Source of the DNA: a virus
IMG/VR virus record: IMGVR_UViG_3300028857_000016
Span: 1 to 37,467 of that record
Length of the DNA: 37,467 nucleotides
Reading direction: 5' to 3' (one strand)
The notes under the pieces are model-generated. The model was given only the letters and a program-made list of their open reading frames with translations. It was not told where the DNA came from and did no database searches. Below are positions 1 to 37,467 of this stretch, in pieces (the stretch's first letter is position 1; every line of letters begins with the position of its first letter). A program made the position numbers and the translations under genes.

Positions 1-81
1 CTTCCCAGCCGTCCGTTCCGAATACCCCGCCAACTTCGCCGCTTCAGTGGCGTTGTGACAGTCATGATACGCCAGCACAAA
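1..81 (-). CDS. Flanking fragment of a phage small terminase subunit (partial, interrupted)
   Basis: Reading leftward from 81, 27 codons are open to the window edge and include the string NATEAAKLAGYSERTA. This is the signature of the Terminase_2-type small terminase subunit, whose helix-turn-helix recognises phage DNA for packaging. Homology begins at the conserved Phe-Val, which is the first codon left of the phage terminus at 82. The N-terminal codons are therefore missing here and the C-terminal part runs off the window. The Mu-like phage has its own unrelated small terminase (18950-19564), so this belongs to the surrounding DNA, probably another prophage. No start codon is visible. Confidence 0.75.
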
Positions 82-108
82 TGTAGTAAGCGAATCGGTT
101 TTAACAGG
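82..108 (+). repeat. Left terminus, transposase end site L1
   Basis: The site starts TGTA and contains AATCGGTTTTAACAGG. It matches the minus-strand right terminus (37425-37399) at 18 of 27 positions with no gap, including TGTA at the tip, AAT, the GGTTTT core and CAGG. TG...CA tips and inverted end sites are general properties of Mu-family elements; that the transposase binds here is inferred. Confidence 0.7.
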
Positions 109-115
109 AAGAGGG

Positions 116-217
116 AAACGGTTTTAACAAATGGTCGATTAGTGTGAAAACTAATTATAAATTATGATGGAAAAATTAATAATTACAAGCCATAAAATTA
201 TGAATCGGTTTTAGCAA
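116..217 (+). repeat. Left-end internal repeats L2 and L3
   Basis: Two more copies of the end motif lie inside the left end in the same orientation: CGGTTTTAACA at 119-129 and CGGTTTTAGCA at 206-216. The second is preceded by GAAT exactly as in L1. Mu also has three transposase sites at its left end with unequal spacing, which fits these being L2 and L3 (inference). The DNA between them, about 130-200, is very AT-rich and encodes nothing. Confidence 0.6.
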
Positions 218-257
218 AAATCGAATTGAAAAGAAAAAATCCCGGTGATTTTGATCG

Positions 258-683
258 TCAATCCGACCAGGTCCAGCCGTGCGTTTGAGTATATTGTTTT
301 TTGTGCGAGGGGCGCAGCTTGGAAAGTATTTGCGCCCAGCGATTAACGTCGTTATCTGTCTTGATTGGTTCGTCAAATAATTCTGCATGAGTTCGTACAA
401 ACTCGCGCAGGTTGGTCCCGAAAAATGTTTTCCCATCCCGGGAAACCAATGAAAATGACCTCCCAGCAATGTTTTTAACTCCGCGCCTGCACTTATCATG
501 AGTTAGCCGTTTCCCGGTAATAATTTCCTGTTGCTTCGGGGTAAAACCGCCCTTTTCTCGTCGCACCATGATTTTGCGACAGCGGCGCGAACAGGTTTTA
601 GTTTTGGTATAATTCCAATGTTCGAATTTTTCCCCGCAACTTGAGCATACCAAAATTTCAGGTTTTGCGCGTCGATTCGTCAT
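258..683 (-). CDS. Zinc-finger protein with C-terminal NUMOD-like region
   Basis: The protein has 141 aa from an ATG that overlaps the upstream stop codon as ATGA, so it is probably translationally coupled; an upstream ATG at 713 would run into the preceding gene. Near the N-terminus, Cys13-x2-Cys16 and Cys31-x3-Cys35 form a likely zinc site, followed by a basic stretch. The C-terminal half (SFSLVSRDGKTFFGTNLREF, then HGWTW at the end) resembles DNA-binding repeats that accompany phage HNH and GIY-YIG endonucleases, but no HNH nuclease core is visible. It is the last gene of a three-gene leftward operon at the extreme left end, where Mu keeps com/mom. A DNA- or RNA-binding role is inferred; no exact family is recognised. 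Confidence 0.7.
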   Translation of the reverse strand: MTNRRAKPEILVCSSCGEKFEHWNYTKTKTCSRRCRKIMVRREKGGFTPKQQEIITGKRLTHDKCRRGVKNIAGRSFSLVSRDGKTFFGTNLREFVRTHAELFDEPIKTDNDVNRWAQILSKLRPSHKKQYTQTHGWTWSD

Positions 684-1012
684 TGCAGATTGGTCACGTT
701 TGACCAGGCGCAATGATATTGTTCCGCCAGCCGCTTGGCTTCCGCAACAGCCTGATCAAGCTGTTGACTTTTGAAAAGTTCCGTCCCCTCAGGATTCATC
801 AGATAAACACGATAGAATCCTTGTTTATTAATTATGATCACCGACCAGGCGAGGCCCATGACTGCGCGAATTGCCAACTCATCAGACAGCGTTACCGCGT
901 CTGCTTTGGTCCATCGCGCCACGCTGGCCAGCGATATATCCAACGCCCGCGCCAATTTTTCCTGACTCCAGCCCCACGTTTTTAACAGTTCTTTTAATTT
1001 CGCTCCGCTCAT
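680..1012 (-). CDS. Helix-turn-helix regulator
   Basis: The protein has 110 aa from the ATG at 1012, which has a clear GGAGGA ribosome site 7-8 nt upstream. The longer frame to 1114 would overlap the preceding gene. Residues 1-50 form an XRE/Cro-type helix-turn-helix: a GWSQEKLARALDIS helix pair followed by SVARW as recognition helix. The remainder (IIINKQGFYRVYLMNPEGTE and a helical tail) has no recognised family. It sits between a 72-aa protein and the zinc-finger gene in the left-end operon, so it may control that operon or be cargo. Confidence 0.7.
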   Translation of the reverse strand: MSGAKLKELLKTWGWSQEKLARALDISLASVARWTKADAVTLSDELAIRAVMGLAWSVIIINKQGFYRVYLMNPEGTELFKSQQLDQAVAEAKRLAEQYHCAWSNVTNLQ

Positions 1013-1092
1013 ATTGACATCCTCCAATTGATCGATTATAATAAGGTTTTCCGTTGTTGCCCCGGCCGTTGCTGCGACCGGGGTACTTTTAA

Positions 1093-1311
1093 TTAGTCTT
1101 CGATAATATTCCAATCATAGGCTTTGGCCATCGCGGTAATTGATTTATAGGTTTTGGAGCAATTGTAGGTCCTACCATTCTTAAAGGTAGCAACCATACG
1201 AAATCCGACGCCGTTATTGGCATAGGTGGCAATCTGTTCGCCACCTTCATTCTTGACATAATGAAACCCACTGTTTCCGCGTTCACCATCATTGATTCTC
1301 ACGTTCATCAT
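1093..1311 (-). CDS. Small hypothetical protein
   Basis: The protein has 72 aa and is the first gene of the left-end operon, directly downstream of the promoter at 1358-1385, with GGAG 7 nt before the ATG at 1311 (a second ATG follows at 1308). It is polar, with a central FRMVATFKNGRTYNCSKTY segment that looks like beta strands and a C-terminal helix. I do not recognise the family. Its location at the left tip suggests accessory cargo rather than a structural gene. Confidence 0.55.
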   Translation of the reverse strand: MMNVRINDGERGNSGFHYVKNEGGEQIATYANNGVGFRMVATFKNGRTYNCSKTYKSITAMAKAYDWNIIED

Positions 1312-1357
1312 TTTAATTCTCCGCTGTTTGTTGTTTCGGGGTTGCTGCCCCTGTCTG

Positions 1358-1385
1358 ATTATAATTATACATTATGATATGTCAA
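1358..1385 (-). promoter_or_regulatory. Strong sigma70-like promoter of the left-end operon
   Basis: On the minus strand the -35 is TTGACA (1385-1380) and the -10 is TATAAT (1363-1358), with a 16-bp spacer. Both hexamers are perfect consensus. It points at the three genes 1311-258 and lies in an AT-rich gap, so those genes do not depend on the late promoter. Confidence 0.75.
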
Positions 1386-1476
1386 AATGCAATATCAAAA
1401 TGATTTAAAATCGCAAAATAATTTATTTTACGCTCAAAAACTTTGAAAATATTTTTGACGGAGGGTTGACGGGCAC

Positions 1477-1502
1477 AAAAAAAACCCCTCCGGATGGAGG
1501 GG
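1477..1502 (-). terminator. Intrinsic terminator after the nuclease gene
   Basis: On the minus strand CCCCTCC pairs with GGAGGGG across a 4-nt loop and is followed by eight T residues (1484-1477). It lies 30 nt beyond the stop codon of the endonuclease gene and therefore ends the long leftward late transcript before the separate left-end operon. Confidence 0.9.
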
Positions 1503-1531
1503 CAGGCAGAGTGATAGTGACTAAAAATTGC

Positions 1532-2200
1532 TTAAAAACTCAGTCCGGCTTCCGCCTTGATTACAGCAGGATCGGCCTGAAATTGCGCTGGAACGCCAGT
1601 AACATCTGGCGTGTTGGGCATGACATAGCCCAGCGTTTCGCGGGTGGTGAGATTGATTACGATCTTCCAGCAATGCGAGGGGACGGGGACGGCATCGCGT
1701 CCGATGGACGGCGGAGGACGCGAGCGATAGAGCGGACCGGACATAATGATTAAATCAGCTCCCGATAGCGCCCATTTTCGACACTGCGTTTCCAGCGATT
1801 TCCAGACACCACGATTCAGCCGGGGAGTCTGCGGACAGGCGTTAATGGTGTCAAACGTGGACTGCATGGCGTCCGGCAACCATGCCATATCCTGCGCCGG
1901 GCACAGATGCCCGATGTCATAACCGCTCCCGGAATAATTGTCGGGGATTGGCGCACCGTGCGACGCGTTGAACCTCATCCCCTGGCGCGAGCACCGGGCG
2001 GCATCCATTCGCGTCCGGTTGACCAGCCAGATTGAATATTTGGCATGTCCGGCGGCATCAGTGACGACCGCGTAATAGGTCATGTCGATCACGCCGGACG
2101 GGGGCAAATAAGGGGCAAGCTCAGAGTCATAGCTGAATGCCACGCAAAATTGCGTCAATGCCAGACACAATACCGCGATAATTTTGATATTTCTGAACAT
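1532..2200 (-). CDS. Secreted DNA/RNA non-specific endonuclease (Endonuclease_NS family)
   Basis: The protein has 222 aa. Residues 1-21 form a signal peptide (basic start, hydrophobic core ending CVAFS), so the enzyme is exported. The family fingerprint is present: YDIGHLCPAQDM (residues 94-105) corresponds to the DRGHxxPAxD catalytic motif with His98 as the general base, and INACPQTPRLNRGVW (119-133) supplies the metal-binding Asn120 and the conserved PQ. The Arg of DRGH is Ile here, a departure that could lower or alter activity. It is the last gene of the late operon before the terminator at 1477. Nucleases of this family cut DNA and RNA without sequence preference using Mg. A role in lysis-stage nucleic-acid breakdown or host competition is inference. 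Confidence 0.88.
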   Translation of the reverse strand: MFRNIKIIAVLCLALTQFCVAFSYDSELAPYLPPSGVIDMTYYAVVTDAAGHAKYSIWLVNRTRMDAARCSRQGMRFNASHGAPIPDNYSGSGYDIGHLCPAQDMAWLPDAMQSTFDTINACPQTPRLNRGVWKSLETQCRKWALSGADLIIMSGPLYRSRPPPSIGRDAVPVPSHCWKIVINLTTRETLGYVMPNTPDVTGVPAQFQADPAVIKAEAGLSF

Positions 2201-2236
2201 GATTGTATTATAATTCCTGTTTTGCGTTAATGCAAA

Positions 2237-2365
2237 TTATTTCGGCACCGAGTACAATTTGCGGTCCTTGAATTCCTCTTTCTTGCCCCGGTTCCAGTTA
2301 GCCACCGGGCGAAAGTAGCCGCAGACGCGGCTGTAAATTTCGGTCTTGGCTCCGCATTTAGGCAT
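2237..2365 (-). CDS. Stand-alone NrdD-type glycyl-radical stub, late copy
   Basis: The protein has 42 aa starting at ATG 2365 with GAGGTAA before it. The sequence KTEIYSRVCGYFRPVANW followed by NRGKKEEF matches the extreme C-terminus of anaerobic (class III) ribonucleotide reductase, where RVxGY carries the glycyl-radical Gly (here Gly16). There is no catalytic barrel. Near-identical residues recur in the early gene at 26909-27094. Short phage proteins of this type are often annotated as anaerobic ribonucleoside-triphosphate reductase by homology alone. Whether it acts as a spare radical domain like GrcA/YfiD, or only as a small Cys protein, is open. Confidence 0.8.
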   Translation of the reverse strand: MPKCGAKTEIYSRVCGYFRPVANWNRGKKEEFKDRKLYSVPK

Positions 2366-2372
2366 GATTACC

Positions 2373-2834
2373 TCACTGTTGGGGGTTGATGGTGCGCCCG
2401 GCGAGAAATGATTGCAGGGCGGACTGCGAGCCCAGCAGTGCGTAGTATTCAGTCGCGATTTTATAGCGAATCTCGCGCAGCCAGTGCCAGCGCGTCCCCG
2501 CCTCAATCAAACGTCGACAGTTGGACAGAAACCGCATGTTCGCATCCTGCCAGGCTTGTCGGGCCTCGGTCATAGTGGCGAACGTTGGAGGCACGGTGTA
2601 TTCTACATCATGGATATCTGACGCCGGAGTGATATTAATTAGCCCGATAAAATTCGGGATTATGTGATACAAAAGTTTGTTCCAAAAGCCAACTTTTGAG
2701 CCCACGCCATTACAACATTTTTTGAATGTTTTACGGTCGGAATTGAGCAAATCACGAGCCGCGTCGGACATGGTTAGTCCGACGTATTTGCGGGGATCTC
2801 CTTTATCGTAATCGGTCAGCCAGTGCCAGCACAT
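2373..2834 (-). CDS. Putative phospholipase A2-like protein (HD motif)
   Basis: The protein has 153 aa with a GAGG site before ATG 2834. CCNGVGS around residue 40 followed by PASDIHDVEY near residue 70 resembles the calcium loop and the xxHDxxY active site of phospholipase A2-like phage proteins. The following ANMRFLSNCRRLIEAG helix matches the usual downstream (A)D-x-x-F helix of that group. Compared with classical PLA2, the Cys before HD is replaced. It sits in the cluster between fibres and terminator with a lipoprotein, a membrane protein and a secreted nuclease, where lysis genes are expected. Activity is inferred only from motif spacing. Confidence 0.5.
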   Translation of the reverse strand: MCWHWLTDYDKGDPRKYVGLTMSDAARDLLNSDRKTFKKCCNGVGSKVGFWNKLLYHIIPNFIGLINITPASDIHDVEYTVPPTFATMTEARQAWQDANMRFLSNCRRLIEAGTRWHWLREIRYKIATEYYALLGSQSALQSFLAGRTINPQQ

Positions 2835-2845
2835 AATATACCTCG

Positions 2846-3304
2846 TTATTTCGTGGTTTTATCGCTGTCGGTGTCGGCAGCGTCATCATTATTATTTGCA
2901 GTTTCTAGGCGCTTTTTAAGCAGATCAATAATATTTTTCCCACTTTCTCCGGTAAAAATAAAGGTTTCTTCTTTGGTAACATTGTCGCGGTTATACCATG
3001 CCGGAGTGACAGTTTTACGATATTCAGTATAGTCTTTAATGGTTTCACCTTGCTTGCCCACCAGCGGAATGCTTTTGATATCGCCAATGACAGTTATTTT
3101 TTCTCCGGTCGGTGAGCCGTTGGTAGTTGGATTGGAAGGCGTAATTTTCCAGATATCGACGAATGCATGTCCAGTCATCGCCTTATCTCCCAGATCGCCG
3201 GAAATCGCCTTTGCGGCATCGGCCATGGATTTGCATCCGCTGAGCAACGCAACGACAGCGGCAATCACGCCGCACATGATGATGGCAAAAATTGTTTTTT
3301 TCAT
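2846..3304 (-). CDS. Lipoprotein
   Basis: The protein has 152 aa from ATG 3304 (GGAG site 6-8 nt upstream); this start overlaps the preceding stop as ATGA. Residues 1-23 form a lipoprotein signal (KK, long hydrophobic run, lipobox LLSGC) that would place an acylated Cys on the outer or inner membrane. The mature part is hydrophilic, with a VDIWKITPSNPTT beta-rich section and an Asp/Asn-rich tail. The pairing with the membrane protein just upstream resembles spanin-type two-component lysis genes in layout, but the lipoprotein is longer than typical o-spanins and that role is a guess. Confidence 0.75.
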   Translation of the reverse strand: MKKTIFAIIMCGVIAAVVALLSGCKSMADAAKAISGDLGDKAMTGHAFVDIWKITPSNPTTNGSPTGEKITVIGDIKSIPLVGKQGETIKDYTEYRKTVTPAWYNRDNVTKEETFIFTGESGKNIIDLLKKRLETANNNDDAADTDSDKTTK

Positions 3305-3612
3305 TTTGATTCTCCAATAATTTGGGTTTTGGACAGATGCCATTTGTCAACGTGGGCAGAAATGGCTTCGTTCGCTTTTTTTTCGATTGAATCATTAATT
3401 TCTTCGTGCGACCAGAGTCTTGACTCCAGTCTCACCACAGCGGCGGACAATGTTTTTAGATCATCAGGCAGATTGCCAATATGCAAATGAATCAGATAGA
3501 TGCATATGCCAATCAACGCACATGCCAGAATCGCACCTAATACCACCAGACAGGTAATTTGTAAGGGCGTGGCTCCCTGCGCTAATGTTTCTACGGTCTG
3601 GTGTTCAATCAT
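3301..3612 (-). CDS. Single-pass membrane protein with coiled coil
   Basis: The protein has 103 aa from ATG 3612 (AGGA upstream). About residues 15-39 form one strong transmembrane helix (ITCLVVLGAILACALIGIC). The rest, with LPDDLKTLSAAVVRLESRLW, is heptad-like and predicted to be helical in the periplasm or cytoplasm. It is coupled to the downstream lipoprotein by an ATGA overlap. Size, topology and neighbour suggest a lysis-associated (holin or i-spanin-like) protein, but no family is recognised. Confidence 0.65.
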   Translation of the reverse strand: MIEHQTVETLAQGATPLQITCLVVLGAILACALIGICIYLIHLHIGNLPDDLKTLSAAVVRLESRLWSHEEINDSIEKKANEAISAHVDKWHLSKTQIIGESK

Positions 3613-3626
3613 TTTCAATAATCCTT

Positions 3627-3761
3627 TTATTTGATTTTATTCGATTTATTTGGCGCTATATACGGACACGAACCACCTCCCTCAATCCAGTTACCTTTCA
3701 TGCCGGGAATCTTCTGAAACAGCAGCAATTTTGCATAGCATTTTAAGCATTTTGCGGGCAT
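3627..3761 (-). CDS. Small Cys-motif protein
   Basis: A 44-codon frame lies between the fibre gene and the membrane protein. It begins MPAKCLKCYAKLLL, with Cys5-x2-Cys8, and ends with GGGSCPYIAP carrying a third Cys (32). Mu Com is a similarly short CxxC protein, but the match goes no further than the motif. No clear ribosome site precedes the ATG at 3761, although the downstream gene's AAGGA site follows the stop. It fills an otherwise empty 160-nt gap on the coding strand. Confidence 0.45.
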   Translation of the reverse strand: MPAKCLKCYAKLLLFQKIPGMKGNWIEGGGSCPYIAPNKSNKIK

Positions 3762-3773
3762 ATATAATCTTAT

Positions 3774-4529
3774 TTAGTTATAGGCAACTAGCAGCGGATT
3801 AAATGATGCGGTATGCCGGGCACAATTACTGAAACGAAACTCATCCACTAAGCCAGTGAATCCGGCGACGGCTCCATCGCCATAGCGGCCGATGTTGAAA
3901 TTTTGCGCTGCCACGTTGCATAGTGCGTACCCTGCCCTGGTTTTATCCATATCGAGGATACCATTGACGAACCCCATCCAGCGAGTTCCGAATTTGCCAA
4001 ATTCGATATGGTTCCAGGCGTTATTGGCAAGCTGAATAGTACCATTGCCGCTATTGGCGACTCCGGCAGTGTCACATTGCAGGATATCCCAGCTGCTGCC
4101 GTTTGAGCTGGCCCAGAAACCGAGCCTCCGAGTGCCCCCGACAGAACTAATATCAATTGCCAATTTGATGTCATTTTGGAATGCGATTAATCCCTGACGA
4201 ACGTCAGTGTTGATATAAAACCAACCGTCATAACAAAAATCACCGCTGCCGGTAGCAAAATCGGTTGACGCCGGAACATAGATATGTCCGGCGGCCATAT
4301 TGCACGATGCCGCCCCAAATTTCTTGTTTGCGGTCGATGCAGTCGTCGAACTGTTGACCACCGTTTTTGCCGTCGAACTGCTGTCTGTCCACACCGCATT
4401 CGTTTCGTCGAAATGCAGCAATAACTTGGTATATTCGTCGTTGCCATTGTGCAACAATCCCGCCTCATTGGCGGAGTGGTAAAATTTCGGACGCCCCCAG
4501 GCGTCACGGTTGCTTAATTTTGAAAACAT
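3774..4529 (-). CDS. Tail-fibre protein with LamG-like lectin domain
   Basis: The protein has 251 aa. From about residue 33 it shows the concanavalin/LamG jelly-roll pattern: LLLHFDETN, then KFGAASCNM, FCYDGWFYI, NAWNHIEFGKFGTRWMGFVNG and VDEFRFSN. These are the strand signatures of the laminin-G-type (LamG_3) fold found in phage receptor-binding proteins. The N-terminal residues (SNRDAWGRPKFYH) may attach to the fibre. It follows two small fibre-region genes and overlaps none of them. Host-surface carbohydrate binding is inferred from the fold. Confidence 0.8.
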   Translation of the reverse strand: MFSKLSNRDAWGRPKFYHSANEAGLLHNGNDEYTKLLLHFDETNAVWTDSSSTAKTVVNSSTTASTANKKFGAASCNMAAGHIYVPASTDFATGSGDFCYDGWFYINTDVRQGLIAFQNDIKLAIDISSVGGTRRLGFWASSNGSSWDILQCDTAGVANSGNGTIQLANNAWNHIEFGKFGTRWMGFVNGILDMDKTRAGYALCNVAAQNFNIGRYGDGAVAGFTGLVDEFRFSNCARHTASFNPLLVAYN

Positions 4530-4530
4530 C

Positions 4531-4794
4531 TTAATTGCCCTCCGTTGGCAACTGCCATGACGCGCAGTCGGTTTGCAGTTGCATCAAATCGACAACGCTT
4601 CCCGCCGCGCTGTTATTGATTGCCGATACCAGCGGATGAGTTGCATAAAAGGCGTTTTCTCCATATTTGGCTTTCAGCCAACTACCGACAAAATTGAGTA
4701 GCGCGGTACGATTGGTAGATAGTTCGGCGGCGGCTTGTGCTGCTGCTACTGCATCCGCTTCCTGCCGGGTTACATATCCGAAATTTCCGCTCAT
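4531..4794 (-). CDS. Small tail-fibre-region protein
   Basis: The protein has 87 aa from the ATG at 4794, chosen because AGGGGAA lies just upstream; a longer frame would start inside the preceding gene. It contains an Ala-rich helical stretch (EADAVAAAQAAAELS) followed by a compact C-terminal region with conserved Trp. No family is recognised. Its place between two fibre-associated genes suggests a fibre connector or chaperone. Confidence 0.6.
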   Translation of the reverse strand: MSGNFGYVTRQEADAVAAAQAAAELSTNRTALLNFVGSWLKAKYGENAFYATHPLVSAINNSAAGSVVDLMQLQTDCASWQLPTEGN

Positions 4795-4807
4795 GATATT
4801 GTTTCCC

Positions 4808-5122
4808 CTAGTTGTTGGCGTCCACACTGCCGCACGCGATAAATGTGGTATCAGTTGCCGTACTCTGAACCTGCAATTTCATGCCAGATGGCAAAACATC
4901 TTTGCCGTCGAGCACAGCGGTATCTCCGGCATTCAGCACCAACGGGATCGTATGAACAATGGCAGTGCCGCTGTAATAGATCAATTTCGCGGTGGCGGCG
5001 GTAACGGCGGTGATTTTGACCACGAACAACATTGCGGCATTACCGGAAGTAATGTCTGCGGCGGGAATCAGGTCGGAGGCGGTGTTGGCAACACTTGGGG
5101 TAACGTTCCATTCTTTGAGCAT
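4808..5122 (-). CDS. Small fibre- or decoration-like structural protein
   Basis: The protein has 104 aa with AAGGA before ATG 5122. The composition is small and beta-rich, rich in Ala/Thr/Val, with AMLFVVKITAVTAATAKLIYY and SGMKLQVQSTATDTTFIA. Proteins of this size and profile follow tail-fibre genes in many siphoviruses. It could cap or decorate the fibre. No named family is recognised. Confidence 0.6.
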   Translation of the reverse strand: MLKEWNVTPSVANTASDLIPAADITSGNAAMLFVVKITAVTAATAKLIYYSGTAIVHTIPLVLNAGDTAVLDGKDVLPSGMKLQVQSTATDTTFIACGSVDANN

Positions 5123-5144
5123 GATGATGATTCCTTTTAGATTT

Positions 5145-6482
5145 TCAGCCGTAAATCATGGCGATTAATTGAGCTTGAGCGGCAGTAATCCCGCCGCCGT
5201 CCGCGCCGGGATCGCCGACGAATTTGATTGCGGCATCGTAGGTGTTGCCACCGTCGACGCTGAACTTGAGATATTTGTCGCCAGCGGCGAACGTGCCGTG
5301 CCAGGAGGTTGAGCCGTCGACACTGAACTGATACTGCACCGCCGGGGCATTTTGACCGGCAATGCCGCCGGTATTGACCGCGCTGCTCCAGGTGCTGCCG
5401 CCGTCCGCGCTGTAACGCTGGTAGACGGTATTTGTACTTGCGACAGAGCTCCACCCGGTCGTGCCATCGACACTATACTGAGTCTGCAACGCCGGAGCGT
5501 CAATGCCTTTGATCCTGATCGCTCCGCTCCAGGTGGTCCCGCCGTCGACGCTGATGCGCTCATAGGCATAACCGGTCACATACGCTCCCCAGCCGGTCGA
5601 ACCATTGGCGGAATATTGATATTGCGGGGCATCGGCGGCAATACGCCGCGCCGGGCTCCAGGTCGAGCCGGAATCGCCGCTGACGCGGTCATATTTGTCC
5701 CCGGCGGCGAACGTACTATGCCAGGATATTGCGCCATCCACGGAATATTGATAAATTGGCGACGGCCCAACCGGCCCGATCAAGCTTGCCAAAAACACCG
5801 CCTCACTGCCGGTATGGCCATTATCGAGCCAGGTCTGATAGCTGCTCTTGCCGCTCGGCCCGGCGACCATCGCGATGGCCGCGCTCCATTCGCCCTCAGG
5901 ATAACGGAAATTATAATACCGGTCATCAATGCCCTGAACGGAATGCCAGGAGCCGGTACCGTTGACCGAAAATTGCACCTCGAATCCGGCGCGGAGCAGC
6001 GCCAGCACCTGGGTCATGGTGGCGTAGAGTTGCGGATTTTCCTCCGGCGCGACGGCGCCGTCAGCCAGGACGGACGCCATTAGCAGCGCGGAGAACTGGA
6101 CGCGGAACGACGGCAGAGTATCGCCCGCCTTATAACCGTCGAGCTGGGCGTAAATCTTGGCCGATTCCTTATTATTCAGTAGATCGAGCGCGCGCGGGGT
6201 GCCGGTCGCCGCGACAAATGACAACGTATTGCCGCTGACGACAAAGCCGGTATCAGTGAGGATCGCCGGATCGGTGGTGAGATCATAGTCGCCGTCCATG
6301 CCGAAACGCCAGGCCACGAACGCCTGCAGCTCGGCGGCGGTCCAGGGCGTTTTGTCGTCATGATAGAACGCCAGCGTCATCAGTATCCGCAGCCCGTACG
6401 GCACGCGAACCGGCGCGCCCTGGGGAGCGTAGGTGCTGCTGACCACTACCAGCGTTTCGTCGCCCTGCAATCGAATATACAT
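5145..6482 (-). CDS. Tail-fibre protein with Asp-box-like repeats
   Basis: The protein has 445 aa with a strong GGAGGAAAA site. Residues 1-165 are a unique N-terminal domain, probably tail-attached. A phage-fibre linker follows (GPSGKSSYQTWLDNGHTGS, about 208-226). Residues 166-425 are built of five repeats of about 45 aa, each with a QxSVDGxxSW half and an SxDGGxTW half, the latter being the Asp-box seen in sialidases and BNR proteins. The short C-terminus ends GITAAQAQLIAMIYG. It lies directly after the long tail protein at 6521-7300 and starts the fibre cluster. Receptor or glycan contact is inferred. Confidence 0.8.
   Translation of the reverse strand: MYIRLQGDETLVVVSSTYAPQGAPVRVPYGLRILMTLAFYHDDKTPWTAAELQAFVAWRFGMDGDYDLTTDPAILTDTGFVVSGNTLSFVAATGTPRALDLLNNKESAKIYAQLDGYKAGDTLPSFRVQFSALLMASVLADGAVAPEENPQLYATMTQVLALLRAGFEVQFSVNGTGSWHSVQGIDDRYYNFRYPEGEWSAAIAMVAGPSGKSSYQTWLDNGHTGSEAVFLASLIGPVGPSPIYQYSVDGAISWHSTFAAGDKYDRVSGDSGSTWSPARRIAADAPQYQYSANGSTGWGAYVTGYAYERISVDGGTTWSGAIRIKGIDAPALQTQYSVDGTTGWSSVASTNTVYQRYSADGGSTWSSAVNTGGIAGQNAPAVQYQFSVDGSTSWHGTFAAGDKYLKFSVDGGNTYDAAIKFVGDPGADGGGITAAQAQLIAMIYG
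5208..5987 (-). repeat. Tandem coding repeats in the fibre gene
   Basis: Five imperfect units of about 130-150 nt encode the Asp-box-like repeats. Recognisable landmarks are the repeated codons for SVDGSTSWH and SVDGGTTW. The protein motif is better conserved than the DNA, so these units are old rather than freshly duplicated. Confidence 0.7.
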
Positions 6483-6520
6483 ATTTTCCTCCGGAGGTTA
6501 ATTTAGAATTACACGTTAAA

Positions 6521-7300
6521 TCAATAAATTTCGGGGTCCCATTTTTTGCTATTGCGGAATCGAACGGTCAACGTCCAATATTTTCCATTCTTGCGCAACG
6601 TACAAGAAACCACCAGCCATTCTCCGCTCACCCCAAAAGTATCTTTAGGCGCGTTAATGCCGCCGCGAGCCAGATTAGCCAGTGACTGTAAATCTTTTTT
6701 GAGTTGTGCCTTGCGCGTCCAGACCACTTCGCAGAGCGGAAAAATGAACGATTCCACCCCCGGTTTTTTTGCCGGTTTTATTTCACTCCAACCATCCGGT
6801 ACCTGGTCGCCAACTTTCAGCCATTTATATTTTTTGGCATCTTCATTTGATATATAAGTGGTTTTTTCCGTTTCCCACCATGAAGGTTCTGTTATGGTTC
6901 CCTTTGCAATCAAGCGATAATTCCAACAGGCAAAATAATTTTCGTGTTGTTCGATCGGGATGGACATTTCGCGGTCGTCGAGTTCAATGGTTTCCATCAG
7001 GCCGTTGGCAGCGTCGGTGCTGTCGAGTTCCGGGCTGGTGTATTCGAGGGTGATATCGCAGATTTCGTCCGCCGAGTGCGGCTTGATCGTGCGCTTAGTT
7101 AACATCAGCGAGGTCATGCCGTTGAGCCAGGGCCAGCGGTCGTCGTAAAACGTGCTGCCGCGCGCCGGCAGCTTTTCCGCGATCAGTTCGCGCCGGGCGG
7201 TGAATTTGGCGATAATGGACGATTTGCCGGTTTCCTCGCTATATTCCGGATAGCCGGGCTGAACCAGCCAGGTAATGTCGCCGATGACAATGGGGGGCAT
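6521..7300 (-). CDS. Tail protein downstream of the tape measure
   Basis: The protein has 259 aa with GAGGTG before ATG 7300. It is a mixed beta protein that begins PPIVIGDITWLVQPGYPEYS and ends with a well-conserved-looking segment (SGEWLVVSCTLRKNGKYWTL). It lies between tape measure and fibre, where siphoviruses encode distal-tail or hub proteins, so a tail-tip role is likely by position. There is no family match that I can name. Confidence 0.7.
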   Translation of the reverse strand: MPPIVIGDITWLVQPGYPEYSEETGKSSIIAKFTARRELIAEKLPARGSTFYDDRWPWLNGMTSLMLTKRTIKPHSADEICDITLEYTSPELDSTDAANGLMETIELDDREMSIPIEQHENYFACWNYRLIAKGTITEPSWWETEKTTYISNEDAKKYKWLKVGDQVPDGWSEIKPAKKPGVESFIFPLCEVVWTRKAQLKKDLQSLANLARGGINAPKDTFGVSGEWLVVSCTLRKNGKYWTLTVRFRNSKKWDPEIY

Positions 7301-7327
7301 GAAACACCTCAGTTAATAAGTTAAAAA

Positions 7328-9118
7328 TTACGCGAGCTCATATTGATCGCCGTCGAGTTTGGCAACGTTATCGTTGATCTGTTTGAGCAGGTTATTGCGT
7401 TCGATGTCGATTACATTGACCGGTTGGTTATTGTTAAAATTATAGGCTCCTACCTTGGTCAGCTCGTCGACGCGCAGATCGGGCTGTTGCGCCTGATTCG
7501 GATGGCTCAAGTTGAACAATTCTTTGGCGTCGCCGCGGATTTTTTTTTCTTCATCAGGATAGAGATCGCGGCCGGCGGCATCTTTGGCGCGGTCGACAGC
7601 TTCCTGGGCGGCGGCTTCATCTTCCTTGCCCTGCTTGATCAGGCGCTGATAGGTGAGCTGACGATCCATCTCTTTCGAGGCATCGGAGAGCGCCTTATTG
7701 TGTTCGACATCCCACATATGACCGGCGGCATTGGTCAGGCGTCCGGTCTGTTCCGGCGTGAGGTCGGCGGCGGGGTTCTTTTCGCACATGACATTCCGGG
7801 TATCATTGAGCGCCTTGAGAATGGCGGCGCCGCGTTCGTCCCCGGCGTAGATTTTGCGTTTGATTTCGTCCTCTTCCCGGAGCAGGCGGAGTTTTTCTTC
7901 CAGCTGAGCATTGGCGGCGCGGCTGATGTCCAATTCGGCGTTGGTATTCTGACTGGTGACGCCACGGTCTTCAGCCAAAAACGCTTCACGCTTGGCGGAA
8001 TTAACTGCATCTCTATTGAGTTGCACGGTCGTTTTATCGGGGTTCTGTGCCTTGGCCTGGCGCTTTGCCGCCAGATCTGCTTTTTCCGCATCGGTTATAT
8101 CCATCCGAATTTCGTTGTTATAACCAGTAGCACGGTTAACCATACCGGAGAGCGGTTCTTTCATACCAACCAGATCACCAGCCGCGTCGAGCGTATTTGC
8201 CCCCATACGCCGAAACGGCTGCATGATATCGCCATTTTTATCGTAATTATAAGCAGTGGCGACACCGTCTTTCTGAGTGCCGTTTTTGAGGTCATCAGCG
8301 GCAGCCAAGCGTTTATTGGTAAAACTAAGGGCTTTTTCCATCCAGGGCAGCCAGGAATCGGCGGCCTCCTTGCCCCGTTTTTTGAGATTGGCAGTAAATA
8401 TTGCCCATTGACCGTCGAGTTCGGTCATTTTTTCAGCCATGGCGCCGTGGAATTTGCCGCCCTCGGCGGTGAGATTAGCGATGGCAGTTTTCAGGTCGTC
8501 AAAACTGAGCGTGCCTTTGCCGGCCATATCCTTGATCTCGCTGCCGGTCTTGTTGTACATGCGGGCGAGTTCGGCGACGATTGGAATTCCGGCGCGAGTC
8601 ATGGACTTGAGTTCGCGCGCGCCGATGGAGTTTTCAGTAAACGCCTCGCCGATCGACTGAGCGAGTTCGGAAAAAGTAGCGGTATCGCCCTCGGCGAGAT
8701 CGCCCACCTGGCGCAACAGGGAAACGACTTCCTGCGGGTTCATCCCCAGATTGAGCAGGTTTTTCCCGGCGCCAAGCGCGGCGCCGGACTCGATCGGTTT
8801 CATGCCCTTGAGATCGGCGATCATCCTGGACGCGCCGGCGCTGTTGCCATTCAGGGCGCGGGTAAAACTATGCTGCATCGACTCGGCGGCGGCGGCGGCA
8901 CTGAGAAAGCTTTTGCCCAACATGATAACCGTGGCGGCAATGGCGGTTACGCTACCGAGGAGCATGCCGAGGCCGAAACTTTTTAGCAGGGTCGTACCGA
9001 CTGATGTGGCGGTATTTTTAACGCCGGTGAGCATACCGTTCATCCGCTGCAACCCGTTTTTCGCGGCGTCGGTCACGGCGGTAATAATGATTTTTAGTTT
9101 GGTTTCTTTTTCGGGCAT
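7328..9118 (-). CDS. Tail tape measure protein
   Basis: The protein has 596 aa, relatively short. The N-terminus is helical, followed by a hydrophobic run at about 38-76 (LLKSFGLGMLLGSVTAIAAT). Residues about 105-250 hold the tape-measure domain pattern with SGAALGAGKNLLNLGMNPQE, LAEGDTATFSELAQSIGEAF and GIPIVAELARMYNK, as in tape-measure families that carry PDZ-like repeats. The C-terminal two thirds are charged helices. The length of this protein sets tail length, implying a short non-contractile tail. The opposite strand carries a long open frame that is a shadow of its codon bias. Confidence 0.88.
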   Translation of the reverse strand: MPEKETKLKIIITAVTDAAKNGLQRMNGMLTGVKNTATSVGTTLLKSFGLGMLLGSVTAIAATVIMLGKSFLSAAAAAESMQHSFTRALNGNSAGASRMIADLKGMKPIESGAALGAGKNLLNLGMNPQEVVSLLRQVGDLAEGDTATFSELAQSIGEAFTENSIGARELKSMTRAGIPIVAELARMYNKTGSEIKDMAGKGTLSFDDLKTAIANLTAEGGKFHGAMAEKMTELDGQWAIFTANLKKRGKEAADSWLPWMEKALSFTNKRLAAADDLKNGTQKDGVATAYNYDKNGDIMQPFRRMGANTLDAAGDLVGMKEPLSGMVNRATGYNNEIRMDITDAEKADLAAKRQAKAQNPDKTTVQLNRDAVNSAKREAFLAEDRGVTSQNTNAELDISRAANAQLEEKLRLLREEDEIKRKIYAGDERGAAILKALNDTRNVMCEKNPAADLTPEQTGRLTNAAGHMWDVEHNKALSDASKEMDRQLTYQRLIKQGKEDEAAAQEAVDRAKDAAGRDLYPDEEKKIRGDAKELFNLSHPNQAQQPDLRVDELTKVGAYNFNNNQPVNVIDIERNNLLKQINDNVAKLDGDQYELA

Positions 9119-9119
9119 A

Positions 9120-9785
9120 TCAGGCCTCGGGCGTTGATTGTGGGGCGTCTGGAGGAGCGGAGGCCTTTGGGGAATAGCGGCGCTGCATCAGTTCGCGGAG
9201 CTCAACTTCCTCCGGCAGCTCGGCGAGATGGCGGACGATATTATGGCCGTGATATTCGCTGATGCAGTCGAGATAAGCGCGGGCGCGATCCCAGGGCAAC
9301 GCGAAAATTACCGCCTCGCTCCAGCAGTAATGTACCGCCAGTCGGTGAACCGCCTGTGCCCACCAGTAGGGTGATAAACGGCCGTCGCCGCGCGCCTGAT
9401 CGATCGGCGGCAGCAGCAGCTTCAGCGCGGCGTCGAGATCGGAGGCGCTCAGGTCGTGTTTGATCTGCCAGATTACCGCCAGATCGTCCAGCGTATCGGT
9501 TTCCAGTGCTGCGAACAGGCTATCGCGCACGGCAGCGGCATCGCGCGACAAAACATACGCCAGCGCGGCGTCGCGCTGTTCCGGCCCGGTAAAACGGCAA
9601 TACCGCAGCCGGGCGAACAGCCACTGATGCGCCAGGGTCGGACGAAAAAACCGGACGCCCTTAAACGTCAGGGAATCGGGAGCATATTGCTCGCCGACCG
9701 CCTGGCGTTCGCGGGCGGTTTTGACCAGTTCAATCTGGCGATTGATTTGCAGGTCCAGGGTCCGATTATTCGCGTCCGGCAACAT
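9120..9785 (-). CDS. Putative tail assembly chaperone
   Basis: The protein has 221 aa, mostly helical, and is placed between the tail tube gene and the tape measure, where siphoviruses encode G/GT-type chaperones that bind the tape measure. Its start directly abuts the preceding stop (TAAATG). It has a Pro/Ala-rich C-terminal tail (SPKASAPPDAPQSTPEA). No slippery frameshift product is evident. Function is assigned by position only; the sequence itself is unrecognised. Confidence 0.6.
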   Translation of the reverse strand: MLPDANNRTLDLQINRQIELVKTARERQAVGEQYAPDSLTFKGVRFFRPTLAHQWLFARLRYCRFTGPEQRDAALAYVLSRDAAAVRDSLFAALETDTLDDLAVIWQIKHDLSASDLDAALKLLLPPIDQARGDGRLSPYWWAQAVHRLAVHYCWSEAVIFALPWDRARAYLDCISEYHGHNIVRHLAELPEEVELRELMQRRYSPKASAPPDAPQSTPEA

Positions 9786-10196
9786 TTAGGCGGTGGCAAC
9801 CGTGGCAACCGCGACGCTCGGCCAATGAGTACCTTCGATGCCATAAGTCATCGACTTGGCTTTGGCATATTTTTCACTGCCGCCGCTGACCACGATCTGG
9901 TAAGTGGTACCTAGCGGATCGGTGACACTTAGGATCGAGCCGACCCAAGCGATCAGCGACGATACCGGCAGCGTGGCGCCGCTGATCGGCGTCCATTCGC
10001 CGGAAAACTTCAGGCGCGGATTGGAGATAATCAGGCCGACGGTAGTGCCGTCGCCCTGCTTGAGCTCCTCAATATCCGCCTCCGGGGTGAAACTGATATT
10101 TTCGGCATAGCCGAACGTTTCATTGTGCGTGCCCCATTTGAGCGGGGCGACGCCGACCGTCTGCACCGTGGTGCTGGGCGTGGTTTCGGTAGGCAT
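9786..10196 (-). CDS. Major tail tube protein
   Basis: The protein has 136 aa with AGGAG before ATG 10196. It is beta-rich, with a flexible Thr-rich start and the pattern FGYAENISFTPEADIEELKQ, then NPRLKFSGEWTP, typical of small phage tail tube proteins (N-terminal loop, then a beta-sandwich). Its position between the gp37-like completion gene and the putative chaperone supports this. The C-terminus is Ala/Val-rich. Confidence 0.7.
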   Translation of the reverse strand: MPTETTPSTTVQTVGVAPLKWGTHNETFGYAENISFTPEADIEELKQGDGTTVGLIISNPRLKFSGEWTPISGATLPVSSLIAWVGSILSVTDPLGTTYQIVVSGGSEKYAKAKSMTYGIEGTHWPSVAVATVATA

Positions 10197-10218
10197 AATA
10201 ATAATCTCCTTGGTTAGG

Positions 10219-10668
10219 TTAGGTTTCGTGGGTGATTTGGGTCGCTTTGAGCGATAATATCATGCCGGCGGGGCCGTCGCCGGTATCGAGCGGCATCGAC
10301 GACTCCGGCAGATACTGCACATTGTTGATGGCGACAATGACCGGAGCATGCCCCTCAACGCGGGTCGGCATAAACGGCTGCAGCGCCGCTTCCGCCAGCG
10401 TGGTAATCGCGCCCTCGCGGCGGCTGTCGCTATTGCGGTAAGCGGCAAAAATGGCGATACCGATCGTTACCGTGCGGGTCAATGCCCAGTCGCCGTATTC
10501 AACACTGCCAATGCAGACAATCGCTTTCGGCGCGATCGCAATATTACCGGCATAGGCGATAATGCCCTTATAACTGGTCACGGCCGCCACCTCGACCGCC
10601 TTGAACGCCTTGGTGGCATCCAACGCGGTCTTGACGTCGAGCGCCAGATTATCGAGAGAACGAAACAT
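10219..10668 (-). CDS. Mu gp37-like tail terminator/completion protein (DUF1834 type)
   Basis: The protein has 149 aa with AAAGGAG before ATG 10668. The opening helix (LDNLALDVKTALDATKAF) and later IGIAIFAAYRNSDSRREGAI fit the DUF1834/gp37 group of Mu-like phages, which sits between the gpG-like and tail genes. These proteins are thought to close the head-proximal end of the tail. The match is by pattern and gene order. Confidence 0.65.
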   Translation of the reverse strand: MFRSLDNLALDVKTALDATKAFKAVEVAAVTSYKGIIAYAGNIAIAPKAIVCIGSVEYGDWALTRTVTIGIAIFAAYRNSDSRREGAITTLAEAALQPFMPTRVEGHAPVIVAINNVQYLPESSMPLDTGDGPAGMILSLKATQITHET

Positions 10669-10730
10669 AAGTAACTCCTTTAAAATTTAAGACGAAACCA
10701 AAACTAAGATCACTCAGGCGTTGCAGGCCT

Positions 10731-11249
10731 TTATTGAGAGAGCCAGAACTCGGCCTCTTCGGCAGCCATGGCCGCGACCTCGTCCTCGGAAGGCCACCAG
10801 GGTTCGGCTTTCTGCGTCACGCTCTTGACCAGGGCATAGAGGCCATGAAAAACTCCCGTGCCGTCGCTGTAACCGAGGATATTGGAGCCCTTGGGAATAA
10901 ATAAATCCTGTGTCCATTCCGCCGCGCGCCGCCCTTCCGCCTCCGGCACGATCGGGATGGTCAACGCCTGAGCTTTGACCGGCCGGATCGTGCCGCCATA
11001 CTGTTTCTGGGCGGCGGCATAATGATTGCAACCGATAGTGACGCCGTTGTTGTCGACCGCCTGAACGCGGGTGGCGTTCGCGATTGAGAGCCAGAAACTA
11101 CCGCCCTGGCTGTGAGTTTTGGCGCCGGCTTGCGCCGCCCGGGTGACGCGCCGTCCGAGCGTGGCAAAAAACGGCATCTTCTGATCTAGCTGCACGATCA
11201 GCGCCTCAAGGGCGGGAGTGGCACTGTCTTCGGAGATGATGAGCTGCAT
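10731..11249 (-). CDS. Head-tail joining or virion morphogenesis protein (gpG-like)
   Basis: The protein has 172 aa with AAGGA before ATG 11249. It has a helical N-terminus, then RRVTRAAQAGAKTHSQGGSF and HYAAAQKQYGGTI, features shared with the Phage_tail_S/gpG-type morphogenesis proteins, where a conserved HxxGG-like segment precedes beta strands. The C-terminus is acidic. Gene order (gp36, then this, then gp37-like) matches Mu relatives. Tail completion at the neck is inferred. Confidence 0.65.
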   Translation of the reverse strand: MQLIISEDSATPALEALIVQLDQKMPFFATLGRRVTRAAQAGAKTHSQGGSFWLSIANATRVQAVDNNGVTIGCNHYAAAQKQYGGTIRPVKAQALTIPIVPEAEGRRAAEWTQDLFIPKGSNILGYSDGTGVFHGLYALVKSVTQKAEPWWPSEDEVAAMAAEEAEFWLSQ

Positions 11250-11250
11250 A

Positions 11251-11676
11251 TTAAAATCCTTTTAACTGTTCGCGGGTAAACAGCGGATCGGGACCGGCGA
11301 TGATTGCCGCCCCGCCGAGTCCGGCGGCGGTTTCGGCCGCCGCCAGTTTGAATGCCCCATCTTTTACCTCAATTAACCGCTTGCGCACTTCGGCGACGCG
11401 GTCCTTGACTTTGGCCGGGATATCAGTGGTTTCGCCGCGACTCCAGGCGCGTTCCTCAGCCAGGGTCAGATTCCAGTCAGACAGCAACGGCAACGCGGCG
11501 GCAGCGCTCACCGGAACCAGATACCGGTTGCCGATCGCGCCGTCCAGTTCGGCGGCGGCGGCGGCCAGATCGGCGGTCGCGGCATCGTCATCGGCCACGT
11601 CCGCGACATCGGTCGCATATAGTTCCACATAGAATTTCCGTAACCGTTTTTTGAGGTTGTCGAGGCTTGAATACAT
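11251..11676 (-). CDS. Mu gp36-like adaptor protein (DUF1320)
   Basis: The protein has 141 aa. MYSSLDNLKKRLRKFYVELY, the Asp/Ala-rich linker, DGAIGNRYLVPV and the LTLAEERAW helix followed by the VAEVRKRLIEVKDG helix are the DUF1320 hallmarks. In Mu relatives this is a head-completion adaptor attached to the portal vertex. It is preceded by a GGAG site. Confidence 0.82.
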   Translation of the reverse strand: MYSSLDNLKKRLRKFYVELYATDVADVADDDAATADLAAAAAELDGAIGNRYLVPVSAAAALPLLSDWNLTLAEERAWSRGETTDIPAKVKDRVAEVRKRLIEVKDGAFKLAAAETAAGLGGAAIIAGPDPLFTREQLKGF

Positions 11677-11726
11677 GGGTCGCTTCGCTCCGGTTGAAAG
11701 TTTAAAGTTAAAAGTTGACGGTTAGG

Positions 11727-11760
11727 CCCGGCGGCCGTTCGTACGGACCCGACCGCCGGG
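11727..11760 (-). promoter_or_regulatory. Hairpin between capsid and gp36-like genes
   Basis: CCCGGCGG (11727-11734) and CCGCCGGG (11753-11760) form a perfect 8-bp inverted repeat with an 18-nt loop, in the 98-nt gap after the capsid stop. On the coding strand it is followed by a T-rich but interrupted tract. It may be a weak terminator or an mRNA-stabilising end that keeps capsid message abundant. Confidence 0.5.
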
Positions 11761-11774
11761 GTGGAGGAGGAACG

Positions 11775-12704
11775 TTATTTTTTCTTAGCGCCCGCTGACG
11801 GCGCCGGAATGCCGCCGATGCACAACTGCGGCAGGCCGGGACCGGCAGCGCCGATCGAATGCAAGCCATAAACCGCTTCGTTGTCGTTGAACATGTTGTC
11901 GTCAGTGGCGCTATCTTTGCGGACCAATCCTGATTCAAACACTTTTTGGACCACAAACGGTTTAACGCCGCGACTGGTGCACATCAGCCGCCACTGATCT
12001 TCATAATCGCCGATGAAACGTCCGTTGACGATCAGTTCGACGTTGGGATTGCGATATGGGTTGGTGACTGCCACACCGCCGATAATAATCGTTTCATTGA
12101 GCAGCATCGACCGGGCGCTTTCTTCGTATTTGGGGCCGACCATCAGCAGGTCCGGCACCAGTTCGAGCGGTTCGCCGGTGGCGTCGCAAAATGCCATCAT
12201 CTGTTTGCGTCCGGCGGAATATGCCTCGAACGAAAAGCCCAACGCGACCAGGTTATTGATAATGATCATATCCTTGTCGTCAATGGTGCGGTTAGCAACA
12301 AAAAATGGCTTGCCGTCGCACCAGAGCGGATTGGAGAGCACCTGAGTCACCGCCAGCTTATCCCAGAGATTACCGGCAACAATGCCCATATCGACAAACC
12401 GACCGTTATAGATACTGAGCTTGTCATAGCGCAGATCATTAGCCGGAATGCCGAGCGTATCTTCATAATCGTCATTGGTGATCGTGACAATTTTGCCGGT
12501 CATCCGGTTGACCACGCGGGGTCCGATCCACTTGCGCATGCCGCCGGTCAGCGACACCATCGGATATTTTTCAATCGGCGAATCGCTGGCAACGACTTCG
12601 CAGTATTTGAGATACTGGGTTTTTACCGTGGCCAGGCCCTTGTTGTACTGGGTTTTGTAGCCGGTATAAATCCGGTCCATCACATCGCGGGTAAGCTGAT
12701 TCAT
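11775..12704 (-). CDS. Major capsid protein, Mu gpT-like
   Basis: The protein has 309 aa with AGGAAGA before ATG 12704. It begins with a helical segment of the Mu T type (RIYTGYKTQYNKGLAT), then SDSPIEKYPMVSLTGGMRKW, ITNDDYEDTLGIPANDL, LWCDGKPFFVANRTID and RSMLLNETIIIGGVAVTNPY, the succession seen in the Mu-like major head subunit family (an HK97-fold protein). The length is close to Mu gpT. A Lys-rich tail ends the protein. The upstream decoration and protease/scaffold genes complete the shell-building set. Confidence 0.92.
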   Translation of the reverse strand: MNQLTRDVMDRIYTGYKTQYNKGLATVKTQYLKYCEVVASDSPIEKYPMVSLTGGMRKWIGPRVVNRMTGKIVTITNDDYEDTLGIPANDLRYDKLSIYNGRFVDMGIVAGNLWDKLAVTQVLSNPLWCDGKPFFVANRTIDDKDMIIINNLVALGFSFEAYSAGRKQMMAFCDATGEPLELVPDLLMVGPKYEESARSMLLNETIIIGGVAVTNPYRNPNVELIVNGRFIGDYEDQWRLMCTSRGVKPFVVQKVFESGLVRKDSATDDNMFNDNEAVYGLHSIGAAGPGLPQLCIGGIPAPSAGAKKK

Positions 12705-12734
12705 TGCTTAGTCTTCCTTTTTTGGGGTTGCGGG

Positions 12735-13292
12735 TTAGGCGGTCGCCATTAACCCGGCGGCTTTGAGCGCGGCAATAACGGCGGCGGTATCGACGGCCAG
12801 CTTAGCCAGCGCGGCGCGACCCTCGGTGTCAATCGCGGTTCCGCCGGTCGGCGCGACATAGGTCGACGTGACCAGGGCGGCAACGGCGGCGGCTTGATTG
12901 GCCAGTGCCTGGGCGGCGGCGAGTGCATGCGGCCGCATGTCCACGTAAGCGCTGCCATCATCGACATCCACCAGCAAGCCGGCGACGACCTTATGCGTCC
13001 CGCCGGTAGCGTTGACCGTGTTTTTGTTTTCCACATAGGCAACCGCGCCGCGCGCGGTCCGGGCCAGCGGATGAGCGGTGGAATTGGCGATCTGATAGAT
13101 ATTATCGCGCACTTCCACCTCAGTATCAGTGACGCGCACGGCGATGCCCTTGACCTTAACGGCGGCGGCATCGGTCGCGGCCACGGCTTCGCCGGCGGCA
13201 TTCAGCGCAACGATGTCATCTTCGACAATGGTTGCACCGTCAGCGATGGCATAGCGGGCGAGAGGATTGGTATTGGCAATGTAACCGCGCAT
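12735..13292 (-). CDS. Capsid decoration (cement) protein
   Basis: The protein has 185 aa from ATG 13292 with GGAGG just upstream; it lies between protease/scaffold and capsid, the usual place of the cement protein. The N-terminal 110 residues show the DUF2190-like beta pattern: YAIADGATIVEDDIVALNAA, GIAVRVTDTEVEVRD and ARGAVAYVENKNTV. The C-terminal part is Ala-rich and helical, longer than usual. It probably trimerises on the shell surface. A longer frame upstream lacks a ribosome site and would overlap the scaffold gene. Confidence 0.75.
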   Translation of the reverse strand: MRGYIANTNPLARYAIADGATIVEDDIVALNAAGEAVAATDAAAVKVKGIAVRVTDTEVEVRDNIYQIANSTAHPLARTARGAVAYVENKNTVNATGGTHKVVAGLLVDVDDGSAYVDMRPHALAAAQALANQAAAVAALVTSTYVAPTGGTAIDTEGRAALAKLAVDTAAVIAALKAAGLMATA

Positions 13293-13293
13293 A

Positions 13294-13842
13294 TTATTTC
13301 CCTCCTTTAGCTTTGAGGAATTCGGTTTCGTCGTAACCATGTTTCCGGCAATAGGCCTGGTCATCGGCGCTCAGGGCAGCGCTGTCGCTATCCGGCAGCG
13401 GATCGCGCTTGATCTGGCCTTGCGGAACGACCACCGGAGCATGGCTCAGATACGCGGACAGCGCAATGCTATCCTGTTTTTTTGCCCAGTTGGCCGCCTG
13501 ATCGTTGGTGAGTTTGCCATCGGCCAACGCCGTTTCGATCAGCTTGTCGCGCTTGTCGGTTTCGGCGGCGAGAGCCAGCGCGTCGACCTGTGCCTTGAGC
13601 GCGTCATGCTGAGCGCCTTTGGCGGTCAGGCCCTGCAGCGCACCGACGATCTCGGGGTCGGCTGCTTCAGCGCCGAGCGCCAGCGAGTCGCGCAGTTTTT
13701 TGCGGAGGGCGTCGCCGAGGTCCAAGGCGATTTTCACGTTATTGATTTTGTCGATCGTGGCTTGATCAACATCGTTTTCCGCTCCCAGGGCGATACTATC
13801 GCACCCGAGGAGCCCGGCGAGGGATTGCAGCAGCTTTTTCAT
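13294..13842 (-). CDS. Nested in-frame scaffold protein, Mu gpZ-like
   Basis: An internal ATG at 13842, in frame with the protease, is preceded by CCAGGAGACG with GGAG at suitable distance. This would produce the 182-aa C-terminal scaffold alone (starting MKKLLQSLAGLLGCD). Mu makes gpZ from within gene I, and lambda makes Nu3 within C, the same way. The internal start is therefore expected by family and supported by the ribosome site seen here. Confidence 0.7.
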   Translation of the reverse strand: MKKLLQSLAGLLGCDSIALGAENDVDQATIDKINNVKIALDLGDALRKKLRDSLALGAEAADPEIVGALQGLTAKGAQHDALKAQVDALALAAETDKRDKLIETALADGKLTNDQAANWAKKQDSIALSAYLSHAPVVVPQGQIKRDPLPDSDSAALSADDQAYCRKHGYDETEFLKAKGGK

Positions 13843-14433
13843 GGCGTGCGTCTCCTGGTTATGGTTAAGGGACAAATCGTCGTTATCTTCCGCCGACGCG
13901 GCAATGGCGTCGAGCTTATTGAGCGCGGGTTCGTTTTCGAGCGCGACCGAGGTAATGCGGAGTCGACCGTCCGCCAGGCCGCGCAATACGGGGGAAAAGT
14001 AGCGGATGGCCCCGGCTTTCATAAGCTCCCGGCCAAATGGTTTATAGTCAACATTTTCGATCCAGACCGAGGCGGGTCGCTTCCGGATCTCGCCGAAGGC
14101 AACGGCCATTTTACCGCCCCCGAGGGCGACGGCATCCGCCTCGTCAACCCCTTTAGATTGCGCAAAACTAAACAGAGCGTGCCGCGAATCGACCGGAATT
14201 TTCGTCCCTTTTTGGGCGTAGTAATCACCGATTGCCGCCAGATCGTCGGCATTAAGCGTGAGTGTCATCGCTTCACCACGGCGGGTCAACTCGTTGTCGC
14301 CTTCCTTGAACAACATCCAGGCGACCGGCACGCCGTCCGCATCTTTTTCTACATTGCCGGAGAACTCAGCGGCCAGCGCCCAGCCGTCCGCCAGCAGGGT
14401 ATTCGGTTTTACTTTCAGACCCTTGATAATCAT
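13294..14433 (-). CDS. Head maturation protease with C-terminal scaffold, Mu gpI-like
   Basis: The protein has 379 aa. The N-terminal half is the Mu I-type protease (LLADGWALAAEFSGN, MTLTLNADDLAAIGDYYAQK, IPVDSRHALF with a plausible catalytic His, RYFSPVLRGLADGRL with the conserved Ser). After a linker near residue 195 follows a helical Asp/Lys/Ala-rich scaffold region ending in QAYCRKHGYDETEFLKAKGG. The start at 14433 has only a weak AAGG site and overlaps a copy of the end-like motif. It cleaves scaffold and capsid during prohead maturation (family knowledge). Confidence 0.88.
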   Translation of the reverse strand: MIIKGLKVKPNTLLADGWALAAEFSGNVEKDADGVPVAWMLFKEGDNELTRRGEAMTLTLNADDLAAIGDYYAQKGTKIPVDSRHALFSFAQSKGVDEADAVALGGGKMAVAFGEIRKRPASVWIENVDYKPFGRELMKAGAIRYFSPVLRGLADGRLRITSVALENEPALNKLDAIAASAEDNDDLSLNHNQETHAMKKLLQSLAGLLGCDSIALGAENDVDQATIDKINNVKIALDLGDALRKKLRDSLALGAEAADPEIVGALQGLTAKGAQHDALKAQVDALALAAETDKRDKLIETALADGKLTNDQAANWAKKQDSIALSAYLSHAPVVVPQGQIKRDPLPDSDSAALSADDQAYCRKHGYDETEFLKAKGGK

Positions 14434-14462
14434 TTTTGTTAAAACCTTTTCTAAAACCGATT
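14433..14462 (-). repeat. Two tandem end-like motifs upstream of the protease gene
   Basis: Reading on the minus strand, AATCGGTTTTAGA (14462-14450) is followed by GGTTTTAACAAAAA (14446-14433). Both match the left-end L repeats closely. They lie immediately before the protease start in a 112-nt gap of the late operon. They may be decoy transposase sites, a regulatory site or chance. Confidence 0.4.
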
Positions 14463-14508
14463 GATATTGACTTTTTAGTGATGGCGAATTATGTTATTGA
14501 TTGCCTGA

Positions 14509-14535
14509 GATGGTGCCGGATGCGGCATAACCATC
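14509..14535 (-). promoter_or_regulatory. Intergenic hairpin between minor head and protease genes
   Basis: GATGGT (14509-14514) plus GCCG (14515-14518) pair with CGGC (14523-14526) and ACCATC (14530-14535), with a 4-nt loop and a 3-nt bulge. There is no T-run on the coding strand, so this is more likely an mRNA processing or stability element than a terminator. Confidence 0.45.
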
Positions 14536-14545
14536 CGAGGCCGTG

Positions 14546-15874
14546 TCACGATGCATCCCCCGTGACATGCACTTTCTTTCCTTTTCGGGCCGCATCGGTT
14601 GCTTTCACCGTCTTCAACAGATACGACCTGGCGTTTCCGTTTTTTTCGATTGCTACCAGGCAGCCGAGATTATTCTTTTCCGGACGGGCAAACAGCTGCA
14701 AATAAATTTTCTGGGTGTCCTGTTCCCAGATTTCATAGGGGGATTCAAGCGTTTTCATTGCCCAGGACAAGTGGATAAGGCGTCCGATGACATCCTTGGC
14801 ATTTTTGTTTTTCTCTATTTCCCAGTGATCAAGGAGCGCGCGGCCGAGTTTGGCAACGACGCCATCGGCGGCAATGACAGACAGTTCTTTTTCGAGCATG
14901 CCGCGGGCTTTATCGGCGTCATAGAGCGCCGGAGCGGACGGCAAATTAGACCACGTCGATGCCGACGGCAATTTTTCCTCTTCCCAGTTTTTATACGGTA
15001 CTTTGGCGGGGATGACGGTAGCGATATCGTTTTGGATCTTGACCCGGTCGCCGAATTCAATTTGAGCAGCGTCAGAGATGGCCAGTTTGTCGACCGGATT
15101 AGTTACTGAGCTGAGGTCAAAAGTTTTAAACGCGGAATCCACGTCAAACACATACCCTGATTCAGGTCTGGCCAGAACGGTTTCCGTGCCGTCGGGCGAA
15201 ATCACTTTCCAATCGCCGTCCGGATTACCCGGTTCAACCGGTTCCGAGGTAGAAACGCCGTAGTCCTGCGCCTCTTCCTCGGTCAAATCTTCCAGTCCGC
15301 ACTTGCAGTTGTAATCGAGCGGCGGCGTATGGGTCTGCCAGAAAGGATCGTCTTTCGGCAGCACGGTATCGTAATACGGCGCGTGGTCATCCCGTGGGTT
15401 TTTGCTGACGCTCGGAACATAGCGAAAATATGGGAAACGTTTTTTAATCGCCGGACTCATCGCCACTTCCCGGTTGCCGACCGCCGCCGCCATGCGGGCA
15501 TTTTGATTCAGAATCAAATCCAGCCGCGCCGAACTGGCCAGATTGGTGATCGCCGCCCCGGCCTTGGTTTCGCCGGAGATGTCCTCTTTCGCATAACCTT
15601 CACCCCAGAGAAATTGCTTCAGCTCAGTCCTGGCGGTGGCCAGATTCATTTCGCCCTTACTGAAACGGTCGGAGACATCGCGCAGGCGGTCGAGGATATG
15701 CGTTTCGGCGACCTTGGCGCTAAAAAACGCCTGGGCTTTCGCGGCAGCGTCGAAATCCGGACTCAACACCAGGTCTTTCGCGCCGAGTGACGTTAAGGTG
15801 CTTACGCGGCCGGCCAGCCACTGGTTGGCAGCGTCAAAGGTGACCGGTTGGTTGAGGGCGACGCTACTACTCAT
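14546..15874 (-). CDS. Mu gpF-like minor head protein fused to a PBECR-type nuclease domain
   Basis: The protein has 442 aa; its start overlaps the portal stop (ATGA). Residues about 60-225 are the Mu F (SPP1 gp7) head-morphogenesis domain, ending in the signature DDPFWQTHTPPLDYNCKCGL. From about residue 335 on, the chain matches the phage-Barnase-EndoU-ColicinE5/D-RelE-like (PBECR) pattern: a helical entry, TLESPYEIWEQDTQKIYLQL, RSYLLKTVK and a final basic strand. Such domains are found attached to head proteins that enter the cell with the genome. The PBECR call is by pattern and the catalytic residues are not certain. The F domain normally aids packaging and early head assembly. Confidence 0.87.
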   Translation of the reverse strand: MSSSVALNQPVTFDAANQWLAGRVSTLTSLGAKDLVLSPDFDAAAKAQAFFSAKVAETHILDRLRDVSDRFSKGEMNLATARTELKQFLWGEGYAKEDISGETKAGAAITNLASSARLDLILNQNARMAAAVGNREVAMSPAIKKRFPYFRYVPSVSKNPRDDHAPYYDTVLPKDDPFWQTHTPPLDYNCKCGLEDLTEEEAQDYGVSTSEPVEPGNPDGDWKVISPDGTETVLARPESGYVFDVDSAFKTFDLSSVTNPVDKLAISDAAQIEFGDRVKIQNDIATVIPAKVPYKNWEEEKLPSASTWSNLPSAPALYDADKARGMLEKELSVIAADGVVAKLGRALLDHWEIEKNKNAKDVIGRLIHLSWAMKTLESPYEIWEQDTQKIYLQLFARPEKNNLGCLVAIEKNGNARSYLLKTVKATDAARKGKKVHVTGDAS

Positions 15875-17511
15875 ATCGCACCTCCGCGCTTCGGGGCGAC
15901 CGTAGTCGCCTGATTGGCCGCGCCAATGGCGGCGGCCGCGTAAGCAGTTTCGGAAACGGTTTTAGCAATTCCATCGGATGAGCCGAAAGAATCGAGGCTT
16001 AAATCAGATAAGGCGGTCAGATCGGCCGAATCGGAATCGGCAATTTTGGCCAGTTGAACCGCCAGCGGACCCAGCCAGACGGCGGCCGCTCCGGTCTTAA
16101 TTGCGTCGGAAACGGCGTTTTTGACCAGGTTGTCGGTCGCGGCGGTATCATTGCCGGGTTCGGCGCCCAGAGCGGCGCTATCGGCCTCGGCAACGTGCCG
16201 ATTCGGATCAGGGGCTCCAGGTTCAGCCGTCGCCGAATTCCCGCCAAAGGGAACGGGCGCGGCAGCAACTTTGCGGGTAAGCTTAATACCGAAGCGTTCG
16301 GTCATTTCATCGGCGTCGGCCTCCAGTCCGGCGTCGTTAAGCGTTTTTACCGTGGTCGCCAGGGTGACAGTATCTTCCGGAGGCTGGCATTGGCGGACAA
16401 TTTTCGGCGTTTTGGTGTTCGGCGCAAAATTAAACGTCGTAAACGGCCGAGCAATCATCGCCGTCTGTGTCGCGTCCAATAATTTGCAGTCGGCTTCAAG
16501 GATGTCCTGGCGTACCGCTGCCTGAGCATTGTCTCCGGACAAGCCACCGCCGGAAGAACTGGTTGCGGTCTGACCGAGAATCAGCCGGATAATGGCGGCG
16601 CCGTAGTATTCCAGGAGTTTAAAATAGATATCGCCGCCGGTTGCCGCCGTCTGCAGCAATGCCACCTCGACCGCCTTAGTAAAGACGCCGCCGCCGCCGG
16701 GGCCGAAATTGCGAATTAAACGTTGCAGCGTGGTGAGTTCCTTGTCCCAGGTGGCCTGATCGACCTTGGCGACTACGAACGGCATGCCGAAACGCTCGAC
16801 AAACCGTTCCAGGTCTTTTATCCCTGAATTTTTGAAACAATAGAGCCACGCCAGCGGCCGGATCAGACCGCCCCGGGCGACATCGCCGCCGCGCCGGCGG
16901 TAACGGTGAACGACAAATTTATTGTCCGGCAACGCCGTTCCCTGCGGCCGATCCAGCGTAATCAAACGAAGCGCTTTCGGCGACCAGACCGGCTGCAACG
17001 GATCGGGGATGGCGGTAAAATGATACTGTTCGATAAAATTAAAACCCAGGATTTCGCCGCCCGCGCCCCAGACGATCTCGCTGACCGCAAAACCGGGAAC
17101 CAGCGCGGACATCAAATCCTCGCTCAAATCGCTGAATGTATCCAAGCCGCCGGCCTGGTCGATGGAATCCAGCGCCGTCTGCAACGCGGCAGCGGCGGCT
17201 TTATCGGCCGGAGCCTCGCCGCCCGGTTCAATTTTATAGCAGATGCCGGTCACGGCGCGCCGCCGCACGTCCAACGCATGTTGAATGTCCCAATCTTTTT
17301 CCTCCAGTTCCAACGCCAGCCGCGACAGTTCGGCGATATCGCCGGAATTGGCCAGCGTCATAATCCGATCCACGCCGGACGGGGTTAAATCGCGTCCGGC
17401 ATCGTGATCGTAGCGATCAGTGGGCTGCGCCACGACAATCCGACCCGGCAACGGCAACACCGCCTTAACGGCCATTCTAAGGGCATTTAAAGCCGTATCT
17501 AATAACAACAT
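15871..17511 (-). CDS. Portal protein, Mu gp29-like (DUF935)
   Basis: The protein has 546 aa with GGAGAA before ATG 17511. The features follow the DUF935 order: ELSRLALELEEKDWDIQHAL, RRRAVTGICYKIEPG, LVPGFAVSEIVWGAGG, RFGMPFVVAKVD, then YFKLLEYYGAAIIRLILGQT and AAVRQDILEADC. A C-terminal extension of some 110 residues is Ala/Asp-rich, as in relatives. It overlaps terminase upstream by 13 nt. The dodecameric portal is the DNA entry and exit channel of the head. Confidence 0.92.
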   Translation of the reverse strand: MLLLDTALNALRMAVKAVLPLPGRIVVAQPTDRYDHDAGRDLTPSGVDRIMTLANSGDIAELSRLALELEEKDWDIQHALDVRRRAVTGICYKIEPGGEAPADKAAAAALQTALDSIDQAGGLDTFSDLSEDLMSALVPGFAVSEIVWGAGGEILGFNFIEQYHFTAIPDPLQPVWSPKALRLITLDRPQGTALPDNKFVVHRYRRRGGDVARGGLIRPLAWLYCFKNSGIKDLERFVERFGMPFVVAKVDQATWDKELTTLQRLIRNFGPGGGGVFTKAVEVALLQTAATGGDIYFKLLEYYGAAIIRLILGQTATSSSGGGLSGDNAQAAVRQDILEADCKLLDATQTAMIARPFTTFNFAPNTKTPKIVRQCQPPEDTVTLATTVKTLNDAGLEADADEMTERFGIKLTRKVAAAPVPFGGNSATAEPGAPDPNRHVAEADSAALGAEPGNDTAATDNLVKNAVSDAIKTGAAAVWLGPLAVQLAKIADSDSADLTALSDLSLDSFGSSDGIAKTVSETAYAAAAIGAANQATTVAPKRGGAI

Positions 17512-18953
17512 CTTTGATTCTCCTCACGATGATAGCGGTTCGGGTCGGGTTGCATAAACCCGGTACGTCCGGGTGCGTTATCACTACCGGAAGCGCCGGC
17601 GGCTTCCATCAGGCAAGGGCCTTCGTCCTTACCGGCGGCATGGACACCCAGGGCAAAAGCCCAGAAACGGTCAGAGTGGCCGTTAGCGCCGCGATCGGCG
17701 GCAAAACGGATATTGCCCGAGGCAGTGGTTTCTTTGCGAATGGCACGGAGATCGGCGCGAATAAACTTATTGAACGGAATGCGGATATTGCCGTCTTCGA
17801 ACGCGGCCTTGAGCGGATAAGCCAGGTCCTCCTTGACGGGCCCGGAGAATTTGACGCCTTCGACCCGGTACGTACCGAACTTTTCGGCGGCACGTTCGGC
17901 AAATTGCATGCCCAAACCGGTCGAGTCGATACAGCAGCGCGACATTTTAGGCTGGGCTAAAATCGCATACAGAATCTTTTCCTGCTGGGAAAACGGCATC
18001 GCCTTGAGTTCGATCAACTGCCGCGTCAGGAAGCGGCCACCGGCGCGTTCCAACACCGAGATTACGGTCAAATCCTGTTTGCGGCCAATGTCAACGCCAA
18101 CATAAAAAGGATTCTGAATCCGTGCCGTCTCGATTTCCCAGACGTCCCCTTCGCGATATTCACAGGAGGCAATCAGGTCATAAGTCAAAAAGGCCGAGGC
18201 GTCATCAGCGGGAACGCACATATATTCCTGGAGAAAGCTTTCTTCGTCGGCACAACCGGAACGGATAAAGGTAAAATAATCGTCTTCATCCATCTCCTGG
18301 ACGGGATCGTCGGACGGTAATTTTGCCTGGAGTTTAAATAAAAAGCCTTGATCCAGCGCATCCTGAAGCGTCACGCGGTGCAGGCTGATTCCCTTCGGAT
18401 TGCCTTTTTCGCGGATTTCACGAACCAGCTCGTTGAAAAAATTTGCACTGCCGCGATGGGTGGATACCATATCGAGCTGACCGCCCCAGGTAATACCGGG
18501 CTTGGCAATGGAGTAGAGCAGGCGCGGATCGCCGTGCAGCGCGAATTCATCGAGTAGACGCGTGCCGCGTTTTCCCGCTTGAGCGTCAGGATTGGAACTC
18601 ATTGAATTGATTTTAATGCCCGAAGCCAGCCGCAAAACGAAGGCGGTTGAGCCTTTAGTGTCAATAACTTTTTCGCCAAGGTCTTCGGCGGCAATTTCCA
18701 GAATTTCGGCAAATTTTTTGCAATCGTCAAGGAATAACCGAGCCTGAATTTCGTCGCGGCTGGAAATCCAGGCATCCAAACGCGTGCCGGAGCGGGACTG
18801 CGAACGCACAATATCATAAGCGCTCGACCAGGAAATCCCGATTTGACGCGATTTTTCCATCAGTTTCAGGCGACTGCGGTCAGTGATCCAGCGTTCCTGG
18901 AACGGCAAGAATAAGGCATCTTTAACCGGAATGATTTTGGCTTTGCCGGTCAT
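17499..18953 (-). CDS. Terminase large subunit, Mu gp28-like
   Basis: The protein has 484 aa. The Walker A variant EKSRQIGISWS (residues 33-43) and Walker B TRLLDEFALHG (about 131-141) mark the packaging ATPase. The C-terminal RNase H-like nuclease begins at YVGVDIGRKQDLTVISV, with its first catalytic Asp. It starts within the small-subunit stop (ATGA) and overlaps the portal start. It cuts the host-flanked phage DNA and pumps it into proheads by headful packaging. Confidence 0.93.
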   Translation of the reverse strand: MTGKAKIIPVKDALFLPFQERWITDRSRLKLMEKSRQIGISWSSAYDIVRSQSRSGTRLDAWISSRDEIQARLFLDDCKKFAEILEIAAEDLGEKVIDTKGSTAFVLRLASGIKINSMSSNPDAQAGKRGTRLLDEFALHGDPRLLYSIAKPGITWGGQLDMVSTHRGSANFFNELVREIREKGNPKGISLHRVTLQDALDQGFLFKLQAKLPSDDPVQEMDEDDYFTFIRSGCADEESFLQEYMCVPADDASAFLTYDLIASCEYREGDVWEIETARIQNPFYVGVDIGRKQDLTVISVLERAGGRFLTRQLIELKAMPFSQQEKILYAILAQPKMSRCCIDSTGLGMQFAERAAEKFGTYRVEGVKFSGPVKEDLAYPLKAAFEDGNIRIPFNKFIRADLRAIRKETTASGNIRFAADRGANGHSDRFWAFALGVHAAGKDEGPCLMEAAGASGSDNAPGRTGFMQPDPNRYHREENQRCCY

Positions 18954-19564
18954 AGCAGTTTCACCTTTTCTTCAATTCGCTGCAAGGTTTCGTCGCTAAG
19001 TCCGGTCTGCGATTTTACACCGGTAAGTTTTTCGGTCAGAGTGGCGACGGTGGCGCTGAGTTCCGCGATCTTGGTCTGATATGAGGCTTCTTTTTCGGCG
19101 GCGGCGCGCTTGCCGTCTTCTTTGGATTCGGTTATCCGGTTGCGGTTATAGGCTGCGACCGCGCCGGAAATTGTGGCGAGTTCTTTCGGATCGAGTTCAT
19201 CACCGGCCTCGAGCTTATCCATGCATAACTGCAGCAATTTATAACTCGCCAACTTGGCCACATCATCAGCCGCGCCTTCGGCATCGACCAGAATGCGGGA
19301 GGCCTGATTTTTGACGATGCCGCGTCGAAATTTAACGTCATCGCGCTGCCAGGCAGCGTATTCTTCCCCTTCGCGATAAGCCAGAATCGACCCGTTATGC
19401 AGCACCAGCGCCGTCCCGGTCTTATCAACCATGGAGGCGCACGCGGCAGAGACGATTTCATCATCACGGACTTCATCGTATTCCGCGCCGTCTTCGAGCA
19501 GCCGGTAAATCCGGTAGCGCACCTCGGCGGGCAGCTTCATCAGGTTGTTGCGGGGCCTGGACAT
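18950..19564 (-). CDS. Terminase small subunit, Mu gp27-like (DUF3486)
   Basis: The protein has 204 aa. The opening SRPRNNLMKLPAEVRYRIYR is the DUF3486 signature, followed by a helix-turn-helix region, a central helical body (KNQASRILVDAEGAADDVAK) and a C-terminal coiled-coil stretch (ETSYQ-like helix with repeated Lys/Glu, ending RIEEKVKLL). It recognises the left end of the phage for packaging in Mu relatives. It is coupled to the large subunit by an ATGA overlap. Confidence 0.88.
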   Translation of the reverse strand: MSRPRNNLMKLPAEVRYRIYRLLEDGAEYDEVRDDEIVSAACASMVDKTGTALVLHNGSILAYREGEEYAAWQRDDVKFRRGIVKNQASRILVDAEGAADDVAKLASYKLLQLCMDKLEAGDELDPKELATISGAVAAYNRNRITESKEDGKRAAAEKEASYQTKIAELSATVATLTEKLTGVKSQTGLSDETLQRIEEKVKLL

Positions 19565-19586
19565 AGTGGATGTAGTGCCTTATGGA

Positions 19587-19895
19587 CTAATTAGTATGTT
19601 TGGGCGGCTGGCCATGACGGCCCCAGATGAAAAAGTCGCGGTCAACGGTCTGCATGATCTGATCGCGGCCCTTGACCGTAATCAGCCGCAACTCGCCGTT
19701 GCTGTCGGCAAAATTTTCCAGGTAGCCGCGGGCAGACAATTCATTCCATTGCTCAGTCAATTCCGGGCGAGCGGGAATCAAATTGCGGACCAGCGGATGA
19801 TTAGCAACATCGTCGAGCGTAACCGGACCGGGACTGTATTCCCTGGCCGCGGTGAGAATGGCGCGGAGCAGTTGGCAGGTGCGATCATCGTGCAT
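19587..19895 (-). CDS. Small winged-helix-like protein
   Basis: The protein has 102 aa with GAGGGAAA before ATG 19895. The sequence RTCQLLRAILTAAREYSP, LTEQWNELSARGYLENFADS and GELRLITVKGRDQI has the helix-helix-wing layout of a winged-helix domain. Mu relatives have a small gene of unknown function in this slot between gp25-like and terminase. It may assist packaging-site binding. No precise family is recognised. Confidence 0.65.
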   Translation of the reverse strand: MHDDRTCQLLRAILTAAREYSPGPVTLDDVANHPLVRNLIPARPELTEQWNELSARGYLENFADSNGELRLITVKGRDQIMQTVDRDFFIWGRHGQPPKHTN

Positions 19896-20283
19896 GGATT
19901 TCCCTCCTCAATTCTTTGAGCGAACTATCAACATTACGGATAAAATCATTGTTATTTCTGGCGTCGGATTGAAGCCTGGCCACATCCTGCGCAATTACGC
20001 TTTGACCGTCAGACAGTCTATTTACGCTGCCGCCGATTTCGCTGAGTTTGGTTTCCAGTCGGGTCAACGACATTTGGATAGTGACATCGGCTTTGAGGTG
20101 CTCATTGACGCGCTCTTCGAGTTTGGCAATCTGATTGTCTTTGAGGTCAGCCAGCTCCTCGGCGAGTGCTTTATTTTTGCTCAAGACACTGGAGAACCAG
20201 ATTCGAGCCAATACCGCCATACCGCCGCCGCCGATGCCGCTGCCGATGGCGGCATTAAACAAATCGCCCATTCCGTCTACCAT
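19885..20283 (-). CDS. Membrane-anchored coiled-coil protein (Mu gp25/gp26 slot)
   Basis: The protein has 132 aa if started at the ATG at 20283, which has GGAG 9 nt upstream; another ATG lies at 20292. An N-terminal Gly-rich hydrophobic segment (AAIGSGIGGGGMAVLARIWF) is a probable membrane helix, followed by about 100 residues of heptad-like coiled coil (LADLKDNQIAKLEERVNEHL and similar). DUF2730-type proteins of Mu-like phages have this layout and this position as first gene of the head operon. Its role is unknown. Confidence 0.65.
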   Translation of the reverse strand: MVDGMGDLFNAAIGSGIGGGGMAVLARIWFSSVLSKNKALAEELADLKDNQIAKLEERVNEHLKADVTIQMSLTRLETKLSEIGGSVNRLSDGQSVIAQDVARLQSDARNNNDFIRNVDSSLKELRREIHAR

Positions 20284-20333
20284 TCTCCGCATCTCCGTTT
20301 TTTATTCCCGAAAAATCGCTATATATCAAGAGG

Positions 20334-20517
20334 AAAAAGCGGACAAGAAAATCAAAAAATAGCAGTTAAAAAACGTGATATTAAAACCTTGCGAGTGACA
20401 CGTTTTTCAGGATGGGCAACACCAGGCCGGAACGACGCCAAAACGGTAAACACGCAATCTTGTCACACTTAAATCATTGCCGGTCAATGATTAGCAAGGT
20501 GACCATGTCCGCTTTTT
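20334..20517. promoter_or_regulatory. Divergent late-promoter region with paired 11-bp boxes
   Basis: GTCCGCTTTTT occurs at 20507-20517 on the plus strand and at 20344-20334 on the minus strand, in each case pointing outward. An AT-rich -10-like element follows within a few bases (ATATTAATAT on the right, TTGATATATAG on the left). No good -35 is seen, so these boxes probably bind an activator such as the Mor/C type and launch the leftward head operon and the rightward genes at 20561. The 160 nt between them hold no open frame that I trust. Confidence 0.6.
20473..20491. promoter_or_regulatory. Operator-like palindrome in the late control region
   Basis: ATCATTG (20473-20479) and CAATGAT (20485-20491) form a perfect 7-bp inverted repeat with a 5-nt spacer. 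It lies between the two GTCCGC boxes and nearer the right one. Its size suits a dimeric regulator. Confidence 0.45.
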
Positions 20518-20560
20518 GAATATTAATATGAGGAATTGAAAAAAATTTAACGGAGTTAAT

Positions 20561-21142
20561 ATGAGCAGACCGAGTTTACCGTCGCGGCCCAACCAGGACG
20601 TCACCAAAATCAGCGCCGCCTGGCTGGGAAAGTTGTTGGACTGCGTGATCTACGCCATGGATTACCCGCAAGGCGACCAAAAAACCACGAGGAGAAACGT
20701 CGATTTTATTGAAGTAATCGGCCATTCGAGCGGCGGCGCGGGCGGCAGCGGCGATACTTATGCAGGGCCTTTTATGGCTACAGATAGCAGCAGCGGCGAC
20801 GGATGCAGTCTGACCATTTATGACGGCAGCGATCCGGATGGCAGTTATGCAGGTTGGGCGCAGATCAACGCTGAAGCTTTTCAGGTCGAGTCAGATTATG
20901 TCAACATTCCGGGTACCGGATGGGTCTATCTGCAATCCGAGTGGGATCAGGCCGCCGAAAAACCGGGCGTACCGGTTTTCCGATTTTCCTCTGAATATCC
21001 ATTGTGCGCGGAAAATATTTTTAAGTTGGTGCTTTTTAAAGTCACCAAAGACGGCAATACCATAACCGCCGTTACTCGATATCACCATGGAGATATCCAT
21101 GGTATCATCTGGGGAACGTGTGCTTATACCGAGGGACAATAG
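20561..21142 (+). CDS. Unknown protein, possible virion component
   Basis: The protein has 193 aa with CGGAG before the ATG. The N-terminus (LPSRPNQDVTKISAAWLGKL) looks like a virion-attachment segment, followed by a Gly/Ser linker and a beta-rich C-terminal domain (CSLTIYDGSDPDG, GTGWVYLQSEWD, FKLVLFKVTKDGNTITAVTR). It lies opposite the late operon under the right-hand outward box, so it is probably expressed late. The structure suggests a fibre or decoration protein; no family is recognised. Confidence 0.7.
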   Translation: MSRPSLPSRPNQDVTKISAAWLGKLLDCVIYAMDYPQGDQKTTRRNVDFIEVIGHSSGGAGGSGDTYAGPFMATDSSSGDGCSLTIYDGSDPDGSYAGWAQINAEAFQVESDYVNIPGTGWVYLQSEWDQAAEKPGVPVFRFSSEYPLCAENIFKLVLFKVTKDGNTITAVTRYHHGDIHGIIWGTCAYTEGQ

Positions 21143-21144
21143 CT

Positions 21145-21702
21145 ATGAGTAAATCGTGGCTGAAATATGGTAAAATCTGCGGCACCTGGAAGGGGCGCAA
21201 GTTGGTATTGTGTTCCAAGCAACCGGATTTAATCGGGCCGCACATTACGATTGTTGGTCCTGAGTTTTCTGCCGTTCCGAATAGTGCTTACGATAATAAT
21301 GTTCCGGGATGGCGCTGGGGGCAGGCACTATTTGTTGACACTATTTTCGGCAATTATCAATTTCGATACGTATCCGGCGGAACCAAGATAATAGAGGATA
21401 ACTACGCTCATTATTCATTCAATAGTTATCGCAACGATTGGGAATATAATGTCGCCCGTTTCGCTTTGGCTAATATTAACGATGATCTTGTTTGGCTAGA
21501 CCCACCACTGCCGGGATATCATGATACTTCATATCTCGCAGACGATCAGCAATGGTGGACGCTCGAATCATGTGCCCACGCAAATTTTTTGAAATCATCG
21601 GCGGTATATGATATCCCAGTACCAACGTTGTTATATTTTCATCTCGGAGGCGACGATTTTCCAGTCGGTTCGATTACCTATCATGTTTTTAAGGTTCCGT
21701 GA
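21145..21702 (+). CDS. Unknown protein, partner of the preceding gene
   Basis: The protein has 185 aa from ATG 21145, two bases after the preceding stop, with GAGGGA upstream. It is beta-rich and aromatic (VPGWRWGQALFVDTIFGNYQ, DQQWWTLESCAHANFL). The first residues MSKSWLKYGKICGTWKGRKL are conserved in style with small fibre-assembly proteins. Tight coupling suggests it works with the gene before it. No function can be named. Confidence 0.65.
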   Translation: MSKSWLKYGKICGTWKGRKLVLCSKQPDLIGPHITIVGPEFSAVPNSAYDNNVPGWRWGQALFVDTIFGNYQFRYVSGGTKIIEDNYAHYSFNSYRNDWEYNVARFALANINDDLVWLDPPLPGYHDTSYLADDQQWWTLESCAHANFLKSSAVYDIPVPTLLYFHLGGDDFPVGSITYHVFKVP

Positions 21703-21786
21703 GCGGCGAGGATTGGTAATTTTTACATCAATTTGTCATTTTTAATTTCGAAGTGACCACATAAATAAGGTTAATTACGCTCAAAA

Positions 21787-22164
21787 ATGCGCATCAGATT
21801 ATCGACAAAATTAATGGCGGAACTAAAACGGGCAACGATTCATTATCGGATTCCGGATTATGCGACCGTTTGCGAAAAGGCGCTCTATGCGGCGTGGAAA
21901 CACCAGCCGGATTTGAATAAAATCAAGCTCGATTCAACCTATGACGGAGAGGCGCTGCGCGTTGATATCGCGGAGATTCGCTGGCTGCAAAAGGGCCATA
22001 TCGTCAGGGAGTCACGCCGGGCGATTTTCCTGCGCCGGGCATTGACCTGGTATCTGGCTCGGCTCGACTATCGACCGCAGCCAGGAACGGCAGTACCGGA
22101 GGCCTTAGCTCACAGTCCCGCCGCATCCACCGAACCGGAAGAAGACGGAGCGGTTGTGGAATAG
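21787..22164 (+). CDS. Possible ribbon-helix-helix protein
   Basis: The protein has 125 aa. It starts MRIRLSTKLMAELKRATIHY, a short strand followed by a helix, as in ribbon-helix-helix DNA-binding proteins, and has a second similar strand-helix section near residues 55-90. The ribosome site is weak (only AAGG further upstream). The C-terminus (PAASTEPEEDGAVVE) overlaps the end of the convergent gene at 22110 by 55 nt. Regulatory function is only suggested by the fold pattern. Confidence 0.55.
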   Translation: MRIRLSTKLMAELKRATIHYRIPDYATVCEKALYAAWKHQPDLNKIKLDSTYDGEALRVDIAEIRWLQKGHIVRESRRAIFLRRALTWYLARLDYRPQPGTAVPEALAHSPAASTEPEEDGAVVE

Positions 22165-22613
22165 GTGATGATGACCTTACTATCTTCGTTTTTTACGGTA
22201 ATTTTTTGATCATTTCGGACAAAATTATTATCATCAAATCCGTATTTTTGAGCGAGCGCATACTTCATTTTTTTGACTTCATTTTCTCTACTCATATAGT
22301 CACTCAGTGATTTTTCTGCCCTGATTGCGGTAATTGTCTTATTGGCATCTAGGGTAATATAATAGGCGTCGAATCCCGCCGGTTTCGGAGGATTGATCCG
22401 GCAAGCGCCGTCATCGCCGGGCGTCGCGGCTCCGGTATACTTCGCGCCCAACTTAAGCCCGAACGCGCCCTCGATCTTAACGCTCTGGGCTTTGGCCTTA
22501 GCGGCTTTAGCTTTACGATCTCTCAGACCGGAGCCGGGGTCCATCTTTTTATCGGCGTAAAGATTAACACTGAAAACAAACAGCAGTACTGCTAAAATTG
22601 ACAGTAGTTTCAT
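22110..22613 (-). CDS. Secreted protein, probable lysogenic-conversion gene
   Basis: The protein has 167 aa from ATG 22613 (AGGAAAG upstream). Residues 1-20 form a signal peptide (MKLLSILAVLLFVFSVNLYA). The mature part has a Lys/Ala-rich stretch, then IEGAFGLKLGAKYTGAATPG and AYYITLDANKTITAIRAEKS, a pattern typical of periplasmic proteins with a repeated strand-turn motif. It has its own sigma70-like promoter (22667-22695) and overlaps the end of the convergent gene. It was probably picked up from a bacterial host and is expressed in the lysogen; the role is unknown. Confidence 0.7.
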   Translation of the reverse strand: MKLLSILAVLLFVFSVNLYADKKMDPGSGLRDRKAKAAKAKAQSVKIEGAFGLKLGAKYTGAATPGDDGACRINPPKPAGFDAYYITLDANKTITAIRAEKSLSDYMSRENEVKKMKYALAQKYGFDDNNFVRNDQKITVKNEDSKVIITYSTTAPSSSGSVDAAGL

Positions 22614-22666
22614 GGTCTTCTTTCCTGGTATTGGGTATTGGCAATTAGTATTGCATTGAAACAATA

Positions 22667-22695
22667 ATCATAACGAAATCAAGTTGCTTTGTCAA
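22667..22695 (-). promoter_or_regulatory. Sigma70-like promoter for the secreted protein gene
   Basis: On the minus strand TTGACA (22695-22690) and TATGAT (22672-22667) are separated by 17 bp. It lies 54 nt ahead of the start codon at 22613. An independent promoter inside a phage genome is the usual mark of a moron gene. Confidence 0.7.
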
Positions 22696-22726
22696 TAGCT
22701 AGCTCCTTGTAAAGCGCCGATTTAAT

Positions 22727-23395
22727 TTAATTTTCGGTGATATTCAGATCAATACAACGCCATTGACTTTTACCGCAATATTCCAGGGATGCGGTGAAAT
22801 TATGCCGAAGCGGAACGCCGAACGAATTTTTTGCGTCAACATATCCCTTAACCCAAAAATGATTCTTGTTGATTTCTTTTACTTCAGTGGCCTCAGCCGG
22901 AAACTCCGCACTGGTTGGAGATTTTAATCGTTCCTTAATAAATTGTTGAGACATATGCCACGCCTCAAACGTTCCCTTTTCATCAGGAGAATTAGATTCA
23001 GAATGTCCAATTGCAAAGATTATAAGGATAAATATAATTACTACCACCAGACAACCGCTTGTCCAAGACAACTTCGGGTTATACCAGGGATGCTTGGTTT
23101 TATTTGTAACATCAACCCAAACCATCTTGGTTTGTTTATCCTCGACAGATGCTGCCGTAGGCGGAGACAGTGGCGATTGCATCTTCCCAGTATTTAGTAA
23201 CGGTCGACCGCAATGCGGACACGAAACGGCTAGCCTGGAAACCTTGTCGCCGCAGTCGGGGCAGGAGATCAGATTCGGATTTTCCGGTGCGGTAACGACA
23301 AATTTTTGTTGACAGTTGGCGCAATTGGCAGTCATGCCGAGATGTTCTGATTCCGCCTCCAGTTCCACGCCGCAATGCGGACACTTAATGACCAT
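22727..23395 (-). CDS. Double zinc-ribbon membrane protein
   Basis: The protein has 222 aa with a zinc ribbon at residues 5-31 (CPHCG ... CANCQ) and another at about 45-62 (CPDCG ... CPHCG). A flexible linker, one transmembrane helix (about 118-137, CLVVVIIFILIIFAIG) and an extracytoplasmic domain with the AWHMSQQFIKERLKSPTSAE pattern follow. That last domain occurs in many bacterial membrane proteins of unknown role. It lies 17 nt downstream of the repressor gene, so it is probably co-transcribed with it in the lysogen, as cargo altering the host envelope or stress sensing. Confidence 0.72.
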   Translation of the reverse strand: MVIKCPHCGVELEAESEHLGMTANCANCQQKFVVTAPENPNLISCPDCGDKVSRLAVSCPHCGRPLLNTGKMQSPLSPPTAASVEDKQTKMVWVDVTNKTKHPWYNPKLSWTSGCLVVVIIFILIIFAIGHSESNSPDEKGTFEAWHMSQQFIKERLKSPTSAEFPAEATEVKEINKNHFWVKGYVDAKNSFGVPLRHNFTASLEYCGKSQWRCIDLNITEN

Positions 23396-23412
23396 TTCCC
23401 CCTCCCGGAATG

Positions 23413-23952
23413 TTATTCATTTTTATCCTTGACTTTATACTCGCCCTTTTTCTCCCTGGCGGCAAATGCAGCCTCAACCATTTGTGATCGGGTATTCTCG
23501 ATCATTTGGTCTATCTGGGCGACAATCGAAACGATCTGATCCGATGACAACTCCGCCATCATAATGGTAATGACGCTATTGATCTGACTGGGCGTTAATT
23601 GCGCCAGTTTATTGCGGACGATTGACGACATCGCATCCTGAAATTTAGCATTTCCCGGTGATTCGTTATGCGGCGGTGGCCGCTGAGGAATGTAAGGAGC
23701 CAGGGAACGCGGAATCTTTGGGTGTGGAATTGCCTCCGGGAATTTTAAGTACGGCAATAAGACCGGATGCACGGTGGATTCCCATATGCGCTGATTAATA
23801 GATTTGGTTTCTCCAGATATCCAACGTGCTACCGTTGTATGAGATATTCCAATGCCTTCAGCAAACTGAACAGCGGAACCGGATTGTTCCACCGCCGCTT
23901 CCAGCGCCTCTTTGATGTCATCAGTAATATCCATACGCAGACAATTATCCAT
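23413..23952 (-). CDS. Phage repressor, helix-turn-helix type
   Basis: The protein has 179 aa. Residues about 10-50 contain a lambda-type helix-turn-helix (AVQFAEGIGISHTTVARWIS). A Pro-rich linker (PHPKIPRSLAPYIPQRPPP) joins it to a C-terminal helical part, a likely oligomerisation segment. Its divergent position to the early operon with operator palindromes in between identifies it as the lysogeny repressor. No ribosome site precedes either ATG (23952 or 23934), and the predicted leader is only about 11 nt, so translation may be near-leaderless. It does not resemble Mu c, which has a MuA-like N-terminus. Confidence 0.8.
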   Translation of the reverse strand: MDNCLRMDITDDIKEALEAAVEQSGSAVQFAEGIGISHTTVARWISGETKSINQRIWESTVHPVLLPYLKFPEAIPHPKIPRSLAPYIPQRPPPHNESPGNAKFQDAMSSIVRNKLAQLTPSQINSVITIMMAELSSDQIVSIVAQIDQMIENTRSQMVEAAFAAREKKGEYKVKDKNE

Positions 23953-23955
23953 TGG

Positions 23956-24013
23956 TTATTGTTTACAACACTATACAGCACTTTAAGGCACTTTGCGACG
24001 CCGTAAACAATAA
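23956..24013. promoter_or_regulatory. Operator inverted pair overlapping the repressor promoter
   Basis: TTATTGTTTAC (23956-23966) and GTAAACAATAA (24003-24013) are perfect 11-bp inverted copies, 36 bp apart. The left copy overlaps the predicted repressor start point: the minus-strand -10 is TATAGT, 23975-23970. Two GCACTTT direct copies lie in between (from 23979). This fits autoregulation and cooperative looping by the repressor. Confidence 0.7.
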
Positions 24014-24037
24014 TTTGCACAATTTTTTAACAAAAAT

Positions 24038-24060
24038 AACATTTGCACATTGCAAATGTT
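24038..24060. promoter_or_regulatory. Perfect operator palindrome over the early promoter
   Basis: AACATTTGCA (24038-24047) and TGCAAATGTT (24051-24060) form a perfect 10-bp dyad around CAT. TTTGCAC is repeated nearby at 24014-24020 and 24066-24072, making three ordered half-sites. The right arm overlaps the early promoter -35, so occupancy would shut the early operon. Confidence 0.75.
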
Positions 24061-24078
24061 CAGACTTTGCACTATTAT
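24050..24078 (+). promoter_or_regulatory. Early promoter
   Basis: TTGCAA (24050-24055) and TATTAT (24073-24078) are separated by 17 bp, with GAGGA and the start codon of the first early gene about 20 nt farther on. The -35 lies in the operator palindrome. It is the only good rightward promoter in this gap and should drive the early operon. Confidence 0.65.
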
Positions 24079-24101
24079 TATTACAAAGATGAGGATGCAT
24101 C

Positions 24102-24296
24102 ATGGAAGAAAGATTATACACCGCCGAAGAAGTGGCAGAATACCTAAAAATTGATCTTAGGGTTGTGCGCCGTAAAGCTGCGCGAGGATTATTGGTAGGC
24201 TACAAACTGGGTGGAAAAAATTGGCGTTTTTCGGAAAGCCAAGTAAAAAAATTTCTCAACGACTGTGCAAGCGTTCAAAAATGCACAGAACATTAG
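24102..24296 (+). CDS. Excisionase/MerR-like helix-turn-helix regulator
   Basis: The protein has 64 aa with GAGGA before the ATG. The whole protein is a winged-helix HTH_17-type domain: LYTAEEVAEYLKIDLRVVRR, then GLLVGYKLGGKNWRF and a final helix SQVKKFL. It occupies the slot of Mu ner, the first early gene, and likely binds the operator next door to modulate early transcription. Confidence 0.85.
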   Translation: MEERLYTAEEVAEYLKIDLRVVRRKAARGLLVGYKLGGKNWRFSESQVKKFLNDCASVQKCTEH

Positions 24297-24420
24297 TTCA
24301 ATTTATTTTTACAATCGGCTTAAACTGATTGAGGTCATTGTGGCATGCGACAACGGAACCGCCGGGCGGCGGGGAAGTTTAAGGTTACCAGTTGAAAGCA
24401 AAACGAGGAGGGAGGGGATT

Positions 24421-24792
24421 ATGAGGGGTAAGAAACAATTGTTTTACGATGATTTTTGGATGGTATATTTGAACGCATTATCAATGTTTATCCATCCTTC
24501 AATCACCGCATGTTATGATATTGCCAGGAATGGCGATAATATCCCTTCGCTTTCCACCCTGCGTCGCCAAGTTAAAATGATTCCCTCCGAGCTACTGGAA
24601 TATGCCAGAGAGTTTCTCAAGGGGAAAATTACCACCCTCGATATTCAGCGTGAAGCTGACCTTCACAAATTGTTAGGCGATAAAGTGGTCGAACATATCC
24701 ATCTATACGGAGAAATCGCCGGATCACTGCATACGGTGCCCCATACAAATTCCCCATTATCGACAACCGTTTGTCTAAATCGGGAGGCTTGA
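24421..24792 (+). CDS. Stand-alone protein resembling the transposase DNA-binding module
   Basis: The protein has 123 aa from ATG 24421, with a very strong GGAGGGAGGGG site. Residues about 8-60 (FYDDFWMVYLNALSMFIHPS, then IPSLSTLRRQVKMIPSELL) line up by pattern with the transposase segment that begins RYWVIFWALYLNQNTLSVKR and continues PFMALPSIAQVQYQVANVDK. That segment is the subdomain just before the catalytic core in MuA-like enzymes. No DDE core follows. The C-terminus overlaps an antisense gene by 164 nt. It could bind end sites and regulate transposition; that is inference. Confidence 0.6.
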   Translation: MRGKKQLFYDDFWMVYLNALSMFIHPSITACYDIARNGDNIPSLSTLRRQVKMIPSELLEYAREFLKGKITTLDIQREADLHKLLGDKVVEHIHLYGEIAGSLHTVPHTNSPLSTTVCLNREA

Positions 24793-25078
24793 TTTTGTTC
24801 ATTAGCCAGTCAATTTGCAGTGCAGTTTTACCCAATCGCCGGACTACTTGTTCCTTGGCTGAATGCGCCGGGATCGTACCGCCCAATAATTCATCCACCA
24901 AGGAATGGTATTCGGCAAGATGCGGCCATGGGATTTTACATACTCTGGTATTGAAATCTTGGAGGCGATACGGCTCGATATATTTTTTGATGTTTGGATA
25001 TACACATTTCAGCCACTCGAATGCGACTTCTTCTGAATTTTTGTATGATAGGATAAAGCTGAAATTATCGTCGTCCAT
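24629..25078 (-). CDS. Antisense gene in the early operon, unknown function
   Basis: The protein has 149 aa with an excellent GGAGGGG site before ATG 25078. The sequence is a soluble helical protein (EEVAFEWLKCVYPNIKKYIE, KEQVVRRLGKTALQIDWLMN) with natural composition. It runs against the early operon, and its 3' end overlaps the transposase-like gene at 24421-24792. The rightward frame covering the same DNA at 24771-25139 lacks a ribosome site and looks like a shadow. Expression may occur in the lysogen or serve antisense control. Confidence 0.6.
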   Translation of the reverse strand: MDDDNFSFILSYKNSEEVAFEWLKCVYPNIKKYIEPYRLQDFNTRVCKIPWPHLAEYHSLVDELLGGTIPAHSAKEQVVRRLGKTALQIDWLMNKIKPPDLDKRLSIMGNLYGAPYAVIRRFLRIDGYVRPLYRLTICEGQLHAEYRGW

Positions 25079-25131
25079 GGTTCCCCTCCGAGTTAATAAT
25101 GGAATATATCACTTCAACGCAGAGGTGCAAA

Positions 25132-25395
25132 ATGGTTGATATAATCATGACTGATCCGATGGTGGTGGGGAGGCCGGTACATGGTATCGGTGAAATCGAC
25201 ATTGCCAGGCTTGAGCTTCCTCCTGGGGTGATCCGGTATCGAATTCGTCATCGTAACGGCTATTTCGCGATGATCTATCTGCGCTTCGCCGATCGCACCG
25301 AACAATGGGTATTATTCAGCGACGGGCGCAAAATCTATCCCGGCATGCGTCAGGGAGTTAATAAACATGGTTTCAATCCCGAGGCCAGAGGCTAA
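25132..25395 (+). CDS. Small hypothetical early protein
   Basis: The protein has 87 aa from ATG 25132 (AGAGGT upstream); an in-frame ATG at 25099 is possible. It is beta-rich, with a central RYRIRHRNGYFAMIYLRFAD segment and WVLFSDGRKIYPG. It follows the antisense gene on the other strand and precedes a helix-turn-helix gene by 9 nt. No family is recognised. Confidence 0.6.
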   Translation: MVDIIMTDPMVVGRPVHGIGEIDIARLELPPGVIRYRIRHRNGYFAMIYLRFADRTEQWVLFSDGRKIYPGMRQGVNKHGFNPEARG

Positions 25396-25404
25396 CCGGT
25401 AACA

Positions 25405-25707
25405 ATGACACAGCATATCGAACAACTCGCAATTGACAACGAATCCCCTGACCGCGTCCTAATGGAACAGGAGGAAGCGGTCGACGACTCGATGCTGGTG
25501 ATTCCCGAAAACGGCCAATTCGATTGGCTGCGGGTGCGAATTGTCTGTGATTTCGCCGCGCGGAATCCGGCGCGGTGGCGGACGATTGCGGCGCGGATGG
25601 ATAACCCTGAATTGTCATTAAAAGAACTTGCCCGGCTGCTGCGGGTCACCGAGCGGACGGTGCGGCGTCATCTGGATCGGTTGAGAATTATCAGCACGGA
25701 GTTCTAG
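25405..25707 (+). CDS. Winged-helix regulator
   Basis: The protein has 100 aa. The C-terminal half is a clear helix-turn-helix (SLKELARLLRVTERTVRRHL) preceded by WLRVRIVCDFAARNPARWRT; the N-terminal 35 residues are acidic. The arrangement is like short phage transcription regulators. A triloop hairpin (25708-25722) begins right after its stop codon. Confidence 0.72.
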   Translation: MTQHIEQLAIDNESPDRVLMEQEEAVDDSMLVIPENGQFDWLRVRIVCDFAARNPARWRTIAARMDNPELSLKELARLLRVTERTVRRHLDRLRIISTEF

Positions 25708-25722
25708 CCGGCACGCTGCCGG
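25708..25722 (+). repeat. Triloop hairpin A
   Basis: CCGGCA, loop CGC, TGCCGG, starting directly after the stop codon of the preceding regulator and about 30 nt before the next ribosome site. It is a member of the hairpin family described under findings. Confidence 0.65.
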
Positions 25723-25766
25723 TGGCGGGTAATTACGATACGAAACGAACGGAGGAAAGCGTGAAC

Positions 25767-26102
25767 ATGAAAGCGAGGCGTCCGATCGGCAGTATGTCAG
25801 TACAGTGCGCCGTCAAATTATTGACTCGAGACGGCTATGCGGTGACGGCGGCGGAGTTGTTCGGATGGTTGCGCTCCTGGGGCTGGGTCAGCGGCATCCG
25901 GGCGACGGCTGCGGCCAAGGCAAACGGTTTTTTGACGGAGCAGGAAGGAACGTATTACCGGGGACGGTGGCGCATTGATGTCTACGTCCGGGTATTCGTG
26001 ACTGGTCATGGAATCGACGAGATCAAGCGTCGGATTGCCGCCCGGCAACGGAAACCGATTGAAAATGTCATCCACAACCCGGCGTTAGTGCTCGGTTGCT
26101 AA
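25767..26102 (+). CDS. Antirepressor-like protein (KilAC/ANT-type domain)
   Basis: The protein has 111 aa from ATG 25767; GGAGGAAAG lies 7-10 nt upstream, and a GTG at 25761 is an alternative start. SVQCAVKLLTRDGYAVTAAE, LFGWLRSWGWVSG, KANGFLTEQEGTYYRG and VFVTGHGIDEIKRRI follow the order of the phage antirepressor C-terminal domain (short HTH, then 'N.Gxf', then 'vTgkG'). The N-terminal Bro/ANT partner domain is absent. It probably binds DNA or repressor to favour the lytic path. Confidence 0.65.
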   Translation: MKARRPIGSMSVQCAVKLLTRDGYAVTAAELFGWLRSWGWVSGIRATAAAKANGFLTEQEGTYYRGRWRIDVYVRVFVTGHGIDEIKRRIAARQRKPIENVIHNPALVLGC

Positions 26103-26117
26103 ATTGAGGAGGAAATC

Positions 26118-26906
26118 ATGAAAATTACAGTGAGTGAATTGTTCGAGTTGCTGAGTCGATTCGGACTGGTGCTTCCGGCGGAAACGGCAGTACCGGAGCC
26201 GGAGTTGGATCTGGATGAAAACAATGACGACGAAGTTGAAATGACCGCGAAAGCGCGTCGGCTTGCCGACGCGGAAATCTATGGCAACGTCGGATCGGCC
26301 AGCGATGAAGCGGAAGAGGCGGAACGGATCCGCAACGAGGAACGGCAGCGGCTGATCGCGGCGGCAAAGGATGTGCTCAACGGCACGCGTCCGGCCGGTC
26401 CGGGCGGACTGGCGACGATTTTGGTTGAGTTCGACTGGACGTTCGAAGAAATTGCCCGGATGTTGGACGTCGATGTCAGTGGGATCGCCGCGTTGTTCAA
26501 AGGTGAATGTTATCCGTTCGTTGAGCAGGCATTTATTCGCGATTTTCCGCCGACCGGCAACGTGTCTGACCCGAAAGCAAATTCCGCTAAGCTGAAAGAG
26601 CTATTCCCACCTGAAGACGCGGAATCCAACGGGACGCTGGGCAAAATGTCGCCGAAAAAACGCCTGGGGCGGCGTGGTTTTACTCCCTCCGAACCGGCCG
26701 ATCTGAGCGCCTGCAAATCGGTCAAAGAAGCGGCCGAAGCTCTGGTCGCGCACTGGAACGGCAAAGCGGCCGCCTTGGCCAAACGCGCGAATCTTGATTA
26801 TAACCAACTCCGCAAAGCGCTGAAAACCGGCCAGACATCGCCCAAAATCATGGCGTATCTGGTGGAAAACAAATTTGACCTAAAATACGCCGAAGGCAAG
26901 GAGTAA
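26118..26906 (+). CDS. Unknown early protein with two helix-turn-helix-like segments
   Basis: The protein has 262 aa with GAGGAGG before the ATG. The N-terminal 80 residues are acidic. A first HTH-like segment lies near 115-130 (FEEIARMLDVDVSGIAALFK) and a second near 230-250 (AKRANLDYNQLRKALKTGQT), joined by a basic Pro-rich linker (GKMSPKKRLGRRGFTPSEPA). A regulatory or DNA-bridging role is plausible. I do not recognise the family. Confidence 0.65.
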   Translation: MKITVSELFELLSRFGLVLPAETAVPEPELDLDENNDDEVEMTAKARRLADAEIYGNVGSASDEAEEAERIRNEERQRLIAAAKDVLNGTRPAGPGGLATILVEFDWTFEEIARMLDVDVSGIAALFKGECYPFVEQAFIRDFPPTGNVSDPKANSAKLKELFPPEDAESNGTLGKMSPKKRLGRRGFTPSEPADLSACKSVKEAAEALVAHWNGKAAALAKRANLDYNQLRKALKTGQTSPKIMAYLVENKFDLKYAEGKE

Positions 26907-26908
26907 TC

Positions 26909-27094
26909 ATGGACACAGGTAATAACAACGGTCCGGCGCGGCGCCGGTGCGGAGAAAAGACGGAAATTTACAGCCGGGTGTGCGGGTACTTCCGTCCGGT
27001 GGCGAATTGGAACAAAGGGAAGAAAGAAGAGTTCCGGCAACGTAAGGCGTACAACGCACCGGCGGCGATCGCGCAGTCCCTGGAGGTGGAATAA
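26909..27094 (+). CDS. Stand-alone NrdD-type glycyl-radical stub, early copy
   Basis: The protein has 61 aa and starts two nt after the preceding stop. EKTEIYSRVCGYFRPVANWN then KGKKEEF repeats the late copy (2237-2365) almost residue for residue; Gly26 in RVCGY is the radical position of class III ribonucleotide reductase. The N-terminal NNNGPARRR segment is encoded by a triloop hairpin (26933-26947) that seems to have inserted upstream of the shared CGxKTE core. There is a 13-residue tail (AAIAQSLEVE end) that the late copy lacks. It overlaps the next small gene by one base (TAATG). Confidence 0.82.
   Translation: MDTGNNNGPARRRCGEKTEIYSRVCGYFRPVANWNKGKKEEFRQRKAYNAPAAIAQSLEVE
26933..26947 (+). 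repeat. Triloop hairpin F, inside the glycyl-radical stub gene
   Basis: CCGGCG, loop CGG, CGCCGG, followed by TGCGGAG, the same trailer that follows hairpin C at 28271. Here it is translated as Pro-Ala-Arg-Arg-Arg. Confidence 0.6.
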
Positions 27095-27195
27095 TGGAGG
27101 TAACATGGCCGGAAGCGGCGTTCGGCGCGACAGTTATTATCTGCCTTACCGTGTATATGGTGGTCTGTATTACCACGAGTAATCGGGGGAATTGA
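27094..27195 (+). CDS. Tiny membrane peptide
   Basis: A 33-codon frame overlaps the previous stop as TAATG. It encodes EVTWPEAAFGATVIICLTVY and MVVCITTSNRGN, i.e. one hydrophobic helix of about 20 residues with short polar ends. A GGAGG site lies upstream inside the preceding gene. Size and topology resemble small phage membrane effectors, such as inhibitors of superinfection, but function is unknown. Confidence 0.5.
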   Translation: MEVTWPEAAFGATVIICLTVYMVVCITTSNRGN

Positions 27196-27197
27196 CG

Positions 27198-27323
27198 ATG
27201 CAAATTGACGACTGGGTTCAGGTAGGATTTGCCGCAATGGCGCTGTACGGCTACGCCAGGGCAAAGATTGAAACCATAAAAACGAGGCGGCACGGTGCCG
27301 CGGAGGAGAAGAGGAATGAGTAA
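27198..27323 (+). CDS. Small amphipathic peptide
   Basis: A 41-codon frame from ATG 27198 that overlaps the next gene by 8 nt. MQIDDWVQVGFAAMALYGYA is mildly hydrophobic, followed by a basic tail (RAKIETIKTRRHGAAEEKRN). The preceding GGGGG may serve as ribosome site. The hairpin at 27287-27301 lies within its last codons. Function unknown. Confidence 0.45.
   Translation: MQIDDWVQVGFAAMALYGYARAKIETIKTRRHGAAEEKRNE
27287..27301 (+). repeat. Triloop hairpin B before a ribosome site
   Basis: GCGGCA, loop CGG, TGCCGC. It is preceded by AACGAG and followed by GGAGGAG, the same setting as hairpin E at 33987. It sits 15 nt before the start codon at 27316. Confidence 0.65.
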
Positions 27324-27777
27324 GTTGGAAATCACAGAGAATTTCGCGCGTCGGGTGGAACTGGCGGCACAGGAATTCGGCGGCCGCCGACTGGAACGCG
27401 AAGCGGAGTTGGCAGCCGGCACGGTCAGCCGGATTATGTCCGGCAAGCAGCGCTACATTGGTGAGGATATTTTTGCCCGGCTGGACGCGGCGATCAAACA
27501 ACTGGACACCGGAGTCATTCCGCCGGAAGTCGCAAGGGAATGCGTCGGGGGACGCGGGACACAAGCCGATCACGTCATCGATGACGCGGAAGAAACGCTG
27601 GACAGAGCCTATCGTCTCGGACTGCTGCGCGGCGAAATCAATGCCGCCTTGAAGATGTTACGGGCAAACTCCGGCTGGGATGATTACACGTTGCGTTCTG
27701 TCGCCATTGTCGATCTGGCCGTCGACGGTCTTGCCAAGATTATTCTCGAGGAGGGTGACACATGCCTACCGTATTAA
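27316..27777 (+). CDS. Helix-turn-helix early regulator
   Basis: The protein has 153 aa from ATG 27316 with GGAGAAGAGG upstream. Residues 8-50 hold an XRE-like helix-turn-helix (EAELAAGTVSRIMSGKQRYI) after an N-terminal helix. The C-terminal half is helical (ETLDRAYRLGLLRGEINAAL). The gene overlaps the Gam start by 16 nt, so the two are co-translated. A regulator of early or middle transcription is inferred. Confidence 0.68.
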   Translation: MSKLEITENFARRVELAAQEFGGRRLEREAELAAGTVSRIMSGKQRYIGEDIFARLDAAIKQLDTGVIPPEVARECVGGRGTQADHVIDDAEETLDRAYRLGLLRGEINAALKMLRANSGWDDYTLRSVAIVDLAVDGLAKIILEEGDTCLPY

Positions 27778-28271
27778 CCGATAACCGGGCGGCTGCCGCG
27801 ATGACCGTGGCTGATGCCGATCATCTGTTCGGTCTGATCGCCCGCGATGAGATCGACGCCGCCCGGCTGGCGGCGCAGTACGAAAAACGGATCGCCGCAA
27901 TCAAAGCCGATGCCGAAGCCGTCCTGGCTCCGGTCAAGGCGCGGATCGCCGATCGCGCCGCGATTCTGGCCGCTTATATCGAAGCGCATAAAGATGACCG
28001 TTTTGTCAAGCCACGCAACCGCAAGACCAGTTTCGGCACGTATGGCATCCGGGCGGTGTCCAATGTGGAGGTAATCGATCTGCAATTACTGCTCGCCGTT
28101 TTAACCGCTCGGGCGCTGAACGATTGTTATGAGATCAACACTAAGATCGTCAAATCAGCGATCGGAAAGCAGCTGGAGGCGGGAGTGGAACTGGGCGGGG
28201 CAGAAATCAGAACCGGCGTCCGCGCGGAATACAAAGTCGATAAGAAGTTGATCGACGAGGCAGTGAAATGA
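27762..28271 (+). CDS. gam: Gam-like host-nuclease inhibitor
   Basis: The protein has 169 aa. The coiled-coil LAAQYEKRIAAIKADAEAVL, followed by AAYIEAHKDDRF, RKTSFGTYGIRAVSNVEV and a C-terminal GVRAEYKVDKKLIDEAVK, is the Mu Gam pattern (a bacterial Ku homologue). Gam binds linear DNA ends and blocks RecBCD-type exonucleases during transposition. Its place before the transposase differs from Mu, where gam follows B. Confidence 0.88.
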   Translation: MPTVLTDNRAAAAMTVADADHLFGLIARDEIDAARLAAQYEKRIAAIKADAEAVLAPVKARIADRAAILAAYIEAHKDDRFVKPRNRKTSFGTYGIRAVSNVEVIDLQLLLAVLTARALNDCYEINTKIVKSAIGKQLEAGVELGGAEIRTGVRAEYKVDKKLIDEAVK

Positions 28272-28287
28272 CCGGCAACGTGCCGGT
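28271..28287 (+). repeat. Triloop hairpin C after gam
   Basis: ACCGGCA, loop ACG, TGCCGGT, starting on the last base of the gam stop codon and followed by TGCGGAG just ahead of the next gene's ATG. It is the longest perfect stem of the family (7 bp). Confidence 0.7.
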
Positions 28288-28302
28288 GCGGAGTTAAAAA
28301 AA

Positions 28303-28524
28303 ATGAGTGAAAAACGGAAATATTTTTTGTACGGAGTCAAGACGGGAAATCGGGTGAGCGAATATTACTGCGAGAAGTACAAGGCGGACGCCGATTTGCG
28401 GCCGATGAATGGCGACGGCGGGAATCAATACGCGATCGGCGTCGCCATTTTTTATCAGGGCGACGTTCTCCGCACCGAACCGGCGGGAATCCGGGTAATA
28501 ATACCGTCGCTGAGCTTGAATTGA
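28303..28524 (+). CDS. Small hypothetical protein
   Basis: The protein has 73 aa with GCGGAG before the ATG. MSEKRKYFLYGVKTGNRVSE begins a basic, aromatic region, then a central DADLRPMNGDGGNQYAIGVA and a strand-rich end. No family is recognised. It is flanked by hairpin C and a duplicated leader motif. Confidence 0.55.
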   Translation: MSEKRKYFLYGVKTGNRVSEYYCEKYKADADLRPMNGDGGNQYAIGVAIFYQGDVLRTEPAGIRVIIPSLSLN

Positions 28525-28525
28525 T

Positions 28526-28620
28526 TGTAACATGCGACATTATCGGCGCGAATTTCAAAGGCAACAAGTAACAATTTTATAATCAGTTTTAGCAAATTGA
28601 GGGAAGTGTAACATGCGACA
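28526..28620 (+). repeat. Duplicated leader motif TGTAACATGCGACA
   Basis: Exact 14-bp copies lie at 28526-28539 and 28607-28620; the second provides the start codon of the gene at 28613. The first begins a 16-codon Arg-rich frame ending in TAA at 28582. A related TGTGGCATGCGACA occurs at 24339-24352, also opening a 16-codon basic frame. An end-like AATCAGTTTTAGCAA sits in between at 28581-28595. Confidence 0.5.
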
Positions 28621-29365
28621 ACTTGACGAAATGATCAATGACATTGCGGACGGCGTATTGCCGTCCACGCTGGACGATGCGGAATCGACACTCAAACAGC
28701 TAATGATGTTGTCACGTCATGCGCGTCCGGTCATGGCGGTGCTGCTGGCGTCGGCCAAACGCGATCATTTCAATAACGATGTTGTCAGTTGGGTTGCGTG
28801 GGCCTCGGAAACATGCGACATCGACGGCAGCGACCGCGACCATCTCCGGGCCATCGGTGACATGTTGCTCGATCTCCAGGACGAAGACATCAAATTATAT
28901 CGGCGTTTATTTCCGATCGACACCGAAAAGTTGCTCGCCGTAACCCAGATCAACCTGCATTTGCCGGACCGTTTGGTTGATTTTCTGGTCGCGTATAAGT
29001 TGGAGTCGATGAGCAGACAGGAAGTACGGGCCGCGGTGGCTGAATGCCTGGGCAAGACACCCGCCGAACGCGCTCCAATCCAGCCTGAATTACCCGGATT
29101 CGAAGCAGCGGTAGACGCCCTGATTCAAGGCGGTCAGCAAACCGCCGCCGCCCTCAAGGATATCGTCAGCACGCCGGAAAAAGCCGCCGGCGCGTTTCGG
29201 GTGGGATTCTCGATGCTCAACGCTTCGGTAAAATATTTCACCGAAGCGCCGGAACCGAACACCGCGCAGATCGCCGCCATCGCCGGACGTTTCGAAGACG
29301 CCGCCAAACAATTGCGGGAATTCACCGCATCCATCGCCGAGAAGGCATTATCCAGAGGGGCATAG
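28613..29365 (+). CDS. Unknown protein directly upstream of the transposase
   Basis: The protein has 250 aa with GAGGGAAG before the ATG. It is largely helical: ESTLKQLMMLSRHARPVMAV, DHLRAIGDMLLDLQDEDIKL, then a linker (GKTPAERAPIQPELPGFEAA) and a C-terminal coiled region. It is separated from the transposase by 6 nt, so it probably acts in transposition or replication. I do not recognise a family. Confidence 0.65.
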   Translation: MRQLDEMINDIADGVLPSTLDDAESTLKQLMMLSRHARPVMAVLLASAKRDHFNNDVVSWVAWASETCDIDGSDRDHLRAIGDMLLDLQDEDIKLYRRLFPIDTEKLLAVTQINLHLPDRLVDFLVAYKLESMSRQEVRAAVAECLGKTPAERAPIQPELPGFEAAVDALIQGGQQTAAALKDIVSTPEKAAGAFRVGFSMLNASVKYFTEAPEPNTAQIAAIAGRFEDAAKQLREFTASIAEKALSRGA

Positions 29366-29371
29366 TTAATC

Positions 29372-31360
29372 ATGGAACTCGCACAGCTAGATTTCTGGGA
29401 TGAGCCAACCACGGCAGTAGCGGTGGTTCGGCAGCCGAGCGGAGTGGCTACGGTCAGCGGCGGCGGCAGTATTATCCTGGTGACGGCGGCACCGAAGAAA
29501 CTCGACGTAATGCCGAGCGAATGGCGCGCCAAAGCGCTCCAGAAGCGCGATTTCTGCCGGGCGGTCATCGACTACCAGGAACGCTATCGGTGCAGCCAGG
29601 AGGCCGCCGTAACCACAATAGCGGCCGCGCAGGCGGATCAGTTTCCGGAACTGGCCAAGCGCGGGTTACTGAATTACGCTAATTTTCGCAGTTGGACCGG
29701 CAAAATCAAAGTCGCCAAAGGTAAATTTGACTGGTCGAACACCGAGGCGCTGGCTGACGATTACGGCTGGGGCCAGAAGTCCGAGCGCAAGGGTGATTCG
29801 CGGTACTGGGTGATCTTCTGGGCGCTCTATCTTAACCAAAACACATTATCAGTCAAACGTTGTTTCCAGATGGCCGGAGCCGCCGGTCGCCGGATCGACC
29901 CGTTTATGGCGCTGCCGAGCATCGCCCAGGTGCAATACCAGGTGGCCAATGTTGATAAGCGCGCCCTCTACACTTCCCGGCGCGGCGAAACGTGGGTCGA
30001 GAATAATATGATCACCTACATCGACCGCGACTGGAGCACGGTAATGGCCAATCAGATCTGGGTGGCCGACCATCGTCAATTTGACATGTGGATTCGGACT
30101 TTCGATGAGGGCAAACAAGAATGGGTCCCGGTACGTCCGTGGATTTGCGCTTTCGTCGACGCCAAGAGCTGGCATTTGATCGCCGCCCAGATCGTGGTTG
30201 ACAATCCCAATAATGCCACCATCCGCAAGACGTTGGTCGACGGCATTAAAGCGTTCGGCGTCCCCGCCGGAATCTACAGCGATAACGGCAAGGACTTCCT
30301 GGCCCAGGGCTTTGCGGAACCGGTCAAATTCACGCTCGACGAATCAAATCCGGAAATTTACGCGCATTCGATTCTGGCCGAGCTGGGGATCAGGGTGATC
30401 AAGAGTCTGCCGTATCGCGGCCGCTCGAAGCTGGTTGAACGTTTCTTCGGCGAAGTCAGTCGGAGTTTCGACCGGCTGTTCGGCTCGTATCTGGGTAACG
30501 CTCCGCAGGCGCGGCCGGATTCGGCGCACCTTTACAGCAAGAGCCAGGAGATGACCATGCGGCTGCCGAGTCTGCAACAGTTTTGCGATATCTTCGACGC
30601 CTGGCTGAGAGAATATCACAATACCCCTATGGACGGCAAGATTCTGGCCGGGATGACGCCGGAACAGGCGTTTTCTCCGGAAAAACGCTATGCCAAAGCG
30701 CCGATCAGCGAAGCCCGGCTGTTCTATGCCACGCTGAAGCCGTTGCCGCGTTTGCACACAGTGGCGCGTGGGCCGAGCGTATTTTTCGGCAAACAGGAAT
30801 TCCGGGCGGTCGACCAGGAGGCGCTGTGGCCGTATTTCGAACGTAAAGTCATGGTTAAAATCGACGCCTTCGACCCGGAACATGTATTTGCGTACACGGT
30901 CGACGGCCGGTTGATCTGCGAATGTAAGACCAAGCCTCAGGTGGCCGCGATCGACGGCGACGTCGGTCCGGAAATGAGGTTGCAGTCGCAGCAGAAACGC
31001 ACCTGCAAAACATTGGTATGGAATCTTGCCGGAGGTTTCCAGAATTTATCGCCTTTGCGGGTGGCGGCCTTGACCGGCGACGAGCTGGCGCATCCGGAGC
31101 GGCTGAAGGTGATCGACGCGGTCAGCAGCGTCAAAGGGCCGTCGCACCTGCGGCGGCATCTCGAATTGCCGGGCGACGCGCCGATGGCGACAGACATGCA
31201 ACCGGTACCATTCCGCGAAGATATGAAAAAAGCTGAACTGGCAAAATTCGAACAGACAATTAAGGGGGAATCAGAACCAAAGGTCAGCCACCAGGAATTA
31301 CGGGAATTCAATGCATTCATGACAACCAGGAGGAATAACGAAGATGACGGAAACGAATGA
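29372..31360 (+). CDS. DDE transposase, MuA-like
   Basis: The protein has 662 aa with AGAGGGG before the ATG. The N-terminal about 190 residues are DNA-binding modules. The integrase catalytic core holds D233 (QIWVADH), D304 (IYSDNGKDF) and E356 (KLVERFFGE), spaced 71 and 52 residues, close to MuA (67 and 56). A C-terminal beta-barrel follows (about 420-500), and then a basic/acidic tail that in Mu contacts MuB and ClpX. It catalyses strand transfer at the phage ends during integration and replicative transposition. It overlaps the activator gene start by 17 nt. Confidence 0.95.
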   Translation: MELAQLDFWDEPTTAVAVVRQPSGVATVSGGGSIILVTAAPKKLDVMPSEWRAKALQKRDFCRAVIDYQERYRCSQEAAVTTIAAAQADQFPELAKRGLLNYANFRSWTGKIKVAKGKFDWSNTEALADDYGWGQKSERKGDSRYWVIFWALYLNQNTLSVKRCFQMAGAAGRRIDPFMALPSIAQVQYQVANVDKRALYTSRRGETWVENNMITYIDRDWSTVMANQIWVADHRQFDMWIRTFDEGKQEWVPVRPWICAFVDAKSWHLIAAQIVVDNPNNATIRKTLVDGIKAFGVPAGIYSDNGKDFLAQGFAEPVKFTLDESNPEIYAHSILAELGIRVIKSLPYRGRSKLVERFFGEVSRSFDRLFGSYLGNAPQARPDSAHLYSKSQEMTMRLPSLQQFCDIFDAWLREYHNTPMDGKILAGMTPEQAFSPEKRYAKAPISEARLFYATLKPLPRLHTVARGPSVFFGKQEFRAVDQEALWPYFERKVMVKIDAFDPEHVFAYTVDGRLICECKTKPQVAAIDGDVGPEMRLQSQQKRTCKTLVWNLAGGFQNLSPLRVAALTGDELAHPERLKVIDAVSSVKGPSHLRRHLELPGDAPMATDMQPVPFREDMKKAELAKFEQTIKGESEPKVSHQELREFNAFMTTRRNNEDDGNE

Positions 31361-32381
31361 CAATCAGGAACTCCAAACCCGAAAAATTAACCTCAGTTAC
31401 GAGCACTTTCAGTCCGGTATCGCGCGGTATTCGCCGCACGAAAAAGAACTGCTCGAATGGTTATGGGGTTATGCTCATCAGGCGCTCAATAACTCAGCTG
31501 ATCGGCTGGCGATGGCAGTCGGATGCGATTACAAGGTATTGCTGAATATTTTCAACGGCAAAACCGAGTGCATTCCAGAGGGATTTATTGCCGCTTTCGA
31601 ACGACTGAAAAAGCGCTCGACGCCGGAATCGGTACTGATTCAGACGCCGGTCACGCGCCGGATTGAAGAGGCGCTGAATTATGCCCGCGACTATCACGCG
31701 CTGGTCACCATCGTCGGCCCGACCGGACGCTCTAAGACCTCGACGGTAATGGACTGGCAAATCCGCAACAATCACGGCAAAGCTCGCTATGTCCGGTGCC
31801 CGTCCGGCTGCACGCGCCGTACTCTGGCCACAACGTTATCCCAAAGTTTCGGCATCGGCTCGATCAGTCAGCGGTCGAATACGCTGGAAATGCGGTTAAT
31901 GAACGCGCTATCGCCCCGCAACACGCTGATCATCGATGAGGCGGGACATCTGATGCCGCGACGCAGCGGCGGCGGTACGTTGGCGGTAGAGCTTATTCGC
32001 GATCTGCACGATTGCTGCGGTTGCGGCGTGGTGCTGGTGTTTACCGACGTCTACGTCGACGAAATGCGCAATGGCAACATGAAGGATTATTTCGAACAGT
32101 TCGTCGGCCGGATTAAGTTCGAGCGCCGCATCCCCGCTAAGGTTTTTAAGGACGAAGTACGGGCAGTGGTGGCCAGTTTCCGTCCGAATCCGCCCGAAAA
32201 ACTGGTCGACGAAGCTTGGAAAATCGCCGCCGCCGGCGACGGCAAGTTGCGGACGTTGTTTGAGGACCTCCAGCGCGCCGCCGAATTCGCCCGGATCAAC
32301 AGTCTGGAACTCGACGTCAAAGCGCTGAAATTGTCCGCCGACTGGCGCAAGAGCGGCGGCGTCTGGGATGACGTGGAATAA
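31344..32381 (+). CDS. Transposition activator ATPase, MuB-like
   Basis: The protein has 345 aa with AGGAGG before the ATG. An N-terminal helix-turn-helix-like part (about 50-75, SADRLAMAVGCDYKVLLNIF) precedes the AAA+ core: Walker A GPTGRSKTST (125-134, an Arg where most have Gly/Ala), Walker B TLIIDEAGHL, and a sensor region VVLVFTDVYVDE. This matches MuB, which picks target DNA and stimulates the transposase. Direct translational overlap with the transposase is as in Mu. Confidence 0.93.
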   Translation: MTETNDNQELQTRKINLSYEHFQSGIARYSPHEKELLEWLWGYAHQALNNSADRLAMAVGCDYKVLLNIFNGKTECIPEGFIAAFERLKKRSTPESVLIQTPVTRRIEEALNYARDYHALVTIVGPTGRSKTSTVMDWQIRNNHGKARYVRCPSGCTRRTLATTLSQSFGIGSISQRSNTLEMRLMNALSPRNTLIIDEAGHLMPRRSGGGTLAVELIRDLHDCCGCGVVLVFTDVYVDEMRNGNMKDYFEQFVGRIKFERRIPAKVFKDEVRAVVASFRPNPPEKLVDEAWKIAAAGDGKLRTLFEDLQRAAEFARINSLELDVKALKLSADWRKSGGVWDDVE

Positions 32382-32506
32382 TTGTTTTTTCTGGAGCAAT
32401 ATTTTGCGGCTTTCTAAGCTCCATTACAAAAAAATTAAGCAGCCGATGACGGCCGGGAAAGACAGGCACTAACTAATCAAAAAGTTTCTGAGGAGGAACG
32501 AAGATT

Positions 32507-32980
32507 ATGACACCGGAACAACAGTATACAGCAGATAACATTCTGCACACCAGCGTCGACGAAGCCAAACGCATTTATATCCCTGATGCCGACTCCAAAG
32601 TTTTGGCGTATTGTATCGAACAGGAATCCAAGTTGATCCAGCCGCGCCAGTCGCTGATCCAGGCGTGCGAAAGCCGGAGCAGGAGTCTGACCCGGAAACG
32701 CATAAAAGACGCCACGGATCTGGCCAAGGCGCTCCGGAATGGCGCCGACATCGGCGGCTATCTCGACGCCATGGCAATTCGCTGGCTGGAATTTCAATAT
32801 CCGGAACTGGTCGACGTCTGCGGGCCAATGGGACAGTACAAGGTAACCGAACCGTTGCCGAAGCTCGGCGCGATTCTGAAGCCGGAAGGACGTAAAAACT
32901 TCGAGAAGGTTGTCGAATGTCTGGATCAATTTATGGCCAATCCCGATTACGAGCGCAGTAAATGGAAGAAGCAGGAGTAA
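32507..32980 (+). CDS. Unknown early protein
   Basis: The protein has 157 aa with GAGGAGGAA before the ATG. Helical: SLIQACESRSRSLTRKRIKD, ADIGGYLDAMAIRWLEFQYP, then EPLPKLGAILKPEGRKNFEK. No motif is recognised. Lies 125 nt after the transposition ATPase, and in that gap GGAGC and GCTCC could form a weak hairpin. Confidence 0.6.
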   Translation: MTPEQQYTADNILHTSVDEAKRIYIPDADSKVLAYCIEQESKLIQPRQSLIQACESRSRSLTRKRIKDATDLAKALRNGADIGGYLDAMAIRWLEFQYPELVDVCGPMGQYKVTEPLPKLGAILKPEGRKNFEKVVECLDQFMANPDYERSKWKKQE

Positions 32981-32984
32981 GGCC

Positions 32985-33242
32985 ATGAACGACGGCGAAT
33001 ATTACGAACCGACCGAGGCGGAAAAAGAGTACGCGCGCAAGATAGTCGAAAGGGCTAAAATTGCAGGAGAAACGCAGAGAAATCAGATCAATGAACTGTT
33101 TGAACGACTGGAAGCGGAAATAAAGAAAAGCGGTCTGTTATATCAGCTTTATAAAGGCGTTAATTTCGATGAAGTACATAATTACGACGGAAGTGTTATG
33201 TGTTGTATTCCGAGGTCGTTTTACTTCAATTTGACCATATAG
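32985..33242 (+). CDS. Small hypothetical protein
   Basis: The protein has 85 aa from ATG 32985, four nt after the preceding stop, with CAGGAG upstream. It is an acidic, helical protein (TEAEKEYARKIVERAKIAGE, NQINELFERLEAEIKKSGLL) with a short strand-rich end. It might form a coiled coil. No family recognised. Confidence 0.6.
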   Translation: MNDGEYYEPTEAEKEYARKIVERAKIAGETQRNQINELFERLEAEIKKSGLLYQLYKGVNFDEVHNYDGSVMCCIPRSFYFNLTI

Positions 33243-33250
33243 GAGGGGCC

Positions 33251-33928
33251 ATGATGTTGACTGCACCCCAGATAAAAATGATTCACATCGCAAAAACCGC
33301 CGCCGGGATTTCCCAGGAGCGGTACCGCGAAATTTTGCGGTCCGTGGCCGGAGTGGAATCATCCACGGCAGCGGAACTCAATAATCGCGATTGTGACGCC
33401 ATTCTGAAAGCCCTGAAACCACGCCGGGAAAGCGGCTGGCAGGACGGTCAGCTTAAGATGTTCCGGAAGTATGCCGGATACTGCAAGATGGGGCTGGATG
33501 AGGCGCGGCAGCTGCTCTTTCGCGTGACCGATCAGATGAACGAGGAGTCGCCGGGGCTTGATCAACATCAATTTGAGATGGTCATGGCCGAACTGGAAGT
33601 GATGTTGGAAGTGAAAGTCGGTAACGGCACGGTGTCGGTACCGTCCGGCGTTGACCTCGGTCACTGGCGGTCGCGGCTTCCCGGCGCCAAGATCAACAGC
33701 CGTCAAGTTTACGAGATTGAATTGACCTGGTCGGCGTTGCTGCCGTATCTGCCCGAGGACAAGCGTACCAACACATATTTACGGTCGATCCTGGCTTCGG
33801 CGTGTCGCCTCAAATATCTCGACGACATCCAACTGTTATCGGCATTCCGCGCGATCACTGCGATCGAAGCCCTAAAGCTGAGGCTGAAGCAGGAACAGAC
33901 AAAGTTAGCCGAAACGGTACCGTTCTAA
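33251..33928 (+). CDS. GemA-like regulator, Mu gp16 type (DUF1018)
   Basis: The protein has 225 aa (ATG 33251 or 33254, AGGAGGGG upstream). APQIKMIHIAKTAAGISQER, YREILRSVAGVESSTAAELN and LKMFRKYAGYCKMGLDEARQ are the DUF1018 pattern, with a long C-terminal extension. In Mu, GemA modulates host gene expression and gyrase activity in the early phase. It is followed by three stem-loops before the next gene. Confidence 0.85.
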   Translation: MMLTAPQIKMIHIAKTAAGISQERYREILRSVAGVESSTAAELNNRDCDAILKALKPRRESGWQDGQLKMFRKYAGYCKMGLDEARQLLFRVTDQMNEESPGLDQHQFEMVMAELEVMLEVKVGNGTVSVPSGVDLGHWRSRLPGAKINSRQVYEIELTWSALLPYLPEDKRTNTYLRSILASACRLKYLDDIQLLSAFRAITAIEALKLRLKQEQTKLAETVPF

Positions 33929-34001
33929 CCGGCAACGTGCCGGGTTGCTGAGATGCTCCGCATCTCTTACTTATAAAACAAACGAGGCCGCACGGTGCGG
34001 C
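33929..34001 (+). repeat. Cluster of three triloop hairpins (D, D2 and E)
   Basis: D: CCGGCA-ACG-TGCCGG (33929-33943). D2: GAGATGC-TCC-GCATCTC (33950-33966). E: GCCGCA-CGG-TGCGGC (33987-34001), which is preceded by AACGAG and followed by GAGGAGG, as in hairpin B. The three together fill the 84-nt gap between gemA and the next gene; no promoter is apparent. Confidence 0.75.
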
Positions 34002-34012
34002 GAGGAGGAAAT

Positions 34013-34513
34013 ATGGAAGAAAAGACTGAAATCGAGCTCACCGAGCGAGAAACGGTGATGTATGCAGCCGTTAAGCATATCGTTAACCTGATTTGTACGG
34101 ACGAACGTCGTGCGTATTTTTTTGCCGACTGCTCAGAATCCCGTCGACTGTTAATTAAAGCCGCTTCCGCCGCCACCGGACGCGACGAAACCGAGCTGGA
34201 AAACGCCATTAACGAACGCCAATCTAAGCTGGCAATCCATGATTTTGGCGAGATTATCAAGTTAGGCGAAGCCCGGATGGCAGCGCAGGAAGAAGTAGAC
34301 GAGCAGCGGGAAGAAACCGAGGTTCGCGGCTCCGCTGAAGATGCGATGTCGGTCTACGATTTTATCGAAGCTGTACGTGGTTATCGTATTGATCTTACCC
34401 CCGTTTCCCGAGTCATGGTCTCGATCAATCCAGCCACAAAACCAGTCGGGATTATTAAAGTAGAGACCGCTATGTTCAAAGAATCAAGAATTCTTAAACT
34501 AAGCACATACTGA
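34013..34513 (+). CDS. Unknown middle protein
   Basis: The protein has 166 aa from ATG 34013 with GAGGAGG upstream. It has an acidic, helical N-terminal domain (ETVMYAAVKHIVNLICTDER), central EEVDEQREETEVRGSAEDAM and a C-terminal region with PVSRVMVSINPATKP. Mor/C-type activators would be expected in this part of the genome, but their helix-turn-helix signature is not visible here. Function unknown. Confidence 0.6.
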   Translation: MEEKTEIELTERETVMYAAVKHIVNLICTDERRAYFFADCSESRRLLIKAASAATGRDETELENAINERQSKLAIHDFGEIIKLGEARMAAQEEVDEQREETEVRGSAEDAMSVYDFIEAVRGYRIDLTPVSRVMVSINPATKPVGIIKVETAMFKESRILKLSTY

Positions 34514-34523
34514 GGAGATAATC

Positions 34524-34691
34524 ATGGATGAAGTGAGGAAGCAGGAGCAGGGATATCGATATGTAGGGATTGTTTATAAATCGGGGGAAATCTTTCATCC
34601 GAATTTTGTGGAGCAGTTCCGGGAATCGTACCGGACGGCGACCGCAGCTTGTTTGGTCAACGCTGAGATGTCGCAGTTCGATAGAAATTGA
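34524..34691 (+). CDS. Small hypothetical protein
   Basis: A 55-codon frame with GAGGAGA before the ATG, starting 10 nt after the previous stop. MDEVRKQEQGYRYVGIVYKS, then FHPNFVEQFRESYRTATAAC. No family recognised. Between its stop and the next gene at 34753 there are only frames under 17 codons. Confidence 0.5.
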   Translation: MDEVRKQEQGYRYVGIVYKSGEIFHPNFVEQFRESYRTATAACLVNAEMSQFDRN

Positions 34692-34752
34692 TGATCATGC
34701 AAAGATGGAAAAAGCATTCAAGGCTAAATTCAAAAAGTTGAGGAAATGAGAA

Positions 34753-35097
34753 ATGCCGAATCGAGAACTGACTACGCTTGATGATTATAAAGCGGAACTG
34801 GAAAAGCAAAAGAAGCTAGTCGCCGCCCTTCTGGAAGGAAAACCGTCCGGACTCAATATTCACCAGGCATCAATACTGATGGATGAGTTGGAGCTGGAAA
34901 ATAAGCTTTTCGAGAGGAATAAACAGGAGATGGCAGAAACCATACGCGAACTGGCCGAAGATTTGATGTTCGCTTCCAATTTTACCTGCATCTGGGCGAA
35001 AAATGGTAAAAGTTACTGTGATTATTGTCCGCTCGCGCGGTTAAAATCAGCCGGTCGCCAATATGCCTGCGGCAAAAACAAGGATTTCAGTAAATGA
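34753..35097 (+). CDS. Small protein with Cys cluster
   Basis: The protein has 114 aa with GAGGAAA before the ATG. The N-terminal half is coiled-coil-like (LEKQKKLVAALLEGKPSGLN, ENKLFERNKQEMAETIRELA). The C-terminus has four cysteines in the order C-x10-C-x2-C-x15-C (FTCIW, YCDYCP, YACGK), suggesting a zinc site. It overlaps the next gene by 4 nt (ATGA). Function unknown. Confidence 0.6.
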   Translation: MPNRELTTLDDYKAELEKQKKLVAALLEGKPSGLNIHQASILMDELELENKLFERNKQEMAETIRELAEDLMFASNFTCIWAKNGKSYCDYCPLARLKSAGRQYACGKNKDFSK

Positions 35098-35339
35098 TTA
35101 AACCAATTATCATCAACGGTCAGGCGTTCAGCCTGGAACAATATCCGGGTCGCCTGGCGGTGGTCACGCAGGTCGGCAACATCAATATCAAAACATGGGT
35201 TAATGAGGATGGGCGCGATCATGAAATGATCGTCGCAGGGGAATACAAAAAACTGGCAGGGTTAATCAGTGCCGTCAAGGCGGTCGATGCCGTCAATGAT
35301 CTAACCGGGAGGAATAATCATCATGCCCTAATCGCTTAA
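35094..35339 (+). CDS. Small hypothetical protein
   Basis: The protein has 81 aa, starting within the stop of the previous gene (ATGA). It is beta-rich (MIKPIIINGQAFSLEQYPGR, LAVVTQVGNINIKTWVNEDG) with an Ala/Val helix at the end. It is the last gene before the structured RNA region. Confidence 0.55.
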   Translation: MIKPIIINGQAFSLEQYPGRLAVVTQVGNINIKTWVNEDGRDHEMIVAGEYKKLAGLISAVKAVDAVNDLTGRNNHHALIA

Positions 35340-35381
35340 AAGGCGGGAGGAAACCGGCGCTACCAACGCCGATCCCCCCAG

Positions 35382-35483
35382 AAACGCGACGCTCTACCAC
35401 GTCACGATCCGCTCCGCCAACACACATAGTTCAGTCAAACTACCGTGCGGAGCAGGTCAAGTCAAGAGCGTCGCGTTTTTTTT
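35382..35483 (+). ncRNA. Structured RNA with 14-bp closing stem and T-run
   Basis: AAACGCGACGCTCT (35382-35395) pairs perfectly with AGAGCGTCGCGTTT (35465-35478), followed by a run of Ts to 35483. Inside, GCTCCGC (35411-35417) pairs with GCGGAGC (35447-35453) around a 29-nt loop. A simple intrinsic terminator does not need a 69-nt structured interior, so a small RNA or an RNA switch controlling the downstream methylase genes is possible. Its position between the operon end and the methylase genes also fits a terminator. Confidence 0.6.
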
Positions 35484-35562
35484 GTCGGGAGTAATCGAGG
35501 TAACGAGGAGGCCGCAGCGCCGCGGATCGGCGCGATAATCAAGCGTAATATATGGAGTAATT

Positions 35563-36348
35563 ATGTATGAGCTGGAATTATTTGCAGGCGCGGGCGGCGG
35601 GATTCTCGGTAAAAACCTCATCGGCCTTACCACGGTCGGAGCTGTTGAGATTGAGCCGTACTGTCGCCGCGTGTTGCTCGCCAGGCAGCGCGACCAATGT
35701 CTGCCATGTTTCCCGATCTGGGACGACGTCACCAGTTTCTCCATCGCCAACCCCGACACCCGGGCGTATTTCGAATGGCTCCTCACCATCCGCGACCGGC
35801 TGTGCATCTCCGGCGGGTTTCCCTGCCAGGATATCAGCTCGAGCGGCAGCGGTGCGGGACTCGGCGGTAAAAAATCCGGCCTCTGGTTCGAAATGGCGCG
35901 AATCATTGGCGAAATACGACCGAAAGTCGCATTCGTGGAAAATTCCCCCATGCTCAGTTCTCGCGGCCTCGAAGGCGTGCTCGCTTCACTGGCCGAGATG
36001 GGGTATGATGCAAAATGGTGTGTGTTGGGCGCTGGACACCTCAACTACCCCCTTAAGCGAGACCGGATATGGATACTGGGGGAGCGTGACCAGGACAATG
36101 TCCGGATGGATGCGGCCCCACGCGCGCAAAGAAACGTATTTGAAGGCTACATATGGAGCTCAGAAACAATCCGTGCTATGTCAGATGCTGATCCGGATCG
36201 ACTTGTGGCCGACGGTTACGCTCTGCGAGACCCTGATGGGCTGGCCGGAATCGTGGACCGCGTTAAAGCCATTGGCAACGGACAAGTTCCGGCAGTGGCA
36301 GCGGTCGCATGGGAAATATTAACTGGAGGTATTTATGACAAAGAGTAA
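35563..36348 (+). CDS. DNA (cytosine-5) methyltransferase
   Basis: The protein has 261 aa with GGAG before the ATG. Motif I ELFAGAGGG (residues 5-13), motif IV GGFPCQDIS with catalytic Cys88, motif VI as ENS (126-128, usually ENV), motif VIII KRDRIWIL (165-172) and motif X AIGNGQVPAVAA (about 237-248). The target-recognition part between VIII and X is only about 65 residues, shorter than in most complete enzymes. It overlaps the adenine methylase by 14 nt. Self-modification against host restriction is the likely role. Confidence 0.92.
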   Translation: MYELELFAGAGGGILGKNLIGLTTVGAVEIEPYCRRVLLARQRDQCLPCFPIWDDVTSFSIANPDTRAYFEWLLTIRDRLCISGGFPCQDISSSGSGAGLGGKKSGLWFEMARIIGEIRPKVAFVENSPMLSSRGLEGVLASLAEMGYDAKWCVLGAGHLNYPLKRDRIWILGERDQDNVRMDAAPRAQRNVFEGYIWSSETIRAMSDADPDRLVADGYALRDPDGLAGIVDRVKAIGNGQVPAVAAVAWEILTGGIYDKE

Positions 36349-37210
36349 TACAAGAGCGCCGTTCCCCTGGTTCGGCGGCAAGGGTAATCCAAAAATCAAA
36401 AAAGCGATTCTGGGATTACTGTCGGAGCATGAGTTTTATGTGGAACCGTTCGGCGGCGGGGCGTCGATACTGATCTCCAAACCTGCGGCCAAGGTGGAAG
36501 TTTACAACGACGTCAATCGCGGCGTAGTCAACTTCTTTCGCGTGATCGCCGACGCGGATTACTTCGGTAAGTTCATGGCCAGGGCGGCGCTGTTGCCGGT
36601 CAGCCGGGAACTGTTCGAGGAGTTCGGACGTACCTGGCCGGGCATCCATGATCCGGTGGAACAGGCGGTGAGGTGGTATTATATCGCCCAGCAGAGTTTC
36701 GGCGGTATGTTCGCCAAGTCCTGGGGCACGGCGGTAACCACATCGTCGCGCGGCATGAGCGATACGACGTCGACCTGGCGCGCCTCGTTCGAAAATCTGC
36801 CGAAGGTACATGATCGGATTCAGCGCGTTCAGATTGAGTGTGCCGATTGGCGCGATATCCTCAAGCGCTTCTCCGGAACCGGCTGGCTGGCGTATTGCGA
36901 TCCGCCGTATGTCGCCGGGACGCGAAAGGCTGGCGGTTATGACCATGAGCTCAAGGACAAGGACCATGAGGCGCTGATCGCGGCGCTCCTGGTCTATGAC
37001 GGCGCCGTCGTTTTGTCCGGTTACAACAGTGCGTTATACGCGCCGTTGGCTAAAGCCGGATGGGATCGCCAAGAGATCGAAGTGGTATGCAGCGCCGCCG
37101 GTCGGACCAGGACGTCAGGTCTCCAGGGCGTCGGCAAAGTCAAAGAAAAGCAACAACGGATCGAGAGTATCTGGCGCAATCATGAAGCCATGCGTCGAAT
37201 GAAAAACTAA
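36335..37210 (+). CDS. D12-class DNA adenine-N6 methyltransferase (Dam-like)
   Basis: The protein has 291 aa with GGAGG before the ATG. FPWFGGKGNPK (10-20), the SAM-binding FYVEPFGGGASIL (34-46), then YNDVNRGVVNFF (57-68), and the catalytic YCDPPY (about 186-191) are the D12 order. The last gene before the right terminus, followed by an intrinsic terminator. Methylates adenine, in many relatives at GATC; the target here is not deduced. Confidence 0.92.
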   Translation: MTKSNTRAPFPWFGGKGNPKIKKAILGLLSEHEFYVEPFGGGASILISKPAAKVEVYNDVNRGVVNFFRVIADADYFGKFMARAALLPVSRELFEEFGRTWPGIHDPVEQAVRWYYIAQQSFGGMFAKSWGTAVTTSSRGMSDTTSTWRASFENLPKVHDRIQRVQIECADWRDILKRFSGTGWLAYCDPPYVAGTRKAGGYDHELKDKDHEALIAALLVYDGAVVLSGYNSALYAPLAKAGWDRQEIEVVCSAAGRTRTSGLQGVGKVKEKQQRIESIWRNHEAMRRMKN

Positions 37211-37211
37211 C

Positions 37212-37334
37212 CGCACAATCCAACCGATCAACCACCCCGGCAAACCACCGGGGTCTTTTTTTGTCCGCACAACCGACCACGCACAATGATAGCGCACAAT
37301 TGGCGGTCGGCGCATTTTTCGGCCCTGGCACAAT
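37212..37334 (+). repeat. CGCACAAT repeats near the right end
   Basis: CGCACAAT occurs at 37212-37219, 37280-37287 and 37293-37300. One-mismatch copies lie at 37266-37273 (CGCACAAC) and 37327-37334 (GGCACAAT). All are in the same orientation within 123 bp. The core GCACAAT also appears in the operator at 24017-24023. Two of the repeats sit inside a CCGACC/GGTCGG inverted repeat (37273-37310). Confidence 0.65.
37235..37262 (+). terminator. Intrinsic terminator after the methylase genes
   Basis: CCCCGG (37235-37240), loop of 7, CCGGGG (37248-37253), then TC and seven T residues. It lies 25 nt after the adenine methylase stop and ends the rightward transcript before the phage terminus. Confidence 0.88.
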
Positions 37335-37344
37335 CGAAAAGCGG

Positions 37345-37425
37345 TGTTTTGCGAAAACCTCAGGTACAGTTGAGTTGAGGCAGGAATGGTCAAGGACGCC
37401 TGGCAAAACCTATTGCAAGATTACA
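37345..37425 (-). repeat. Right terminus, end sites R1 and R2
   Basis: R1 (37425-37399 on the minus strand) starts TGTA and carries GCAATAGGTTTTGCCAGG, matching L1. R2 (about 37365-37345 on the minus strand) reads CTGAGGTTTTCGCAAAAC. A weak third candidate (CCGCTTTTCGATT) lies near 37343-37331. All are inverted relative to the left-end sites, as required for transposition. Confidence 0.65.
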
Positions 37426-37467
37426 CTGGACGTGACAAACAGAACCGTGGTGATCGACGCCGTTTTA
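37426..37467. other. Right flanking DNA
   Basis: These 42 nt lie beyond the inferred right tip. On the minus strand the segment up to TTTGT (37439-37435) is open in the same frame as the small-terminase fragment at 1-81. If the insertion duplicated ACAAA (77-81 and 37435-37439), that frame would join smoothly, but 9 nt (37426-37434) would then have to belong to the phage. Confidence 0.4.

Follow-up and report, generated by a model that had tools for sequence, protein, structure and literature searches.

Transcription-terminating riboswitches lie in gene leaders, where a conserved junction domain shares strands with an overlapping terminator. Leader-peptide attenuators (trp, his, erm, tna) place a short open reading frame (ORF) and its Shine-Dalgarno (SD) sequence 5′ of alternative folds and a terminator. 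Smaller ORFs with an SD also occur at regulatory positions, lambda bar being a two-codon minigene. The axe-txe minigene mg2 is another, and ends in ACT followed by UAA (PMC8708949). In phage Mu, the right-end DNA-modification gene mom is tightly controlled through the C activator, methylation-sensitive transcription and the action of the Com protein on translation. The gene is non-essential and is lethal to the cell when expressed at the wrong time, and control of DNA modification is therefore to be expected (PMC4461284).

The window analyzed here, the whole 37,467-nucleotide stretch of an IMG/VR virus record, is Mu-like. It encodes a Mu-type transposase (29372-31360), a MuB-like ATPase (31344-32381) and a protein with a weak GemA match (33200-33928). 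Its right end consists of two methylase genes on the + strand, a C5-cytosine DNA methyltransferase gene, dcm (35563-36348; Pfam PF00145, 6.7e-29), and a D12-class N6-adenine DNA methyltransferase gene, dam (36335-37210; PF02086, 8.1e-16), whose closest relatives are 61-79% identical. As in Mu, the right end of a Mu-like phage thus holds DNA-modification genes that appear to be tightly controlled; in contrast to the protein-based control of mom, this task seems here to fall to a structured, terminator-bearing leader RNA. This element occupies approximately 35307-35483 on the + strand and comprises an SD with a mini-ORF, a strand termed P1a, hairpins P2 and P3, and a terminator that encloses an inner stem, P4; some 80 nt separate its end from the dcm start. 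Judged from sequence comparison, it is quite probably a cis-acting transcription attenuator with a riboswitch-like layout that holds back the right-end DNA-modification genes of Mu-like Lentisphaerota phages.

The long terminator stem

The terminator stem, T, is formed by perfectly complementary 14-nt arms at 35382-35395 and 35465-35478 (16 bp including flanking pairs) separated by 69 nt. Within this interior, P4 forms a perfect 7-bp stem (35411-35417 paired with 35447-35453), and the 3′ arm runs into eight Ts at 35476-35483, where the transcript is predicted to end. The first-pass annotation had described exactly this stem, interior, inner stem and T-run, and folding bears it out: the minimum free energy of 35372-35495 is −49.6 kcal/mol, compared with −26.7 ± 3.2 kcal/mol for 200 dinucleotide shuffles (z −7.2; 0/200 as low). 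A G+C-rich stem directly 5′ of a T-run, the arrangement of an intrinsic (Rho-independent) terminator, is present in similar form in all 21 elements that we collected. In a swap test on these 21 elements, the arms gave −19.1 versus −8.5 kcal/mol (0/20000). The 69-nt loop makes this terminator invisible to the usual scan.

The earlier two-stem model was correct in that both stems are present. However, it described the terminated state alone and missed the remainder of the element, which begins about 40-75 nt 5′ of the long stem with P1a, P2 and the mini-ORF. Nor did it include P3, which competes for the 5′ arm of the long stem.

Relatives and downstream genes

DNA-level searches of phage records identified no relatives of the element, and a search of phages with the region returned methylase fragments only; relatives were therefore sought through the downstream gene. 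Relatives of the Dam protein, at 61-79% identity, come from Lentisphaeria/Victivallales metagenome-assembled genomes and a few virus contigs. Reading the upstream DNA of these loci revealed a structured RNA with a T-run directly 5′ of the methylase gene in almost all of them, one dam relative (L159) having no such RNA.

Further copies were obtained with two covariance models, R1 and R2. At E ≤ 1e-3, R1 matched 11 of 197 Lentisphaeria genomes, while missing the divergent copies L005, L073, L155, L161 and L163. Taking R1 and R2 matches together with cases recognized by eye, approximately 15 of the 197 sampled genomes carry the RNA. The separately built models agree, as R2, built without L153, recovers L153 (E 1.8e-5). 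The resulting set of 21 elements, each from a prophage or a virus contig with a Lentisphaerota assignment, represents these approximately 15 genomes and five virus contigs, with L154 counted for two copies and with L005 and L163 included by their anatomy as read by eye, without a model match.

Strong matches were restricted to the class Lentisphaeria. Weak genome matches of 17-30 bits were judged to be chance or other repeats, as those that were read showed neither the terminator nor the gene context, with the exception of the second L154 copy. Sampling across the phylum yielded nothing convincing beyond Lentisphaeria (one 26.5-bit R2 match, in G203, was left out). R1, which misses divergent copies, found no match in 98 loci of methylase relatives from other phages or in 81 loci of ABC/GNAT relatives, indicating that these genes are not generally accompanied by the RNA.

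The genes that follow the RNA are functionally related. Methylase genes (dam, dcm, N4/N6) lie downstream of 20 of the 21 copies, as dam (D12), dcm (C5) or both in either order, and L230 has an N6/N4 methylase gene (PF01555, 5.5e-22) followed by dcm. In several relatives the RNA comes directly after gemA of the transposase-MuB-gemA early cluster. In L154, one copy lies 5′ of dam and another 5′ of dcm. The remaining copy, in L215, is followed by a 55-aa ORF and then a predicted 391-aa ABC-ATPase/GNAT protein with a putative role in DNA modification.

This sole non-methylase target (L215:1672-3016; L322:4748-6570) consists of the 55-aa ORF, the 391-aa ABC-ATPase/GNAT fusion and a 216-aa ORF that resembles a formyltransferase by eye. 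The fusion corresponds to phrog_11143, which is widespread in phages and carries an 'acr candidate' annotation in Porphyromonas phages. It is possible that the cassette serves base modification or counter-defence. Small ORFs 5′ of the RNA also share a cysteine pattern (YCDYCP...CGK at 35005-35085 of the window; HCGNCPF...CPG at L230:1325-1375), and perhaps encode a zinc-binding phage protein.

The position of the RNA bears on what kind of molecule it is. The first-pass annotation had offered a terminated small RNA, a decoy or a switch controlling methylase expression. A small RNA or decoy acting in trans and ending at 35483 would be in keeping with the terminated leader that the off state should yield, and a short RNA ending near 35483 is explained as that terminated product with no need for a function in trans. 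All 21 copies keep a fixed position 5′ of cargo genes, and a stand-alone small RNA would not need a helix that competes for the terminator arm; nor does any feature point to a decoy. We consider a trans-acting role very improbable. The switch, on the other hand, is supported by the leader position, the almost invariable association with DNA-modification genes, covariation and two exclusive folds, one of which includes the terminator.

Known families do not account for the RNA. At the gathering threshold, Rfam searches of the window and nine relatives returned no match except tRNAs, and permissive Rfam searches gave chance-level matches only; there was likewise no Rfam match to the T-box model. 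A self-cleaving ribozyme and a put-type antitermination RNA were considered and dropped, as no feature supported either. The RNA shares with transcription-terminating riboswitches the leader position, the conserved junction domain and the overlapping terminator built from strands of that domain. As a candidate, it differs in matching no Rfam family and in occurring only in phages of one bacterial class, before phage cargo genes.

Covariation and two mutually exclusive folds

The upstream half of the element is organized as a three-way junction of P1, P2 and P3. The 5′ strand of P1 (P1a, GGCGGG, 35342-35347) pairs with UCCGCC at 35413-35418, a strand that lies inside the long hairpin. P2 spans 35347-35377, with an upper stem (35355-35359 paired with 35367-35371) closed by the loop CUACCAA. 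P3 (GACG-CUCUACCA-CGUC, 35388-35403) has its 5′ strand within the terminator 5′ arm. Separately, the gap between terminator and dcm contains a segment, 35516-35532, whose sequence complements each arm of P2 (AGCGCCG with 35355-35361 and GGATCGGCG with 35367-35375), which could be a further alternative pairing or chance.

P1 was proposed by RNAalifold from a plain MAFFT alignment, and it ranked first among helices when all column pairs were scanned. Its pairing is kept despite changes of sequence, as GAACGG/CCGUUC in L004, GAUCGG/CCGAUC in L160, GAGCGG/CCGCUC in L011, L162, L214 and L215, GCAGUG/UACUGC in L164 and GGAGCAG/CUGCUCC in L163; it is weak or shifted in L005, L155, L157 and L230. In the upper stem of P2, all five pairs show changes on both sides. 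Across 14 aligned elements, in an alignment that was fitted to the model and leans to its structure, the covariation score was 0.418 versus 0.211 for shuffled alignments (0/500), 84.7% of cells were paired versus 72.4% shuffled and 39-49% with partners slid, and 37 double-change cells were found versus 12.8 shuffled, with both-sided changes in 13 of 17 pairs. Because these 14 rows were fitted to the model, swap tests on unaligned strands provide a useful second line of evidence, and gave p = 5e-5 for P1 and p = 5.5e-4 for P3. The first-pass annotation was to be given up if relatives showed no covariation or conservation; covariation is present in them. A universal ligand-pocket sequence, in contrast, was not clearly identifiable among the elements.

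The P1-P2-P3 fold and the terminator exclude each other, because the 5′ strand of P3 is part of the terminator arm and, in the window, the 3′ strand of P1 sits within P4. A simple scan found P3 in 19 elements, in every one of which its 5′ strand shares positions with the terminator 5′ arm. The two remaining elements were read by eye; in one of them, L161, it is the P3 loop and 3′ side that overlap the terminator arm. A conserved, covarying alternative helix that excludes the terminator is the arrangement of a two-state attenuator, and the existence of two states is well supported by the comparison of sequences.

To relate these states to a growing transcript, we folded truncated versions of the window in a thermodynamic model. 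When the transcript was cut after P1, the predicted pairing probabilities were 0.84 for P1 and 1.00 for P3. Once P4 was made, P1 was lost while P3 remained at 0.99, and in the full-length window the terminator dominated (p(T) = 0.97). In the same kind of model P1 was weak for the copies with a shorter P1 (L154a, L155, L156, L157 and L230), so that its strength varies. The modeled order of folding is consistent with that expected of an attenuator. As the full-length fold strongly favors the terminator, read-through would need kinetics or a putative binder.

A simpler reading is that of a plain intrinsic terminator with a folded spacer, which would end the early transcript while the methylase genes use their own promoter and the upstream fold stabilizes the released RNA without switching. 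The strength of the terminator (14 bp and eight Ts) and its dominance in the full-length fold suit this reading. However, it has no need of conserved P1, P2 and P3, yet these helices covary, and P3 is kept in competition with the terminator arm. The two copies within one L154 operon, each directly 5′ of one gene, point to control of genes, and the failure to find a sigma-70-like promoter in 34700-35700 speaks weakly in the same direction. We therefore regard a plain terminator as improbable.

In the attenuator mechanism that we favor, polymerase would leave the early genes (transposase, MuB and, in most relatives, gemA) and the nascent RNA would first fold into the P1-P2-P3 junction. If the junction is not stabilized, P4 would form and capture the 3′ strand of P1, the terminator 3′ arm would then capture the 5′ strand of P3, and transcription would halt at the T-run, upstream of the methylase genes. 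A signal that stabilizes P1-P2-P3, which may be a small molecule, a phage protein or the translation state of the mini-ORF, would block the terminator and allow read-through. Phage DNA would thereby be marked only at the right time.

The mini-ORF and the candidate trigger

In the window, the SD GGGAGG (35307-35312) precedes a two-codon mini-ORF, ATG CCC TAA (35323-35331), about 10 nt 5′ of P1a. The end of an 81-aa ORF (35094-35339), for which no relatives were found, contains the mini-ORF in another frame. An SD followed by ATG, 0-3 codons and a stop occurs within 70 nt 5′ of P1 in 14 of 21 elements, against a background expectation of 0.0176 per 70 nt in the same loci, a background count that still includes the true cases. 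In L214 and L215 the ATG is followed immediately by a stop, TTTTGATGTAG, right at the gemA stop, and in L004 the mini-ORF again shares sequence with the end of the preceding gene. A strong SD is retained in most relatives. Seven elements lack an ATG mini-ORF, and three of these (L005, L153 and L154b, the second L154 copy) retain a strong SD with no ATG after it. The stop lies 9-32 nt from P1a, and no codon is common to the elements. In L230, a second SD and mini-ORF (ATG AAG ACG TAG, 2430-2460) occurs before dcm without the full RNA element.

The mini-ORF resembles leader-peptide attenuators in its placement with an SD 5′ of alternative folds and a terminator. It departs from them in having 0-3 codons after the ATG, no shared codon identity and an end 9-32 nt before the structure, and such a frame does not fit a leader peptide on which a stalled ribosome would cover a competing strand. 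It is also similar to the two-codon minigenes, the L155 version (ATG ACT TAA) having the same last codon and stop as mg2, but what follows it is a covarying attenuator rather than a coding start. A ribosome covers about 13 nt beyond the start codon (PMC8708949), and we infer that one on the mini-ORF would at most reach P1a in the window and would stop short of it in nearly all other elements. Ribosomes probably pause or are released at the mini-ORF, immediately 5′ of the RNA, and so protect or insulate it. Guarding or protecting the mRNA in this way is the simplest interpretation, and a mini-ORF ribosome site that shields an mRNA from RNase E is among the cases cited in PMC8708949.

Several triggers for the attenuator can be envisaged. 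The RNA has a conserved, covarying, aptamer-like domain in the leaders of functionally related genes (methylases in 20 of 21 cases), as riboswitches do. It could tentatively represent a new riboswitch class. In this view P1-P2-P3 would recognize a small molecule, such as S-adenosylmethionine, S-adenosylhomocysteine or a signal of infection, and would turn on the methylase operons of Mu-like phages, with the 0-3 codon mini-ORF as a ribosome guard.

Two further versions of the attenuator replace the ligand with other triggers; the likelihoods that we give them are shares of the trigger question and overlap with that of the attenuator itself. The methylase or another phage protein might bind P1-P2-P3 and set read-through. 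The invariable location of the RNA in the leader of the operon to be controlled would allow this, and Mu mom is a precedent for post-transcriptional control, Com being cited as a translation factor in PMC4461284. Direct recognition by the gene product is unlikely, since the proteins encoded downstream of the RNA (D12, C5 and N4/N6 methylases and ABC/GNAT) are of four unrelated kinds; a regulator common to these phages is possible, and we view protein binding overall as somewhat doubtful. Alternatively, initiation, termination or release of a ribosome at the mini-ORF might pick the fold with no ligand. The enrichment of the mini-ORF and its short spacing to P1a would favor such sensing of translation. 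The predicted ribosome footprint, which falls short of P1a nearly everywhere, the elements without an ATG mini-ORF (even where the SD is retained) and the absence of a common regulatory codon lead us to rate it as unlikely.

A limited literature search found no description of this RNA. Attenuators and riboswitch candidates are of a known kind, while the RNA family, its role in phage DNA modification and its pairing with a 0-3 codon mini-ORF appear to be new. The element adds a new RNA family in which ligands can be sought, as well as a natural case of a 0-3 codon mini-ORF conserved beside a transcription switch. The marking of phage DNA must be timed, since marking too early may harm the cell and marking too late exposes progeny to restriction. 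Mu achieves this timing with several proteins and a methylation-dependent promoter, whereas in the phages of Lentisphaerota a covarying RNA attenuator, reused before three unrelated types of methylase and one other cargo gene, seems to suffice.
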